The notes beneath the pieces are model-generated. The model saw only the letters and a list, made by a program, of their open reading frames with translations. It was not told the DNA's origin and did no database searches. A stretch of 64,000 nt of DNA from Nocardioides marmoriginsengisoli (GTDB taxonomy: Bacteria; Actinomycetota; Actinomycetes; Propionibacteriales; Nocardioidaceae). Made by a program: the position numbers and the translations under genes. The DNA lies in the NCBI RefSeq assembly GCF_003725695.1, contig NZ_RJSE01000008.1:21801-85800 (forward strand), in the 5' to 3' direction. Of this stretch, positions 1-64,000 are shown piece by piece (position 1 is the first letter of the stretch; each line of letters starts with the position of its first letter).

Positions 1-1047
1 CCGACGGTCTGCACCGTGAGCGGTACGACGGTCACCCTCGTCGGCGGCGGACTCTGCACCATCGACGCGAACCAGGCCGGCAACGCGCTCTACCTGCCGG
101 CGAGCCAGGTCCAGCAGTCGTTCACGGTGGCGAAGGCGAACCAGACGATCGCCTTCGGGGCGCTGGGCGGCCGGACCTTCGGCGACGCCCCGTTCGCGAT
201 CAGCGCGACCGCGAGCTCGGGGCTGACGGTGTCCTTCGCCAGCACGACGACGGGCGTCTGCACGGTCGCCGGGACGACGGTCACCCTCGTCGCGGCTGGA
301 CCGTGCACCATCGTGGCGAGCCAGCCCGGCACTACCGACTTCAACGCGGCTGCGCCGGTGCCGCAGTCGTTCACCGTGGCGAAGGCCGGCCAGACCGTCT
401 CCTTCACCTCCGCCGCTCCGAGCGCCACCGTGGGCGGGCCGACCTACACGCCGACGGCGACCGCGACCTCCGGCCTGGGCGTCACGTTCGCCCTCGACGG
501 GACCAGCACCGGGTGCACCCTGGGCGGCGGCGTCGTCTCCTTCACCTCGGTCGGAACCTGCAAGATCAACGCGACGCAGGCGGGCAACGCGAACTACGAC
601 GCGGCGCCGCCGGTGCAGCAGTCCTTCGCGGTGGCCGCCGCGGGCGACACCACGCCGCCGACGATCACGAACATCATGAACGGCAGGTCCCCGCTCTCCT
701 GGACGAACAACAACAACGGTTCGAACTCGTGGAACGGTGGCGCCTGTGCCGGCAACCAGCTCTGCGCCACCATCACCGACACCGGAGGTAGCGGGGTCGA
801 CCCGGCCACCATCTCGTTCTCGCTGGTCGGCTTCAGCGGCGCGAACGCCGGCAAGTGCTACGACACGGCGACGGCCGGGTTCAAGGCCGGTCCGTGCACG
901 ATCATGGGGACCTTCAACGCCGGAGTCGCCCGCACCGTGGTCGATCAGTCCGACATGCTGGACGGCACCTACACGCTGGTGATCAACGCCAAGGACAACG
1001 CCGGCAACCCCGCGACCCAGCAGACCGTCGTCCTGACGATCACCTGA
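1..1047 (+). CDS. Surface or secreted protein with Ig-like repeats (3' part)
   Basis: The frame is open from the first base, so the N-terminus lies outside the window; 348 codons are visible. It shows about two and a half copies of a roughly 82-residue module (near bases 1-138, 139-386 and 387-640). Each module ends in a QSFTVAK-like strand and carries a cysteine pair (VCTV then PCTI or TCKI) placed as if to form a disulfide. A different C-terminal domain follows after DTTPPTI, typical of bacterial Ig-like domains, with four more cysteines. This is the architecture of an extracellular adhesin or cell-wall protein. No anchor or LPXTG motif is seen before the stop, so it is probably secreted. 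The ligand is unknown. It converges with deoD, whose stop codon is 3 bases away. Confidence 0.8.
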   Translation, partial: PTVCTVSGTTVTLVGGGLCTIDANQAGNALYLPASQVQQSFTVAKANQTIAFGALGGRTFGDAPFAISATASSGLTVSFASTTTGVCTVAGTTVTLVAAGPCTIVASQPGTTDFNAAAPVPQSFTVAKAGQTVSFTSAAPSATVGGPTYTPTATATSGLGVTFALDGTSTGCTLGGGVVSFTSVGTCKINATQAGNANYDAAPPVQQSFAVAAAGDTTPPTITNIMNGRSPLSWTNNNNGSNSWNGGACAGNQLCATITDTGGSGVDPATISFSLVGFSGANAGKCYDTATAGFKAGPCTIMGTFNAGVARTVVDQSDMLDGTYTLVINAKDNAGNPATQQTVVLTIT

Positions 1048-1050
1048 GCG

Positions 1051-1761
1051 TCAGCGGAGCGCCGCCGCCAACGCGATCTCCACCATCGCCCCGAAGGTCT
1101 GCTCGCGCTCGGCCGCGGTGGTCTCCTCGCCGGTCACGAGGTGGTCGGAGATCGTGCAGATCGCCAGCGCCTTGCGCCGGTACGACGCCGCCAGCGTGTA
1201 GAGCGCGGACGCCTCCATCTCGACCGCGAGCACGCCGTGGTCGACCAGCGGCTTGCCGAGCTCGGCGGCGCGCGGGTTGTAGAACGAGTCCGAGGAGTAG
1301 ATCAGGCCGACGTGGTGGGTCACGTCCTCCCGCGCCTCGGCGGCCTCGACGGCCGCGCGGAGCAGTCCGAAATCCGCGACCGGGGCGTAGTCGAGGCCGT
1401 GGAACCGGTGCCGGTTCATCGCGGAGTCGGTGCAGGCGCCCGACGCGATCACGACGTCGCGGATCGCCACGTCGGTGGTGAGCGCACCGGCCGAGCCGAC
1501 CCGGACGACCTGCTCTACGTCGTACTCGGTGAAGAGCTCGTTGACGTAGATCGCCATCGACGGCTGTCCCATCCCGGATCCCTGCACCGAGACCAGGCGC
1601 CCGTTCCAGGTGCCGGTGAAGCCGTACATCCCGCGGACCTCGGTGTAGCAGGTCGCGTTGTCCAGGAAGGTCTCGGAGATCCACCTGGCTCGGAGCGGGT
1701 CGCCGGGGAGGAGGACGGTCGGAGCGATCTGGCCGTGGCGGGCGCCGAGGTGCGTACTCAT
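1051..1761 (-). CDS. deoD: Purine-nucleoside phosphorylase, DeoD type
   Basis: 236 residues, the usual DeoD length. It phosphorolyses purine (deoxy)nucleosides to a free base and (deoxy)ribose 1-phosphate in cytosolic purine salvage. Visible marks are the GDPLRA phosphate-binding loop at residues 20-25, the GSAGAL stretch in the middle, the SDSFYN segment, the nucleoside-binding VEMEASALY motif near residue 180, and the SDH segment carrying the catalytic Asp near residue 204. The ATG at 1761 is preceded on the minus strand by TAGATT (1773-1768) and a 6-base gap, so the mRNA is probably leaderless. The M3 peptidase diverges from the same 50-base gap. The family call is firm. Confidence 0.95.
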   Translation of the reverse strand: MSTHLGARHGQIAPTVLLPGDPLRARWISETFLDNATCYTEVRGMYGFTGTWNGRLVSVQGSGMGQPSMAIYVNELFTEYDVEQVVRVGSAGALTTDVAIRDVVIASGACTDSAMNRHRFHGLDYAPVADFGLLRAAVEAAEAREDVTHHVGLIYSSDSFYNPRAAELGKPLVDHGVLAVEMEASALYTLAASYRRKALAICTISDHLVTGEETTAAEREQTFGAMVEIALAAALR

Positions 1762-1813
1762 GCCGGGAATCTATCCGGAGGAACGAAGTCCGCGGCTGGA
1801 CTAGCCTCGTCGC

Positions 1814-3714
<1,901 letters not shown>

Positions 3715-3718
<4 letters not shown>

Positions 3719-4599
3719 GTGCTGAGATCGCGTTCTCCCGCTACGCGCACGACCGGATCGGCGACCGCCGTACCGACGAGGCCTGGCTGGCCGAGGTCTG
3801 GGCCGACCCGGCCACCAGGGTCCTGGTGATCGCCGGCACCCGGATCGGCCTGGTGGACGGTGCGATTCCGTGGGTCTCGCCGGCCGAGGCACCTGAGGGC
3901 GACCGGGTGCTGCTCGGGGAACACGACGGCGTCGTGCACTTCGCGGTGATCGCCGACGGCGGCCTCGCCGGGGAGGACTGGATGCCGTTGCGCGGGTTGG
4001 TCCTGGTGCTCACCGAGGACGACGCCCCACTGGTCGTGCACGCGATGGGCATCGCCGAGTGGCTGTGGGCGACCCGGCACTGCATCCGCTGCGGCGGGCG
4101 CTACGAGATCCAGCACCTCGGGCACGTCCTGCGCTGCACCGACTGCGGACGCGAGGAGTTCCCCCGCACCGACCCGGCCGTGATCATGGTGGTGACCGAC
4201 GGTGAGCACCCGGAGGACCGGTGCCTGCTCGGCCGGCACCCGTCCTGGCCGCCGGGCCGGTACTCCACGCTGGCCGGCTTCGTCGAGCCCGGCGAGTCGA
4301 TCGAGCAGGCCGTGCGCCGCGAGGTCCACGAGGAGTCGGGGATCACGGTGGGGGAGGTCGAGTACTTCGGCAGCCAGCCCTGGCCGCTGCCCCGGAGCCT
4401 GATGATCGGCTGCCTCGGCAAGGCGTCGTCGACCGAGATCTCGGTCGACGGGGAGGAGATCGAGGACGCCCGCTGGTTCACCCGGCAGCAGATGAAGGAC
4501 GAGGCCGAGGCGGGCACGCTGGTCCTGCCCGGCGGGATCTCGATCTCGCGGTCCCTGATCGAGCACTGGTACGGCGGCGCGCTCCCCGGGAGCTGGTAG
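3715..4599 (+). CDS. nudC: NAD(+) diphosphatase NudC
   Basis: 294 residues. It hydrolyses NADH/NAD+ to NMN(H) and AMP, and family members remove NAD caps from RNA. A four-cysteine zinc ribbon (C123, C126, C141, C144) precedes the Nudix box at residues 188-210, which reads GFVEPGESIEQ then AVRREVHEESGI and fits GX5EX7REUXEEXGU. The NudC-specific SQPWPLPRSLM motif follows. This order (N-terminal domain, zinc ribbon, Nudix, SQPWPFPxS) is diagnostic. The start is the ATG at 3715, chosen because it overlaps the M3 peptidase stop as ATGA; an upstream in-frame start would lie deep inside that gene. Confidence 0.95.
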
Positions 4600-4671
4600 C
4601 GCCGGCAGCGGCCAATGTTCAGGGTGGTTCCCTGACGTCTCGGCGTGGCCGGTCTCCTTAGCGTGGCGCGC

Positions 4672-7410
4672 ATGCGTCGCCTTCCGTCCCTGACTGCCCT
4701 GCTGCTGGCCACCTCGTCCTTGGTCGGTGTCGGCCTGCTGGCTGCCGGGCCTGCGGCTGCCTCGCTCACCGACTACCCCCAGGACGGCTGGCACGCTACG
4801 TCGGTCTTCGACGACGGCTCGACCCGCTCGACCACCGTGATCGACTGCAAGTCGACGATCATCAACAACATGGGCGGGGGCACCAGCTACGACGCTTCCG
4901 GCGGCTGGACCTACACCCCGTCGGCGCCGACGATGCCGAGCACCGGGATCACGGCCGCGATGGGGACCGAGGTCAATCTCGACAGCGGCCACCCGCGGGT
5001 AGGCGAGTCCTTCTACATCCACGTGTGGGCGCGTTCGATCTCGACACCGTGCAACCTGCAAGGCGTGGTGCCCGTGTTCCAGCTGCCGAGCGGGGTCACG
5101 CTGGACACGTCGATGCAGACGTTCTGCTTCTCCGACGGCGTCGCCGAGAACACCGCGACGTGCCCGCAGCCGGGCTCGGCGAAGTTCCAGCGAGCCGACA
5201 GCACCAGCGGCCTGGCGAACTCGTACCAGATCCTGTGCGGCTACGCGAGCGGCTGCTTCGACACCTACTACTGGCCGGCGGTCTACGGCCACGGCTTCGA
5301 GTTCGCGATTCCGGTGAAGTCGAGCAAGACCTTCAACGGCACGGTTCAGGGCGGCGCGGTCATCAACACCGGGGACGTGCCGACCTTCTATCCGTTGTCG
5401 TCGAACCTCAACGTGTTCGCGGGCAATACCGGGACCGGGACGACGCCGCCGCCCACGAGCGCGTCGAACGCGACGCCGGACCCGGGGTACGCGTACCGCG
5501 TCCGGTACGACGACCCGTCGACGAAGACGCGCGCCACCTACGAGCTGAACACCTCGATGGCGACGGCTCACGGAGTGCTGTCGCGGGCGGAGGTCTTCAC
5601 CAACCACGTCCCCGGCGAGGTCATCTTCGCGCGGGACACCACGAAGGCGAAGCTCGATGCCCTGCCCACCAGTGCGCAGACCCTCGTCAACAACCCCAAC
5701 CAGATCCAGCAGTGGACGCTCGGATCGATCGACAACGTGGGGAACTCCTACCTCTCGGAGTTCGACTGGCGCACCAGCGGTGTCGGGTCGAGTCCGGGCA
5801 TGGGGGTGAGCCCGGGCACCAGGTACTACTGGCGCTACGGCTTCGTCGCCGAGCCCACCGGGACGACCCTGGCGACCGCGAAGATCACCTGGGGCGAGGT
5901 CCAGTCGTTCACCAAGGCGCCGGCGACGTGCGACGGCAAGGCGATCACGGTCTCGATCGGTCTGGGAGAACTGCCCACCGAAGGTGACGACGTCATCATG
6001 GGCACGCCGGGCAACGACTCGATCAACGGCCTCGGTGGCAACGACACCATCTGCGGCGCGGACGGCAACGACGCGATCGACGGCGGCGCCGGGAAGGACG
6101 CGATCTGGGGCGCGGCCGGCAAGGACTACCTCGTCGGCGGCGCCGGCAACGACGTGCTGCACGGCGGTGACGGCGACGACGTGCTGTTCCCGGGCGGCAC
6201 CTACTCGGCCACGCTCGGCTACGACAAGGACACGGCCCTCGGCGAGGCCGGCTTCGACACGGTGAGCTACGCGGACGCCGATCGGATCACGAACCCCTCG
6301 GACTGGGCCGACGGGATTCGTTTCCTCGCGGTGCCGCTGACCAACCCGTCCGGCACGGCGAACGTGATCGGAGCCGCGGGGTTCGACAACGTCGGTTCCG
6401 GCGCCGATGCTCCGGAGCGGTTCATCGGGTCGCCGTTCAACGATCGTTTCGATGGTGCCGCCACCCCGATGATCGAGGTGGGCGGGGCCGGTGACGACCA
6501 GTTCACCAGTGGGTCGGGCGCCGAGACGATGATGCCGGGCGCGGGTGCGGACACGGTGAACGGTGGGCCCGGGGACACCGTGAGCTATGCGGACCTGGCC
6601 ACCGGCGTGACCGCGATCCTGGACTCCGCGAACCCCGCCAGCGACAAGATCTCCGGGATCGCCACGCTCGTGGGATCCCGGTTCAACGACACCCTGCGCG
6701 GTGGCTCGGGCAACGACCGGATCGGCGGCCTGGCCGGCAACGACGCGATCTACGGGAGCGCCGGGGACGACGTCCTGCGGGGAGGCACCGGCAACGACAC
6801 GATCTATCCCGGGGCCGGCGCGGACAAGGCCTACGGAGACGGCGGCGGCGACGCGGTCAGCTACGCCGACGTCGCCGGACCGGTGACCGCCAGCCTGGCT
6901 CCCGGGAACCCGGCGAGCGATGCGCTCATCGGCATCAGCACCCTGATCGGGAGCCCAGCCTCGGACAGGCTGTCCGGGGCGGCCGGCGCCGATCGGATCC
7001 TCGGCGGGAACGGGAACGACCAGCTCAACGGCCTGGGCGGGAACGACTACCTGGACGGCGGGGCCGGAGCCGACACCGTCAACGGCGGCGCCGGCACGGA
7101 CAGGGTCTACGGCCAGGCCGGCAACGACGCTCTCCGCGGCAACGAGGGTGCCGATCAGATCTGGGGAGGCTCCGGGCGGGACCGCCTCGACGGCGGCTCC
7201 GGAAATGACGTCCTGCGCGGTGGCGCCGATCTCGACGCCGTCCTGGGTGGTGCCGGCGCTGATCGGTTGTTCGGCGAGGCCGGGGCCGACTCGCTCAGCG
7301 GGGGCGCGGGAGCCGATTACCTGGTCGGCGGGCCGGCGCGCGACGTGTGCGTCGGCGGACCTCAGCGGGACCGCGCCACGACCTGCGAGGTCAGGCGCGG
7401 CTTCCCGTAG
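4672..7410 (+). CDS. Secreted protein with RTX (haemolysin-type Ca-binding) repeats
   Basis: 912 residues from the ATG at 4672. A GTG at 4645 is also in frame, but TAGCGT at 4659-4664 lies 7 bases before the ATG, so the ATG is the likely leaderless start. A Sec signal peptide (MRRL, then a hydrophobic stretch, then AAGPAAA) covers about residues 1-32. Residues ~33-430 form an unrecognised extracellular domain. From ~residue 439 to ~895 there are many GGxGxDxxx nonapeptides (GNDSINGLGGND and similar) that form calcium-binding beta-rolls, in blocks separated by VSYADxx linkers. RTX tracts in actinobacteria are usually secreted by Sec rather than a type I system, and no ABC exporter gene is adjacent. 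The role is not evident; it could be an adhesin or matrix protein. Confidence 0.85.
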   Translation: MRRLPSLTALLLATSSLVGVGLLAAGPAAASLTDYPQDGWHATSVFDDGSTRSTTVIDCKSTIINNMGGGTSYDASGGWTYTPSAPTMPSTGITAAMGTEVNLDSGHPRVGESFYIHVWARSISTPCNLQGVVPVFQLPSGVTLDTSMQTFCFSDGVAENTATCPQPGSAKFQRADSTSGLANSYQILCGYASGCFDTYYWPAVYGHGFEFAIPVKSSKTFNGTVQGGAVINTGDVPTFYPLSSNLNVFAGNTGTGTTPPPTSASNATPDPGYAYRVRYDDPSTKTRATYELNTSMATAHGVLSRAEVFTNHVPGEVIFARDTTKAKLDALPTSAQTLVNNPNQIQQWTLGSIDNVGNSYLSEFDWRTSGVGSSPGMGVSPGTRYYWRYGFVAEPTGTTLATAKITWGEVQSFTKAPATCDGKAITVSIGLGELPTEGDDVIMGTPGNDSINGLGGNDTICGADGNDAIDGGAGKDAIWGAAGKDYLVGGAGNDVLHGGDGDDVLFPGGTYSATLGYDKDTALGEAGFDTVSYADADRITNPSDWADGIRFLAVPLTNPSGTANVIGAAGFDNVGSGADAPERFIGSPFNDRFDGAATPMIEVGGAGDDQFTSGSGAETMMPGAGADTVNGGPGDTVSYADLATGVTAILDSANPASDKISGIATLVGSRFNDTLRGGSGNDRIGGLAGNDAIYGSAGDDVLRGGTGNDTIYPGAGADKAYGDGGGDAVSYADVAGPVTASLAPGNPASDALIGISTLIGSPASDRLSGAAGADRILGGNGNDQLNGLGGNDYLDGGAGADTVNGGAGTDRVYGQAGNDALRGNEGADQIWGGSGRDRLDGGSGNDVLRGGADLDAVLGGAGADRLFGEAGADSLSGGAGADYLVGGPARDVCVGGPQRDRATTCEVRRGFP

Positions 7411-7434
7411 CCGGACCTGCCCGACCCGGGGCGC

Positions 7435-7695
7435 TCAGGCCAGCGAAGCCAGCTTCGCCTTGACCTGGGCGAGCGACGGGTTCGTCTGCGCCGAGCCGTC
7501 GGGGTACACGACGGTCGGAACCGTCTGGTTCCCGCCGTTCACGGCCATCACCAGGTCGGCGGCAGCCGGATCCTGCTCGATGTCGACGACGTCGAAGGCG
7601 ATTCCTTCGCGGTCGAGCTGGCCCTTGAGGCGGTGGCAGTACCCGCACCAGGGGGTGGAGTACATGACGGGTCGGATCTCGTTGACTTCGCTCAC
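7435..7695 (-). CDS. Mycoredoxin (glutaredoxin-like)
   Basis: 86 residues. This is a thioredoxin-fold glutaredoxin of the actinobacterial mycoredoxin-1 type, which reduces mycothiol mixed disulfides. The active site is CGYC at residues 17-20 within MYSTPWCGYC. TVPTVVYPDG supplies the cis-Pro glutathione/mycothiol-binding segment, and NPS near the C-terminus is characteristic of mycoredoxins. The start is a GTG at 7695. It converges with the RTX gene (24 bases between stops) and lies downstream of the alpha/beta hydrolase on the same strand. Family assignment is strong; the mycothiol specificity is inferred from the family and the host. Confidence 0.9.
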   Translation of the reverse strand: MSEVNEIRPVMYSTPWCGYCHRLKGQLDREGIAFDVVDIEQDPAAADLVMAVNGGNQTVPTVVYPDGSAQTNPSLAQVKAKLASLA

Positions 7696-7757
7696 GCTGG
7701 TGTAACCCTTCTGACCTGGCCCGGATTCCCCGACGGGTCCACCCTAGGCACGAGGCG

Positions 7758-8642
7758 TCAGGGCGCCGGCACCAGGACCGGGAGCAACGCGGCCGCGGTC
7801 TCCGCTGCGAACTCCTCGTGCGTGAACAGGCGCCCGCGCTCGACCACGTGCAGGTCGGCCGTCCCGCCGAACGTGCGCGTCATCTCCTGGGCGGCGGTGT
7901 GTGGGAAGAACCGGTCCCGGCCGCCGTACACGAGCTGGACGGGGACCTCGATCCGGCGGTGCAGCTCGGGCAGTGCCGCGAGGGCGTCGTGGCCGAAGTT
8001 GCGGAGCAGCTCCCCGGCGGCCCACCTGCGGTCGGCGTCCTCGTGCAGCGGCCGGAGGAAGAACTCGGCGAACTCGCCGTCGAGCCGGCTCCGGTCGTCG
8101 AAGGAGTCGCCGAGGATCAGGCCGTGACGGCGCAGGCGCTTGTTGCGGAACGCGAGCGCCAGCACGCTCTCGACGCGCGGCAGGTGGCGCAGCGCCAGGA
8201 ACGACCGGAACCGGAGGCTTCCCGGCGGCGGGAGCTCGGTGTCCAGGAGACCCCACGCCCGTACCCGCTCGTCCCCGGCGAGCGCGTGCCGCGCGACGAG
8301 TCCGCCGCTGTCGTGGCCGACGACGGCGAGGTCGTCGATCCCCAGGGCGTCGACCACGTGCCGGACCGCCGCGGCGTGCTCGGGGATGCCGAGGCGCGCG
8401 GTCCGGTCGAAGTGGCTGTCGCCGGCTCCGACGAGGTCGATCACGTGGCAGCGCAGGTGCGGTGCCAGGTGCGGGAGCAGCTCGCGGAATGTCGCGCCGG
8501 AGACCGGCCAGCCGTGCACGAGTAGCAGGTCCGGACCGGTACCGACGGAGCGCACGGCGACCTCGCCGTTGCCCGTGTCGACGTACCGGTCGGGGGCGGT
8601 CCGGAACAGGTCGGCGGCGTCGAGCGAGGTCAGGGAGGTCAT
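7758..8642 (-). CDS. Alpha/beta hydrolase, epoxide-hydrolase-like
   Basis: 294 residues from the ATG at 8642, which has a GGAGGC ribosome site just upstream; another in-frame ATG at 8678 is less likely. The fold marks are HGWP at residues 43-46 (oxyanion hole) and the nucleophile elbow VGHDSGG with Asp111 at the nucleophile position. Asp rather than Ser there is typical of epoxide hydrolases and haloalkane dehalogenases, so ester hydrolysis is less likely. A late His is expected in the HVVERGRLFTHEEF region. It is divergent from an XRE regulator 88 bases away, which may control it. The substrate is unknown. Confidence 0.85.
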   Translation of the reverse strand: MTSLTSLDAADLFRTAPDRYVDTGNGEVAVRSVGTGPDLLLVHGWPVSGATFRELLPHLAPHLRCHVIDLVGAGDSHFDRTARLGIPEHAAAVRHVVDALGIDDLAVVGHDSGGLVARHALAGDERVRAWGLLDTELPPPGSLRFRSFLALRHLPRVESVLALAFRNKRLRRHGLILGDSFDDRSRLDGEFAEFFLRPLHEDADRRWAAGELLRNFGHDALAALPELHRRIEVPVQLVYGGRDRFFPHTAAQEMTRTFGGTADLHVVERGRLFTHEEFAAETAAALLPVLVPAP

Positions 8643-8730
8643 GCCTCCACTGTCGTGCGACGGATGTCGCTGCGGCAATGACGTGAAGAGGTAGGTGCCC
8701 CCGGGCAGCGGATCGGTCTAGGGTCCGAGC

Positions 8731-9549
8731 GTGCCCCCGAGGAGAGTGGAACCGCCGGCCGGGCTCTTCCCTGCGCTGCTGCGGCACTGGCGCACCCGTC
8801 GCGGGATGAGCCAGCTCGACCTCGCGAGCGCCGCCGACGTGTCGAGCCGGCACATCAGCTTCCTGGAGACGGGCCGGTCGGCGCCGGGCGTGGACATGGT
8901 GGTCCGGCTGGCGACGACCCTCGACGTCCCGCTGCGGCAGGTCAACGCACTGCTGCGAGCGGCCGGCCACGAACCCCGGTACGCCGACGCGGCGGAGGGA
9001 GCCCTGCCGACGGCGGTGCAGTCGGCGCTCGACCTGATGAAGGCCCACCACGACCCCTACCCGCTGGTCGTGATGGACCGCAGCTACCGGATGCTCGACG
9101 CCAACCAGGGAGCGTCGGCCCTGCTCGGCGCCGTCTTCGCCGACCTCGGGCCGATCGAGCTGACGGATCTCAACCTGGCCCGGCTGACCGTCGACCCGGA
9201 GCTCGGCGGTCGCCTGGTCGTCAACCACGACGCGATGGCGCGCGACCTGCTGTGGCGGATGCAGCGCGAGCTGCTGGCCGATCCGGACAACGACGGGCTG
9301 CGCGAGCTCCTCGACGAGCTGCTCGCGACCCCCGGCCTGCCGAGCGACTGGCGCCGTGCCGACCCGACGGCGCCGTCCGCGCCCACCCTCGATCTGCAGC
9401 TGCGGGTGGGGTCCGAGACCTGGTCGTTCCTGCTGGTCGTGAGCGCCCTGCTCGCCCCGCTGGAGGTGATGCTCGAGGAGTTGCGGATCGAGCAGTGGTT
9501 CCCGGCCGACGACCTGACCGCCGCCGGGTGCGCGGCGCTGCTCGGGTAG
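8731..9549 (+). CDS. XRE-family regulator with MmyB-like ligand domain
   Basis: 272 residues. An N-terminal helix-turn-helix (about residues 12-70: RGMSQLDLASAADVSSRHIS, then FLETGRS) is followed by the PAS-like MmyB ligand-binding domain common in actinobacteria (DPYPLVVMDRSYRMLDAN region). It probably represses or activates a neighbour in response to a small hydrophobic ligand, and the divergent hydrolase gene is the obvious target. The GTG at 8731 lies 6 bases after TAGGGT (8719-8724), which supports a leaderless start here. Domain assignment is confident; ligand and target are inferred. Confidence 0.85.
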   Translation: MPPRRVEPPAGLFPALLRHWRTRRGMSQLDLASAADVSSRHISFLETGRSAPGVDMVVRLATTLDVPLRQVNALLRAAGHEPRYADAAEGALPTAVQSALDLMKAHHDPYPLVVMDRSYRMLDANQGASALLGAVFADLGPIELTDLNLARLTVDPELGGRLVVNHDAMARDLLWRMQRELLADPDNDGLRELLDELLATPGLPSDWRRADPTAPSAPTLDLQLRVGSETWSFLLVVSALLAPLEVMLEELRIEQWFPADDLTAAGCAALLG

Positions 9550-9669
9550 CGGCGGGTCCACACCCGGCGGATCTCGGCAGTCGTCCACAGGGTTCCGCCC
9601 CGAGAGCTGCCTGTCCGTGCTCGCAACTAGGCTGGGGCGACTCCTTCCGATGCCGAGGTGAACCGTTCC

Positions 9670-11760
9670 GTGACCAGCGCAGATCGACTGCTCGAGGGCC
9701 TCGACCCCGAGCAGCGCCAGGTCGCCGAGGCGTTGCGCGGTCCGGTGCGGGTGCTGGCCGGAGCCGGCACCGGCAAGACCCGGGCGATCACCCACCGGAT
9801 CGCGTACGGCGTCGCGGCCGGCGTCTACAACCCGTCCGAGGTGCTGGCGGTGACGTTCACCGCGCGCGCGGCCGGCGAGATGCGGACGCGGCTGCGGGCG
9901 TTGGGCGCTCCCGGCGTCCAGGCGCGGACCTTCCACGCCGCCGCGCTGCGCCAGCTGCGGTACTTCTGGCCGAAGGTGTACGGCGGCGAGCCGCCCGAGC
10001 TGACCGCGTCGAAGATCCCGGTCGTGGCGGGTGCCGCGCGGCGCAACCGGCTGGAGGTCGACCAGGCCCGGCTGCGGGACCTGGCGAGCGAGATCGAGTG
10101 GTCCAAGGTGACCAACGTGCGCCCGGACGACTACGAGCGGATGGCGCCGTTGCGCGGGCGCGAGGTCAGCGGACTCACCGCGGGCGAGGTCGCGCACGTC
10201 TTCTCGACGTACGAGGAGCTCAAGCGCGAGCAGGGCCGGATGGACATGGAGGACGTGCTGCTGATCGCCGCTGCGCTGCTGGCGGAGGACGACCGGGTCT
10301 CGGCCCAGGTGCGCTCGCAGTACAAGTGGTTCGTCGTCGACGAGTTCCAGGACGTCAGCCCGATCCAGGCCGCGCTGCTGGATCTGTGGCTCGGCGGGCG
10401 CGACGAGCTCTGCGTCGTCGGTGACCCGGCGCAGACGATCTACTCGTTCGCGGGGGCGCGGGCGGCGTACCTGAGCGAGTTCTCCGGCAAGTACCCGGCG
10501 ACCACCAGCATCGAGCTGGTCCGCAACTACCGCTCGACGCCGCAGGTGATCGCGGCGGCCAACACGCTGCTGAAGGGCACCGCCACCGGGTCGGTGCAGC
10601 TCCGGGCGCAGCAGCCCGCCGGCGCCGAGCTGACCTGGTACGAGGCGACCGACGAGGTCGCCGAGGCGGACGCGGTCGCCGCGGAGGTGGCCCGGCTGCT
10701 CGCCGCCGGGACGCCGCTGCGCGAGATGGCGGTGCTGTTCCGGATCAACGCCCAGTCGGAGACCTTCGAGGAAGCCCTCACCGCGCGCTCGATCCCGTAC
10801 GTCGTCCGCGGCGCCGCCCGGTTCTTCGAGCGCCCCGAGGTCCGCCAGGCCCTGGCCCTGCTCCGCGCCAGCGCCCGGGCCGGCGAGGCGGCCAGCGACG
10901 GCCTGCTCGACCAGGTCCGCGGCGTCCTCGGCGGGATGGGCTGGAGCACGGAGCCGCCCGCGGCCCGCGGCCAGGCCCGCGACCGCTGGGAGTCGCTGAT
11001 GGCGCTGGTCTCCCAGGCCGAGGAGTACGGCACGGCCGAGCTGGCCCCGACCCTGGAGGGGTTCGTCGCCGAGCTGGATCGCCGGGCCACCGAGCAGCAC
11101 GCCCCGGTCGCCGAGGGCGTCACCCTGGCCACCCTGCACACCGCGAAGGGCCTGGAGTGGGACGCGGTCTTCCTCGCCGGGATGCAGGAGGGCTCGATGC
11201 CGATCACCTACGCCGACACCCCGGCGGCGGTGGAGGAGGAGCGCCGGCTGCTCTACGTGGGCATCACCCGCGCCCGGAAGCACCTGATGCTCTCCTGGTC
11301 GCTGGCCCGCAACCCGGGCGGCCAGGCCCGCCGCAAGCCGTCACGCTTCCTGTCCGGCCTCCGCCCGGAGTCGGTGATGGACCGTCCGGCCGCGGCGGCT
11401 TCCTCGGCCCGGAGCAAGCGCCGGGCGAAGGCGTCGACCTGCAAGCTCTGCCAGCGCCCGCTCGCATCCGCCCGGGAGCGGAACCGCGGATTCTGCGGCG
11501 AGTGCCCGATCCCGTACGACGAGGACGTGTTCGAGTCGTTGAAGGCCTGGCGCCGTGGTCGGGTGGAGATCGAGTCCGCCGAGGCCGAGAAGCCGGTGCC
11601 GGCGTTCGTGATCTTCAGCGACGCCGTCCTGGAGGCGCTCGCCGAGGTGGTGCCGACCACCCGGCAGGCGATGCTGGGCATCCCCGGGATCGGCCCGGCG
11701 AAGCTCGAGAAGTACGGCGACGAGCTGCTCGCCGTCCTGGCCGAAAAGAAATCTGAATAA
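9670..11760 (+). CDS. uvrD2: ATP-dependent DNA helicase UvrD2
   Basis: 696 residues from the GTG at 9670, which has GAGGTG 9 bases upstream; a GTG at 9658 is also in frame. This is a superfamily 1A helicase. AGAGTGKT (Walker A) is at residues 30-37, VVDEFQDVSP (Walker B) near residue 222, and further UvrD motifs include QTIYSFAGA, RNYRS, TLHTAKGLEWD and VGITRAR. Near residue 590 a tetracysteine module (CKLC, then CGEC) appears, followed by a C-terminal HRDC domain. This combination defines mycobacterial-type UvrD2, a 3'-5' helicase used in DNA repair. whiB7 follows, an order known from mycobacteria. The 3' end of the gene is unusually A-rich and overlaps the whiB7 promoter region. Confidence 0.94.
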   Translation: MTSADRLLEGLDPEQRQVAEALRGPVRVLAGAGTGKTRAITHRIAYGVAAGVYNPSEVLAVTFTARAAGEMRTRLRALGAPGVQARTFHAAALRQLRYFWPKVYGGEPPELTASKIPVVAGAARRNRLEVDQARLRDLASEIEWSKVTNVRPDDYERMAPLRGREVSGLTAGEVAHVFSTYEELKREQGRMDMEDVLLIAAALLAEDDRVSAQVRSQYKWFVVDEFQDVSPIQAALLDLWLGGRDELCVVGDPAQTIYSFAGARAAYLSEFSGKYPATTSIELVRNYRSTPQVIAAANTLLKGTATGSVQLRAQQPAGAELTWYEATDEVAEADAVAAEVARLLAAGTPLREMAVLFRINAQSETFEEALTARSIPYVVRGAARFFERPEVRQALALLRASARAGEAASDGLLDQVRGVLGGMGWSTEPPAARGQARDRWESLMALVSQAEEYGTAELAPTLEGFVAELDRRATEQHAPVAEGVTLATLHTAKGLEWDAVFLAGMQEGSMPITYADTPAAVEEERRLLYVGITRARKHLMLSWSLARNPGGQARRKPSRFLSGLRPESVMDRPAAAASSARSKRRAKASTCKLCQRPLASARERNRGFCGECPIPYDEDVFESLKAWRRGRVEIESAEAEKPVPAFVIFSDAVLEALAEVVPTTRQAMLGIPGIGPAKLEKYGDELLAVLAEKKSE

Positions 11761-11765
11761 ATGAT

Positions 11766-11795
11766 TTGCACGCCGTGTTAGCCGCGGCGTACCTT
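11766..11795 (+). promoter_or_regulatory. Promoter of the whiB7 leader transcript
   Basis: TTGCAC (11766-11771), an 18-base spacer and TACCTT (11790-11795). Just upstream is an A/T-rich run (AAAAGAAATCTGAATAAATG, 11743-11762) that stands out in this GC-rich DNA and lies next to the -35 box. WhiB7 of mycobacteria activates its own promoter through an AT-rich patch beside the -35 element using its AT-hook, so this arrangement suggests autoregulation. Predicted start of transcription is near 11802. Confidence 0.65.
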
Positions 11796-11869
11796 GTCTG
11801 ACGTCATCACACGCGCACTACGGCCCTGACAACGCCGGCGCCCGAAGCCCCGAAGGAGGTGCACGACCC

Positions 11870-12076
11870 ATGAAGAACCAGAACATGAATCAGTCCTGGC
11901 AGACCGTGACGCGGTCCATTTCCATCGTGCCCGTCCACGGTTTTGGCATGGGTGACGTGTGCCCGGAGACCGTCGGCTTCCACGCCGGCACGTCCACTCT
12001 CAAGCGTCGTCACGCAGCAGCCGTCAAGGCCACCCCGGTTATGGGCCGCCAGCCTTGGAGTCCACCTGTCACATGA
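11870..12076 (+). CDS. Leader peptide ORF upstream of whiB7
   Basis: 68 codons from ATG 11870 to TGA 12074-12076, preceded by a near-perfect ribosome site AAGGAGGT (11853-11860) with 9-base spacing. The peptide (MKNQNMNQSWQTVTRSISIV...) resembles no enzyme. It sits between the whiB7 promoter and an intrinsic terminator, and its last codons contain the 5' arm of an antiterminator stem (12052-12063). That makes it a regulatory upstream ORF: ribosomes that reach its stop codon would cover that arm. In mycobacteria and Streptomyces, whiB7/wblC is controlled by this kind of uORF-coupled attenuation when ribosome-targeting antibiotics slow translation. The peptide itself may have no function. Confidence 0.75.
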   Translation: MKNQNMNQSWQTVTRSISIVPVHGFGMGDVCPETVGFHAGTSTLKRRHAAAVKATPVMGRQPWSPPVT

Positions 12077-12106
12077 GTTCTCACTCATCGACCGGACCTC
12101 CAAGGC
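12052..12106 (+). promoter_or_regulatory. Antiterminator stem of the whiB7 leader
   Basis: GCCTTGGAGTCC (12052-12063) is complementary, with one bulged base, to GGACCTCCAAGGC (12094-12106). A smaller perfect hairpin ATGAGT-TCTC-ACTCAT (12073-12088) is nested between the arms and holds the uORF stop codon. The 3' arm overlaps the first five bases of the terminator stem (12102-12106), so the two structures exclude each other. A ribosome terminating at 12076 would block the 5' arm and favour termination; a ribosome stalled earlier would free it. Confidence 0.7.
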
Positions 12107-12147
12107 CGCGAATCCCGATCAAGGGATCCGCGGCCTTCGTGTTTCTC
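12102..12147 (+). terminator. Intrinsic terminator (attenuator) before whiB7
   Basis: AAGGCCGCGAATCCC (12102-12116), loop GATCAA, GGGATCCGCGGCCTT (12123-12137): a 15-base stem with a single mismatch, followed by the U-containing tail CGTGTTTCTC. It lies 54 bases upstream of the whiB7 ATG, inside the same transcript, so it acts as an attenuator rather than a gene-end terminator. Confidence 0.8.
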
Positions 12148-12201
12148 AGAGCAAGACCAGCAGTGAATCAGCGATCGATATCAGAGAAGAGGAGGTGGCA
12201 C

Positions 12202-12477
12202 ATGAGCATCAGCGTTCTGAACCCCGGTGGGTTGGACGAGGATCTGCTCCCGTGTCGCGTGAACGAGGCGGAGCTGTTCTTCGCCGAATCACCTAGTGAC
12301 GTGGAGCTCGCGAAGGCCCTGTGCCAGAGCTGTCCCGTGCGTGTCGAGTGCCTCGCCGGGGCGCTCGAGCGGAAGGAGCCCTGGGGCGTCTGGGGTGGTG
12401 AGCTGTTCCTCTCCGGAGTAGTGATCCCCCGCAAGCGTCCCCGTGGCCGGCCTCGGAAGACCGAGGTCGCAGCCTGA
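12202..12477 (+). CDS. whiB7: WhiB7-type iron-sulfur transcriptional regulator
   Basis: 91 residues. A Wbl protein with four cluster-binding cysteines (C18, C41, C44, C50), the EPWGVWGGE turn at residues 59-67 that contacts the principal sigma factor, and a C-terminal AT-hook RGRPRK (81-86). The AT-hook separates WhiB7/WblC from other Wbl proteins. WhiB7 binds SigA and activates intrinsic antibiotic-resistance genes, including its own. The start is the ATG at 12202 behind GAGGAGGTGG. Expression should be controlled by the upstream ORF and attenuator. The uvrD2 to whiB7 order matches mycobacteria. Very confident. Confidence 0.95.
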   Translation: MSISVLNPGGLDEDLLPCRVNEAELFFAESPSDVELAKALCQSCPVRVECLAGALERKEPWGVWGGELFLSGVVIPRKRPRGRPRKTEVAA

Positions 12478-12541
12478 CCGGCTGCCGACGAGACCACCGA
12501 AAGCCAATGAGATGACCCAGACTTCCGAACGGAGCACCACC

Positions 12542-12709
12542 ATGAGCAACCTCCTTGCAGAGGACCTGGCGCGCGCCCATCTGGCCGCGCGCCTCCAGCA
12601 GGCAGAGTCGCAGAGGCGCGGGCACCAGCTCGCCGCCGCTCGGCGTCTCTCCCGCAAGGCTGAGCGCGCGGCTGCACAGGCACGCTTGGCTCTCGCCCGC
12701 GTGATCTGA
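12542..12709 (+). CDS. Small basic helical protein of unknown function
   Basis: 55 residues (MSNLLAEDLARAHLAARLQQ...), Ala- and Arg-rich, predicted almost entirely helical with heptad-like spacing of Leu and Ala. It follows whiB7 by 64 bases, ends 34 bases before a strong terminator, and is preceded by an ACGGAGCACC ribosome site. It is therefore probably in the whiB7 transcript and induced with it. I do not recognise a characterised family; the positive charge could suit RNA or ribosome binding, but this is only a guess. Confidence 0.6.
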   Translation: MSNLLAEDLARAHLAARLQQAESQRRGHQLAAARRLSRKAERAAAQARLALARVI

Positions 12710-12743
12710 CCAGTTCCAAGACTTCTCGTCGATCGCGGGAAGA

Positions 12744-12785
12744 CCGCCGTCCGACCCTCGGGTCGGGCGGCGGTTTCGCTTTTCC
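12744..12785 (+). terminator. Intrinsic terminator after the whiB7 unit
   Basis: CCGCCGTCCGACCC (12744-12757) pairs with GGGTCGGGCGGCGG (12760-12773), one G-U pair, very short loop, then TTTCGCTTTTCC. It is a strong GC stem with a T-rich tail and closes the whiB7 transcription unit. Confidence 0.8.
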
Positions 12786-12801
12786 TGCGTAGATTGGGCC
12801 C

Positions 12802-12963
12802 ATGACCACGTGCGCGTTCTGCGGGACGGTCGACGAGGGCGACCAGCCGCCGCTGACCTGGGTCAGTGCGACCGAGCGCGGGCGCCAGCAGTGGTTCTGC
12901 GACGCCTGCTCGCGCGAGCACCTGCGGGCGATGGAGTCGAAGCTCGACTCCGAGTGGTGGTAG
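12802..12963 (+). CDS. 53-residue zinc-ribbon protein
   Basis: 53 residues: MTTCAFCG at the start and FCDACSREHLR in the middle give two CxxC pairs (C4/C7 and C33/C36), so a small zinc ribbon is likely. The ending DSEWW and the PPLTW turn are typical of a short uncharacterised actinobacterial family. ATG 12802 lies 6 bases after TAGATT (12790-12795), so it is expressed from its own leaderless promoter. It converges with the ABC1 kinase, 3 bases between stops. Function unknown. Confidence 0.75.
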   Translation: MTTCAFCGTVDEGDQPPLTWVSATERGRQQWFCDACSREHLRAMESKLDSEWW

Positions 12964-12966
12964 GCC

Positions 12967-14292
12967 TCAGCCGGCGAAGCCGGGCAGCGACTCGGTGAGG
13001 ACCTGCCGGAACGGCACCGTGGCGCCGAGCTGGCTCAGCACACCGACGCCGCCGACCCAGGTGCGGTGGATCAGCAGGTACGACGGCGGCAGGTTGAGCC
13101 GCAGCATCACCGAGTAGGCGTCGCCCTTCGGATCGTTGACCCGCTTGAACTGATCCTGCATCCAGGCCCGGGAGAAGGTGAACTCGGGCGTGCTCGCCGG
13201 CTCGACGAACGGCCCCAGGTAGGACCGGAGCTTCTCGGCGTCGACGTTGATCTTCTCCCGGATGAACCCCTCGTCGCGCAGCGCTGTGACCAGGCTGTCG
13301 TAGTCATCCATGCAGGCGATCCGGATCAGCGAGCCCAGCGAGGCCGGCAGCGCCCGCTCCTCGAACCGGGCGACGGCCCCGTAGTCGAGGACGCCGAGGC
13401 GGCCGGGCGAGCCGTCCGGCTCCGGGACGAGGCGGAAGTTGCCGGGGTGCGGGTCGGCGTGCAGCATCCCGGTCCGGGCCGGGGCGCCGAAGAGGAAGCG
13501 CACGAAGCGCTCGCCGTAGTGGTCCCGCTCGGCCTGGGTGCCCTCGCGGATCACCTGGGCCAGCGAGGCCGGGCTGTCCAGCCACGAGCTGACCAGCACC
13601 TTCTCGGTGCCGGCGCGCACCTCGGGGACCACGATGGCCGGGTCGCCGGCGTACTCGGCCGCGAAGACCCGCTGGGCCTCCGCCTCGAGGCGGTAGTCCA
13701 GCTCCTCCTCGGCACGCTCCTGCAGCTCGGTGACGAGCGGCTTCACGTCGATGCCGGGGAACACCGGCCCGAGTCCGCGTGCGACCCGGGCGAGCTGCTT
13801 CAGGTCGTTGCGGAGCGCGTCGCCGGCTCCGGGGTACTGCACCTTCACGGCGACCTCCTCGCCGTCCCAGCGGGCGCGGTGCACCTGCCCGATCGAGGCG
13901 GCCGCGGCCGGTTCGGCATCGAGGTCGGAGAGTCGGTCGGCCTCGGCGCCGAGCTCCTCGGCGAGGATCTGCCGGACGGTGATCGTCGGCATCGGCGGTG
14001 CCGAGTCCTGGAGCCTGGTCAGCTGTTCGCGGTACGGCGCCGCGAGCTCCTCCGGCAGGGCGGCCTCGAAGATCGACATCGCCTGGCCGAACTTCATCGC
14101 CCCGCCCTTGAGCTCCCCGAGCGTCTTGAAGAGCTGTTCCGCGGTGCGCTGCTGGAGCTCGGTCATCACGACCTCGGCGGGAGCGCCGCCGATCCTCTTG
14201 CCCAGACCGATCGCGCTGCGGCCGGCGTACCCGAGGGGCAGCGCCGCCAGCCGGGCGGTCCTGGCGACGGCCTTGCGCGGAAGGTCGGTCAT
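12967..14292 (-). CDS. ABC1/UbiB-family atypical kinase
   Basis: 441 residues from the ATG at 14292, which follows the stop of the next gene by 16 bases and has GACGAGG upstream; a longer frame runs into that gene and was not used. Family marks in order are KFGQAMS (the KxGQ motif), AAASIGQVHRA (ExD/QxxS-type glycine-poor loop), VAVKVQYPG (catalytic Lys), HADPHPGNF (catalytic loop) and LDYGAV (metal-binding Asp). UbiB/COQ8-type proteins are atypical kinase/ATPases tied to quinone or lipid handling. There is no ubiquinone gene nearby and actinobacteria use menaquinone, so the exact partner is unknown. Probably co-transcribed with the cyclodehydratase-like gene upstream. Confidence 0.9.
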   Translation of the reverse strand: MTDLPRKAVARTARLAALPLGYAGRSAIGLGKRIGGAPAEVVMTELQQRTAEQLFKTLGELKGGAMKFGQAMSIFEAALPEELAAPYREQLTRLQDSAPPMPTITVRQILAEELGAEADRLSDLDAEPAAAASIGQVHRARWDGEEVAVKVQYPGAGDALRNDLKQLARVARGLGPVFPGIDVKPLVTELQERAEEELDYRLEAEAQRVFAAEYAGDPAIVVPEVRAGTEKVLVSSWLDSPASLAQVIREGTQAERDHYGERFVRFLFGAPARTGMLHADPHPGNFRLVPEPDGSPGRLGVLDYGAVARFEERALPASLGSLIRIACMDDYDSLVTALRDEGFIREKINVDAEKLRSYLGPFVEPASTPEFTFSRAWMQDQFKRVNDPKGDAYSVMLRLNLPPSYLLIHRTWVGGVGVLSQLGATVPFRQVLTESLPGFAG

Positions 14293-14308
14293 GCTGGCCT
14301 CGTCGGGG

Positions 14309-15235
14309 TCATGCTCCCATTGTGACCGATCCCCGGGCGTCGTCCGCCGGATCGTCGCGGATGCCCCAGGAGCAGCCGCACCCGGGGTGCCGCAGTGCCG
14401 GCACGGTCTCGGTCGGCGTCTCACCCGGGGTGAACGTGAGCGTGGCCGACCAGGTGCTGGGCCGCTCGCCCTCGGCATACCGGAGCAGGTCGCCGACGGC
14501 CCAGCCGAGGGCGACCACGGCGAGCGCCGAGTGCACCGGCGCCGCGACGCCGTCGCGCCGCTCGGACCGGAGGAGCTCGGCGAGGGCGACCGGGTGCTGC
14601 TCGTCGACCTGGGCACGGTGCGCGTCCAGGCAGCGCAGGCACGCGGTGCTCCCTGGTGAGACGAACGGGCCGAGGATGATCTCGGACTCCACCGCCCGGA
14701 GCAGCAGGTGCGGGACGCCGTCGCGGACCAGGTGGTCGAGGTCGGACCGGTCGGGCTCCCCGTGCGAGAGCACCAGCACCGCCGTGGGCGGCAACCGGTC
14801 CGAGTCCGCGGCGATCCCGAGACCGCACCGGCCGAGCAGCGTGCCCGGATCGAGGAGCTCGGTCGCACCGAGGCGGCCCTGCACCCGGATCCGGTGCCGC
14901 CGCCGGCGCCGGAGCCGGTCGGCGGCCTCCTCGGGGTGGTGCAGGATCAGCGCCGCGACCTCCTCCGGGGCGATCCGCGGGTGCAGCAGCGCGTCGCCGT
15001 CGCGCAGTGCCGGGGCCAGGTGGGCCAGCGCGCGCCGTGCCGCCGGGGAGTCCCGCGGCGCCTCGCCGCGTTCGAGGGTCGCGAGCACGCGGCGTACCGC
15101 GGGAGTGTCCGGGATCCTGAGCCGGTGCCGGTCGGAGAAGCCGATCTGCAGCTCACCGGGGGAGACCTCCAGGATGCGCAGACCGGGCGCGAGCACGGGT
15201 CGGCGGAACCGGTGCTGGGTGGCGGGGACTTTCAT
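14309..15235 (-). CDS. Cyclodehydratase-like (TOMM ThiF-type) protein, orphan
   Basis: 308 residues. The N-terminal half looks like the peptide-binding winged-helix part of bacteriocin cyclodehydratases (RIPDTPAVRRVLATLERGE region). The C-terminal half resembles a degenerate E1/ThiF-like domain with LVLSHGEPD. Two cysteine pairs, TACLRCLDAHR and HPGCGCSW, probably bind a structural zinc, as in TOMM leader-binding proteins. No precursor peptide, YcaO or dehydrogenase gene lies nearby, so a classical azole pathway is not supported. In many actinobacteria such a gene sits next to an ABC1 kinase, as here. TACGCT lies 8 bases upstream of the ATG on the minus strand. The role is unknown. Confidence 0.7.
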   Translation of the reverse strand: MKVPATQHRFRRPVLAPGLRILEVSPGELQIGFSDRHRLRIPDTPAVRRVLATLERGEAPRDSPAARRALAHLAPALRDGDALLHPRIAPEEVAALILHHPEEAADRLRRRRRHRIRVQGRLGATELLDPGTLLGRCGLGIAADSDRLPPTAVLVLSHGEPDRSDLDHLVRDGVPHLLLRAVESEIILGPFVSPGSTACLRCLDAHRAQVDEQHPVALAELLRSERRDGVAAPVHSALAVVALGWAVGDLLRYAEGERPSTWSATLTFTPGETPTETVPALRHPGCGCSWGIRDDPADDARGSVTMGA

Positions 15236-15313
15236 GGCGAGGGAGCGTAGGACGCGGGTGGACCCGTCGCGAGCGGTTGTCCACAGGGATGTTCAGGCGG
15301 CCGGGAACGCACA

Positions 15314-15348
15314 ACGGCGGGGCTCACCCGCAGGCGAGCTCCCGCCGT
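15314..15348 (-). terminator. Hairpin after the DUF5679 gene
   Basis: ACGGCGGG-GCTC and GAGC-TCCCGCCGT flank a loop of about 10 bases; read on the minus strand it follows the DUF5679 stop by 32 bases. There is no clear T-run, so termination is plausible but not certain. Confidence 0.45.
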
Positions 15349-15379
15349 CGTCGCCGAACGCGGTGCTGAGGCGTGAGCC

Positions 15380-15538
15380 TCAGGCGCGACCGAGGATGCG
15401 GTTCAGCTTGGTGCCGCACACAGGGCAGACGGCCTTCGCCATCTTGGTGCCCTTCTCGTTGACTTCGATGTGGCCTTCGGCCTCACGCTTTTCCTTGCAC
15501 TTGACGCAGTAGAACTCGCCGCTCCAGCTCTCCGCCAT
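15380..15538 (-). CDS. DUF5679 zinc-ribbon protein
   Basis: 52 residues. Two CxxC pairs, CVKC (11-14) and CPVCG (38-42), make a zinc ribbon; MAESWSGEFYCVKCKEKREA is the conserved start of this actinobacterial family (DUF5679). A strong ribosome site (AAGGAGG) precedes the ATG at 15538. Its size and motif resemble nucleic-acid-binding ribbons, but no function is established. A single gene, with a candidate hairpin terminator downstream. Confidence 0.85.
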   Translation of the reverse strand: MAESWSGEFYCVKCKEKREAEGHIEVNEKGTKMAKAVCPVCGTKLNRILGRA

Positions 15539-15789
15539 GACGGCCTCCTTGATCCATGTCGCCTGGTCGTCGCGGCGGGAGCCTTAGGGAAGACCCGCCG
15601 GGGTCCGGTCCGAACCAATTTCGACCCTAGACCACGTTTGCGCTCATTCGAGGTACCGATTGCGCGTCGTTCCAGCGTGTCCTGAGAGCGTTTCGACCCG
15701 GAATCTCGCGGGTTTTGAGCTGTTCGAGGCGCTGTGAGTTGCATCCCGAGACGCGTTCCGGACCCCTTCCCGGCGGTAGCCTCCGGTCC

Positions 15790-16599
15790 ATGTCCACCGA
15801 TTCCGAAGCGCCCCTGATCGACCTCCGGCTGGAGCGTCCGTCCGCGGGCGTCGTCCGCCTGGTGCTCGACAACCCCGACCAGCGCAACGCCATGTCCGAC
15901 GGCATGACGGCCTCCTGGGTCCGTGCCGTCGACCGGCTGGCCGCCGACCGCGAGGTCCGGGTGGTGGTCGTCACCGGCGCCGGCAGCGCGTTCTGCTCGG
16001 GCGGGAACCCGGCCTGGATCGCGGGCGAGCCCGATGCGGAGGTCGACTACCTGCGCACCCGGATGATCGCGTTCTACCGGGCCTGGCTCTCGATCCGCCG
16101 GCTCGAGGTGCCCACGATCGCGGCGCTCAACGGGCACGCCGTCGGTGCCGGCCTCTGCCTGGCCCTCGCCTGCGACCTGCGGTACGCCGCTGCCGGCGCG
16201 AAGCTGAGCGTGCCGTTCGTCAAGCTCGGGATGAACCCCGGGATGGCGGCCAGCTACCTGCTGCCGAACGTGGTCGGCGACGCCGCCGCCCGGGAGCTGC
16301 TGCTCACCGGCCGCGCCGTCGAGGGCGACGAGGCGCGGCAGCTCGGGCTGGTCAACCGGGTCTTCCCGGCGGAGTCGTTCGAGGACGAGGTCCTGGCGAT
16401 CGCCGAGGGGATCGCCGCGACGGCGCCGATCCCGAGCAGGTACACCAAGGTGGCGCTGCGCGACGGCGGCCACCGCGACTTCGAGTCCGCCGTGCAGTGG
16501 GAGGCGCTCGCCCAGCCGATCACGCTGGCGACGGCGGACCTGCAGGAGGGCGTCCGGGCGGCCCGGGAGAAGCGGAAGCCGGAATTCAGGGGTATCTAG
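15790..16599 (+). CDS. Enoyl-CoA hydratase/isomerase (crotonase) family protein
   Basis: 269 residues from ATG 15790, which lies 7 bases after TAGCCT (15777-15782); a longer in-frame start at 15715 is upstream of that promoter and was rejected. Crotonase marks are ITGAGSAFCSGGNPAWI-type oxyanion loop residues, NGHAVGAGLCLALACDLR (second oxyanion-hole glycine) and the KLGMNPGM segment. It belongs to fatty-acid or related acyl-CoA catabolism. The usual first catalytic Glu position after GHAVGAGL reads Cys, so isomerase or hydratase activity should not be assumed. It is not in an operon. Confidence 0.85.
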   Translation: MSTDSEAPLIDLRLERPSAGVVRLVLDNPDQRNAMSDGMTASWVRAVDRLAADREVRVVVVTGAGSAFCSGGNPAWIAGEPDAEVDYLRTRMIAFYRAWLSIRRLEVPTIAALNGHAVGAGLCLALACDLRYAAAGAKLSVPFVKLGMNPGMAASYLLPNVVGDAAARELLLTGRAVEGDEARQLGLVNRVFPAESFEDEVLAIAEGIAATAPIPSRYTKVALRDGGHRDFESAVQWEALAQPITLATADLQEGVRAAREKRKPEFRGI

Positions 16600-16627
16600 G
16601 GCGTCTCGACAGGCTCGACGTCCGGGC
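16600..16627 (+). repeat. 28-base dispersed repeat, copy 1
   Basis: This 28-base sequence, containing TCTCGACAGGCTCGACGTCC, occurs without change at 36686-36713. Both copies start within about 25 bases after a stop codon in an intergenic gap. The inner TCGA-CAGGC-TCGA is a small inverted repeat. It looks like a short genome-wide intergenic repeat rather than an insertion sequence. Confidence 0.7.
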
Positions 16628-16629
16628 AG
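16628..16629 (+). other. Intergenic region 16600-16908, overview
   Basis: The 309-base gap between the crotonase and the PHP gene has no protein gene. It holds, in order, the dispersed repeat (16600-16627), a candidate small RNA on the minus strand (16630-16711) with its promoter (16719-16748), and a row of DnaA-box-like sites (16790-16842). Confidence 0.7.
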
Positions 16630-16711
16630 AGAAGAGACCCCCGACCGCCGCTGTTCGGTGTTTGCCTTCCCCTTGCGAACACTGTCCCAACGGTGGCCGG
16701 GGGCCTCTTCT
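16630..16711 (-). ncRNA. Candidate 82-nt hairpin RNA
   Basis: The arms 16630-16653 and 16688-16711 are 24 bases each and match at 20 positions; read as minus-strand RNA three of the four differences are G-U pairs, whereas on the plus strand they would mostly be mispairs. An inner stem (16658-16665 with 16675-16682) closes a purine loop AAGGGGAAG. A strong minus-strand promoter (TTGACC, 18, TAGCGT) ends 7 bases before the base of the stem. The 3' end is pyrimidine-rich (UCUCUUCU). It lacks the GGAAG/AGCAG signature of SRP RNA and is too small for 6S or RNase P RNA. I could not name its family. A simple bidirectional terminator is the alternative. Confidence 0.5.
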
Positions 16712-16718
16712 GCGCGTC

Positions 16719-16748
16719 ACGCTAGGGCGAGCGCGGGCGCCCGGTCAA
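16719..16748 (-). promoter_or_regulatory. Promoter of the candidate hairpin RNA
   Basis: On the minus strand TTGACC (16748-16743), an 18-base spacer and TAGCGT (16724-16719). Predicted transcription start is about 16712, exactly at the foot of the hairpin. There is no minus-strand protein gene downstream of it for about 1.2 kb. Confidence 0.6.
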
Positions 16749-16789
16749 TGCTCGTGCCGAACCCGTTGCGGAAACCCTTCTCCACTGCC

Positions 16790-16842
16790 TGTGGATAACT
16801 CTGTGGATAGTGTGTGGACATCTCCGGATGTGCTGTGGATCA
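16790..16842 (+). promoter_or_regulatory. Cluster of DnaA-box-like sites
   Basis: TGTGGATAA (16790-16798, a perfect inverse of the DnaA box TTATCCACA), TGTGGATAG (16802-16810), TGTGGACAT (16813-16821) and TGTGGATCA (16834-16842) lie in the same direction within 53 bases. They lie between the candidate RNA promoter and the PHP gene. No AT-rich unwinding element or dnaA gene is present, so this is not an origin; DnaA titration or regulation of a flanking gene is possible. Confidence 0.45.
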
Positions 16843-16908
16843 CTCTTTTTCAACCACTCCTGGGGACGGTGCCCAGCGGACGTCGGCGGCCCGGGGGAGG
16901 ATGGAGCC

Positions 16909-17991
16909 ATGCCCGACGCTGACGACTCCTACGACGGCGGACCCGTCGCTGCGCTGCGCCGGATCGCGTTCCTCCTCGAGCGCAGCCGGGCCGAGACCTA
17001 CAAGGTCAAGGCGTTCCGCTCGGCCGCGGCCACGATCCTCCCGCTGGACCCCGACGAGGTCGCCGACCGGGCCCGTGCCGGCACCCTGCGCGATCTCCCC
17101 GGGATCGGGTCCTCGACCGCCGAGGTGATCGTCGCGGCCGCCGCCGGCCGTCTGCCGGAGCGGCTGGCGAAGCTCGAGCGCGACGAGGGCGGTCCGCTCG
17201 TCGAGGGCGGCGAAACCCTCCGTACGGCGCTCCGCGGCGACCTGCACAGCCACAGCGACTGGTCGGACGGCGGCTCGCCGATCGAAGAGATGGCCTTCAC
17301 CGCGATGGAGCTCGGCCACGAGTACCTGGTCCTGACCGACCACTCGCCGCGGCTGCGGGTTGCCAACGGCCTCTCGGTGGCGCGGCTGACCCAGCAGCTG
17401 GCGGTGGTCGACGCCGTCAACGAGCACGTCGCGGCCAGCTCCTTCCGGCTGCTCAAGGGCATCGAGGTGGACATCCTCGACGACGGCGCGCTCGACCAGA
17501 CCGACGAGATGCTGGCGCGGCTCGACGTCCGGGTGGCCTCGGTGCACTCCAAGCTCGCGATGGACCGGCACGCGATGACCCGGCGGATGGTGGCCGCGGT
17601 GCAGAACCCGTTCACCAACGTGCTCGGGCACTGCACCGGCCGGCTGGTCACCGGCAGCCGCGGCACCCGCGGCCAGTCCGAGTTCGACGCGAAGGAGGTC
17701 TTCGCCGCCTGCGCCGAGCACCAGGTCGCCGTCGAGATCAACGCCCGGCCGGAGCGGCGGGACCCGCCGACCAAGCTGCTCCGGCTGGCCATCGAGACCG
17801 GCTGCCTGTTCTCGATCGACTCCGACGCGCACGCTCCCGGCCAGCTCGACTTCCAGGTCTACGGCTGCGCCCGGGCCGAGGAGCTCGGCCTCGATCCGGA
17901 CCGGATCGTGAACACCTGGCCGACGTCGCGGCTCGTGTCGTGGGCGAATTCGAAGATCGATGCGGCGGCACCGGATAGCGTCTCGCCATGA
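16909..17991 (+). CDS. HHH and PHP domain protein (PolX-like, lacking polymerase)
   Basis: 360 residues. The N-terminal ~100 residues match the helix-hairpin-helix 8-kDa part of family X DNA polymerases (SRAETYKVKAFRSAA, then LRDLPGIGSSTAEVI). They are joined directly to a PHP phosphoesterase domain: GDLHSHSDWSDGG near residue 110, LTDHSPR, IEVDIL, SVHSK, GHCTGR and SIDSDAH as metal ligands. The polymerase fingers and palm are missing. In bacterial PolX the PHP domain supplies a 3'-5' exonuclease or phosphatase, so a DNA-repair nuclease is likely. The start is ATG 16909; an upstream GTG at 16810 falls in the DnaA-box cluster. It overlaps the next gene's start region. Confidence 0.88.
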   Translation: MPDADDSYDGGPVAALRRIAFLLERSRAETYKVKAFRSAAATILPLDPDEVADRARAGTLRDLPGIGSSTAEVIVAAAAGRLPERLAKLERDEGGPLVEGGETLRTALRGDLHSHSDWSDGGSPIEEMAFTAMELGHEYLVLTDHSPRLRVANGLSVARLTQQLAVVDAVNEHVAASSFRLLKGIEVDILDDGALDQTDEMLARLDVRVASVHSKLAMDRHAMTRRMVAAVQNPFTNVLGHCTGRLVTGSRGTRGQSEFDAKEVFAACAEHQVAVEINARPERRDPPTKLLRLAIETGCLFSIDSDAHAPGQLDFQVYGCARAEELGLDPDRIVNTWPTSRLVSWANSKIDAAAPDSVSP

Positions 17992-17992
17992 G

Positions 17993-18520
17993 GTGTCGAC
18001 TCCTGTGAGGCCCGAGGTCGAGGTCCGGCGTTCCGCCCGACGTACCCGGACGGTCTCCGCCTACCGCAAGGACGGCAAGGTGATCGTGATGATCCCGGCC
18101 CGGTTCACCCGCGCCGAGGAGTCCGAGTGGGTCGACACCATGCTGCTGAAGCTGGACGGCAGCGGCCCGCGCGGCCGTCGTACCGACGAGCAGCTGATGA
18201 AGCGGGCCCGCGAGCTCAACCGCGAGTACCTGAACGGCAAGGCCAACCCGTCGTCGGTCCGCTGGGTCGACAACATGACCACCCGGTGGGGGTCCTGCAC
18301 CACCGGCGAGGCCACCATCCGGCTCTCCGACCGGCTGCAGCCGATGCCGGTCTGGGTGGTCGACTACGTGCTGCTGCACGAGCTCGCGCACCTGATCGAG
18401 CCGAGTCACAACAAGCGCTTCTGGCACTGGGTGGACAAGTTCCCCAAGGCCGAGCGGGCCAAGGGCTACCTCGAAGGCGTCGCGTCAGCCGCGAGCCTCG
18501 GGTTCGACACCTGCGAGTAG
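17993..18520 (+). CDS. YgjP-type M48-like metallopeptidase
   Basis: 175 residues from GTG 17993 (a GTG at 18005 is also possible). The zinc motif HELAH is at residues 129-133, followed by H139 in EPSHNKRFW, the signature of the DUF45/YgjP family. The preceding WGSC motif (MTTRWGSCTTGEATI) is diagnostic as well. Related proteins are minimal gluzincin-type metalloproteases of little-known role. TAGCGT (17976-17981) would start a transcript at about 17988, where an out-of-frame ATG overlaps the PHP stop; the true first codon is therefore uncertain. It converges with the Nudix gene and overlaps it by 36 bases. Confidence 0.85.
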   Translation: MSTPVRPEVEVRRSARRTRTVSAYRKDGKVIVMIPARFTRAEESEWVDTMLLKLDGSGPRGRRTDEQLMKRARELNREYLNGKANPSSVRWVDNMTTRWGSCTTGEATIRLSDRLQPMPVWVVDYVLLHELAHLIEPSHNKRFWHWVDKFPKAERAKGYLEGVASAASLGFDTCE

Positions 18521-19069
18521 GCGCTCCCGGGCCAGCCGGATCAGGTCCACCATGTCCGGCTCGTCGGTCGGCAGGTCGTGCACGTCGAACCACTGGATGT
18601 CGAGGGACTCGTCGCTGACGACCGGTTCGCTGGTCGCGCCGAGCCGGGCCAGGAACCGGACGTCGAGGTGGCGGACCGTCCCGCGAGGGTTGCAGAAGCC
18701 GACCTCGTGCAGCGAGAGGTGCACCGGCACCGGATCGAGCACCAGGTCCGGCAGCCCGGACTCCTCGGTCGCCTCGCGCAGCGCCGCCGCGGCCAGGGTG
18801 TCGTCCTCCGGCTCCAGGTGACCGCCGAACGCGAACCAGCGCTGCGCCTTGAGGTGCAGGTTCAGCAGCACCTTCTCGCCGGTCGCGTCGAGGACCAGGG
18901 CGCCGGCGGTGAGGTGGTCGGGGAAGCACGCCTTCGCCAGTCCGTTCGGCTCGCGGCGCAGGTGGGCGACGTACTCGGCCCGCCACGACTCCTGGACCGC
19001 GTCGGGCGCGACCCAGCTCTCCAGGGACCGCAGGGCGTCGGCGTGCAGTCCCCGGCCGAGCTCACTCAG
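18485..19069 (-). CDS. Nudix hydrolase
   Basis: About 194 residues. A Nudix box of the GGHLEP type (GGHLEPEDDTLAAAALREA then TEESGL) is central, after the strand TAGALVLD and the phrase RWFAFGG. It hydrolyses an X-linked nucleoside diphosphate of unknown identity. No ATG, GTG or TTG lies near the expected start; the best candidate is CTG at 19069 inside CTGAGTGAGC, which overlaps the stop of the upstream zincin gene and suggests translational coupling. The N-terminal position is therefore tentative. The 3' end overlaps the convergent YgjP gene. Confidence 0.82.
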   Translation of the reverse strand: MSELGRGLHADALRSLESWVAPDAVQESWRAEYVAHLRREPNGLAKACFPDHLTAGALVLDATGEKVLLNLHLKAQRWFAFGGHLEPEDDTLAAAALREATEESGLPDLVLDPVPVHLSLHEVGFCNPRGTVRHLDVRFLARLGATSEPVVSDESLDIQWFDVHDLPTDEPDMVDLIRLARERLLAGVEPEARG

Positions 19070-20402
19070 GGGAGCCCTCCGGGCGTCCGTCGGTGGGGGT
19101 CTCGCCGTCGAGCAGGTCGGCGAGGGCCTTGTCGAACTCGTCCTCGTCGAGCGCCTCGACCGTGCCCAGGTCCTCGCGGAACCCGAGCGGGTCGTCCAGG
19201 TCGGCCGCGGTCGGCAGCAGGTCCGGGTGCGCCCAGACGGCGTCCCGGCCGTCGTGCCCCTGGCGGGTCCGCAGCGAGCCCCAGAGCGCCGACGCGTCCC
19301 GGAGCCGGCGCGGTCGCAGCTCCAGGCCGACCAGCGCCGCGAAGGTCTCCTCCGCGGGACCGCCGGCGGCGCGGCGTCGGCGGATCGCCTCCTGGAGCTT
19401 GCCGGCCGACGGCATCCGGGCACCGGTGGCCTGGCCGACGACCTCGTCGACCCAGCCCTCGACCAGGGCCAGGGTGGTCTCGAGCCGGGCGAGTGCGGCC
19501 GTCTGCGAGGGCTGCTGCTTGGGCTCGAAGAGGCCGGAGTTGATCGCCTCGGTGATCGCCTCCGGGTTGGACGGGTCGATGCTGCCGAGCGACTCCTCGA
19601 TCCCGCTGATGTCGATGGTGACGCCCCGGCCGAAGTCCTCGACCGCGGAGAGCAGGTGCTGGCGCAGCCACGGGACGTGCGCGAACAGCCGCTGGTGGGC
19701 GGCCTCGCGCAGGGCCAGGTAGAGCAGGACGTCGTCCTCGGAGACGTCGAGCCCGCGGGCGAACTCGGCGACGTTGTGGGGGAGGAGCGCGGCCTTGCCG
19801 GCCGGCCCGAGCGGCAGGCCGATGTCGGATGCGGTCAGCACGTCGGCCGAGAGGCCGCCGAGCGCCTGGCCGACCTGCGAGCCGAACATCGCGCCGCCGG
19901 CCTGGGAGATCATCCCGATCAGCGGGCCGGCCATCGCGCGGGCCTCCTCGGGGATCGCGTTGCCCATCGCGCCGACGACGTGCTCGGCCACCGGCTCGAC
20001 CAGGACCCGCCAGACGGCCGTGGTCTCCTCGATCCACTCGGCCCGGCTCCAGGCCGCCGTGGTGGTGATCCCGGACGGCAACGAGGTGGTCTCGTCGAGC
20101 CAGTGGTCCGCGAGCCGGAGCGCGTCGGCGACCCGGGTCTGGGCGGCCTGGTCCTGGCTCGGGTCGGGCTGCTCGGCCGCGGTACGGCGGGCGATGTCGG
20201 TCGCCAGCTGCCAGTTCACCGGGCCGTCGTACGGCTGCATCAGCGACTGCATCTGGCCCATCAGCGCGTTCAGGTCGATGTTGCTGAGGTCGGGCATGCC
20301 GCCGCCCGCGCCGAAGAGACCCTCGAAGGGCGTGCCCTTGAACGGGTTCGGTTGTTCGTCGGGATTCTCGGGAGTCCCGCCGGTGCCGCCGTCATTGCTC
20401 AT
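19062..20402 (-). CDS. Zincin-like hydrolase, DUF2342 family
   Basis: 446 residues from ATG 20402 (TTGGAGGGT just upstream); a longer frame to 20435 lacks a ribosome site. It opens with a Pro/Gly-rich tail and the GMPDLSNIDLNALM motif. The body has the family's zinc-site sequence LREAAHQRLF and the later EGWVDEVV segment. These are known in actinobacterial DUF2342 proteins, sometimes annotated as zinc-dependent metalloprotease or as F420-associated protein. The catalytic motif is REAAHQ rather than HExxH with two clear His in the first helix, so activity is uncertain. Next to a divergent moaE. Confidence 0.85.
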   Translation of the reverse strand: MSNDGGTGGTPENPDEQPNPFKGTPFEGLFGAGGGMPDLSNIDLNALMGQMQSLMQPYDGPVNWQLATDIARRTAAEQPDPSQDQAAQTRVADALRLADHWLDETTSLPSGITTTAAWSRAEWIEETTAVWRVLVEPVAEHVVGAMGNAIPEEARAMAGPLIGMISQAGGAMFGSQVGQALGGLSADVLTASDIGLPLGPAGKAALLPHNVAEFARGLDVSEDDVLLYLALREAAHQRLFAHVPWLRQHLLSAVEDFGRGVTIDISGIEESLGSIDPSNPEAITEAINSGLFEPKQQPSQTAALARLETTLALVEGWVDEVVGQATGARMPSAGKLQEAIRRRRAAGGPAEETFAALVGLELRPRRLRDASALWGSLRTRQGHDGRDAVWAHPDLLPTAADLDDPLGFREDLGTVEALDEDEFDKALADLLDGETPTDGRPEGSPE

Positions 20403-20449
20403 ACCCTCCAAGTTACCGGGCACCTGCACGAGCATCTACGGTTAGGCGT

Positions 20450-20896
20450 GTGACCTCCGCATCCCCGGCTTCCGGGAACGTCGTACGCCTTCTCGACGTT
20501 CGCGATGCGCCGCTCGACGTCGCGGAGGTGCTGGCCGCGGTGGCGGATCCGGCTGCCGGCGGGGTGAACCTCTTCGTGGGCGCGGTGCGCGACCGCGACC
20601 ACGACCGCGACGTGCTGCGCCTGGAGTACTCCGCGCACCCGACCGCGCTGGAGCAGCTGGCAGCGGTCGCCGCCGAGGTGGCCGCGGAGTTCGACCTGAT
20701 CGCGCTCGCGGCGGTGCACCGGGTCGGGGCGCTGGAGATCGGCGACCTGGCGGTGGTCTCGGCCGTCTCGGCGGCCCACCGCGGGCAGGCGTTCGAGGCG
20801 TCGAGGGCGCTGATCGACCGGCTCAAGGAGCGGGTGCCGATCTGGAAGCACCAGGCGTTCGCCGACGGCACCGACGAGTGGGTCGGCGTCTGCTGA
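20450..20896 (+). CDS. moaE: Molybdopterin synthase catalytic subunit
   Basis: 148 residues. MoaE transfers sulfur from the MoaD thiocarboxylate to precursor Z to make molybdopterin. The family marks are GAVRDRDHDRDVLRLEYSAH and the C-terminal KERVPIWKHQ holding the two active-site lysines. The GTG at 20450 lies 7 bases after TACGGT (20437-20442), so leaderless. No other molybdenum-cofactor gene is adjacent; isolated moaE genes are common in actinobacteria. Confidence 0.94.
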   Translation: MTSASPASGNVVRLLDVRDAPLDVAEVLAAVADPAAGGVNLFVGAVRDRDHDRDVLRLEYSAHPTALEQLAAVAAEVAAEFDLIALAAVHRVGALEIGDLAVVSAVSAAHRGQAFEASRALIDRLKERVPIWKHQAFADGTDEWVGVC

Positions 20897-20897
20897 C

Positions 20898-21227
20898 CTA
20901 CGCCTCGAGGTCGAAGTAGACCGGCTCGGCGCCCGACCGGCCGGTGATGTCGATGACCCGCCCGGCGTACGCGACCTGCTTGCGCGCCTGCTCCAGGGCG
21001 TCGGTCAGGGCGGTGGTCGCGGCGCGCTGGCGGGCCAGCAGCTCCTGGGCGCGGGCGGCCAGGTCGACCGGCAGCGAGCCGAGGACGACCGGCGGCTGCC
21101 AGGGTTCGGCCGGGGTGCTCTCCAGCCCGCGGACCAGGCGCTCGACCGAGATCACCTCGAGCTCGAGGCGTTCCAGCTCGTGCTCCCAGACGGCGCGGAG
21201 CCGGTCGCTCTTCATCGGCTCCTTCAT
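20898..21227 (-). CDS. Flagellar-operon protein of unknown function
   Basis: 109 residues from ATG 21227, two bases after the fliS stop, so translated with it. It is mostly helical with a long Leu/Ala/Glu-rich stretch (VWEHELERLELEVISVERLV and the ARAQELLARQRAATTAL region). Position after fliS and a helical fold suggest a FliT-like chaperone or filament-assembly accessory, but I see no definite family motif. It is the last gene of the fliC-fliD-fliS block on this strand. Confidence 0.65.
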   Translation of the reverse strand: MKEPMKSDRLRAVWEHELERLELEVISVERLVRGLESTPAEPWQPPVVLGSLPVDLAARAQELLARQRAATTALTDALEQARKQVAYAGRVIDITGRSGAEPVYFDLEA

Positions 21228-21229
21228 GG

Positions 21230-21622
21230 TCAGGCCCCCTTCGCCAGCGCGCCGGCCGATTCCAGTGCTGCCTGGCGCCAGGTGTCGCAGAGCTCGGTGA
21301 CGATCTGCAGGCACTCGGCGATCAGGTCGGCGTCCTTGCGGACGTTGGCGAGCACCAGCTGCCGGTGCAGGTACCCGTAGAGCGAGCCGAGCTCACGGCC
21401 ACCCTTGAACCCCTCCGGGCGCAGGCTGCTGTGCAGCTCCATCACGATGTCCTGGGCGTGGGTCAGCTGGCGGTGGGTCTCGCCGATGTTCTGGTTCCGC
21501 TGGGCGTCGAGGGCGCGCTGGACGTCGAGCACCAGGCGTTCGTAGAGCATCACCAGCAGCCTCGTCGGACTGGCGGTGGCGATCGAGGCGTCGAGGTAGG
21601 TCGCCCGTGCCGAGGTCATCAT
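21230..21622 (-). CDS. fliS: Flagellin export chaperone FliS
   Basis: 130 residues. FliS binds the flagellin C-terminus in the cytosol and prevents premature polymerisation. Motifs are YLDASIATASPTRLLVMLYE (the conserved N-terminal helix, where SP.. LLVMLYE is diagnostic) and GGRELGSLYGYL in the middle. Two ATGs (21622, 21619) are possible. It lies 13 bases downstream of fliD and is co-transcribed with it. Confidence 0.92.
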   Translation of the reverse strand: MMTSARATYLDASIATASPTRLLVMLYERLVLDVQRALDAQRNQNIGETHRQLTHAQDIVMELHSSLRPEGFKGGRELGSLYGYLHRQLVLANVRKDADLIAECLQIVTELCDTWRQAALESAGALAKGA

Positions 21623-21635
21623 GTGCGTGCCTTCC

Positions 21636-22967
21636 CTAGCTTCCCGAGGAGAGTGAGCTGAGCTGCGAGGTCAGCCAGCTGGACTGGCTGTTCATCTGCT
21701 GGAGCGCGGTCTCCATCGCGGTGAACTGCCGGGTCAGGGTCTCCTGGCGGAGCTCCAGCCGGATGTCCCAGCTCGCGATGCTGTCCTGCATCCGCTTGAT
21801 CGAGGTATTCCGGCCGTTGATCGAGGTGGTGACGGTGCCGCTGATCGAGTCGCTCGCGGACTTGGCGACCTGCTGCACCCGGTCGGCGAAGCCGGTGACG
21901 GCGCCGGAGGTGAACTTGGCGGCGACGGCACCCGGGTCGGCGGCGTACGCGGCCTTGAACTTGTCGGCGTCGAAGGTGAACTTGCCGTACCGGTCCAGCT
22001 GGACGCCGGCGCCGGCCATCGTGGTTCCGTCGCTGGGGTAGATGCTGGTCAGCAGGTCGTTGCGCAGTGCCCGGATCGAGCTGTCGCCGGCGAGCGGCCC
22101 CGCGGTCTTCGTGGCCGCGTTGTACGACGTCAGGCTGTCGATCTTGGTCAGCGCGGCGTTGATCGAGTCGACGATGCCCTGCACCGTCTTGGTCATCCCC
22201 GCGGTGTCCTGGACGACGTCCAGGTCGACGGTCGCGCCGTCGGCCACGCCGGCCCCGAGCGTGATGGTCAGCCCGTTGGCGACGTCGGTGAAGGTGTTGC
22301 TCGCCGAGTGGATCGTGTCGGTGCCGAGGGTGATCTCGGCGTCGCGGCCGGCCCGGACGGTCGCACCGCCGAGCAGGTCGGAGCCGTCGAGGTTCGTGAG
22401 GGTGAAGTCGGCCGCGGCGCCGGTGGCCACCGAGGTCACCTGCAACCGGTAGCTGCCGTCGTCCAGCCGGACCGTGCTCGCCTTGACCCCGGTGCCGGAG
22501 GCGTTGAGCCCGCGGACCAGGCCGGCCAGGGTGCCGTCCCCGGTGTCGACGGTGGTGGTCGTGCCGTCGAGGTTGTCGAGGCGGACCGACGTGGAGCCGG
22601 TGGTCACGGTGTCGGTGAGGGCAGCGGTGCCGGCGTAGGTGAGCCGGTGGGTGGCGGCGGTGTGCCCGACGGTGATGCTCAACGGGCCGGTCACCGTGCT
22701 GGCGCCGGCGGTCGCGCTCACCAACGGGTTCGAGCTGGTCACCGTGACCGGGTTCCAGGCGGTCGCCTTGGCGAGGGCCGCGGTGCTCGTGGCCAGGGCG
22801 GCGAAGGCGCTGTTGAGGTCCTGGAGCGCCTTGACGTTGGCCTGCTCGGTGGTGACCTTGGCCTTGATGCTGGTCTGGGTCTGCGCCTCGACCTGCATCA
22901 GCTGGGAGATGATCGTGGAGGTGTTGAGCCCGCTGACGAGCCCGCTCACGCTGGATGTTCCGGCCAC
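21636..22967 (-). CDS. fliD: Flagellar filament cap protein FliD
   Basis: 443 residues. FliD (HAP2) caps the filament and helps flagellin fold. The N-terminal VSGLVSGLNTSTIISQLMQV and the C-terminal coiled coil (SINGRNTSIKRMQDSIASWD, then QFTAMETALQQMNSQSSWL) are the two conserved ends that interact in the cap. The middle is Thr/Asp-rich as in other FliD. Start is a GTG at 22967 behind AAGGGCAG. Located between flagellin and fliS on the same strand. Confidence 0.93.
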   Translation of the reverse strand: MAGTSSVSGLVSGLNTSTIISQLMQVEAQTQTSIKAKVTTEQANVKALQDLNSAFAALATSTAALAKATAWNPVTVTSSNPLVSATAGASTVTGPLSITVGHTAATHRLTYAGTAALTDTVTTGSTSVRLDNLDGTTTTVDTGDGTLAGLVRGLNASGTGVKASTVRLDDGSYRLQVTSVATGAAADFTLTNLDGSDLLGGATVRAGRDAEITLGTDTIHSASNTFTDVANGLTITLGAGVADGATVDLDVVQDTAGMTKTVQGIVDSINAALTKIDSLTSYNAATKTAGPLAGDSSIRALRNDLLTSIYPSDGTTMAGAGVQLDRYGKFTFDADKFKAAYAADPGAVAAKFTSGAVTGFADRVQQVAKSASDSISGTVTTSINGRNTSIKRMQDSIASWDIRLELRQETLTRQFTAMETALQQMNSQSSWLTSQLSSLSSGS

Positions 22968-23021
22968 TTCGCTGCCCTTCTAGGTGCTGCTTCTCGTCGT
23001 GCTGGCCCTGGTCAGGCCCCG

Positions 23022-23061
23022 GATCCGGGCGGAGCGAGTGGGGACTTGCCCCGCCCGGATC
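23022..23061 (-). terminator. Hairpin between flagellin and fliD
   Basis: GATCCGGGCGG (23022-23032) and CCGCCCGGATC (23051-23061) are perfect 11-base arms around an 18-base loop, 20 bases after the flagellin stop. There is no T-run. It could partly end or stabilise the abundant flagellin mRNA and give lower fliD-fliS expression. Confidence 0.6.
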
Positions 23062-23080
23062 GGTTCTCCTCCAGCTGCAA

Positions 23081-23863
23081 TCAGCGGAGCAGCTGCAGGA
23101 CGCTCTGCGGCGCCTGGTTCGCCTGCGCGAGCATCGCCGTACCGGCCTGGCTCAGGATGTTCGCGCGGGTGAAGTTGACCATCTCGGCAGCCATGTCGGT
23201 GTCACGGATCCGGCTCTCCGAGGCGGACAGGTTCTCCACCGCCACGTTGAGGTTGTTGATGGTGTGCTCGAACCGGTTCTGGACCGCACCGAGCGCGCCA
23301 CGCAGCGTCGAGGTCGCCGTGATGGCGGCCGTGACCGTGGTGTTGTCGGTGATCAGCAGACCGGCGGTGGCGACCTGACCGGACAGGTCGACGGCGAGCA
23401 CGTCGGTGGTCGCGGTGCCGACCTGGAAGTTGGTCGCCGCCGCGCCGCCGAAGAGCGTCACGCCGTTGAACTTGGTGCTGGTCTGGATCCGGTCGATCTC
23501 GCTGGTCAGCGCCGTGAACTCGGCCTGGAGAGCAGCCTGCGAGTCCGCGTTCTGGGTGCCGTTGTTGTACTGCACCGCGAGGTCGTTCATCCGCTGGAGC
23601 ATCGAGTGCACCTCGGTCAGGGCGCCTTCAGCAGTCTGCGCGACGCTGATGCCGTCCTGGGCGTTGCGCACGGCGACCTTGAGCCCGCCGACCTGCGAGC
23701 GCAGGCCCTCGGAGATGGCGAGGCCGGCGGCGTCGTCGGCGGCCCGGTTGATCCGGAAGCCGCTGGACAGCTTCTCCAGTGACTTGGACAGCTGTCCCTG
23801 GGTGACGGACAGGTTGCGGTACGAGTTGAACGCGTCGGTGTTCTGGTTGATACGGAGACTCAT
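23081..23863 (-). CDS. fliC: Flagellin (short form)
   Basis: 260 residues. The N-terminal D0/D1 helices (MSLRINQNTDAFNSYRNLSV, SSGFRINRAADDAAGLAISE) and the C-terminal D1/D0 helices (ENLSASESRIRDTDMAAEMV, ANILSQAGTAMLAQANQ) are intact. Only about 70 residues separate them, so the variable surface domains D2/D3 are almost absent and the filament should be thin and smooth. The ribosome site AGGAGGG (23877-23871) is strong, and the leader shows a CsrA-type hairpin. A sigma-28-like promoter lies at 23954-23927. First gene of the fliC-fliD-fliS block. Confidence 0.95.
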   Translation of the reverse strand: MSLRINQNTDAFNSYRNLSVTQGQLSKSLEKLSSGFRINRAADDAAGLAISEGLRSQVGGLKVAVRNAQDGISVAQTAEGALTEVHSMLQRMNDLAVQYNNGTQNADSQAALQAEFTALTSEIDRIQTSTKFNGVTLFGGAAATNFQVGTATTDVLAVDLSGQVATAGLLITDNTTVTAAITATSTLRGALGAVQNRFEHTINNLNVAVENLSASESRIRDTDMAAEMVNFTRANILSQAGTAMLAQANQAPQSVLQLLR

Positions 23864-23869
23864 GATGGT

Positions 23870-23917
23870 TCCCTCCTGGATTGTCGAGTCGTGTTGCTGG
23901 GGCCCGTCCTTGGGCCC
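23870..23917 (-). promoter_or_regulatory. Probable CsrA-binding leader of flagellin mRNA
   Basis: On the minus strand GGGCCC-AAGGAC-GGGCCC (23917-23900) puts GGA in the loop of a 6-base stem, close to the predicted RNA 5' end. A second GGA lies in the ribosome site AGGAGGGA (23877-23870), about 33 bases away. CsrA of Bacillus binds two such sites on the flagellin leader and blocks translation, and FliW frees it. Both csrA and fliW are in this window. Confidence 0.6.
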
Positions 23918-23926
23918 GTGCCGTCC

Positions 23927-23954
23927 TCATCGGCGGCACGTTCTGGGGGATGAG
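23927..23954 (-). promoter_or_regulatory. Sigma-28-like promoter of flagellin
   Basis: CTCA (23954-23951), 16 bases, GCCGATGA (23934-23927) on the minus strand. It matches the elements before flgN and cheA, and the -10 half differs by one base from the GCCGATAA of WhiG/FliA promoters. The leader would be about 57 bases. Confidence 0.65.
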
Positions 23955-24013
23955 AGTTTTCGTCGACGAAGTTTCGCCGCGCGGAGCCGGGGCCTGGTCC
24001 GAAGGGGCGAGGG

Positions 24014-24865
24014 CTACGCGGTCTCGTCGAGCGACCGCACTCCTGCGGGACGGCGGGTCGAGACGGCGTGCCGGCTCGCGACCGCCGCGAAGTAGGCGTC
24101 CCGGCGACGGGCGGCGGAGCCGTTCGGACGCGCGTGCGGGGTGAGCCGGCTCGGGTCGAGCTCGTGGTTCAGGGCGTCGCGGAGCAGGACCAGCGCCTCG
24201 GCGCGCATCTGGGAGACCCGGGACTCGCTCACGCCGAGCTCGGCGGCGATGTCCGCCATCGGCCGCTCCTCGAGGAAGTAGTCGGAGACGACGATCCGGA
24301 GCCGGTCGGGCAGCTCGGCGACGGCCTCGACGAGATAGGCGAGGCGCTCGCGGTGCTCGACGAGCTGCTCGGGGGTCGGGCCTGCGGCGGGGAGCACGTC
24401 GTCGAGCGAGGAGTCCTGGGCGCCCTGCAGCGAGAGCACCTGGGCGCGGGCGATGTCCTCGTCGTTCTGGGCGATCTCGGTGAGGGTCAGGCCGGCCGCC
24501 TGGGCGACCTCCCCGGCGCTCGGCACCCGGCCGAGGATGCCGGCCAGCTGGGAACGGGTGGCGTCGAGGTCACGAGCGCGGCGTCGTACCGAACGGGACG
24601 CCCAGTCGATCCCGCGGAGCTCGTCGAGGACGGCGCCGCGGACCCGGGTCGCGGCGTACCGGGCGAACGGCACCCCGCGGGACTCGTCGTAGGACTTGCT
24701 GGCCTGGACCAGGGCGGTGAGGCCGGCGGAGGTGAGGTCGTCGCGGCTGACGTGGCTGGGTACCCGGCCCATGGTCTCGCGGACGATGTGCGTGACGACG
24801 GGGATGCTGCTCGTGATCAGCGCGTCCCGCTCGGTGGTGTCCTCGGTCTGCCTCATGACGGACAC
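24014..24865 (-). CDS. fliA: Flagellar/WhiG-type RNA polymerase sigma factor
   Basis: 283 residues. Sigma-70 group 3 factor with region 2 (GLTALVQASKSYDESRGVPF, YAATRVRGAVLDELRG), region 3 and region 4 (MADIAAELGVSESRVSQMRA). SYD...FARYAATRVRGAVLDELR is typical of FliA/WhiG. It lies between flagellin and flgN and should read the CTCA-15/16-GCCGATRR promoters seen here. ATG 24865 (or 24856). In a motile non-sporulating relative this is a FliA role; WhiG-like use cannot be excluded. No anti-sigma FlgM gene is visible in the window. Confidence 0.88.
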   Translation of the reverse strand: MSVMRQTEDTTERDALITSSIPVVTHIVRETMGRVPSHVSRDDLTSAGLTALVQASKSYDESRGVPFARYAATRVRGAVLDELRGIDWASRSVRRRARDLDATRSQLAGILGRVPSAGEVAQAAGLTLTEIAQNDEDIARAQVLSLQGAQDSSLDDVLPAAGPTPEQLVEHRERLAYLVEAVAELPDRLRIVVSDYFLEERPMADIAAELGVSESRVSQMRAEALVLLRDALNHELDPSRLTPHARPNGSAARRRDAYFAAVASRHAVSTRRPAGVRSLDETA

Positions 24866-24985
24866 CCTTGTGGGTATATGTCCGGTTTGATAGCAATATG
24901 CCCCGATATTGACCGGTTAGTCCGGTAAGTCGGGACTTCGGTCCCGGCGGGGATCACCCGTTCTGACCAGGACTAACGGGATTGT

Positions 24986-25019
24986 GCCCCAGAAACCCCT
25001 CAGATCGGGGTTCTGGGGC
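24986..25019 (+). promoter_or_regulatory. Palindrome overlapping the flgN promoter
   Basis: GCCCCAGAAACCCC (24986-24999) and GGGGTTCTGGGGC (25007-25019) are an inverted repeat with one extra A. It spans the -35 element and the first bases of the -10 element of the flgN promoter, so a repressor binding it would block the promoter. It cannot be a terminator of either neighbour because both start away from it. Confidence 0.5.
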
Positions 25020-25025
25020 CGATGG
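24999..25025 (+). promoter_or_regulatory. Sigma-28-like promoter of the flgN-flgK-flgL operon
   Basis: CTCA (24999-25002), 15 bases, GCCGATGG (25018-25025). Same pattern as before flagellin and cheA. It shows that the in-frame ATG at 25022 cannot be the flgN start, because it lies inside the -10 box. Confidence 0.65.
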
Positions 25026-25090
25026 ACAACCCAAGGACTCCGCTCGGGAGCCGTCGACATCGTGCCGGATCGGGCACACGAAGGGCCGTC

Positions 25091-25570
25091 ATGGAAAAGC
25101 TGTCGCAGATCCTGTGGCGTGAGCGCGAACTGCTCGACACCCTGCTGTTCAAGCTGGAGATCGAGCAGCTGGTCCTGGCCAGCGGGCGCACGCGCTGGCT
25201 GATGCGCGCCGCACGCGAGGTCGAGTCGGTGCTCGGCACCATCCGGGAGACCGAGATCCTCAGGGCGGTCGCCGCCGACACCGTCGCCGCCTCGGTCGGG
25301 CTGGCGCACAACCCCAGCCTGCGGGTCCTCGCCGAAGCCGTCGACGAGCCCTGGCAGAGCATCTTCGCCGACCACCACGAGGCGTTCGTGACGCTGACCC
25401 GCGAGATCGGCGCGCTGGCCGAGACCAACCGGGACCTGATCACCGCCGGCTACCGCTCCGCGCGGGAGACGCTGCTGAGCCTCGACGGCGGCCCGGAGGG
25501 GTACGGCGCGGACGGCGCGGCCGTCACCGTGACCGACCACCGGCAGCGGCTCGTGGACTGGAGCCTGTGA
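25091..25570 (+). CDS. FlgN-like flagellar export chaperone
   Basis: 159 residues from ATG 25091. Helical protein with EKLSQILWRERELLDTLLFK at the start, a hallmark of FlgN-like proteins that bind the hook-filament junction proteins FlgK and FlgL before export. It is directly followed by flgK with a TGATG overlap, the order expected for this chaperone. An ATG at 25022 was rejected because it lies within the promoter. Identity rests on position, size and the N-terminal helix rather than on a catalytic motif. Confidence 0.78.
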   Translation: MEKLSQILWRERELLDTLLFKLEIEQLVLASGRTRWLMRAAREVESVLGTIRETEILRAVAADTVAASVGLAHNPSLRVLAEAVDEPWQSIFADHHEAFVTLTREIGALAETNRDLITAGYRSARETLLSLDGGPEGYGADGAAVTVTDHRQRLVDWSL

Positions 25571-26961
25571 TGTCCACCTTCTCCGGGCTCAACACCGCGC
25601 TCTCCGCGCTGCGCTACAACCGGGTCGCGATGGACGTCGCGAACGGCAACATCGCCAACGCCTCCACCGACGGGTACAGCCGGCGACGGATCAACGGCGA
25701 GTCCGTCGGCGCACCGGACCAGCCGGCGATGTGGTCGCGCTACACCGGTGCCGGCGACGGCGTCCGGGTCGGCTCGGTCGGCCGGCTCACCGACGCGCTG
25801 CTCGACGTACGGGCCCGGCGCGAGCACGGCAACCAGGCGTACCTCGACATCCGGCAGGCCGTCCTCGAACGGGTCGAGAGCGGGGTCGGCGAACCCGGCG
25901 ATTCCGGGGTCGCCGCCGCGATCGCCGACTTCCGGTCCGCCTGGCACGACCTCGCCAACAACCCCGGCAGCGACGCGGCCCGCTCCGCGGTGCTCGGCCG
26001 GGCGGCGACGCTCGCCGATGCGATCAAGATCCAGGCCCGCAACATCGCCAGCGAGTCCGGCGACCAGCGCTTCCGGATCCAGGCCGACGTGGCCGAGGTC
26101 AACACCGTCGCCAGCGATCTCGCGGCGACCAACAAGAGCATCGCGATCGCGTCCCTGAACGGGACCGACGCGGGCGTCCTGCTCGACAAGCGCGACCAGC
26201 TCGCGATGCGGCTCTCCGAGCTGACCGGTGCCACCACGACCGCTCGCGCCGACGGCGGCCTCGACGTCGCGGTCAACGGCGTGCCGCTGGTCGTCGGGCA
26301 GCGGGCCGGCAGCCTGCAGATCGCCAGCGGGATCACCCCCGCCGGGGCGAGCGACGGGACGCCGATCAGCTACGCGATCACCGACACCAGCGGTACGACG
26401 GCGGTGCCCGGCGGCATGACCGGCGAGATCGGCGGCGTCACCGACCTGCTCAACACCACGCTGCCGGCGTACACGGCCGGACTGGACGCGATCGCCCAGC
26501 AGCTCGCCGACGAGGTCAACGCCCAGCACGTGGCGGGCTTCGACGCGGCCGGCAACCCGGGCCAGCCGTTCTTCAGCTACACCCCCGGGAGCGCCGCCTC
26601 GTCGCTCGCGGTGGCGATCACCGCGACCGGCGACCTGGCCGCATCGAGCATCCCCGGCGGCGGCCTGGACGCCGGCAACGCGACCGCGCTGGCGGCCGCG
26701 ACCGGGGTCGAGTCGTCGTACCAGCGGCTGGTCAACGGGTTCGGCACCGAGGTCGCCTCGGTCGCCCGGCTGGCCGCGAACCAGAAGGTGCTGACCACCC
26801 AGGTCGACGGCTCCCGCGAACAGCTCTCCGGGGTGAGCCTCGATGAGGAGACCGTCTCGATGCTCGCCGCACAGCATGCCTACGAAGCGGCGGCCCGGGT
26901 GCTGACCACCTTGGACTCGGTGCTCGACACGCTGATCAACCGGACCGGGGTGACCCGCTGA
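25570..26961 (+). CDS. flgK: Flagellar hook-associated protein FlgK
   Basis: 463 residues. The N-terminal SGLNTALSALRYNRVAMDVA and NIANASTDGYSRR are the rod/hook-family signature, and the C-terminus (SLDEETVSMLAAQHAYEAAA, then VLDTLINR) is typical of FlgK. HAP1 forms the hook-filament junction together with FlgL. Start ATG 25570, overlapping the chaperone stop; its own stop overlaps flgL as TGATG. Confident. Confidence 0.95.
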   Translation: MSTFSGLNTALSALRYNRVAMDVANGNIANASTDGYSRRRINGESVGAPDQPAMWSRYTGAGDGVRVGSVGRLTDALLDVRARREHGNQAYLDIRQAVLERVESGVGEPGDSGVAAAIADFRSAWHDLANNPGSDAARSAVLGRAATLADAIKIQARNIASESGDQRFRIQADVAEVNTVASDLAATNKSIAIASLNGTDAGVLLDKRDQLAMRLSELTGATTTARADGGLDVAVNGVPLVVGQRAGSLQIASGITPAGASDGTPISYAITDTSGTTAVPGGMTGEIGGVTDLLNTTLPAYTAGLDAIAQQLADEVNAQHVAGFDAAGNPGQPFFSYTPGSAASSLAVAITATGDLAASSIPGGGLDAGNATALAAATGVESSYQRLVNGFGTEVASVARLAANQKVLTTQVDGSREQLSGVSLDEETVSMLAAQHAYEAAARVLTTLDSVLDTLINRTGVTR

Positions 26962-27851
26962 TGGCCATCCAGCGCGTCACCCAGAACATGCTCTCCGAGC
27001 GCTCGGTCAGCTCGTTGCAGCTCGGCCTCTCCAAGCTCGCCAAGCTCCAGGAGCAGCTGTCGACCGGCCGGATCCTCAACCGGCCCTCGGACTCGCCGCC
27101 GGACACCACCGCGGCGATGCGGATCCGGTCCTCGCTGGCCGACGTGCGGCAGTACGCGCGCAACGCCAACGACGGGAACGGCTGGCTCACCCAGCTCGAC
27201 TCGTCGCTGACCACGATGAACGACCAGGTGCTCCGCGCCCGGGACCTGGCACTGCAGGGGGCCAACGAGGGGGGCGTCGGCCCGGTCGCGCGGGAGGCGC
27301 TGGCGGCCGAGGTCGACCAGATCCGGGCCGGCCTGATCGACACCGCGAACTCCAGCTACCTGGGCCGGCCGGTCTTCGGCGGGGTCACCGCCGGGACCAA
27401 GGCGTACGACGCCACCGGGACGTACGTCGGCACCCCGGGCGCCGTCAACCGGACGATCTCGGAGGGCTCGACGATCCGGGTCGACGTGGACGGCCAGCAG
27501 GCGTTCGGCCCGACGGGCGACTCGGTCTTCGACCACCTCGCCGCGCTGTCGACGGCGCTGCGGGCCGGCGACCAGGTCGGCATCCGGGCCGGCATGACGG
27601 CGCTCAACGCCGACCGGGACCGGATCACCACGACCCAGACCGACGTCGGCAGCCGGCAGATCCGGGTCGAGGCCGCGATCCAGGCGGCCGGCGACGACGA
27701 GCTGAAGCTGAAGACCTCGCTGAGCTCGGTCGAGAACGCCGACCTGCCCAAGGTGATCGTCGACCTGCAGATGCAGCAGACGGCGTACCAGGCGTCGCTG
27801 GCGGCGACCTCGCGGGTGATGCAGCCGAGCCTGCTGGACTTCTTGAGATGA
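26961..27851 (+). CDS. flgL: Flagellar hook-associated protein FlgL
   Basis: 296 residues. HAP3, the second hook-filament junction protein. The start MAIQRVTQNMLSERSVSSLQ and the flagellin-like helix QLSTGRILNRPSDSPPDT are diagnostic, and the C-terminal helix ends in VMQPSLLDFLR, as in flagellins. It is translated from a TGATG overlap with flgK and followed after 25 bases by fliW. Confidence 0.94.
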   Translation: MAIQRVTQNMLSERSVSSLQLGLSKLAKLQEQLSTGRILNRPSDSPPDTTAAMRIRSSLADVRQYARNANDGNGWLTQLDSSLTTMNDQVLRARDLALQGANEGGVGPVAREALAAEVDQIRAGLIDTANSSYLGRPVFGGVTAGTKAYDATGTYVGTPGAVNRTISEGSTIRVDVDGQQAFGPTGDSVFDHLAALSTALRAGDQVGIRAGMTALNADRDRITTTQTDVGSRQIRVEAAIQAAGDDELKLKTSLSSVENADLPKVIVDLQMQQTAYQASLAATSRVMQPSLLDFLR

Positions 27852-27876
27852 GTGCGTGCGAGATGAGGGAGACGCG

Positions 27877-28275
27877 ATGACCGCCACGATGACGGAGATC
27901 CCGGTGATCGACCTGGTGCATCCGCTGCCGGGCTTCCCCGACCAGCGCCGGTTCGCGCTGGTCGCGCTCGACGAGGACGGTGTGCTCTGCCAGCTGCGGT
28001 CCCTGGACGACCCGTCGCTGCGGTTCCTGGTGGTGCCGCCGTCGGCGTTCTTCCCGGAGTACGCACCGGAGGTCAGCGACGAGGTCGTCGCCGACCTGGA
28101 GATCGCGTCGGCCGAGGACGTGATCGTGCTGCTGGTGCTCAACGCCGGCGACTCGCTGGGCAGCACCACTGCCAACCTGCTGGCGCCGGTGCTGGTGAAC
28201 ACCGCGACCCGGCGGGCGAGCCAGGTCATCCTGGATGATCCGTCGTTGTCCATCGCGGCACCGTTGGTGGCGTGA
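27877..28275 (+). CDS. fliW: Flagellar assembly factor FliW
   Basis: 132 residues from ATG 27877 behind GAGGGAG. FliW binds flagellin and also CsrA; when flagellin is exported FliW is free to hold CsrA and release the flagellin mRNA. Motifs are the LPGFPDQRRFALV start and DVIVLLVLNA in the core, typical of the family, with NLLAPVLVN near the end. csrA follows 17 bases later. The pair explains the CsrA-like hairpin in the flagellin leader. Confidence 0.92.
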   Translation: MTATMTEIPVIDLVHPLPGFPDQRRFALVALDEDGVLCQLRSLDDPSLRFLVVPPSAFFPEYAPEVSDEVVADLEIASAEDVIVLLVLNAGDSLGSTTANLLAPVLVNTATRRASQVILDDPSLSIAAPLVA

Positions 28276-28292
28276 TCGCGTAGCGTGACCGC

Positions 28293-28526
28293 ATGCTGGT
28301 TCTGAGTCGCCGTGTGGGCGAGAGCGTCGTCATCGGGGATGACGTCACCATCACGATCCTCGAGGTCCGCGGTGACATCGTCCGGGTCGGCATCGACGCA
28401 CCCCGTTCGGTGGCGGTGCACCGGGCCGAGCTGCTGGAGCAGCTCGAGCACAGCAACCGCGAGGCCGCGTCCCCCAGCGAGGACGCCGTCGCCAACCTGA
28501 CCCAGGCCCTGCGCAACCAGGACTGA
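28293..28526 (+). CDS. csrA: Carbon storage/translation regulator CsrA
   Basis: 77 residues. An RNA-binding homodimer that represses translation at GGA sites. MLVLSRRVGESVVIGDDVTI is the classic start and the VRVGIDAP strand with the RAELLEQLE helix completes the fold. An Arg near position 44 that contacts RNA is replaced by other residues only outside the core, so binding should be normal. ATG 28293 lies 6 bases after TAGCGT (28281-28286), so it also has its own leaderless promoter inside the flagellar operon. Long C-terminal tail of about 20 residues. Confidence 0.95.
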   Translation: MLVLSRRVGESVVIGDDVTITILEVRGDIVRVGIDAPRSVAVHRAELLEQLEHSNREAASPSEDAVANLTQALRNQD

Positions 28527-28584
28527 TCCGTGACCCGGGGGCATCCTCCGGCGTTGTGACTGCAGACGTCGAAGGAGACCTTCC

Positions 28585-29553
28585 ATGCAGTCACGCCGTG
28601 TGCTCATCGTGCTCAGTGCGCTCGCCCTGCTCGCCGGGTCGGTCGGGACCGTCGTACCGGCTTCGGGTGCCGGGCGGCACTACACCGAGTACGTCGCGCT
28701 CGGCGACTCCTGGTCGGCCGACGTGGTGATCCTCAACGCCCAGGGACTGCCGGCCACCAAGTACGCGCCGATCGGCTGCGCGCAGTCCCAGGTCAACTAC
28801 CCGAAGCTGGTCGCCAAGGCGCTGAAGGTCCGCACCTTCCGGGACGCGACCTGCGGGTCGGCGACGACGAAGGACTTCTACCGGCCGCAGACCGGCCTGC
28901 CGACCGGCGGCAGCAACCCGCCGCAGTTCAACCGGCTGACCCGGACCACCGACCTGGTCACCGTCGGCATCGGCGGCAACGACGCCGGCTTCGCGAGCGC
29001 GGCGATCAGCTGCCTGAACCTGCTGCCGACGAACACCAGTGCCTTCGACGCGCTCAGGTTGCCGGTCTCGCTGCCGCTGCTCGGGTCGAGCGTCCCGCTC
29101 GGCGGCTGCAAGCAGCGCTTCGTCAAGGGCGGCCGCGACCAGCTCGCCGAGCAGATCAACGCCTCGCTGCCGAAGCTGGTCGCCGCGCTGAAGGAGATCC
29201 ACCGGCGGTCGCCGAAGGCCCGGATCCTGATGGTCAACTACCTCGACGGCATCCCGGCCAAGGGCTGCTACCCGCTGGTCCCGATCACCGACCTGGACAT
29301 GGCCTACCTGCACGTCACCTTCAACCGGCTGAACGCGATGGTGAAGCGGGCGGCGGCGCTCGGCGGCGCCGAGCTGGTGGACACCTTCGCCGACTCGCAC
29401 GGTCACCACGTCTGCACCGGACCGACCACCCGGTACGTCGAGGGACTGGGCGGGATCTCCCTGAACGCCCCGGCGATCGCGATCCCGGCGCACCCGAACT
29501 CGGCCGGTGCCGCCAGCCAGTACCGCTCGGTGATGAAGAAGCTCGCCCGCTAG
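28585..29553 (+). CDS. Secreted SGNH/GDSL hydrolase
   Basis: 322 residues with a Sec signal peptide (about residues 1-29, ending PASGAG). Block I is ALGDSWSAD with Ser42 as nucleophile, block III is GIGGNDAGF near residue 130, and block V is HPNSAG with His303. Asp probably lies three residues before that His or in the VDTFADSHGHH segment. This is an extracellular esterase/lipase of the SGNH clan, and two or three disulfides are likely (CAQS, CGSA, CLNL, GGCKQ, GCYP). GAAGGAGACC precedes the ATG. It lies inside the flagellar block but has no evident flagellar role. Confidence 0.88.
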   Translation: MQSRRVLIVLSALALLAGSVGTVVPASGAGRHYTEYVALGDSWSADVVILNAQGLPATKYAPIGCAQSQVNYPKLVAKALKVRTFRDATCGSATTKDFYRPQTGLPTGGSNPPQFNRLTRTTDLVTVGIGGNDAGFASAAISCLNLLPTNTSAFDALRLPVSLPLLGSSVPLGGCKQRFVKGGRDQLAEQINASLPKLVAALKEIHRRSPKARILMVNYLDGIPAKGCYPLVPITDLDMAYLHVTFNRLNAMVKRAAALGGAELVDTFADSHGHHVCTGPTTRYVEGLGGISLNAPAIAIPAHPNSAGAASQYRSVMKKLAR

Positions 29554-29568
29554 GAGACTCGCCCTTTC

Positions 29569-29596
29569 CTCAACTCCGACCGCGGAGCGCCGATAG
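29569..29596 (+). promoter_or_regulatory. Sigma-28-like promoter of the cheA-cheW-mcp operon
   Basis: CTCA (29569-29572), 16 bases, GCCGATAG (29589-29596), 25 bases before the GTG of cheA. Third example of this element in the window. Confidence 0.65.
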
Positions 29597-29621
29597 GCAC
29601 TGCGTCGGAGGGAGGCCCAAG

Positions 29622-31928
29622 GTGGGTGCAGTGGACGATGATGCCGAGATCATCGCCGAGTTCCTCGTGGAGTCCCACGAGAACCTCGACCAGCTCGACC
29701 GGGACCTGGTCGAGCTCGAGCGCGCGCCGGGATCGCGGGAGCTGCTCTCCAGCATCTTCCGGACGATCCACACCATCAAGGGCACCAGCGGATTCCTCGC
29801 GTTCAACCGCCTGGAGGCGCTGACCCACGTCGGCGAGAACCTGCTCTCCCGGCTCCGGGACGGCGAGATGGTGATGACCGGGCCGGTCACCGAAGAGCTG
29901 CTGCGGATGGTGGACACCGTCCGCGCGCTGCTGGATTCCGTCGAGAGCAGCGGCAAGGACACGGCCGCTGAGGTCGACGTGGAGACCGTCGTGGCGGCGC
30001 TCAAGGCCGTCCTCGACGGTACGCCGGGGGGCGGGGAGGCGCCCGCCGGCGTACCGGAGGAGGAGGCGAGCGCCGCCACGATCGACCCGGGTGCGAGCTC
30101 GCCGGATGCTCCGGCTGCCGCGGTGCCGTTCCCGAGTACGGTCCCGGTGGCGGAGCCCGTGCTGGCGGAGCCTGTGCTGGCGGAGCCTGTGCCGGCGGAG
30201 CCCGTGCTCGCGGAGCCCGTGCTCGCGGAGACCCTTCCTGCTGAGCCCGTGCCCACCGAGCCCGACGCCCGGGAGGACGACGAGAGCGCGCGTCGCGGGG
30301 TCGTCGACTCCTCGGTCCGGGTCGACGTCGACCTGCTCGACAGCCTGGTCCAGCTCGTCGGCGAGCTGGTGCTGACCCGCAACCAGGTCCTCCAGCGGAC
30401 CGAGGGTGCCGCCGACATCGAGCTGCTGCGCGCCGCCCAGCGCCTCGACCTGGTCGCCAGCGAGCTGCAGGAAGGGATCATGAAGACCCGGATGCAGCCG
30501 ATCGGCCAGGTCTGGTCGAAGATGCCGCGGATCGTGCGGGACCTCGCCGTCCAGCTCGGCCGCGAGGTCGACCTGCAGATGGAGGGGCACGAGACCGAGC
30601 TCGACCGGTCCCTCCTCGAAGCGCTCAAGGGCCCGCTCACGCACCTGGTCCGCAACGCGCTCGACCACGGCATCGAGCCCCCCGCCCAGCGCGTGGCCGC
30701 GGGCAAGCCGGCCCAGGGGCGACTGCTGCTGCGCTCCTTCCACGAGAGCGGTCAGGTGGTCGTCGAGATCAGCGACGACGGCAAGGGCATCGATCCGGAG
30801 GTGATCACCCGGGTGGCGATCGAGCGCAACGTGGTCACCCGGGACCAGGCCTCCCGGATGGAGCCCCGCGAGATCGTGAACCTGATCTTCCGGCCCGGCT
30901 TCTCGACCGCCGCGGAGGTCACCAACGTCTCAGGTCGCGGTGTCGGGATGGACGTCGTCCGCACCAACATCGAACGCATCGGCGGCACCGTCGACATGCA
31001 GAGCCAGGTCGGCGTCGGCACCACCTGCCGGGTGCGTATCCCGCTGACCCTCGCGATCATCCCGGCACTGGTGATCGGCGAGGGCGAGGAGACCTACGCG
31101 ATCCCGCAGGCGAATCTGGTCGAGCTGGTCCGGCTGGAGGCCGACGACCTGGCCCGCAACGTCGAGGAGATCGCCGGCGCCCCGCTGCTGCGGCTGCGCG
31201 GGCACCTGCTGCCGCTGGTGTCGATGGCCGAGGTGCTCGGACGTCCCCGGCCCGACGTCGACGCGCTGACCGTCGTGGTGGTGCAGGCCGACGAGGTCCG
31301 TTTCGGGATCTGCGTCGACGCCGTGCACGACACCCAGGAGATCGTGGTGAAGCCGATCGGCCGGCAGCTCAAGGCGCTGGCGACGTACGCCGGCGCCACC
31401 ATCATGGGCGACGGCCGGGTGGCGCTGATCCTCGACGTCCCCGGGATCGCGCACGCGCACGCACTGGCCCAGCACGGCCGCGGATCGGCCCAGACCGCCG
31501 ACCCGGTCGCGACCGCGGACGCCAGTACGGCGCTGCTGGTGCTCGAGGTCGGCGGCCAGCGGGCGGCACTGCCGCTGCGCGAGGTCTCCCGGCTGGAGGA
31601 GTTCGCGCTCGACCGGATCGAGACGTCCGGCGGCGTCGAGGCTGTCCAGTACCGCGACGGCATCCTGCCGCTGGTCCGCCTGGCCGGTGCGATCGGCCTG
31701 GCCGAGCGCGCCCGCGAGGACGACCAGGTGTCGGTCGTCGTGCACGAGGCCGGCGCGAGCCGGATCGGGATCGTGATCGACCGGGTGCTCGACGTGGTCG
31801 ACGTCGCGGTCGCGCCGAGCGAGGTGGGGCGTCGTACCGGCGTCCTCGGCTCCGCGGTGATCGGCGACCGGGTCACCGACCTGGTCGACCTGGAGGCCGT
31901 CGTCCGGCACTCGGGGGTGGGCGCCTGA
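29622..31928 (+). CDS. cheA: Chemotaxis histidine kinase CheA
   Basis: 768 residues from GTG 29622 behind GGAGGGAGG. Domains in order: Hpt P1 with the phosphorylated His50 in [15 protein letters not shown]; a long linker with a repeated EPVLA unit (about residues 177-217); dimerisation; ATPase with [11 protein letters not shown] (N box), ISDDGKGID (G1) and GRGVGMDVV (G2); then two CheW-like domains in tandem (about residues 490-610 and 635-760). The second CheW domain is unusual; most CheA end after one. No CheY-binding P2 domain is evident. Coupled to cheW by TGATG. It passes phosphate to a CheY that is not in this window. Confidence 0.93.
30151..30270 (+). repeat. Imperfect 15-base repeat in cheA
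   Basis: Six to seven copies of a 15-base unit (GAGCCCGTGCTGGCG and variants) encode EPVLA pentapeptides in the linker after P1. The tract is in frame and can change length without breaking the protein. Confidence 0.7.
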
Positions 31929-32398
31929 TGAGCGAGTCCCAGTACTGCACCTTCTGGGTGGACGGACTCTTCTTCGGGGTCGCCGTCTCCAGCGTCCAGG
32001 AGGTGCTCCGCTACCAGCCGCTGACCGTGGTGCCGTCGGCACCCGGGGCCATCCAGGGCCTGATCAACCTGCGCGGCCAGATCGTCACCGCCGTCGACCT
32101 GCGCCACCGGCTCGGCCTGCCGCCGCGCACGGACGGCGCACTCCCGATGAACGTGATCGTCCGCAGCCGCGGCGAGGTGGTCAGCCTCCTCGTCGACGAC
32201 ATCGGAGACGTGATCACGCCCGATGCCGCACCCCACGGCGGGCTCGACCTCGAGCCCGCTCCCGCCAACGTGCCGTCCGTCGTGCAGGACGTGGTCAGCG
32301 GAGTACTCGCTCTGCCGGACGCGATCCTGCTCGTCCTCGACGCCGATCGTGCAGCCGACGTCTCGGTTGCGCCGCTACCCACCGGAGGAACCCCATGA
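31928..32398 (+). CDS. cheW: Chemotaxis adaptor protein CheW
   Basis: 156 residues. CheW links chemoreceptors to CheA. The motifs [40 protein letters not shown] and [12 protein letters not shown] are typical. The start overlaps cheA (TGATG), and the ATGA at the end overlaps the chemoreceptor, so the three are made together. Together with the double CheW domain of CheA this gives three CheW folds per signalling unit. Confidence 0.93.
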
Positions 32399-34671
32399 CC
32401 GAGCTCGACACCGTCCCCGTCAACGGGACCAGCGGCAAGCCGAACCGCAAGACCCGGACGGCACCAGACCTGACCAAGCTGATCTCGGTGCTCGACGGCC
32501 TGCCGACCCGGGTGATGCTGGCCGACCGGGACTTCGTGATCACCTACGCCAACCCGGCGACCGTCGAGGGTCTCCGCGGGCTGGCGGACTGGATCCCGGT
32601 GGAGCCGGACGCGCTGGTCGGCTCGAGCCTGGACATCTTCCACAAGGACCCGTCGTACCAGCGGCACCTGCTCGCGGATGTCTCCAACCTGCCGCGGCGC
32701 GCGCTGATCAGCGTCGGCCCGCAGACCCTGGACCTCAGCGTCTCGGCGCTGCTCGACGAGGACGGCGAGTACGTCGGCGCGATGGCGACCTGGGAGAACG
32801 TGACCGAGAAGCTCGAGCTGGAGAAGCAGGTCGCGCGGGTCACGTCGATGATGGAGAACTCGCCGACGAACATGATGTTCGCCGACCGCGACTTCGTGAT
32901 CACCTACATGAACCCGGCGTCGCTGGAGACGCTGACCCGGCTCGAAGACCACCTCCCGGTGAAGGCGGCCGACGTGGTCGGCTCGAGCCTGGACATCTTC
33001 CACAAGACGCCGGCGTACCAGCGCGGCATCCTGGCCGACGACGCTAACCTGCCCCGCCGGGCGAACATCGGGGTCGGGCCCGAGACCCTGGACCTGCTGG
33101 TCTCGGCGATCCGCGACGAGTCCGGCGAGTACATCGGCGCGATGGCGACCTGGGAGGTCGTCACCGACCGGCTGCGCGCCGAGCGGGAGGTCTCCGAGGC
33201 GACGGCCGACACTGCCGCGGTGAACAACGTGCTGGCCAGCCTGGCCGGGGTGTCGTCGGTCGACGAGGCCGTGCAGAGCGCGCTCGACACCGTCCGCAAC
33301 GACTTCGGCTGGGCCTACGGCTCGTTCTGGAGGATCGACCAGGCGGACCAGAAGCTCAAGTACGTCCAGGAGTCCGGCGACGCCGGTGAGGAGTTCCGGA
33401 AGGTCACCCTGGCGGCGTCGTTCGCGAAGGGCGTCGGCCTCTCCGGCCGCACCTGGGCCAGCGGCGAGCTGTTCTTCACCGCGGACATCGGCGAGATGAC
33501 CGACTGCGTCCGGGCGCCGGTCGCCCAGAAGGTCGGCGTGAAGTCGGGCGTCTGCTTCCCGATCACGGTGGCCGGCGAGGTGATCGGCACGATGGACTTC
33601 TTCGCGACCGAGACCCTGGAGCCGTCCGAGCAGCGCCTGGAGTCGTTGCGCAACGTCGGCCGGCTGGTCTCCCAGGCGATCGAGCGGATCGACAAGGAGA
33701 CCGTGGCCCGCGAGGAGGCGGCCGAGCTGTCCCGCAAGGTCGACCTGGTCCTCGAGGTGGTGCGGGCGGCCGCGAGCGGCGACCTGACCCGGGAGATCCC
33801 GGTGGCCGGTGACGACGCGATCGGCCAGCTGGCCGGGGGCCTCGGTTCGCTGCTGGAGACGCTGCGCGGCAGCATGACCAACATCGGTTCCACCGCGGAC
33901 ACGCTGGCGGTGGCCTCGGAGCAGCTCACGATCCTGTCGCAGGGCATGGGCGACGGCGCGACCGCCACCTCGGAGCGGGCGGCCAGTGCCTCCAGCGCCT
34001 CGGTCCAGGTCTCGGCCAGCATCCAGACGGTGGCGACGGCCGCCGAGGAGATGACCGCGAGCATCCGGGAGATCGCCAAGAACGCCACCGAGGCGGCGAC
34101 GGTCGCCACCGGCGCGGTCGGCGTGGCCAGCTCGGCGCAGGGGACGGTCGCCAGCCTGGGCGAGTCCAGCGCCGAGATCGGCCAGGTCATCAAGGTGATC
34201 ACCTCGATCGCCCAGCAGACCAACCTGCTCGCCCTCAACGCCACCATCGAGGCGGCCCGGGCCGGCGACGCCGGCAAGGGCTTCGCGGTGGTCGCCAACG
34301 AGGTCAAGGAGCTGGCCAAGGAGACCGCGCGGGCGACCGAGGACATCGGCCAGAAGATCGAGGCGATCCAGTCCGACACCCAGGGTGCGGTCGCGGCGAT
34401 CGCCGAGATCTCCGAGGTGATCGGCCGGATCAACGACATCCAGACCACGATCGCCTCCGCGGTCGAGGAGCAGACCGCGACGACGAACGAGATCGCCCGC
34501 AGCGTCACCGAGGCCGCGGCCGGGGCGAACGGCATCGCCGAGGACGTCACCCAGGTCGCGAGCGCCGCCGAGGACACCCGTCACGGCTCGCAGAACACCT
34601 TGCAGTCCGCCACCGACCTCGCCGGGATGGCCGCCGAGCTGAAGGACCTGGTCAGCAGGTTCCAGGTCTGA
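32395..34671 (+). CDS. Soluble chemoreceptor with two PAS-like domains and GAF
   Basis: 758 residues with no membrane segment, so it is a cytosolic sensor. Two nearly repeated PAS-like units (about residues 27-145 and 147-262) share [16 protein letters not shown] / [16 protein letters not shown] and [16 protein letters not shown], so they arose by duplication. A GAF domain follows (about 275-440: [32 protein letters not shown]). Then come a HAMP-like stretch and the MCP signalling hairpin ([40 protein letters not shown]). No C-terminal NWETF-type pentapeptide or obvious methylation-enzyme tether is seen. It probably senses a redox or ligand signal inside the cell. Confidence 0.9.
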
Positions 34672-34675
34672 CGTC

Positions 34676-34763
34676 GAGTAGGCCCGAAATTCCGTTGAGT
34701 GGGCTCAAAGTGTCGGCTGCGGCCGGCGCAACGGGACCACTCGACGGAATCTAGGGCCTACTC
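34676..34763 (+). repeat. Large inverted repeat between convergent genes
   Basis: Arms 34676-34702 and 34737-34763 are 27 bases, 24 of which match, around a 34-base loop. It lies exactly between the chemoreceptor stop (34671) and the response-regulator stop (34772). No T-run is present. It may be a bidirectional terminator or a short mobile-type (MITE-like) repeat. Confidence 0.65.
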
Positions 34764-34771
34764 AACGGTCT

Positions 34772-35413
34772 TCAGCGGGGGAGGAGGCGGGAGGCCAGAA
34801 GGGCGGCCTGGGTACGGCGCTGGACGCCGAGGCGGGCGAGGATCCGGGTGACGTGGTTCTTGACGGTCTTCTCGGCGAGGTAGAGCCGCAGGCCGATCTC
34901 GCGGTTGGTCAGTCCCTCGGCGAGCAGCTCCAGGATCCGCAGCTGCTGGTCGGTCAGCCCGGAGAGCTCCGCCGGCCCGTGGTTGGTCTCCTCGAGCCAG
35001 GTGATCACCCGGCGGGCCATCGTGGGGTCGATCAGGGACTGGCCCGACGCGATGGTCCGGACCGCGCTCAGCAGCGAGTCGCCCTCGACCTCCTTGAGCA
35101 CGTAGCCGGCCGCGCCGGCCCGGATCGCGGAGACGATCGCCTCCTCGTCGTCGTAGCTGGTCAGGATCAGCGCCCGCACGCTCGGTGCGGTCGTCCGTAG
35201 CTGGGCGCAGAGGTCGATCCCGGAACCGTCGGGCAGCCGGGCGTCCAGCACGGCGACGTCGGGCCGCAGGGCGGGGATGGCGTGCGCGGCGCCGGCGATG
35301 GTGGAGCTCTCGCCGACCACCTCGACGTCGCCGTCGGACTCGAGGAGGGCACGAACGCCTCGACGCACGATGTCGTGGTCGTCGAGCAGGAAGACGCGCA
35401 AGGGCTCACTCAT
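34772..35413 (-). CDS. NarL/DevR-type response regulator
   Basis: 213 residues. Receiver domain with DDHD at 11-14, phosphoacceptor Asp57 (VAVLDARLPDGSG), Thr/Ser at LILTSYDD and Lys in GYVLKEVEG. A LuxR/NarL helix-turn-helix follows (LTDQQLRILELLAEGLTNRE, then EKTVKNHVTRILARLG). It resembles DevR/DosR-type regulators. No sensor kinase is adjacent, so its partner is elsewhere. The upstream 180 bases hold no gene and no convincing single promoter. Confidence 0.9.
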   Translation of the reverse strand: MSEPLRVFLLDDHDIVRRGVRALLESDGDVEVVGESSTIAGAAHAIPALRPDVAVLDARLPDGSGIDLCAQLRTTAPSVRALILTSYDDEEAIVSAIRAGAAGYVLKEVEGDSLLSAVRTIASGQSLIDPTMARRVITWLEETNHGPAELSGLTDQQLRILELLAEGLTNREIGLRLYLAEKTVKNHVTRILARLGVQRRTQAALLASRLLPR

Positions 35414-35594
35414 TCTGGTGTTCTATCGCGGTTGCGGACTAAATGCGTGAATTGTCGGGAAGGTGGGTACAGATCCTGACAAATGGTATAGACCGCTCCG
35501 GCCAAAAAGTGTGAAAAAGGGCGTAACCGACACGCACTTCTGGAGTTAGACATGTCGGAGGCCCACACTGAGGGGGTCAGGGAGAAGGATCGTC

Positions 35595-35966
35595 ATGGAG
35601 CTCATCGAGACCGAGCTGACCGAGTTCACGCGCCGCAGCCGTTCCGTGCAGGTCGCGCACACGGCCACCGCGCTGGACCGGGGCCTCGAGTACGGCGAGC
35701 GGGTGCTGATCCTGGCGGACGGCGAGTACCGGACCGCGGTGGTCGCCGACATCGACTTCACGACCGACGACACGCTCTACCGCCTGGTGCTCGGGATCCC
35801 CGTCGCGGCCGAGGTCGCGGAGCGGAGCCTGCTCGGCGAGATCGACGTCCGGAGCACCTCCGGGAAGGTCTCCCTGCACGACGTCGCGGACCTGCTGGCC
35901 CGCACCGGAGCGGCCCATCGGATCCCGATGCAGCGCCAAGTGGCACGCCGACTTCTCGACCGGTGA
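35595..35966 (+). CDS. Conserved hypothetical protein
   Basis: 123 residues from ATG 35595 behind AGAAGGA. The start MELIETELTEFTRRSRSVQV and the middle EYGERVLILADGEYRTAVVA look like a small beta-rich domain; no membrane segment, no cysteines. It precedes the DtxR gene by 12 bases and may share its message. I recognise no family; the sequence suggests a GreA-like or other beta-barrel fold only weakly. Confidence 0.6.
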   Translation: MELIETELTEFTRRSRSVQVAHTATALDRGLEYGERVLILADGEYRTAVVADIDFTTDDTLYRLVLGIPVAAEVAERSLLGEIDVRSTSGKVSLHDVADLLARTGAAHRIPMQRQVARRLLDR

Positions 35967-35978
35967 CACAATGGTCAC

Positions 35979-36665
35979 GTGAGTGACCTCATCGACACCA
36001 CCGAGATGTACCTCCGCACGATCTTCGAGCTCGTGGAGGAGGACATCGTCCCGCTGCGCGCCCGGATCGCCGAGCGGCTCCACCAGAGCGGTCCGACGGT
36101 CAGTCAGACCGTCGCCCGGATGGAGCGCGACGGCCTGCTGACCGTGGAGGGCGACCGCCACCTCGAGCTGACCGAGGCCGGCATGCAGGCCGCCACCCGG
36201 GTGATGCGCAAGCACCGCCTGGCGGAGCGCCTGCTGGTCGACGTGATCGGCCTGGACTGGGCCGAGGTCCACGAGGAGGCCTGCCGCTGGGAGCACGTGA
36301 TGAGCGAGAGCGTCGAGAAGCGCCTCCTCGAGCTGCTCGACCACCCGACCGAGTCGCCGTACGGGAACCCGATCCCGGGTCTCGCCGAGCTCGGGGAGGA
36401 CAAGGACACCGAGGACTTCATGTCCGGCGTGAGCGCGCTCGCCGACGTCGCCGGCCCGGAGACCTCGCGGGTGCAGGTCCGCCGGATCTCCGAGGAGATG
36501 CAGAAGGACGCGACCCTGATGTCGGTCCTGCGCCGGATCGGCGCCCAGCCGGGGGAGTCGGTCGCGGCTGTCGCCACCGACCAGGGCGTGCTGCTCGGCA
36601 GCGGCGGCGAGACCGCCGAGATCCTGATCGACGCGGCGCAGCACATCTTCGTGCACCGCGTGTGA
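35979..36665 (+). CDS. ideR: Iron-dependent regulator, DtxR/IdeR family
   Basis: 228 residues. Winged helix (IDTTEMYLRTIFELVEEDIV, QSGPTVSQTVARMERDGLL) followed by the metal and dimer domain with ligands in HEEACRWEHVMSESVEKRL, then an SH3-like C-terminal domain (SRVQVRRISEEM, IGAQPGESVAA). With Fe2+ bound, such proteins repress iron uptake genes. The efeUOB operon in this window carries two matching iron boxes and is a likely target. GTG 35979 lies 6 bases after CACAAT (35967-35972). Confidence 0.93.
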   Translation: MSDLIDTTEMYLRTIFELVEEDIVPLRARIAERLHQSGPTVSQTVARMERDGLLTVEGDRHLELTEAGMQAATRVMRKHRLAERLLVDVIGLDWAEVHEEACRWEHVMSESVEKRLLELLDHPTESPYGNPIPGLAELGEDKDTEDFMSGVSALADVAGPETSRVQVRRISEEMQKDATLMSVLRRIGAQPGESVAAVATDQGVLLGSGGETAEILIDAAQHIFVHRV

Positions 36666-36685
36666 TCACTCGGCGCGTCCGTCAC

Positions 36686-36713
36686 GGCGTCTCGACAGGC
36701 TCGACGTCCGGGC
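36686..36713 (+). repeat. 28-base dispersed repeat, copy 2
   Basis: Identical to 16600-16627. It begins 21 bases after the ideR stop. The two exact copies lie 20 kb apart. Confidence 0.7.
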
Positions 36714-36732
36714 GTGGTGAGGTGCGCGCCGA

Positions 36733-37002
36733 CTAGCGCGCGTAGCGCACCTCGGCCCGTGCCCGTGCCTTCGCGGCCTCGACCTCGCGGTCCTTCGGTG
36801 GCGCGTTGGTGGTCAGGTGCGCGAGCAGGTGCCGGGTCGTCGCGGCGATCTCGACCACGGCCTCGTCGAACGCAGCCTGGTTGGCCACCGACGGCTTGGT
36901 CGAGCCGCTGATCTTCCGGACGAACTGGAGGGCGGCTGCGTGGACCTCGTCCTGGGTCGCGGGCGGCTCGAAGTTGTGGAGGGTTCTGATGTTGCGGCAC
37001 AT
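36733..37002 (-). CDS. DUF2277 family protein
   Basis: 89 residues. MCRNIRTLHNFEPPATQDEV is the nearly invariant opening of DUF2277, and FVRKISG with the following helix complete it. The N-terminal Cys-Arg could be a metal or cofactor site; the function is unknown. TAGGTT (minus strand, 37015-37010) lies 7 bases before the ATG, so it is leaderless. It is followed by the end of ideR on the opposite strand. Confidence 0.85.
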   Translation of the reverse strand: MCRNIRTLHNFEPPATQDEVHAAALQFVRKISGSTKPSVANQAAFDEAVVEIAATTRHLLAHLTTNAPPKDREVEAAKARARAEVRYAR

Positions 37003-37021
37003 GCCGTCAAACCTACGTCGG

Positions 37022-38953
37022 TCACCCGACCTTGACCACGCGTAGCCGGTAGGCGTCGAGCACCGCCAGCCGCCCGTTCCCGAGGTCGAGGGTGCGCGCC
37101 TGGTAGTCCTGGTTCAGCGGCGCGAGCGTGCGGGTGCGCAGCTGACCGGTCGGGCTGACGTCGAAGCCGACCAGCCTGTTCCGGTTGTTCCGCCAGTCGG
37201 CGACCGGGGTCGCGCCGGTGCGGTTCTCGGCCAGCCAGGTGAAGGCCCGGGGGTCGTCGAGCGCGTTGATCCAGGTGTCGCGGCCGAAGGTGACCTGGGA
37301 GATCCGCTTCGGGTCGGTCAGGTCGCTGATGTCGAAGACCGCCGCCTGGGCGCCGCGGGTGTTGCCCTTCCGGTCGGCGTCGACGCCGAGTCCGAGCAGC
37401 AGGTTGCCGCCGATCGGGTGCAGGTAGCCCGAGTAGCCGGGGATCTTCAGGGCGCCGAGCCGCCGCGGCGCGTCCTGGTCGGTGAGATCGATCGTGTACA
37501 GCGGGTCGATCTGCCGGAAGGTCACCACGATCGCGAGGTCGTCGAGCCAGCGCACCGACTGGATGTCCTCGTTCGGGCCGAGGCCGTCGAGGAATCCGGT
37601 TTGCTCGAGCCGGTCGTCCTTCTCGGTGAACACCGAGATGCCGTTCCGGGTGCCGCCCTTGCGGTCCATCGTTGACCAGGCGACCCGCAGCCGGCCGTCG
37701 TACTCGTCGAGCGACCAGCGGTCCCGGACGCTGCCGTTGAGGTGTCCGGAGGCGACGTAGGTGGTCCTGGCGCCGTCGAGCGCGAACGAGTGCAGGTCGG
37801 TCCGCACCCGGGTCGGCGCGACCCGGTCGGAGCGGCGCAGGTCGCCGGCCATCGGGTCGTCGAACCGGTCGCCGTACTCGGTGGAGGCGACGTAGAGCCG
37901 GTCCGCCGAGGAGTAGACGACCTGCCCCGAGGCGGTGACCGCGACCGAGGTCGCCGCCGCCGGCTCGTCCACCGCGTACGTCGTCACCGCGACCGTCTCG
38001 GGTCCGGACCACTTCTGCGGGTGGAAGACCTGGTCGCAGTCGAGCAGCGCCTTCTTGCGGCCGGCGTTCTTCGCCGACGGCAGCCAGTCCTCGATGGTGG
38101 TCGCACGGACCAGAGCGCGGTTGCGCTGGATGGCCTCGCGGCGGGTGACGCCCTTCTTCGGGTAGGTCCACTTGAGGTTCGGCCGCTGGGTGCTGGTCAC
38201 CAGGCGGACGGTGTCGCCGTACTGGCGGAGCGAGACCAGGTCGCCGCTGTAGAGATCGGTGCGGACGACCTTCGGCGCGGCCGGGTCGGAGATGTCGACC
38301 TCGAGGATCCGGGTGCCGTTGCCGCGGGTGTAGCCGGGGAACTTCATCGCGTACGAGTCGGTCAGCGCGCGGGGGCCGCGGCCGTAGGCCTGCTGGGTGA
38401 TCAGCACCCGGTCGCCGACCAGCAGCAGCTCGGCGCCGTAGCCGTCCCGGGGCAGCTGCAGCCGCCGGGTCACCGTCGGCTCGGCGCCGGTGACGTCGAA
38501 GAGGACCAGCCGGCGGTCGGCGACGATGCGGGCCACCAGGGAGCCGTTGGTCTTGGCGATGTCGGGCTCGTCAACGGCCTCCTCCTGGGTGTTGGTTCCG
38601 GTGGCGCTGGAGGAGCGGGCGACGGACTTGCTGACGGTGGAGAGCGCGGCGCTCTGCGGCCCCGCGCCGACGGCGTCGAAGGCCATCCGCGGCGTACCGA
38701 CGTCTCCCCAGCCGTAGTACGGGTAGTTCCAGCCGTACTCGCCCACCTCGCGCACGCCGCGGTCGACGTACCAGTCCAGCAGGTCGCCGCAGGAGTCGAA
38801 CGGGGTCAGCGCGTCCGCCTGGGCAGGAGGGGCCACCGGGTCGACGGCCACCAGGGTGGCGCTGGTCGCGAACACCCCTGCCGCCACCAGGGCTCCGACC
38901 GTCGCTGCTGATGCCACCGAGCCGCCGAGGGCCACCTTGCTGAGTAAGCGCAT
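37022..38953 (-). CDS. Secreted beta-propeller domain protein
   Basis: 643 residues from ATG 38953. The first ~37 residues are a signal or membrane anchor (MRLLSKVALGGSVASAATVG, then VAAGVFATSATLV). The body matches the Pfam beta-propeller family (C-terminal beta-propeller, PF09826-like), with repeats such as LLVGDRVLITQQ, YVASTEYGDRFDD, SVRWLDDLAIVVTFRQIDPL, DLTDQDAPRRLGALKIPGYS and ITFGRDTWINALDDPRAFTW. Such proteins are extracytoplasmic and of unknown role. A longer frame to 39031 has no ribosome site. Divergent from the enoyl-reductase-like gene. Confidence 0.85.
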   Translation of the reverse strand: MRLLSKVALGGSVASAATVGALVAAGVFATSATLVAVDPVAPPAQADALTPFDSCGDLLDWYVDRGVREVGEYGWNYPYYGWGDVGTPRMAFDAVGAGPQSAALSTVSKSVARSSSATGTNTQEEAVDEPDIAKTNGSLVARIVADRRLVLFDVTGAEPTVTRRLQLPRDGYGAELLLVGDRVLITQQAYGRGPRALTDSYAMKFPGYTRGNGTRILEVDISDPAAPKVVRTDLYSGDLVSLRQYGDTVRLVTSTQRPNLKWTYPKKGVTRREAIQRNRALVRATTIEDWLPSAKNAGRKKALLDCDQVFHPQKWSGPETVAVTTYAVDEPAAATSVAVTASGQVVYSSADRLYVASTEYGDRFDDPMAGDLRRSDRVAPTRVRTDLHSFALDGARTTYVASGHLNGSVRDRWSLDEYDGRLRVAWSTMDRKGGTRNGISVFTEKDDRLEQTGFLDGLGPNEDIQSVRWLDDLAIVVTFRQIDPLYTIDLTDQDAPRRLGALKIPGYSGYLHPIGGNLLLGLGVDADRKGNTRGAQAAVFDISDLTDPKRISQVTFGRDTWINALDDPRAFTWLAENRTGATPVADWRNNRNRLVGFDVSPTGQLRTRTLAPLNQDYQARTLDLGNGRLAVLDAYRLRVVKVG

Positions 38954-39018
38954 GCGGATCAGACGTGGGTAGGCTGGAACCGGTTCCCTTCCTCCCGCAG
39001 CAGCACCAGGAGCACACC

Positions 39019-40188
39019 GTGGCAGCAGCACGTACGTACGACATCGTGGTCTTCGGAGCGACCGGTTTCACCGGGGAGCTGACGGCCGCCTACCTGGCCG
39101 AGCACGCTCCGGCGGACTGCCGCTGGGAGCTGGCCGGGCGCAGCACCGCGAAGCTGGAGGCGGTCCGGTCCCGGCTCGCCGCGATCAACCCGGCGTGCGC
39201 CGACCTGGCGCTGCTGCAGGCCGACGTCGCGGACCCGGCCTCGATCGCGGCCGTCGCCGCGGCCACCAAGGTCGTCATCACTACCGTCGGCCCCTACCTC
39301 CAGTACGGCGAGGCGCTGGTCGCCGCGTGCGCGGACGCCGGCACCGACTACGTGGACCTGACCGGGGAGCCCGAGTTCGTCGACCTGATGTACGTCGCCC
39401 ACCACGACAAGGCGGTCGCCACCGGCGCCCGGATCGTGCACGCCTGCGGGTTCGACTCGATCCCGCACGACCTCGGTGCCTACTTCACGGTGCAGCAGCT
39501 GCCGGCCGGCGAGAAGGCCACGGTGCGCGGCGTCGTGCGCAGCGGGGCGCAGTTCTCCGGCGGCACCTTCCACTCCGCGATGGGAGCGATGTCGCGGCAG
39601 GGCGCGGCGAAGAAGGCGCTGGCCGCGCGGCGTGCCAAGGAGGGCCGCCCCGAGGGGCGCAAGGTGCGCTGGGTGCAGGGCAAGCCGGGGCGGGACTCGG
39701 TGCTCGGCTACTACCTGCTGCCGATGCCGACGATCGACCCGCTGGTGGTGACCCGCTCGGCGGCCGCGCTCGACGCCTACGGCCCGGACTTCTCCTACAG
39801 CCACTTCGCGGGCCTGAAGACGCTGCGCTACACCGTCGGTGGTGCGCTCGGCGTCGGGTCGCTGGTGGTGGCCGCGAACATCCCGCCGCTGCGGAACGCA
39901 CTGAAGAAGCGGATCAAGCAGGGCGAGGGTCCCTCGGAGTCCCGGCGCGCGAAGTCCTGGTTCACCGTCGACTTCGTCGGCGAGGCGGCCGGCAAGACCG
40001 TGCACACGCGGGTCTCCGGTGGCGACCCGGGTTACAGCGAGACCTCGAAGATGCTCGCCGAGTCCGCACTGAGCCTGGTCTTCGACGACAACCCGAAGAC
40101 CGCCGGCCAGGTCACCACTGCGGTGGCGATGGGGGACAACCTGCTGGCCCGGTTGCAGCTGGCCGGGATCACGTTCGAGGTCGTCTAG
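39019..40188 (+). CDS. Saccharopine-dehydrogenase-like / trans-acting enoyl reductase
   Basis: 389 residues. N-terminal Rossmann motif VFGATGFTG (11-19), then LTGEPEFVD and HACGFDSIPHDLGAYF, typical of the saccharopine dehydrogenase-like family to which mycobacterial trans-acting enoyl reductases and related lipid enzymes belong. It probably uses NAD(P)H on a lipid or polyketide intermediate. GTG 39019 has AGGAG upstream and TAGGCT at 38967-38972, giving a short leader. It overlaps the convergent efeB by 4 bases. Confidence 0.82.
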   Translation: MAAARTYDIVVFGATGFTGELTAAYLAEHAPADCRWELAGRSTAKLEAVRSRLAAINPACADLALLQADVADPASIAAVAAATKVVITTVGPYLQYGEALVAACADAGTDYVDLTGEPEFVDLMYVAHHDKAVATGARIVHACGFDSIPHDLGAYFTVQQLPAGEKATVRGVVRSGAQFSGGTFHSAMGAMSRQGAAKKALAARRAKEGRPEGRKVRWVQGKPGRDSVLGYYLLPMPTIDPLVVTRSAAALDAYGPDFSYSHFAGLKTLRYTVGGALGVGSLVVAANIPPLRNALKKRIKQGEGPSESRRAKSWFTVDFVGEAAGKTVHTRVSGGDPGYSETSKMLAESALSLVFDDNPKTAGQVTTAVAMGDNLLARLQLAGITFEVV

Positions 40189-41459
40189 GCGAACAGGGCC
40201 TGGCCGACGTACTCGCCCTTCCTGATGCCGGGCGGCACCGCCCAGAGGCCGGATCCCGTGTGCTGCAGGTACTCCATCAGCCCGTCCTGGGACGAGAGCT
40301 GGTTCTGCATCGGCACGTAGTGCTTGCCGGGGTCGCGGACGAAGGCGATGAAGAAGAGGCCGGCGTCGAGACGGCCGAGCGCGTCGGTCCCGTCGGTGAA
40401 GTTGTACCCGCGGCGCAGCAGCTTGGTGCCGTTGTTCTGCGACGGGTGCGCGAGCCGCACGTGCGCGTCCATCCCGATGAGCGGGCCGTTGCGCCCTTCG
40501 ATCTTCAGGTCGAGGTCGGTGAACTCGGTGCCGCCGGAGAGCGGGGCGCCGTGCGCGCGCTCGCGTCCGATCAGCGCCTCCTGCTCGCTGAGCGAGGTGC
40601 GGTCCCAGGGCTCGATCTGGATCTTGATTCGGCGGGCGACCAGGTAGGAGCCGCCGGCGAGCCAGGACGCGTTCGCGTCGTCGGAGGGGTCGACCCAGAC
40701 GAACTTCTCGATCTCGGCGGCGTCCTCGCCCTTGAGGTTCGCGGTGCCGTCCTTGAAGCCCATCAGGTTGCGCGGGGTCTGCTGGCTGGTCGAGGTCGAG
40801 GAGGTCCGGCCGAACCCGAGCTGGTTCCAGCGCATCGCGACGGTGCCGAACCCGATCCGGGCCAGGTTGCGGATCGCGTGCACGGCCACCTGCGGGTCGT
40901 TGGCGCAGGCCTGGACGCAGAGGTCGCCGTCGGTGCGCGCCGGGTCGAGGTTGTCGGCGGGGAAGTGCGGCAGGTGCTGCAACGCCTTCGGCCGGCGGGC
41001 CTCGAGCCCGAACCGGTCCTTGCCGTCCTTGGTGAAGAGCGACGGCCCGAAGCCGAAGGTCAGGGTGAGCCCGGACGCGGGCAGGCCGAGTGCCTCGCCG
41101 GTGTCGGTCGGTGGCGAGGCGTAGTTGGTCAGGGTGTCCGCGCCCACGCTCGCGCCGGTGGTCATCGCCTCGGCGGCCTCGGTCCAGGCCTTGAGCAGGG
41201 CGATCAGCTCGTCGCGCGAGCTGGTGGTCACGTCGAACGAGGCGAAGTGCAGCCGGTCCTGGGACGGTGTCACGATGCCGGCCTGGTGGCGGCCGTGGAA
41301 GTCGTAGGCGAGGCCCGCGGACGGGGTCTCCGGTGCGTCGTCGGAGGCCTGCGCGAGCTCGAACCCGCCGAGCGCGGCGGCACCGGCGAGCGCGCCCGCG
41401 CCGGCGACTCCGAGGAGCCGCCGGCGCGAGACGGTGCTGTTCTGGTCGTCCGTGGTCAC
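40185..41459 (-). CDS. efeB: Deferrochelatase/peroxidase EfeB (DyP type)
   Basis: 424 residues from GTG 41459 in a GTGA overlap with efeO. A twin-arginine signal SRRRLLGVAGAGALAGAA shows Tat export. DyP marks are MGFKDGTANL (GXXDG, distal Asp) and GMDAHVRLAHP with the proximal heme His. EfeB takes iron from heme or oxidises Fe2+ outside the cell for EfeU. Last gene of efeUOB. Confidence 0.94.
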   Translation of the reverse strand: MTTDDQNSTVSRRRLLGVAGAGALAGAAALGGFELAQASDDAPETPSAGLAYDFHGRHQAGIVTPSQDRLHFASFDVTTSSRDELIALLKAWTEAAEAMTTGASVGADTLTNYASPPTDTGEALGLPASGLTLTFGFGPSLFTKDGKDRFGLEARRPKALQHLPHFPADNLDPARTDGDLCVQACANDPQVAVHAIRNLARIGFGTVAMRWNQLGFGRTSSTSTSQQTPRNLMGFKDGTANLKGEDAAEIEKFVWVDPSDDANASWLAGGSYLVARRIKIQIEPWDRTSLSEQEALIGRERAHGAPLSGGTEFTDLDLKIEGRNGPLIGMDAHVRLAHPSQNNGTKLLRRGYNFTDGTDALGRLDAGLFFIAFVRDPGKHYVPMQNQLSSQDGLMEYLQHTGSGLWAVPPGIRKGEYVGQALFA

Positions 41460-42616
41460 AGGGTGAGTGCCCCGGCCATCTTGGAGAGCGGCTCGGAGAG
41501 CGCGTTGACGGCGTCCGAGAGCTCCTGGCGCTGCGGCTCCTTGACGGTGTCGTAGAAGACGAAGCCGTCGCCGACCTTGTACTTGTCGAGCAGCTTCTGG
41601 AGCTCGGCGAACCGGGTCGCCAGGGTCTCCGAGAGGGCCTTGTCCTTGACGTCCAGCAGCGGCTTCAGGGTCTCGTAGCCGACCTTGGCTCCGTCGACGT
41701 TGGCCTGGAAGTCCCACAGGTCGGTGTGCGACCAGATGTCCTCCTCGCCGGAGATCTTGCCGGTCGCGACCTCGTCGAGCAGGCCCTTGGAGCCGTTGGC
41801 GATCTGGTCGACGGTGTAGGTCAGGGTCTGCACCCGGGTGTTGAGGGTGGTGATGTTCGCCATCAGGTCGTCGGCGTAGGTGACCCGCTGGGCCGGCGTG
41901 AAGGCCGTGTAGCCCTTGGCCGGCGGCCACAGGTCCTTCTCGATCGCGTGCCAGCCGGTCCACTTCTGACCGGGCTCGAGGTCGGCCTCGCGCAGGTCGG
42001 TCTTCGGGTCGAGGTCGCCGAACGACTCGGCGACGGTCTCGGTGCCCTCCCAGTGCGTGCGCGCGGTCGGGAAGAGGGTGCGGGCCTTGTCGTCGTCCCC
42101 GGCCTTGTACGCGTCGATGAACTCCTGGGTGTCGGCGACCAGCTGGCTGGTCTGGTCCTTCACGTACGACGAGTACTGCGCCAGCGCGGTGTCGATGGTC
42201 TTCTGGTCGACGCCCTTGATGGTGACGTCCTTGCCGGAGTCGGAGACGGTGAAGTCGGCGCGGATGCCCTTGCCGATCATGCCGGGCTTGCAGGCGGTGA
42301 AGTAGGTGCCGGGCTGCGCGGTGAGCACCAGATCGCGGGTGATCCCGGGCCCGATGTTCTCGACCTCGCCGACGATCCGGAGGCCGTCCTCGCCGTACAG
42401 GTAGAACTCGGTGACCTTGCTGCCGTCGTTCTTGACGTTGAACGAGATCCGCCCGGACTCGGCCTTCGCCGCGGAGACCTCGCACTTGTCGTCGGTCGAG
42501 GTGACGGTGATCTTGTTGCTGCTGTTCTTACCGGAGTCGTTGTCCTCGGTGAGGCTGCAGGCGGAGAGCGGGGCGACCGCCAGGGCGCAGGCGGAGAGGA
42601 GGATCGGGAGCTTCAC
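41456..42616 (-). CDS. efeO: Iron uptake lipoprotein EfeO
   Basis: 386 residues. Lipoprotein signal with lipobox LSAC and Cys20. An N-terminal cupredoxin-like domain (CEVSAAKAESGRISFNVKND to PGTYFTACKPGM) is followed by an M75/imelysin-like domain with the HxxE motif HWEGTE near residue 190. EfeO delivers ferrous or ferric iron to the EfeU permease. It follows efeU after 33 bases and overlaps efeB. Confidence 0.93.
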   Translation of the reverse strand: MKLPILLSACALAVAPLSACSLTEDNDSGKNSSNKITVTSTDDKCEVSAAKAESGRISFNVKNDGSKVTEFYLYGEDGLRIVGEVENIGPGITRDLVLTAQPGTYFTACKPGMIGKGIRADFTVSDSGKDVTIKGVDQKTIDTALAQYSSYVKDQTSQLVADTQEFIDAYKAGDDDKARTLFPTARTHWEGTETVAESFGDLDPKTDLREADLEPGQKWTGWHAIEKDLWPPAKGYTAFTPAQRVTYADDLMANITTLNTRVQTLTYTVDQIANGSKGLLDEVATGKISGEEDIWSHTDLWDFQANVDGAKVGYETLKPLLDVKDKALSETLATRFAELQKLLDKYKVGDGFVFYDTVKEPQRQELSDAVNALSEPLSKMAGALTL

Positions 42617-42649
42617 AGGGGTGTGCCTTTCGAGGGTCGGGCTGAGGAT

Positions 42650-43504
42650 TCAGCTCTGGGGAAGGGGAGCGGGGGCGGGCGCCGGTGACCGCGGGGTGCG
42701 CTGCCGGAGCAGGAAGAGCGCCATCACCGGGACCAGGTAGGCCAGCCAGACCCAGACCTGGAGCCAGGTGGGGTCGGGCTGGAAGTTGAAGACGCCCTTG
42801 AGCAGGGTGCCGAACCAGGCGTTCGGGTCGATGGTCGCGCTGATGTCGAAGGCCTTGTCGTTCAGGCCGCTGAGGATGTCGGCCTCCTGGAGGTCGTGCA
42901 CGCCGTACGCGAGGACGCCGGCGGCGACGACGATCAGGATGATCCCGGTGTACTTGAAGAACTTGCTCAGGTTGATGGTGAGCACGCCCTTGTAGAACGC
43001 GAAGCCCATCGCGACCGCGGTGATGATGCCGAGCAGCGCGCCGATCAGCGGCGTGGTGGTGGAGCCCTGGTTGTTGGTCGCGGCCTCGGTGGCGGCCCAG
43101 AGGAAGAGAGCCGTCTCCAGCCCTTCGCGGCCGACGGCCAGTGCCGCCATCACGACCAGGCTGACCCAGCTCGCCTCGGCCGCACGATCGAGCTTGCCGC
43201 GCAGCTCGCCGGAGAGGCTGCGGGCGTGCCCGGCCATCCAGAACACCATCCAGGTCACGAACCCGACGGCGACGATCGAGAGCGTGCCGCCGATGGCCTC
43301 CTGGGCCTCGAAGGTCAGCCGCTTCGGTCCCCAGGTCAGCAGTGCCCCGAAGGCGAGCGAGACCAGGACGGCGAAGGCGATCCCGGTCCAGATCCGGGGG
43401 AGCAGGTGCCGCCGATCGCTCTTGACCAGGTAGGCGATCAAGATGACCACGACGAGGGATGCTTCGAGTCCCTCGCGCAGCCCGATCAGGTAGTTCGCGA
43501 GCAC
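42650..43504 (-). CDS. efeU: Iron permease EfeU (FTR1 family)
   Basis: 284 residues, seven or so membrane helices. Two REGLE motifs (residues 10-14 in GLREGLEASLVVVI and about 125 in VGREGLETALFLW) are the ferric-binding signature of Ftr1/EfeU. It moves iron across the membrane with EfeO and EfeB. First gene of the operon; two iron boxes lie 16-67 bases upstream, so it should be shut off by IdeR when iron is plentiful. Confidence 0.94.
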   Translation of the reverse strand: MLANYLIGLREGLEASLVVVILIAYLVKSDRRHLLPRIWTGIAFAVLVSLAFGALLTWGPKRLTFEAQEAIGGTLSIVAVGFVTWMVFWMAGHARSLSGELRGKLDRAAEASWVSLVVMAALAVGREGLETALFLWAATEAATNNQGSTTTPLIGALLGIITAVAMGFAFYKGVLTINLSKFFKYTGIILIVVAAGVLAYGVHDLQEADILSGLNDKAFDISATIDPNAWFGTLLKGVFNFQPDPTWLQVWVWLAYLVPVMALFLLRQRTPRSPAPAPAPLPQS

Positions 43505-43519
43505 GGTTTCTCCGGTTCA

Positions 43520-43538
43520 ACAGGTAAGGCTTGCCTTA
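43520..43538 (-). promoter_or_regulatory. Iron box 1 (IdeR operator) of efeUOB
   Basis: On the minus strand TAAGGCAAGCCTTACCTGT, 16 of 19 positions fitting the palindromic TWAGGTWAGSCTWACCTWA consensus. It lies 16 bases upstream of the efeU start. Confidence 0.75.
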
Positions 43539-43552
43539 GGAGTAAACACCTC

Positions 43553-43571
43553 TTAGGTAAGGCTTGCCAAC
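43553..43571 (-). promoter_or_regulatory. Iron box 2 (IdeR operator) of efeUOB
   Basis: TTAGGTAAGGCTTGCCAAC on the plus strand, also 16 of 19. Its 14-base core AGGTAAGGCTTGCC repeats that of box 1 exactly 33 bases away, three helix turns. Confidence 0.75.
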
Positions 43572-43642
43572 CGGGTCGGCGTGTGAGCCGGGTAACGGGC
43601 TCGGAGCGTTCACGGGGAACGCGGAGTCTCGAAAATTGCGGA

Positions 43643-43683
43643 TTGGTGCCCCAGGCCAGAGTCGAACTGGCGACCTTTCGCTT
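43643..43683 (-). pseudogene. Degenerate tRNA-like copy (3' half)
   Basis: About 41 bases match the 3' half of the adjacent tRNA-Arg: acceptor end CTGGGGC then ACCA, T arm GCCAG-TTCGACT-CTGGC and the GCGAAAGG segment. T-stem changes are compensatory (GCCAG/CTGGC against GCAGG/CCTGC). The 5' half is replaced by a hairpin (CATCAGC ... GCTGATG, 43685-43715) and lacks a matching acceptor strand, so it is not a normal tRNA. Confidence 0.6.
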
Positions 43684-43732
43684 CATCAGCAGAGTGCTGC
43701 TCTGGTGAGCTGATGGTGCCGAGGCTGCTTGT

Positions 43733-43808
43733 TGGTGCCCCAGGCAGGAGTCGAACCTGCGACCTTTCGCTTAGGAGGCGGCTGCTCTATCCACTGAGCT
43801 ACTGGGGC
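43733..43808 (-). tRNA. tRNA-Arg (anticodon CCU)
   Basis: 76 bases with encoded CCA. Acceptor GCCCCAG/CTGGGGC, D arm GCTC...GAGC, anticodon loop CTCCTAA with anticodon CCU (decodes AGG), T arm GCAGG-TTCGACT-CCTGC. The anticodon stem 5' side GCCGC pairs with GCGAA at only three of five positions, which is unusual; the neighbouring copy has the same GCGAAAGG, so it is not a random change in this gene alone. Confidence 0.92.
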
Positions 43809-43938
43809 GGGACGTGCGCCGATGGCCGAGGAAGACCCCCGCGCACGCCGGGCGTCAGTCTAGTGACGGTGGTGTGGCTGTGCTCAACTGGTGCGATCTC
43901 GGGCCAATCCGGCTGCCGTCCCTGCCGGGGCAGGCGGG

Positions 43939-44292
43939 TCAGATCTTCTTGACGACGCTGGACTTGAGCTGCATGGGTCCGATGCCGTCGATCTTGCAGT
44001 CGATGTCGTGGTCTCCGACGCCGTCGATGAGTCGGATGTTCTTCACGCGGGTACCGACCTTGACGACGCTGGAACTCCCCTTGATGCGCAGGTCCTTGAT
44101 CACGGTGACGGTGTCCCCGTCGGCGAGCTCGTTCCCGACCGCGTCCTTGACGACCGGCGCCGCACTCTCGTCGCTCTCTGCGGCCTCGGCAGGTGACCAT
44201 TCGTGGGCGCACTCCGGGCACACCAGCAGGGGGCCGAGCTCGTAGGTGAAGGTGCCGCTGCACTGCGGACAGGGGGAAGGGGTGCTACTCAT
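43939..44292 (-). CDS. PhnA/YjdM family zinc-ribbon protein
   Basis: 117 residues. Two CxxC pairs (C8/C11 and C25/C28) make an N-terminal zinc ribbon; then [20 protein letters not shown] and [14 protein letters not shown] form the PhnA-type KOW-like domain. Despite the name, these proteins are not proven to take part in phosphonate use. The gene stands alone between tRNA-Arg and adk. Confidence 0.9.
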
Positions 44293-44367
44293 CTGCTGCT
44301 CCGATGCGGGTCGTCGTGCGATGGGGTTGAGTCAGGTGGCGGGCTCGCCTGGGGGCCGGCTGCTGGT

Positions 44368-44952
44368 TCACGACGTCGTCCTCGCGAGGAGCTGGTCCAG
44401 GGTGAGGGCGATCCTGGCCGCCACGTCTTCGACGGATCCGTTGCCGTCGACGAGGTGGAGCAGGCCCAGGTCGGCGTAGTGGCGCGTCAGGGGTGCGGTC
44501 TGCGCGGTGTAGAGCTCCTGGCGGCGGCTGATGACCTCGGCGGTGTCATCGGCACGTCCTTGCGACCGGGCGCGGAGCAGGAGCCTCTCGATGAGCACGT
44601 CCTGGTCGACGGCGAGTTCGATGACCGCATCGAGGGCCGAGTCGCTGGGAGCCAGGACGGTCTCGAGCTCGGCGACCTGCTGCAGCGTGCGGGGGTAGCC
44701 GTCGAGAAGGAACCCGGATGCGCAGTCGGACTCGGAGAGCCGGTCGCGGACCATGGTGTTGGTGACCTGGTCGGGGACGTACTCGCCGGCTTCCATGTAC
44801 TCGCGCGCGATGCGCCCCATCGGGGTTTCGGCCGCGACGTTGGCACGGAAGATGTCTCCCGTCGAGATCGCGGGAACCGCCAGGCGACGGGCGATGTGGA
44901 GAGCCTGGGTGCCTTTGCCGGAGCCCGGCGGGCCGATGATGAGCAGGCGCAT
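44368..44952 (-). CDS. adk: Adenylate kinase-type nucleoside monophosphate kinase
   Basis: 194 residues from ATG 44952. P-loop GPPGSGKGTQ at 7-16, STGDIFRANV, LLDGYPRTLQQ and the short LID (RSQGRADDT) without zinc cysteines. It moves phosphate between ATP and AMP. The main adk of actinobacteria lies by secY and map; this copy lies near phnA and arsR, so it may be a second adenylate kinase. A longer start at 45054 has no ribosome site and is rich in Pro. Confidence 0.9.
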   Translation of the reverse strand: MRLLIIGPPGSGKGTQALHIARRLAVPAISTGDIFRANVAAETPMGRIAREYMEAGEYVPDQVTNTMVRDRLSESDCASGFLLDGYPRTLQQVAELETVLAPSDSALDAVIELAVDQDVLIERLLLRARSQGRADDTAEVISRRQELYTAQTAPLTRHYADLGLLHLVDGNGSVEDVAARIALTLDQLLARTTS

Positions 44953-45158
44953 GGTGCTGCCTTTCGTCGTTCGTGCTGGTCGGTCGGGGCGCCATTGCCT
45001 CGGTGAGGGAGGGGTGGGACTAGGAGGTGCGGGCAACGCGCCCCGCGGTGGCACATCCGAAGCCGAGCGCCAGCAGGCGCCAGTCGTCAGATCGCGTGGC
45101 CGGCGCTCAGCCAGTCAGCGCTTCGAAGGCCAGTGCGATCACCTTGTGCGGGCTTCCA

Positions 45159-45491
45159 TCAAAGTGCCGTGCGGGACAGCTCGGGCTCGAGATCCGCCTG
45201 ACTGGCGGCGATACCGGAAAGGATCGACCGGGCTGCGAGCAGCAGGTCACGGACCTCCGGGACGCTCACGGAGTAGAAGACCTCGCCACCTCGCCGATAG
45301 GAGATCACCATCGAGGTGCGACGCAGGACAGCCAGCTGCTGGGACAGGTTGCTCGGCTCGATCGCAATCGCCTCGAGGAACTCGTGCACGGCGTGGTCGC
45401 GTTCCGAGAGCAGCTCCAGGATCCGGATCCGTGCGGGATGCCCGAGGGTCTTGAAGAACTCGGCCTTCGCTTGGTACAGCGGAACTCCCAC
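45159..45491 (-). CDS. ArsR/SmtB-family transcriptional regulator
   Basis: 110 residues. Winged helix: KTLGHPARIRILELLSER, then EPSNLSQQLAVLRRTSMVIS and the wing YRRGGEVFYSV. No Cys or typical metal-ligand cluster is present, so it is unlikely to be a thiol metal sensor. A palindrome 50 bases upstream (45541-45560) is a good autoregulatory operator. The target may be the gene itself, the adjacent adk or something elsewhere. Confidence 0.9.
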   Translation of the reverse strand: MGVPLYQAKAEFFKTLGHPARIRILELLSERDHAVHEFLEAIAIEPSNLSQQLAVLRRTSMVISYRRGGEVFYSVSVPEVRDLLLAARSILSGIAASQADLEPELSRTAL

Positions 45492-45540
45492 GACGTTCCT
45501 TCCCTGGTGTGCATCGGGATCAGGTGGTCAGCGTTCCACG

Positions 45541-45560
45541 ACTTGAGAATGTTTTCAAGT
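45541..45560 (+). promoter_or_regulatory. Palindromic operator upstream of arsR
   Basis: ACTTGAGAA-TG-TTTTCAAGT: two 9-base arms with one mismatch around TG. It fits the dyad shape of ArsR-family operators and lies 50 bases before the arsR start. Confidence 0.55.
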
Positions 45561-45774
45561 CATGGTGTTCCTCCGACCGAGCCACCCGAGGGTGCCGTGG
45601 TCCTGCCGCGTCGTACGGCGGTTTCGTCGCGGCGTCCGCCCTGCCCCCAGATCTGGGGTCTTTTCGCTGGTCAGAGGCGTCTTCGGTCCGATTCGTGGTC
45701 TGCCGCCACCTACCTTCGCGGTGGCACGGCGGCGCGGGGGAAGGCGTGGGAGGCAGCTCCCGGAGGTGGACGGC

Positions 45775-46449
45775 ATGGACAGTGGGTCCGCGAACGAGGC
45801 GGGTGCCGGGCACTGGCGCGTCGCTGTCGTGGAGGACCACCTGCTCCAGCGCCGGGGGCTGGTGTCGGTACTCCGGGCGCAGCGCGGCGTGCGCGTCGTC
45901 CACGAGGGCGAGAGCCTGCCCGACCTCGTCGGCTGGCTCGCCGCTGGGAGTGCGGCGTCCGCGCCCGATCTGCTCGCCCTCGACCTGCACGTCGATCGCG
46001 GGCTCAGCGTCGACCCGGACGTCGTCCGCGGGCTCGTGCGGGACGGGATCAAGGTCCTGGTCGTCTCGGAGATGACGTCCCTGCCGCTGGTGCGCCAGGT
46101 GCTGCGCGCCGGGGCGACCGGGGTCGTCAGCAAGCGGGACTCGATCGCCGACGTCGTCGCCGCGACCCGGACCGTCCTCGGTGGCGGTCGCTGGATGACC
46201 CGCGAGCTCGGTGAGTTCCTCGCGCGCGAGGGCGACCGTCCGGCGCTCAGCGATCAGGAGGAACGCGCGCTGGTGCTGTACGCCTCCGGCAGCACGATCG
46301 ACCAGGTCGCGACCGCGCTCGGGGTGAAACGAGAGACCGCGAAGACCTACGTCGACCGGGTCAAGTCCAAGTACGCCGCAGCGGGACGCCCGCTGCGCAC
46401 CAAGGTCGACCTGGCCCGTACGGCGCTCGCCGACGGCTACCTGGACTAG
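45775..46449 (+). CDS. LuxR-type response regulator
   Basis: 224 residues from ATG 45775 behind GGAGGTGG. Receiver domain with VVEDH (19-23), phosphoacceptor Asp70 (LLALDLHVDRG), and GATGVVSKRD. C-terminal helix-turn-helix SDQEERALVLYASGSTIDQV, then GVKRETAKTYVDRVKSKY. An in-frame GTG at 45721 is possible. No histidine kinase is adjacent. A membrane protein follows after 130 bases; the two have similar TACCTT -10 boxes, but co-regulation is only a guess. Confidence 0.88.
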   Translation: MDSGSANEAGAGHWRVAVVEDHLLQRRGLVSVLRAQRGVRVVHEGESLPDLVGWLAAGSAASAPDLLALDLHVDRGLSVDPDVVRGLVRDGIKVLVVSEMTSLPLVRQVLRAGATGVVSKRDSIADVVAATRTVLGGGRWMTRELGEFLAREGDRPALSDQEERALVLYASGSTIDQVATALGVKRETAKTYVDRVKSKYAAAGRPLRTKVDLARTALADGYLD

Positions 46450-46579
46450 GCCACTCTGCGCGGAGCAGGCGGCCCGACGCGTCTCGGCGAGGACGTGGTG
46501 TCCCCCGATCGTGGGACAAATGAGCGCTGGGCCTCGGAAGCGACCCACGGCTGCGTCGCCCGTTGCCTACCTTCCTGTC

Positions 46580-48508
46580 GTGTTCCAGGGATCAGGTCTC
46601 GCGCGTGGCGCTGCGGTGCTCGGCACCGTTGGTGCCGCGCTTGCCGCCGTGCTCCTCGTCGGCGGACCGTCCACGGCGGCCGACCATCCCGACCCGGTCA
46701 CGATCCTGCTGCCCTCGGGGCAGGGCGTCGAGCTCGACCCGGACTCGCTCACGGTCAAGGTGCACACCGGCGCGAAGGGCACGCCGGTCGACAAGGTCGA
46801 TGACTTCGGCCTCGATCTGGTGCTGTTCCGCTGCTCGTACGCCGTCGCCTCGGACGGCACCGTCTCGTGCAGTCTCGGCCGCCGCCCCGCTCCCACTCCC
46901 TCGCCCCCGCCCACTCCGGTCCCGTCGCCGCCCCCGGCCGTCGACCCGACCAAGGCCCCGGCGGTCCCGCAGGGCGGGAGCTCCGCGAGCGACGACGCCG
47001 GCGACGACAACAGTGCAGCGGTGGACGACGCCGGCGACGACGCGGTCGGTGCTCGCACCACTCCGGAGGTCCCCGCCGGCGGTGCCGGCGAGAAGGCCGA
47101 CATCCCGGTTGCCGGCGGTGCGCCCCGGGTGGAGGCCGGCGACGGCGACGGCGACGCTCCCAGCGCCTACGGCAAGGCCGCACCGCTCTCGCAGAAGGCG
47201 ATCCTCGACCTCGGCGTCACCGGCTTCGCGGTGCTGGCGCTCATCGGCGGCTCCGGTCTCGCTGCCGCCAGCGGCCGCACCTGGCGCAAGCGCTACCCGC
47301 CCGGCGCGGAGGATTCCGAGGGGTCGGTGCTGGTCGCGGACAACGGGATGTACGAGTTCGACCCTGATCGCGCCGGGCCCGGCGACCACTCGCGCTGGTG
47401 GCGTCTGCTGACCGGATGGCTGATCCTCGACCGCCTGTCGCGCTCGCTGCCGAAGGACCTGTCGTTGCGGGCGCCGCTGCTCGCCAGGATCGCGGCCGAC
47501 GGTTCCTACCTGCGCGCGATCCTCGGAGTGACCTGGCTGGTGGTGCCGGTCGCCGCCCTGGTGGTCGGCGTACGCGCAGCGTCGTACACCGACGGCCTGC
47601 CGCTGCCGCCGTCCGTGCTGCTGACCGCCGCCCTGATCTGCCTGGGTGTTCTCGACGCGTCCGCCGGACTGCTCGGTGTCGCCGGTTTCGCCTTCGGGGT
47701 CCTCCTCTGGGGTCCGGGAGACCTGGGATTCGCGCCGAGCCTGCGGTCGTTCCTGGGGTTGGCCGCGCTGTGGTTCGCGATCCCGCTGATCGCCTCCGCG
47801 TCGCGGCCGCTGCGACGTACCCGGGAGCTCGGTGCGATGCACACCTGGGACCGCCTCGCGGACGGGGTGATCGCGGCGCTGGTCAGCGGGTGGGCGGTGC
47901 AGGGCGCGGTGGGCGGCATGGCGGGGCTCTCCGGTCGGCAGTCCCCGATCGACCCGTACGCCGACCGGATCGCCGTCGTGGTGATGGCGGCCGTGCTGGT
48001 CCGGGTCGTCCTCGAGGAGATCAGCACCCGGCTGTTCCCGGAACGCCTCACGGTGGTCGACACCGGGATCCTTCCCGAGCCCTCGGCCGGTCGGGCCGTG
48101 GCGGCGGCGCTGGTGCGGACCGCCGTGTTCGTCTTCGTCGCGGAGCCGTTCGTCGGGAACTCGTGGCAGCTCTGGGTCGGCGGTGCGGTCTTCGTGCTCC
48201 CGTCGCTGCTCGGCCTGCTGTCCGATCGCTTCCCGAACTCCGAGCTGCTCTACCGGGCGTTGCCGCGCGGTGTCGCGATGGTGCTGTTCATGCTGGTCGT
48301 CGGGATGCTGGCCTCGAGCTGGGCCAGCACGACGCTCACCGGACCGGACGTGGTGCGCAACGGGTTCGTCCTGCTCGCCCTTCCCGGCCTGGTGGTCTCG
48401 TTGCTGTCCCTGGTCGGACGCGACGGGCCGGCGCCTGCGCGCTCGTGGCGCAACGAGTTGCTCGGTCTCGTCGTGGTGGCGGTCGGCGTCGCGCTGGTGC
48501 TCGGCTGA
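46580..48508 (+). CDS. Large polytopic membrane protein with disordered N-terminal domain
   Basis: 642 residues from GTG 46580, which lies 6 bases after TACCTT (46568-46573); an ATG at 46511 is also in frame. After an N-terminal membrane segment comes an extracellular stretch with VTILLPSGQGVELDPDSLTV, a Pro-rich and Asp/Gly/Ala-rich linker (about 115-215), a single helix near residue 220, and then about nine membrane helices in the last 350 residues. No catalytic motif is recognised. It may be a transporter or scaffold. No close family known to me. Confidence 0.7.
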   Translation: MFQGSGLARGAAVLGTVGAALAAVLLVGGPSTAADHPDPVTILLPSGQGVELDPDSLTVKVHTGAKGTPVDKVDDFGLDLVLFRCSYAVASDGTVSCSLGRRPAPTPSPPPTPVPSPPPAVDPTKAPAVPQGGSSASDDAGDDNSAAVDDAGDDAVGARTTPEVPAGGAGEKADIPVAGGAPRVEAGDGDGDAPSAYGKAAPLSQKAILDLGVTGFAVLALIGGSGLAAASGRTWRKRYPPGAEDSEGSVLVADNGMYEFDPDRAGPGDHSRWWRLLTGWLILDRLSRSLPKDLSLRAPLLARIAADGSYLRAILGVTWLVVPVAALVVGVRAASYTDGLPLPPSVLLTAALICLGVLDASAGLLGVAGFAFGVLLWGPGDLGFAPSLRSFLGLAALWFAIPLIASASRPLRRTRELGAMHTWDRLADGVIAALVSGWAVQGAVGGMAGLSGRQSPIDPYADRIAVVVMAAVLVRVVLEEISTRLFPERLTVVDTGILPEPSAGRAVAAALVRTAVFVFVAEPFVGNSWQLWVGGAVFVLPSLLGLLSDRFPNSELLYRALPRGVAMVLFMLVVGMLASSWASTTLTGPDVVRNGFVLLALPGLVVSLLSLVGRDGPAPARSWRNELLGLVVVAVGVALVLG

Positions 48509-48568
48509 CGTCGGCTCCGGCGCACGTATCGCGGAGCTCCCGGCGAGGCGATCGAGCGCTCGACGGTG

Positions 48569-49357
48569 CTAGGCCGAACCGGTCGCGGCGGGCTCTATGT
48601 GCTTGCGGCGGGCGAGGACCAGGAGGGCGATCAGGAGGTAGGCGAGGATTGCGAAGCCGGAGCCGGCGTACCCCTTCTGGTCGACGATGATCGCGGTCCC
48701 GGTCAGGAGCGAGAAGTCGAAGAGGCCGTGCAGGACCGAGTTCAGCACGTTGCCGCCCGACGCCCGGCGGGTCAGGTAGAAGAAGTAGCCGGCGAAGCTG
48801 ACCACGATCGCCTGCTGCACGGCCTGGCCGCCCGAGCTGAGCGCGTTCGTCAGGTGCACGGCGCCGAAGGCGATGCTCGACCAGAGCGCCACCTTGCCCT
48901 CGGTCAGGCCGTGCTCCCGGAAGACGGTGACGCCGATTCCCCGGAACATGCCCTCCTCGCCCCAGCCGACGAACTGGGTGGCGACGAAGAGCGCCAGCGC
49001 GAAGCCGAGACCCTTGTCGCCGAGGTCGGCGTAGTCGATGGCCCCCAGGAGGCAGATCGCCAGGATGATCGGCACCGCCCAGACCCACCGCTGCGTCGGG
49101 CGGTCGTCGCTCAGCACCGGCTTGAGCCAGCCCAGGTAGGCGATCACGCCGTACGTGAAGATGAGCGCTGCGCCCAGCGGGATCCACATGTTGACGATCA
49201 CGTCGCGGGTGGTCGTGAAGCCGTCGCCGGCGTCGAAGACCTCCTGCGCGAGGCGGCCGCCGCCCTGGATGATCGCCAGGTAGACGGCCGCTACTGCGGC
49301 AAACCCTGCATAGCTGAGGCGCCGGCCGGCAGCGGGCGATGTGTCCGGATTCGTCAT
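48569..49357 (-). CDS. CPBP family intramembrane glutamic endopeptidase
   Basis: 262 residues with about seven membrane helices. EExxxR is at 134-139 (GWGEEGMFRG), and the two later motifs FGAVHLTN (His168) and NSVLHGLFD (His210) complete the Abi/CPBP active site. TAGCGT (minus strand 49369-49364) precedes the ATG by 6 bases. Divergent from the surface-protein and transporter operon; it may process a neighbour, but that is a guess. Confidence 0.9.
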   Translation of the reverse strand: MTNPDTSPAAGRRLSYAGFAAVAAVYLAIIQGGGRLAQEVFDAGDGFTTTRDVIVNMWIPLGAALIFTYGVIAYLGWLKPVLSDDRPTQRWVWAVPIILAICLLGAIDYADLGDKGLGFALALFVATQFVGWGEEGMFRGIGVTVFREHGLTEGKVALWSSIAFGAVHLTNALSSGGQAVQQAIVVSFAGYFFYLTRRASGGNVLNSVLHGLFDFSLLTGTAIIVDQKGYAGSGFAILAYLLIALLVLARRKHIEPAATGSA

Positions 49358-49436
49358 GGAGGGACGCTAGCAGCGCCCGGGGGTGTCACGCCTGGGCACA
49401 CGGTCTCCGGCGGGTGCCCGGATGCCGGTGTGACGC

Positions 49437-49466
49437 TTGACACCCATCGTGGAATCGGCTTAATTA
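49437..49466 (+). promoter_or_regulatory. Promoter of the surface-protein and Liv operon
   Basis: TTGACA (49437-49442), 18-base spacer, TAATTA (49461-49466), 7 bases before the ATG at 49474. It is near consensus and should be strong and leaderless. It is also the most AT-rich spot nearby. Confidence 0.7.
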
Positions 49467-49473
49467 TTTACCT

Positions 49474-50796
49474 ATGAAGGCGGTTTCGCGGCGTCGCGCC
49501 CTGGGTGTCTCGGTGTGCACGGCGATCCCGGCTGTCCTTCTCGGTCTCGGCGCGACGCCGGCGCACGCCGAGGCGAGCTTCAACGCCCGGGTCGACGCCC
49601 AGGTCTTCCACGTCACCATCACCAACGACAAGGGCTCGATCCCGACACTCCCGCAGATCGACGCCGGGCTCGGCACCGCGCAGGCGACGTTCACCAGCTT
49701 CGGCGGCGGGGTCGCGCGGGCGGCTTCCCCGGACGCCGGCTCGGCGGCCAGCGTGCCCGCTCTGCTCGGGGCGCTCGTGCCGACACTGATCCCCAAGCCG
49801 CTGCCGTTCCCGTTCCCGTCGATCTCGATCCCGGGCGACATCACGGTGCAGGCCGGCGAGAAGCCGGCGAAGGTCGCCACCGGGCCCTACGCGCTCACGG
49901 CCGCCGTCACCGAGAACACCTCGGAATCGCGGGCGACGCTCGGCGGTGCCCTCGACGAGGACAACGGCGTGCTGAACACGGTGAGCACCGCGAAGATCAC
50001 GGTCGACGACGACCGGGTCACCGCCACCGCCACGAGCATCGTCGACGCGGTGCGGATCAACGGGCTCGTCTCGCTCGGCCGGGTCCAGAGCAAGGTCGAG
50101 GTCGTGCGGGACCCGGACGGAAAGATCCACCGGACGTCCGACACCAAGATCGGGCTGCTCGAGATCGCCGGGCTGACCCTGGAGTACAAGAACGACCAGT
50201 TCGTCACCCCGATCGGCAACCTCCCGATCTCGCTCAAGCAGGTCGGCAAGCTGCTCTCCACCGCGACCCGCGGCCTGGTCGAGCTCCAGGTCGTCGACGC
50301 CCAGGAGACCGACAAGGGGATGATCTCGGGCAGCCTCCGGCTGATCCAGACGGTCCCGCCGCCGCCGAAGTGCATCGCGATCCCGCTGCCGACCCCGATC
50401 GTCAGCGGCGTCACCTACTGCGGCACCACCACCGTGGTCTACGACCTGGGCAAGGCGAGCGCCTCGATCGACTACGCGGTCCTCCCCGACGAGGGCGACG
50501 GTGACGGTGGCGGTGGCACGGTGACGCCGCCGGGGACCGGCCCGGTCCTCCCGGACACCCCGCTCCTCCCGTCCGGCGATCTTCCGGTCACGTCCCCGCC
50601 GCTGATCCCGGGTGCGCTGGAGCCGGCCCTCCCGGTCCTGACCCCGCCCCTCGACGACCCGTTGCTACTCGGGGTGCGCGCCCGGTTCGTCGACATGTCG
50701 AACCTCTACCTGGCGGTCGCCGGGTTCGCCGTGCTGCTGCTCCTCTCATCCACCTGCATCCGCCTACTGGGAGTGCGAAACAAATGGACCTCATGA
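49474..50796 (+). CDS. Exported, C-terminally anchored surface protein
   Basis: 440 residues. Signal peptide to about residue 32 (VSRRRALGVSVCTAIPAVLL, ending AHAE). The body is a beta-rich domain (FNARVDAQVFHVTITNDKGS, ITVQAGEKPAKVATGPYALT), resembling secreted proteins called choice-of-anchor type. A Pro/Asp-rich stalk (about 345-405) leads to a C-terminal membrane helix (NLYLAVAGFAVLLLLSSTCI) and a short basic tail. It is the first gene of a seven-gene operon with an ABC transporter. It has no known catalytic motif; binding or capture of a substrate is plausible. Confidence 0.78.
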   Translation: MKAVSRRRALGVSVCTAIPAVLLGLGATPAHAEASFNARVDAQVFHVTITNDKGSIPTLPQIDAGLGTAQATFTSFGGGVARAASPDAGSAASVPALLGALVPTLIPKPLPFPFPSISIPGDITVQAGEKPAKVATGPYALTAAVTENTSESRATLGGALDEDNGVLNTVSTAKITVDDDRVTATATSIVDAVRINGLVSLGRVQSKVEVVRDPDGKIHRTSDTKIGLLEIAGLTLEYKNDQFVTPIGNLPISLKQVGKLLSTATRGLVELQVVDAQETDKGMISGSLRLIQTVPPPPKCIAIPLPTPIVSGVTYCGTTTVVYDLGKASASIDYAVLPDEGDGDGGGGTVTPPGTGPVLPDTPLLPSGDLPVTSPPLIPGALEPALPVLTPPLDDPLLLGVRARFVDMSNLYLAVAGFAVLLLLSSTCIRLLGVRNKWTS

Positions 50797-51184
50797 ACTT
50801 CGCCCGTACCTACTGGGACCGCATCGCCGCCGTCCTCTGCATGATCGCCGGGGCGGTGCTCCTCGTGCTCGGCTGGCAGGGCGTGAGCGACACCGCCTAC
50901 CCGGCGGCCCAGATCCCGTACGTCGTCTCCGACGGCCTCGGCGGGCTCTTCCTCCTCGGCCTCGCGGCGCTGCTCTGGCTCTCGGCCGACCTGCGCGACG
51001 AGTGGACCAAGCTCGACGGCCTGGACCAGCACCTGGAGAAGCTGATCGAGCTGAGCGGCGCCGTCGTCCCGGACGCCGACCAGGTCGCTCCGGCGGCACC
51101 CGCCCGCGGCCGGTCGATGGCGCGTGCCCCCCGTGCTCAGAAGGCGGCCCGCGACGAGGCGGATGCGGCCGCGGAGGACATCGG

Positions 51185-51188
<4 letters not shown>
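50784..51188 (+). CDS. Small membrane protein with two helices
   Basis: 134 residues. Two membrane helices (IAAVLCMIAGAVLLVLG and GLGGLFLLGLAALLWLSADL) followed by a basic, Ala-rich cytosolic tail. Start ATG 50784, overlapping the previous gene by 13 bases (or ATG 50793, as ATGA). Part of the transporter operon; role unknown. Confidence 0.75.
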
Positions 51189-55860
<4,672 letters not shown>

Positions 55861-55861
<1 letters not shown>

Positions 55862-56550
55862 TGCTGGTCCTGGACAAGCTCTCCGCGGGGTACGGCTCCA
55901 CGCAGGTGCTGCGCGAGGTCACGATGGCGGTCCCGGCGGGCTCGGTGGTCGCGCTCCTCGGCGCCAACGGTGCCGGCAAGACCACGCTGCTGCGGACGGT
56001 CTCCGGGCTCATCAAGCCGATGAGCGGGCGGGTCACGCTCGACGGCGAGGACATCACCGGCCGCGCCCCGCACCAGCTGGTGGCTCGCGGGCTCTGCCAC
56101 GTGCCCGAGGGCCGCGGCGTCTTCCCGGCGCTGACGGTGGCGGACAACCTGCTGGTCCAGTCGCCGGACGGGCAGACGGCGGAGGCGACCGAGCTGGCCA
56201 TCGAGGCCTTCCCCCGTCTCGGCCAGCGGCTGACCCAGGTCGCCGGCACGATGTCCGGTGGTGAGCAGCAGATGCTCGCTCTGGCCCGTGCCTACGTCCA
56301 GTCGCCCAGCCTGGTCCTCCTCGACGAGGTGTCGATGGGCCTGGCGCCCAAGATCGTGGACGAGATCTTCGAGTTCCTGGAGCGCCTGGCGCTGCGCGGT
56401 GCGAGCCTGCTCCTGGTTGAGCAGTACGTGACCCGGGCACTGGCCGTCTGCGACTACGTCTACCTGCTCAACAAGGGTTCGGTCGCGTTCGCCGGGGAGC
56501 CGGCCGAGCTCGACGCCGAAGAGGTCTTCGCGAGCTACACCGGCGCCTGA
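55861..56550 (+). CDS. ABC transporter ATPase, LivF type
   Basis: 229 residues from GTG 55861 in a TAGTG overlap. Walker A GANGAGKTTLLR, signature MSGGEQQMLALAR, Walker B LVLLDEVSMGLAP, His loop LLVEQYV. LivF-type. Last gene of the seven-gene unit, ending 7 bases before the convergent fusion gene. Confidence 0.93.
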
Positions 56551-56557
56551 GCCGACC

Positions 56558-58927
56558 TCAGCGGTTGCGCCACTGCGGCGGTCGCTTGGTCACGAAGGCC
56601 GTCATGCCCTCCTGCATGTCCTCGCTGGTGATCAGCTCGTCCACCGCCTGCGTGGGCGTGCGGACGGCCGCGACGGTGTCGGCGATCCCGGCGGCGTCCT
56701 GCATCGCCTGCAGGCTCAGCCGGACCGAGGTCGGCGAGCCCTCCAGGATCTCGGCGGCGAGCTCGCGAGCGGTCTCCAGCGCCTGGCCGGCGGGGGCGAT
56801 CCGGTTGACCAGCCCGCGCCGGTACGCCTCCTCCGCACCCAGGCGCCGGCCGGTGAGGATCATCTCGGTCGCGACCTTCTCGGGCAGCTGGCGGGGCAGC
56901 CGGACCACGCCGCCGGCGCCGGCGAAGAGGCCGACCTTCACCTCGCTCAGCGCCAGTTGGGCGGTCTCGTCGGCCACCACCAGGTGGCAGGCGAGTGCGA
57001 TCTCCAGGCCGCCGCCCATCGCGAAGCCGTTGACCGCGGCGATCACCGGCTTGGTCATCCCGGCCCGGCTGGTGAGCCCGGCGAACCCGGTCGGCGGGAT
57101 GTACATCGGCTTCCCGGTCGCGGTGTAGAGCAGGTCGTTGCCGGCGCAGAACGACGTCGCGCCGGCGCCGGTGATGATCGCGACCCAGAGCTCGGGATCG
57201 GCGAGGTAGGCGTCGAAGATCTCGGAGAGCTCGGTGTGGGCCGGCGGGTGCAGCGAGTTCCGCGCGTCCGGGCGGTTGATGGTCACCTCGAGCAGGTGGC
57301 CGTCGCGCCGTACCAGCACGTGCTCGTAGGCCTCCCGGAAGCCCGGTGCCCGGACCGGCAGCAACGCGTCCATCCGGGCCCGGGAGACCGAGACCCGGCT
57401 GCCCTCGTCCACCGTGCGCACGAAGATCCGGCCGCCGATGGCGTCGTCCTCGGCCAGCAGGTCGAGCAGCGCCTCGTCGCCGGGGACGCCGAGCGCCAGG
57501 AAGCGCTCGCCGGTGTTCTCGAGACGGCCCACGACGACCGCGGTCCGGCTGCCGTCGCGTCCGTGCTTCACGGAGTAGGTCTCGAGCGTCGCCCAGCCGT
57601 CCGGGGTCTGGGTGGTTGCCACGGTCGGCCAGGAGGCCACCTGCGCCTGGAGGTCGGTGCTCTGGTCCGGCGTCCAGGCGCGAGCCTCGGAGGAGTACAC
57701 CCCGACCGAGTACTTCGACAGCGTGCCGCCGTTGGCGCCGACCAGGCTGCGCCGGCCGGGATTGCGGCGGCTGAAGTCCACGGCCTCCGCGATCGCGTGC
57801 ATCGAGTAGTTGTTGCCGGCCCCGCCGAAGAACGGCAGTCCGCCGGTCAGGGTGAAGCCGCGGGCGTCGTCGGGGGCCAGCCCCAGGCCGTCGACGAGGG
57901 TGAAGACCGCCACCGGGAAGCACGAGTAGAGGTCGAACGCCGCGATCTCCGCGAGCTCCGCCCCGGCGACCTCGAGCGCGTGCTCGACGGCCAGCACCGA
58001 GGCCGGACCGGAGCTCAGGTCGTGGCGTTCCAGCAGGTCCTGCTCGCGCAGGTCGGCATGGCCGTGCAGGAAGACCCACTTCTCGGGCGGGATGCCGAGC
58101 CGCTCGGCCGAGGCGACCGAGGTGAGCAGGACGGCGGCGCCCTGGTTCACCTGGTCGCGTGCCACGACGTAGCGCAGGTAGGGGTCGGAGATCGGGCGGT
58201 TCCGCTCGTCCGGGGTGGCCAGCTCCGCCGCGGAGCGCACGGTCGGCGCCGCCGAGAACGGGTTCTTCGCGGCGACCTCGGTGAACGGTGCGAAGAGCGC
58301 GCCCATGTCGTGGAGGTAGTCGGTCCGGGAGCGGCCAATCCGGGCCCGGCGGGCGTTCTCGAAGAGCGCGTACTGCACCGGGGCGTCGTTCAGGCCGTGG
58401 TTGAAGCCGTGCATCGACACCAGACCGCGCAAGCCGTAGCCGCGGTTCTCCAGCTGGCCGCCGATGTTCTCGGTGAAGTCCGGCTTCTCGTCCGCCGCGG
58501 CGAGATTCCGCACGGTCGAGATCGCCTCGGCGCCGGCGAGGAGGACGACCTCGCGCTCGCCGCTCGCGATCGCGGCGGCCATCTCGTTGACCAGGTGCTG
58601 CGGACCCTGCCCGCCGGAGACCTCGAGGATCGCGTGCCGGGGGTCGGCGCCGATCCGGGCGGCCACCGACCGCGGGAAGTTGTCGGACTTGCCGAGCGGT
58701 GCCGGCGCGCCCGCGATCGAGTCCTCGAACTGACGGACGGTCGCAAGCGTGTCGATCGCCGCCGCCAGCGCCGCTGCGTCTGCCCCGGCGTCGGCCAGAG
58801 CCGCCGCGGCCGCCCGACCGGCGAGGTCGGCCGCCGAGAGACCCTCGTACGCCGGGCTGTCCAGGTGGTCGGCGGCCTGGCCCACCCCGACGAGGACCGG
58901 GGTGGTGGGCGGGAGCGCGGCGTTCAT
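56558..58927 (-). CDS. Thiolase-like and crotonase fusion protein
   Basis: 789 residues. The N-terminal ~510 residues match the acetyl-CoA acetyltransferase-like family with the FDLYSCFPVAVF motif and GGLPFFGGAGNNYSMHA; the canonical N-terminal thiolase Cys is not evident, the stretch reading EVSGGQGPQHLVNEM. From ~536 to the end is a crotonase domain (ITGAGATSFCAGNDL, NGFAMGGGLEIALACHL, EVKVGLFAGAGG). The two enzymes are usually separate. It probably acts on a CoA ester in beta-oxidation. ATG 58927 has AGAAGGACC upstream. Confidence 0.88.
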   Translation of the reverse strand: MNAALPPTTPVLVGVGQAADHLDSPAYEGLSAADLAGRAAAAALADAGADAAALAAAIDTLATVRQFEDSIAGAPAPLGKSDNFPRSVAARIGADPRHAILEVSGGQGPQHLVNEMAAAIASGEREVVLLAGAEAISTVRNLAAADEKPDFTENIGGQLENRGYGLRGLVSMHGFNHGLNDAPVQYALFENARRARIGRSRTDYLHDMGALFAPFTEVAAKNPFSAAPTVRSAAELATPDERNRPISDPYLRYVVARDQVNQGAAVLLTSVASAERLGIPPEKWVFLHGHADLREQDLLERHDLSSGPASVLAVEHALEVAGAELAEIAAFDLYSCFPVAVFTLVDGLGLAPDDARGFTLTGGLPFFGGAGNNYSMHAIAEAVDFSRRNPGRRSLVGANGGTLSKYSVGVYSSEARAWTPDQSTDLQAQVASWPTVATTQTPDGWATLETYSVKHGRDGSRTAVVVGRLENTGERFLALGVPGDEALLDLLAEDDAIGGRIFVRTVDEGSRVSVSRARMDALLPVRAPGFREAYEHVLVRRDGHLLEVTINRPDARNSLHPPAHTELSEIFDAYLADPELWVAIITGAGATSFCAGNDLLYTATGKPMYIPPTGFAGLTSRAGMTKPVIAAVNGFAMGGGLEIALACHLVVADETAQLALSEVKVGLFAGAGGVVRLPRQLPEKVATEMILTGRRLGAEEAYRRGLVNRIAPAGQALETARELAAEILEGSPTSVRLSLQAMQDAAGIADTVAAVRTPTQAVDELITSEDMQEGMTAFVTKRPPQWRNR

Positions 58928-59036
58928 CTGCAGGTCCTTCTCTCGGGGGTGGCGCGGCAGCGGTCAGATCACCATAATGATTTAACTAATAATAGGTGCC
59001 GACGGGTCGCGGTGCCACTGCGGGGAGAGGTGCGGC

Positions 59037-59501
59037 GTGGGGATCACCAGCCAGTTCGACGGCCAGGTCTCGCTGACCTTCCCGTTCCGGTCCGACGTCG
59101 TCTGGCGCCGGGTGGCCGACCTCGAGCGGATCGGCGAGTGGTCGCCGGAGTGCACCGGCATCACCTGGGTCGCGCCGGCCACCGGTCCGGCGCCGGGTGC
59201 CCGGTTCGTCGGGCGCAACCGGATCGGCCCGATCCGGTGGCGGACGACGTGCACGCTGACCGCCTGGGAGCCCGAGAGGCTGCTGGCGTACGACGCCCGG
59301 CACGTGACCGGTGCCGTCACCCGGTGGACGTTCGAGCTGACGGAGCGCGGCGACACGACCGTGGTGACCCAGCGCTTCGCGACGGTGGACTCGCCGTGGT
59401 TCATGATGCTCGGGGACCGGGTCGCCGGCCGCCCGCGGCGGCTGCTCTCCGGGATGGAGGCGACGCTGCGGGCGATGCGGGACTCGATCAGCCCGCGCTG
59501 A
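59037..59501 (+). CDS. SRPBCC family protein
   Basis: 154 residues from GTG 59037 behind GAGAGGTG. A START/polyketide-cyclase-like hydrophobic cavity protein (FPFRSDVVWRRVADLERIGE, WSPECTGI, RNRIGPIRWRTTCTLTAWEP). It likely binds a lipid or aromatic. It overlaps the end of the convergent tetR gene by 14 bases. Confidence 0.85.
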   Translation: MGITSQFDGQVSLTFPFRSDVVWRRVADLERIGEWSPECTGITWVAPATGPAPGARFVGRNRIGPIRWRTTCTLTAWEPERLLAYDARHVTGAVTRWTFELTERGDTTVVTQRFATVDSPWFMMLGDRVAGRPRRLLSGMEATLRAMRDSISPR

Positions 59502-60081
59502 TGCCGGCGAGCACGAAGGCCACCAGCTCCTCGACGTAGCGGTCGAGCTCGCGTCGCGTCGGGGGAGCGGCGTCGTCGGGGCGCGCGATCGCGTGCATCA
59601 TCGCCGCGCCGCAGAGCGTGTCGAGGACCAGGGTCACGTTGGTGCCGCGGGGGAGCTCGCCGCGACGGACCGCGCGGTGCACCAGCCGGCGCGCGGCGTC
59701 GACCTGGCTGGTCCGGATCGCCTCCCAGTGGTCGCGCAGCTCGGGGATGCTCGGGGCCTCGAACCTCAGTCGCAGCATCGCCCGCCCCGCGTCCGGCAGG
59801 TGCGCGTCCAGCAGGTGGTGGGCGAGCGCGCTCAGGTCGGCGACCAGGTCCTCGCCGTCCGGCGGCGGCACGAGGTGCACGGTCTCGCGGACCGCGTCGA
59901 CCAGGAGGTCCGCGGCGGTCGACCAGCGCCGGTAGATCGACGGCTTGCCGACGTGGGCCCGGCGGGCGACCTCGTCGATGCTGAAGCCCGACCAGCCGGC
60001 GTCGCCGAACAGGTCGAGGGCGGCGCGGACCACCCGGCGGTCGACGTCCGGGTCGCGCGGTCGGCCTGCGGTCGCGGTCAC
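59488..60081 (-). CDS. TetR family regulator
   Basis: 197 residues. N-terminal helix-turn-helix (VVRAALDLFGDAGWSGFSID, VARRAHVGKPSIYRRW); C-terminal ligand domain. GTG 60081 lies 6 bases after TAGACT (60093-60088). Operator-like palindromes at 60099-60113 and 60131-60145 lie in the gap to the acyl-CoA dehydrogenase, so it probably represses itself and the divergent catabolic genes, with a CoA ester as inducer. Confidence 0.9.
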   Translation of the reverse strand: MTATAGRPRDPDVDRRVVRAALDLFGDAGWSGFSIDEVARRAHVGKPSIYRRWSTAADLLVDAVRETVHLVPPPDGEDLVADLSALAHHLLDAHLPDAGRAMLRLRFEAPSIPELRDHWEAIRTSQVDAARRLVHRAVRRGELPRGTNVTLVLDTLCGAAMMHAIARPDDAAPPTRRELDRYVEELVAFVLAGISAG

Positions 60082-60098
60082 CGGAGCAGTCTATTGCA

Positions 60099-60145
60099 GA
60101 ACGATGGTCGTTCCCTTATCGTGCATAACGAAACGACAACCGTTT
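60099..60145 (+). promoter_or_regulatory. Two palindromic sites, probable TetR operators
   Basis: GAACGA-TGG-TCGTTC (60099-60113) is a perfect inverted repeat. AAACG-ACAAC-CGTTT (60131-60145) is a second perfect one. Both lie between the divergent tetR and acyl-CoA dehydrogenase genes. Confidence 0.55.
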
Positions 60146-60161
60146 AGGAACTAGGACGCCC

Positions 60162-62207
60162 GTGACCGAGACCGACGACTTCGCGGCCTCCGTGCGCGCC
60201 CAGCTCGACGGGCTCTGGTCCGTCGAGGACCTGCGCGCCGGGAAGTCGCTCGACCCGGTCCGGGACGCTGCGAGCCGGGCCGGCTGGTTCGACCTGGGCG
60301 GCGAGGGCGCGATCTCGGCACTGGTGGCCGCCGCCCGCGCGACCGGTGCCGCGGCGTGCCCGCTCCCGCTCGCGGAGGCGCACGTCGCCGCGACCCTGGT
60401 CCCGGCCGAGGTGCTCGGCGACCTCCGGGTGACGGTGCTGCCGGCGGGATCGCGGCGCACCGAGGCTCCGACCGGGATCGACGCGGTGCTGCTGCTCGGC
60501 GACGGCGAGGCAGAGCTCCGCCCGGTGCTCGGCGCCACCCTGCTCGACGGCGTCCCGGCTCCGGCCTGGGGTGAGGTGGAGCTGGGCGTGGCGACCTGGG
60601 CCGGCGTACCGGGGGCTCCGGCGACGGACCGCGCCCGCACGCTGCTGCGGCTCGCCCTGGCCGCCCGCGCCGCCGGAGCGGCGGAACGCCTGCACCGGTT
60701 CGCGGTCGAGCACGCGTGCTCGCGGATCCAGTTCGGCAAGCCGATCGGTGCCTTCGGGGCGGTTCAGCAACGGACCGCCGCGTGCCAGATCGACGTGGTC
60801 GCCGCGCAGCTGCTCCTCGCCGCGGCGGCGCGGGCCTTCGACGACGGTTCGGCCGACGCGGAGCTGGCGGCCGAGCTCACGCACGGATTCGTCGCTGCGG
60901 CTGCCCGCCGGGTGCTGCTCGGCGCGCACCACACGCTCGCCGCCGTGGGGTTCTTCGAGGAGCACCTCGGGCCCTGGCTGTTCCGGCGGGTGCACGCGGA
61001 CGTGGCCTCGGCCGCCGCGCTCGAGCCGAGCCGGGGCCGACCGGTCGACCGTCTCGTCGAGGGGCGGGGGAGCCTGCCGGCACCCGGCGTCCACCGGTCC
61101 GCGCCGGCATCGGCCGCCGAGACGTTCCGGGTCGAGGTCCGTGCGCTGGCAGCCGAGCTCGCCGGAGCCGACCGGGACACCTGGGTGGCCGCCCTGGTCG
61201 AGCGCGGCTGGCTCGGGATGGGCTGGCCGGCCCGGGACGGCGGCCGGGACGCGAGCGTCGGCGAGGAGGCGGTGCTCCACGAAGAGCTGACCTACGCCCG
61301 GGCGCCGGTCGAGATCGAGCTGGCCTCCGTGACCCTGCTCGGCAGCGCGATCCTGGCTCACGGGACCGCGGAGCAACGCGCCCGGTTCCTCCCACTGGTG
61401 CGCGCCGGCGCGATGCGCTTCTGCCTCGGCTACTCCGAGCCGGAGACCGGGTCCGACCTGGCGAGCGTCCGGACCCGCGCCGAGCGCCGCGGTGACGACT
61501 GGGTCGTCAACGGCCAGAAGATCTGGACCACCCGGGCCGAGCAGGCCGACTACCTGTGGCTGGCCGCGCGGACCGACCCGGACGCGCAGCCGCGGCACGC
61601 CGGCATCACCGTCTTCCTGGTGCCGATGACGACCCCGGGCATCGAGGTCCGGCCGATGACGGCACTCTCGGGGGAGCGCGCCGCGACCGTCTTCCTCGAC
61701 GACGTCGTCGTCCCGGACCGTGCGCGGGTCGGGCCCGTCGACGGCGGCTGGACGGTGATCACGCACGCCCTGGCCGGCGAACGGGTCGTGATGGGAGGGG
61801 TCGCGGCGCAGCTCCACCGGGTGCTGGACGACGTCCTCGACGCCGTCCGCGACGATCCAGCCGGGATCGTCGGTGCGCGCGGCTCCGCCCGTCGCCACCT
61901 GCTCGACCGGGCGGTCTGCGACCTCCAGGCGCTCCGCGCCCTGGTCGCGCACGCCACCGGCTCCGAAGGGATCGAGGCGCTGGTCGCGGCACCGCTGGCG
62001 GGCGTGCTCGGCGGCGAGCTGGCCGAGTCGTTCGCGGAGACCCTGCTCGACGTGCTCGGTCCCGGTGCCCTGCTGGCCGACGCCGACGGGATCGGCGGCG
62101 GCCACGTCCAGCACCTGCTCCGCCAGTCGGTGATGTACGTCGTCGGCGGCGGCACCAACGACATCCAGCGGGGGATCATCGCCCGCTCCCTCGGACTGCC
62201 CCGCTAG
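60162..62207 (+). CDS. Fused double acyl-CoA dehydrogenase
   Basis: 681 residues from GTG 60162. Two acyl-CoA dehydrogenase halves in one chain. The N-terminal half (about 1-310) has FAVEHACSRIQFGKPIGAFG but lacks other FAD-binding motifs. The C-terminal half (about 320-680) has YSEPETGSDLASVRTRA, DDWVVNGQKIWTTRAEQADY, and the end GGGTNDIQRGIIARSLGLPR. This fusion is seen in FadE34-type enzymes of sterol side-chain catabolism, where the N-terminal half is inactive. Substrate unknown. Confidence 0.9.
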   Translation: MTETDDFAASVRAQLDGLWSVEDLRAGKSLDPVRDAASRAGWFDLGGEGAISALVAAARATGAAACPLPLAEAHVAATLVPAEVLGDLRVTVLPAGSRRTEAPTGIDAVLLLGDGEAELRPVLGATLLDGVPAPAWGEVELGVATWAGVPGAPATDRARTLLRLALAARAAGAAERLHRFAVEHACSRIQFGKPIGAFGAVQQRTAACQIDVVAAQLLLAAAARAFDDGSADAELAAELTHGFVAAAARRVLLGAHHTLAAVGFFEEHLGPWLFRRVHADVASAAALEPSRGRPVDRLVEGRGSLPAPGVHRSAPASAAETFRVEVRALAAELAGADRDTWVAALVERGWLGMGWPARDGGRDASVGEEAVLHEELTYARAPVEIELASVTLLGSAILAHGTAEQRARFLPLVRAGAMRFCLGYSEPETGSDLASVRTRAERRGDDWVVNGQKIWTTRAEQADYLWLAARTDPDAQPRHAGITVFLVPMTTPGIEVRPMTALSGERAATVFLDDVVVPDRARVGPVDGGWTVITHALAGERVVMGGVAAQLHRVLDDVLDAVRDDPAGIVGARGSARRHLLDRAVCDLQALRALVAHATGSEGIEALVAAPLAGVLGGELAESFAETLLDVLGPGALLADADGIGGGHVQHLLRQSVMYVVGGGTNDIQRGIIARSLGLPR

Positions 62208-62239
62208 GCGTCCGCCCACCCGAAGAAGGAGCCACACCC

Positions 62240-63364
62240 GTGCGTACCGACATCTGCGACCTGCTCGGCATCGAGATCCCCCTGCTCGCCTTCAGCCACT
62301 GCCGCGACGTCGTCGTCGAGGTCAGCAAGGCCGGCGGGTTCGGGGTGCTCGGAGGGTCTTCCTTCGCGCCCGAGGACCTCAAGCGCGAGCTCACCTGGAT
62401 CGACGAGAACGTCGACGGCAAGCCCTACGGGGTCGACATCGTGCTGCCGGAGAAGCTCGGCGAGGAGATGGCGGTCGACGACGAGACCCTGCTCGCGATG
62501 GTTCCCGCCGAGCACCGGCGCTTCGTCCAGGGAGTCCTGGCCGAGCACGGGATCGAGCTCGCCGAGGAGAAGCTGCTCGGTATGTTCGGGGCCGGCGTCA
62601 CCGGCGACATCGGCGAGCGGCTGATGGACGTCATCCTGCGGCACCCGGTGAAGCTGGTCGCGAACGCCCTCGGCGTCCCGCCGGCGTACGTGATCGAGCG
62701 GGCGCACGCGGCCGGCCTGCCGGTCGCCGCGCTGGTCGGTGCCAAGGAGCACGCGATCCGCCAGGTCGAGGCCGGCGTCGACGTCGTCGTCGTCCAGGGC
62801 ACCGAGGCGGGCGGGCACTGCGGCGAGGTGACCACGATGGTGCTGGTGCCCGAGGTGGTCCGGGCGCTGCGCGAGCGCGACCTGATGGTCCCGGTGCTCG
62901 CGGCCGGCGGCATCGTCACCGGCGAGCAGATGGCCGCGTCGGTGGTGCTGGGTGCCGCCGGCGCCTGGACCGGCTCGGTCTGGCTGACCACGCACGAAGC
63001 CGAGACGGCGCCGTGGACCGTGGAGAAGATGCTCGCCGCCAGCTCGCGCGACACCGTGCGCAGCCGGGCTCGGACCGGCAAGCCGTCCCGGCAGCTCCGC
63101 ACCTCCTGGCACGCCGCCTGGGAGCGCGAGGGAGCGCCGCAGCCGCTGCCGATGCCGCTCCAGTCCTGGGTCAGCGAGACCGGGTTGCGGCACGTGGACA
63201 AGCTCGCCGAGACCGGCCACGAGGGCGCCCGCGAGCTGGCCACCTACTGGGTCGGCCAGGGCGTGGGCCTGATGGACCGCCGGAAGTCGGCGCGCGACGT
63301 CGTCATCGAGATGGCGACCGGGTACGCCGACGCGACCGAGCGGCTGGCCGCCACCCTGGAGTGA
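62240..63364 (+). CDS. NAD(P)H-dependent flavin oxidoreductase / nitronate monooxygenase family
   Basis: 374 residues from GTG 62240 behind AAGAAGGAG. TIM-barrel FMN protein of the 2-nitropropane dioxygenase-like family: GGFGVLGGSSFAPEDL, QGTEAGGHCGEVTTMVLVPE, LAAGGIVTGEQMAASVVLGA. It follows the fused dehydrogenase by 32 bases and is probably in the same operon. In mycobacteria related proteins take part in sterol ring degradation. Activity on nitronates is not proven here. Confidence 0.87.
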   Translation: MRTDICDLLGIEIPLLAFSHCRDVVVEVSKAGGFGVLGGSSFAPEDLKRELTWIDENVDGKPYGVDIVLPEKLGEEMAVDDETLLAMVPAEHRRFVQGVLAEHGIELAEEKLLGMFGAGVTGDIGERLMDVILRHPVKLVANALGVPPAYVIERAHAAGLPVAALVGAKEHAIRQVEAGVDVVVVQGTEAGGHCGEVTTMVLVPEVVRALRERDLMVPVLAAGGIVTGEQMAASVVLGAAGAWTGSVWLTTHEAETAPWTVEKMLAASSRDTVRSRARTGKPSRQLRTSWHAAWEREGAPQPLPMPLQSWVSETGLRHVDKLAETGHEGARELATYWVGQGVGLMDRRKSARDVVIEMATGYADATERLAATLE

Positions 63365-63367
63365 GTC

Positions 63368-64000
63368 TCAGAGCCGGACGCCGCCGGCGGCCAGCGCGGC
63401 CTCGGACTCCGGGGTCAGCGCGACGAAGCCCGCGGCGTCCGGCGTCAGCAGGTGCACCGGGCCGTCGTGGGCCGCCAGCGCGTAGCCGGCCTTCTTCAGG
63501 TCGGACTTCTGGTGCTTGAAGGTCCCCGTGACCGAGGCGCTGCCGGTCGCGGTGACCAGGAAGCGCGGGACTGCGAAGCCGGGGAGCTCGGCGCGCAAGG
63601 TCTTGGCAACGCCGTCCAGGTCGAGCTCCTCGCCGTCGCGCACCTGGACCCAGGCCATCCCGCAGCGCCCCTCCGCGCCGGGGACCTCGACGCCGTACGC
63701 GACCGCGTCCTCGACCTGGTGCCAGCCGTTGAGCACCCGCTCGATCTCGGTGGTCGCGACGTTCTCGCCGCGCCAGCGGAAGGTGTCGCCGATCCGGTCG
63801 ATGAACCGGACGTGGCCGTGGCCCTGGTTGAGGACCAGGTCGCCGGTGTGGAACCACGAGTCACCCGGCTTGAAGACGTCGGCGAGCACCTTCTTCGCCG
63901 ACGCCTCCTTGTCGGTGTAGCCGTTGTAGGGCTGGGCGTCGTTGATCTCGAAGACCAGCAGGCCGACCTCGCCGGGGCCCACCTCGACCAGCAGGCCGTC
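63368..64000 (-). CDS. Long-chain acyl-CoA synthetase, FadD/FATP-type (3' part)
   Basis: 211 codons to the window edge; the N-terminus lies outside. AMP-binding enzyme C-terminal part: WFHTGDLVLNQGHGHVRFID, RIGDTFRWRGENVATTEIER (hinge and A8 loop), and a C-terminal Lys-containing segment KHQKSDLKKAGY. The GDTFRWRGENVATTEV form is typical of very-long-chain synthetases (FATP/FadD6). It activates a fatty or sterol-derived acid to a CoA ester, completing the catabolic block. It converges with the flavin oxidoreductase, 3 bases between stops. Confidence 0.9.
   Translation of the reverse strand, partial: DGLLVEVGPGEVGLLVFEINDAQPYNGYTDKEASAKKVLADVFKPGDSWFHTGDLVLNQGHGHVRFIDRIGDTFRWRGENVATTEIERVLNGWHQVEDAVAYGVEVPGAEGRCGMAWVQVRDGEELDLDGVAKTLRAELPGFAVPRFLVTATGSASVTGTFKHQKSDLKKAGYALAAHDGPVHLLTPDAAGFVALTPESEAALAAGGVRL

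Follow-up and report, generated by a model that had tools for sequence, protein, structure and literature searches.

The question raised by this locus is what lies between the upstream helicase gene and whiB7, and whether the leader decides if whiB7 is transcribed. The window, a stretch of 64,000 nucleotides, comes from a Nocardioidaceae genus and a soil-type actinobacterial host, and all features described here lie on its forward strand. A gene for a UvrD/Rep-type helicase with an HRDC domain (9658-11760; PF00580, PF13361, PF00570) adjoins the leader on the 5' side. whiB7 (12202-12477) encodes a WhiB domain (PF02467, 58.4 bits) and a C-terminal AT hook (PF02178, 17.8 bits), both over the cut-off; NCBIfam models gave no match to the product at E 0.01. 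Its Shine-Dalgarno sequence, AGGAGGTG, can be read at 12190-12197. The leader is a putative ribosome-mediated transcription attenuator, a reading to which we assign a probability of about 0.88.

A promoter with an A/T-rich patch beside its -35 box had been proposed in the initial annotation, and was found at that place. The patch, AAAAGAAATCTGAATAAATGAT (11744-11765), contains the helicase stop codon and abuts the upstream side of the -35 box TTGCAC (11766-11771), which is followed by an 18-nt spacer and the -10 box TACCTT (11790-11795). A consensus promoter scan of the leader listed no promoter. A similar site was top-ranked in all 25 relatives listed, with 6-10 of the 12 bases before the -35 box being A or T, under a scoring that favoured A/T content. 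A WblC promoter motif, GAAAWY, located 3 nt upstream of the -35 box, has been reported together with autoregulation, according to the part of that account covered (PMC7157823). The 6-mer at the same distance from the whiB7 -35 box, ATAAAT, fits this motif at 4 of 6 positions, and two relatives (L045 and L071) have GAAAAT there.

The predicted 68-codon uORF is present at 11870-12076, with a TGA stop at 12074-12076 and a Shine-Dalgarno sequence, AAGGAGGTG, read at 11853-11861. The 15-base terminator stem at 12102-12137 is likewise there. Its arms (12102-12116 and 12123-12137; 15 nt) are 93% complementary, and the stem co-varies in relatives. The tail, CGTGTTTCTC, makes a poor U-tract, and the hairpin was not listed by a terminator scanner run on the leader. 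The competing stem is formed by a 5' arm in the final uORF codons (12052-12063) and a 3' arm at 12094-12106. Nine of nine positions pair between 12052-12060 and 12098-12106, and three more pairs (12061-12063 with 12094-12096) lie past one bulged C. An apical hairpin, ATGAGT/ACTCAT (12072-12087), caps this antiterminator and overlaps the uORF stop codon.

The region folds better than expected by chance. Segment 12045-12145 reached -43.0 kcal/mol (z -4.9) and segment 12040-12118 a z of -5.2, with 0 of 200 shuffles as good in either case. The initial annotation had held that only one of the two stems can form. This is correct for the five foot pairs that they share, but not beyond them, since the upper terminator can coexist with the antiterminator. 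In unmasked folding of 12017-12140, the five contested inner pairs had probabilities of 0.46-0.78, compared with 0.17-0.54 for the five foot pairs, and the two enforced states came to -55.0 and -54.8 kcal/mol. The whole leader (11796-12140) leaned to the terminator, with 0.12-0.76 for inner pairs versus 0.18-0.88 for foot pairs. The bare leader RNA is thus predicted to be split nearly evenly between the stems or, over the whole leader, to lean to the terminator. With such an equilibrium, read-through would need kinetics.

Modelled ribosomes shifted this balance in the proposed directions. A finishing ribosome had been expected to hide 12052-12063 and let the terminator form. With a ribosome modelled at the stop codon, the foot pairs rose to 0.72-1.0 and the inner helix stayed at or below 0.07, and the full terminator formed once its 3' arm was made. 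A slowed ribosome had been expected to free the antiterminator arm, and modelling it 15 or 20 codons upstream of the stop indeed left the antiterminator free. The extent of the footprint matters. With the smaller footprints 12062-12087 and 12059-12086, the antiterminator was still able to form before the terminator 3' arm exists; at that stage, only footprints extending to 12056 or further blocked it.

These parts suggest the following course of events. RNA polymerase would start near 11800, with a ribosome following on the uORF. A ribosome that reaches the stop codon on time would cover the inner 5' arm, allowing the 15-base terminator to close and end transcription near 12140. A ribosome slowed or stalled within roughly the first 50 of the 68 codons, as might happen under antibiotics, would let the antiterminator form first and sequester the terminator foot and, among relatives, much of the terminator 5' arm as well. 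The polymerase would then read into whiB7, and WhiB7 may boost its own promoter.

The leader was compared across the family, in which 105 of the 149 genomes searched had a WhiB7 match; only genomes with assigned loci were analysed. The first set comprised 131 loci, of which 10 were identical to others and 12 were left out: four other WhiB genes (L001-L004), seven second whiB7-like copies (L006, L031-L036), and L005, which is the same place as L007. From the 109 distinct loci, five (L060, L088, L089, L107, L111) were removed by eye as their best hairpin was unlike the rest, leaving 104 leaders, some of them from close relatives. The hairpin of L107, though left out, is a plausible terminator. 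Clustering at 85% reduced the 104 leaders to 66. Alignment A1 contains 60 of these 66, without the poorly aligned L025, L030, L052, L068, L085 and L093.

A lack of co-variation between 12052-12063 and 12094-12106 had been named beforehand as refuting the reading, but the arms do co-vary: 12 pairs changed on both sides versus 8.1 in shuffled data, for a structure picked from the same sequences. The partners also change together in length as well as in letters, CTTGGAG facing CTCCAAG in 12 of 14 loci and CTGGAG facing CTCCAG in 59 of 67. Three leaders (L040, L025, L068) pair weakly in the inner helix, and a fourth, L030, modestly. Alifold, applied to the whole 66-sequence alignment, recovered the terminator alone. 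In 94 of the 104 leaders, a Shine-Dalgarno-led ORF of at least 45 codons has its stop past the start of the inner arm but ahead of the terminator; the same search gave 0/104 in each of six shifted windows and 1/104 on the reverse strand. We also considered whether the uORF stop codon is held in the apical hairpin. All three of its bases are paired in 48 of 104 leaders, and we dropped this claim as shifted triplets rival it (68 at offset -6, 65 at 9, 49 at 12, 31 at -9, 17 at 6 and 10 at -12).

Could the uORF instead sense one particular amino acid through its codons? Alanine is the published mycobacterial candidate, an alanine response of mycobacterial whiB7 being described in the part of the literature covered. 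The uORF of the window has Ala-Ala-Ala at codons 49-51, a motif resembling KRH-x-D-A is found repeatedly in its genus, and a ribosome at these codons would, judging from the footprint modelling, leave the arms free. Against this, alanine makes up only 5 of the 68 codons in the window, and its position profile in 66 leaders, the only amino acid so profiled, showed no clear excess (a codon fraction of 0.06-0.09 in the final 12 codons and of 0.12-0.20 before them, versus 0.159 in the neighbouring helicase gene). We regard an amino-acid-specific attenuator as unlikely. Action of the uORF product itself, either by nascent-chain arrest (...WSPPx-stop) or in the form of a free small protein, appears more improbable still. 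A Trp-[Ser/Arg]-Pro-Pro tail before the stop is widespread among the leaders, and Pro-Pro beside a stop codon could slow release. When loci were picked by peptide alone, however, the serine after the Trp was encoded by AGT/AGC in 60 of 60 cases, never by TCN, and the arginine by AGA/AGG in 22 of 22, never by CGN. As serine is never TCN and swaps with AGA/AGG arginine at one place, the tail follows the RNA arm. Moreover, a Trp within the last 10 codons is present at 84 and missing at 20 of the 104 loci, and the body of the uORF evolves fast, with only weak constraint on its protein sequence (pN/pS of 0.57 in one group and 0.71 in another).

Two further explanations dispense with the ribosome as sensor, and we give both very little credence. 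The terminator might merely end transcription of the helicase gene, whose stop at 11760 lies about 340 bases upstream of it, the uORF being incidental. A promoter-like site between helicase and terminator, the uORF stop locked to the arms and the conserved, co-varying antiterminator speak against this very improbable reading. Direct sensing of a ligand, as in a riboswitch, would suit the strong and conserved structure, but seems even harder to credit. In a search of 10500-13500 at E up to 1, the sole Rfam match (b55) was below the cut-off and outside the leader; ten related loci gave no match, and inspection of A1 by eye revealed no extra conserved pocket outside the arms and the terminator.

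The attenuator reading itself had to be extended, because the first reading was incomplete: it missed the outer helix of relatives and overstated the exclusivity of the stems. Many relatives have a longer antiterminator, owing to a second uORF segment that imitates the terminator 3' arm and base-pairs with the 5' arm of the terminator. In the window this segment lies at 12043-12049, where GGG (12043-12045) pairs with 12114-12116 and CGC (12047-12049) with 12108-12110, and the outer helix is weak. Column-wise analysis of outer helix 1 on A1 found 74.5% of cells paired and 2 of 5 pairs changed on both sides. Such weak co-variation reflects the near-constancy of the terminator 5' arm, and the helix was examined instead by position profiles and partner swaps, the latter in 58 of 66 leaders after dropping those with the inner arm outside 36-62 nt. 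We lean slightly towards a general model in which actinobacterial whiB7 leaders form, as their complete antiterminator, a long helix of two parts, with the uORF mimic just upstream of the inner arm. Two partners would then compete for much of the terminator 5' arm, placing a three-way constraint on these sequences, in an actinobacterial RNA family tied to one gene. If true, this constraint would explain the near-invariant terminator sequence among whiB7 leaders, and the single-gene family would be one that has no Rfam match. The outer helix is a testable refinement of how the terminator gets disarmed.

The mechanism as such is already known, and the Nocardioidaceae leader extends it. Mycobacteria and Streptomyces are the published cases of uORF-dependent attenuation at whiB7/wblC (Lee, Lee and Roe 2022, Mol Microbiol 117:179, as cited by later papers; Dinan 2014, PMC4128351). 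Published accounts, in the parts covered, describe an antiterminator from overlapping uORF and terminator sequence. This feature is shared with the window, as are the long leader, the Shine-Dalgarno-led uORF, the intrinsic terminator after it and the downstream gene, and a candidate A/T promoter element is present. In contrast, the host family and the sequence and length of the uORF differ, and the outer helix has no mention in those parts. Leader-peptide attenuators of the ilvB1/ilvBNC type, as far as the portion covered describes them (PMC13236596), use the same masking logic, in which a ribosome at the stop codon hides the antiterminator and a stalled one frees it. They carry a run of regulatory amino-acid codons, whereas for alanine, the sole amino acid profiled, no such run is evident here.

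The whiB7 leader is real and deeply conserved. Of 197 genomes sampled from the class, 134 were matched by a covariance model, so that a drug-inducible resistance switch would extend to Nocardioidaceae and, by this one model, to most sampled class genomes. The aligned element could found an Rfam family and help separate whiB7 from other WhiB genes. In the window genome only the whiB7 leader scored well (E 1.7e-15); the next match (E 0.0022) lay at the same locus on the other strand, followed by one at 0.35, giving no sign of other genes under the element. The class-wide matches numbered 146, with two each in 12 genomes. WhiB7 adjoins, on the downstream side, 68 of the 70 matches examined (the 30 best and 40 fetched, of 146); the other two are a second weak match (L170) and a match at a contig end (L171).

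In the window, whiB7 (12202-12477), whose product combines a WhiB domain with an AT hook, is preceded by its leader and, further upstream, by a UvrD-type helicase gene (9658-11760). The genome, of Nocardioidaceae type as judged by its named relatives, comprises 4.46 Mb in 16 contigs, and the best named matches of the WhiB7 protein came from a Propionibacteriales MAG, Nocardioides pocheonensis and a Nocardioidaceae MAG. The initial annotation had read the leader as a ribosome-controlled exchange of antiterminator and terminator, and all the elements that it named were located: a promoter, a 68-codon uORF with a Shine-Dalgarno (SD) sequence (11870-12076), an antiterminator or inner helix (arms 12052-12063 and 12094-12106), and a terminator (12102-12137), whose foot pairs are contested by the inner helix. 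PMC9618640, PMC13393426 and the review PMC11550727 are in agreement on uORF-mediated whiB7/wblC attenuation, Dinan 2014 (PMC4128351) reported a uORF and attenuation from RNA-seq in two mycobacteria, and PMC7157823 gives the promoter motif. Nocardioides was not mentioned among the matches listed for the literature on whiB7 leaders. The window's leader thus probably represents an already published mechanism in a further host, with a possible structural refinement.

Folding of the stretch comprising arm and terminator (z = -4.9) and of the stretch with the antiterminator only (z = -5.2) was not equaled by any of 200 shuffles in either case. We then analyzed 104 leaders, whose best hairpins were strikingly similar to one another; they came from searches of the genus and of the family and from 80 named loci. 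Under a strict rule (at least 45 codons, SD score of at least 7, an ATG start adding one), 94 of the 104 leaders had an ORF whose stop falls past the start of the inner arm but ahead of the terminator, compared with 0/104 in six windows displaced by -180 to +90 bases and 1/104 on the reverse strand. When the rule was relaxed to 15 codons and any SD, every one of the 104 leaders had such an ORF, of 48-197 codons (median 73.5).

As long as the terminator lacks its 3' arm, the inner helix is predicted with a probability of 0.99-1. With the 3' arm present, the short stretch shows almost no preference (-55.0 and -54.8 kcal/mol for the two states), and the whole leader favors the terminator. Masks for a ribosome at the stop codon ranged from 12062-12087 to 12053-12088, representing general ribosome footprint sizes; a 26-nt figure is given in PMC13236596. 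The proposal that a ribosome finishing the uORF hides the inner arm and lets the terminator form was supported by masked folding with the terminator complete (foot pairing 0.72-1.0, inner pairing at most 0.07). With the terminator incomplete, the inner helix still formed under the two smaller masks and was prevented by the two larger ones. A modeled ribosome 3 or 10 codons before the stop blocked the inner helix as well. Because a ribosome 15 or 20 codons before the stop left this helix about as free as without a ribosome, stalls within roughly the first 50 uORF codons would permit read-through into whiB7.

Co-variation between the inner arms, as predicted, was present in both letters and length. 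In an alignment of 60 of the 66 non-redundant leaders, standard pairs made up 79.5% of the antiterminator (76.1 +/- 0.6 when shuffled, at most 50.5% when slid), two-sided changes occurred at 12 pairs (8.1 shuffled; 3/500 shuffles as high), and the covariation score was 0.167 (0.120 shuffled; 0/500). The terminator had 93.2% standard pairs and a score of 0.095 (0.052 shuffled; 0/500). Since kinship among sequences alone can beat every shuffle, the co-variation in length weighs more. Among the 104 leaders, the 5' word CTTGGAG faced CTCCAAG in 12 and CTCCAG in 2, while CTGGAG faced CTCCAG in 59, CTCCAAG in 1 and other words in 7; CTCCAG faced another 5' word in 5. Neither word occurred on either side in 18, several of which pair strongly in other letters (e.g., L105, L113, L116 and L052), and two of which (L025 and L068) showed no strong inner pairing.

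Of 32 leaders truncated just ahead of the terminator 3' arm, most, but not L083, folded into one long antiterminator; in its outer part, the terminator 5' arm is paired to a second segment of the uORF. This outer helix is a possible structural refinement of the known attenuator. Scanning 16-nt windows of the 104 leaders against the terminator 5' arm gave a mean of -11.7 kcal/mol directly 5' of the inner arm versus -6.4 to -8.8 at 4-196 nt upstream. The outer segment ranked top among a leader's own windows in only 30/104. In 64 further leaders, which are not independent because they were found with a covariance model containing the outer helix, the values were -11.1 versus -7.3 to -9.2 at 8-160 nt. 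When partners were swapped among 58 leaders, the mean was -11.15 for own and -10.46 +/- 0.16 for swapped partners, the latter weaker in 200/200 trials. This signal is the doing of a few divergent leaders, since the own partner was in the best 20% for only about 9/58 (best half, about 27/58). The window's own outer helix (5' segment 12043-12049) is weak: its -8.6 was equaled or beaten by 7/20 other windows, and 98% of other partners paired equally well or better. Its predicted probability before the 3' arm is made was 0.73-0.97 in the short stretch and 0.20-0.35 in the whole leader; it was gone once this arm was made (-51.1 kcal/mol enforced versus -54.8 for the terminator).

As judged by pN/pS (0.71 with 757 codon pairs and 0.57 with 1298; 0 to 1.65 in six single pairs), the uORF body is weakly constrained as protein. 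A Trp was found within the last 10 uORF codons at 84 loci, followed by AGT/AGC (60), AGA/AGG (22), GGT (1) or a stop (1); the sequence of the Trp-[Ser/Arg]-Pro-Pro tail tracks that of the RNA arm. Taken together, the uORF fits a general elongation monitor rather than a single-amino-acid reader. The uORFs of the window's genus also keep a motif of the KR(R)H-[AVL]-[DNA]-A type (12002-12031 in the window; relatives L008-L018). In the 12 leaders compared it lies 22-24 codons ahead of the stop, and 9/11 relatives use the codon pair GAT GCC there, though much of the uORF varies.

In a sample of 197 genomes of the class, the covariance model matched 134, representing 63/91 genera. L172 and L173, from family f4, have the uORF word TCCGTGG opposite CCACGGA in the terminator arm (CCGCGG in most others), and a third f4 genome (L174) has only TCCGT in common with them; these genomes are probably mycobacteria. 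Model matches were also found before whiB7 at L177, L178, L179 and L182 of family f5, whose genomes are very small (1.0-1.7 Mb); the candidate uORF there is just 33 codons long, and its SD scores are low (5-6). In 11/24 genomes of the window's genus there is a second whiB7-like gene, with 51-65% identity across the matched part. These copies (L006, at G000:C12:73200-73418, and L031-L036) apparently adjoin a different gene and lack the attenuator; no uORF with a W-x-P tail was found near the gene, the call at L006 being spurious.

Directly downstream of the window's whiB7, a 55-aa ORF (12542-12709, + strand) gave no Pfam match; tblastn matched it in 85 of 131 fetched loci, Streptomyces L110 and L114 among them. 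It may share a transcript with whiB7, and a GC-rich hairpin that ends in a T-rich tail comes after it (about 12743-12785). An Rfam match to b55 (Mycobacterium B11; 12725-12775, + strand), at 25.3 bits far under the cut-off of 70, is most likely merely this hairpin. A 53-aa ORF (12802-12963, + strand), also without a match in the Pfam search, has two CxxC pairs in a zinc-ribbon-like arrangement and was matched by tblastn in 79 of the 131 loci.
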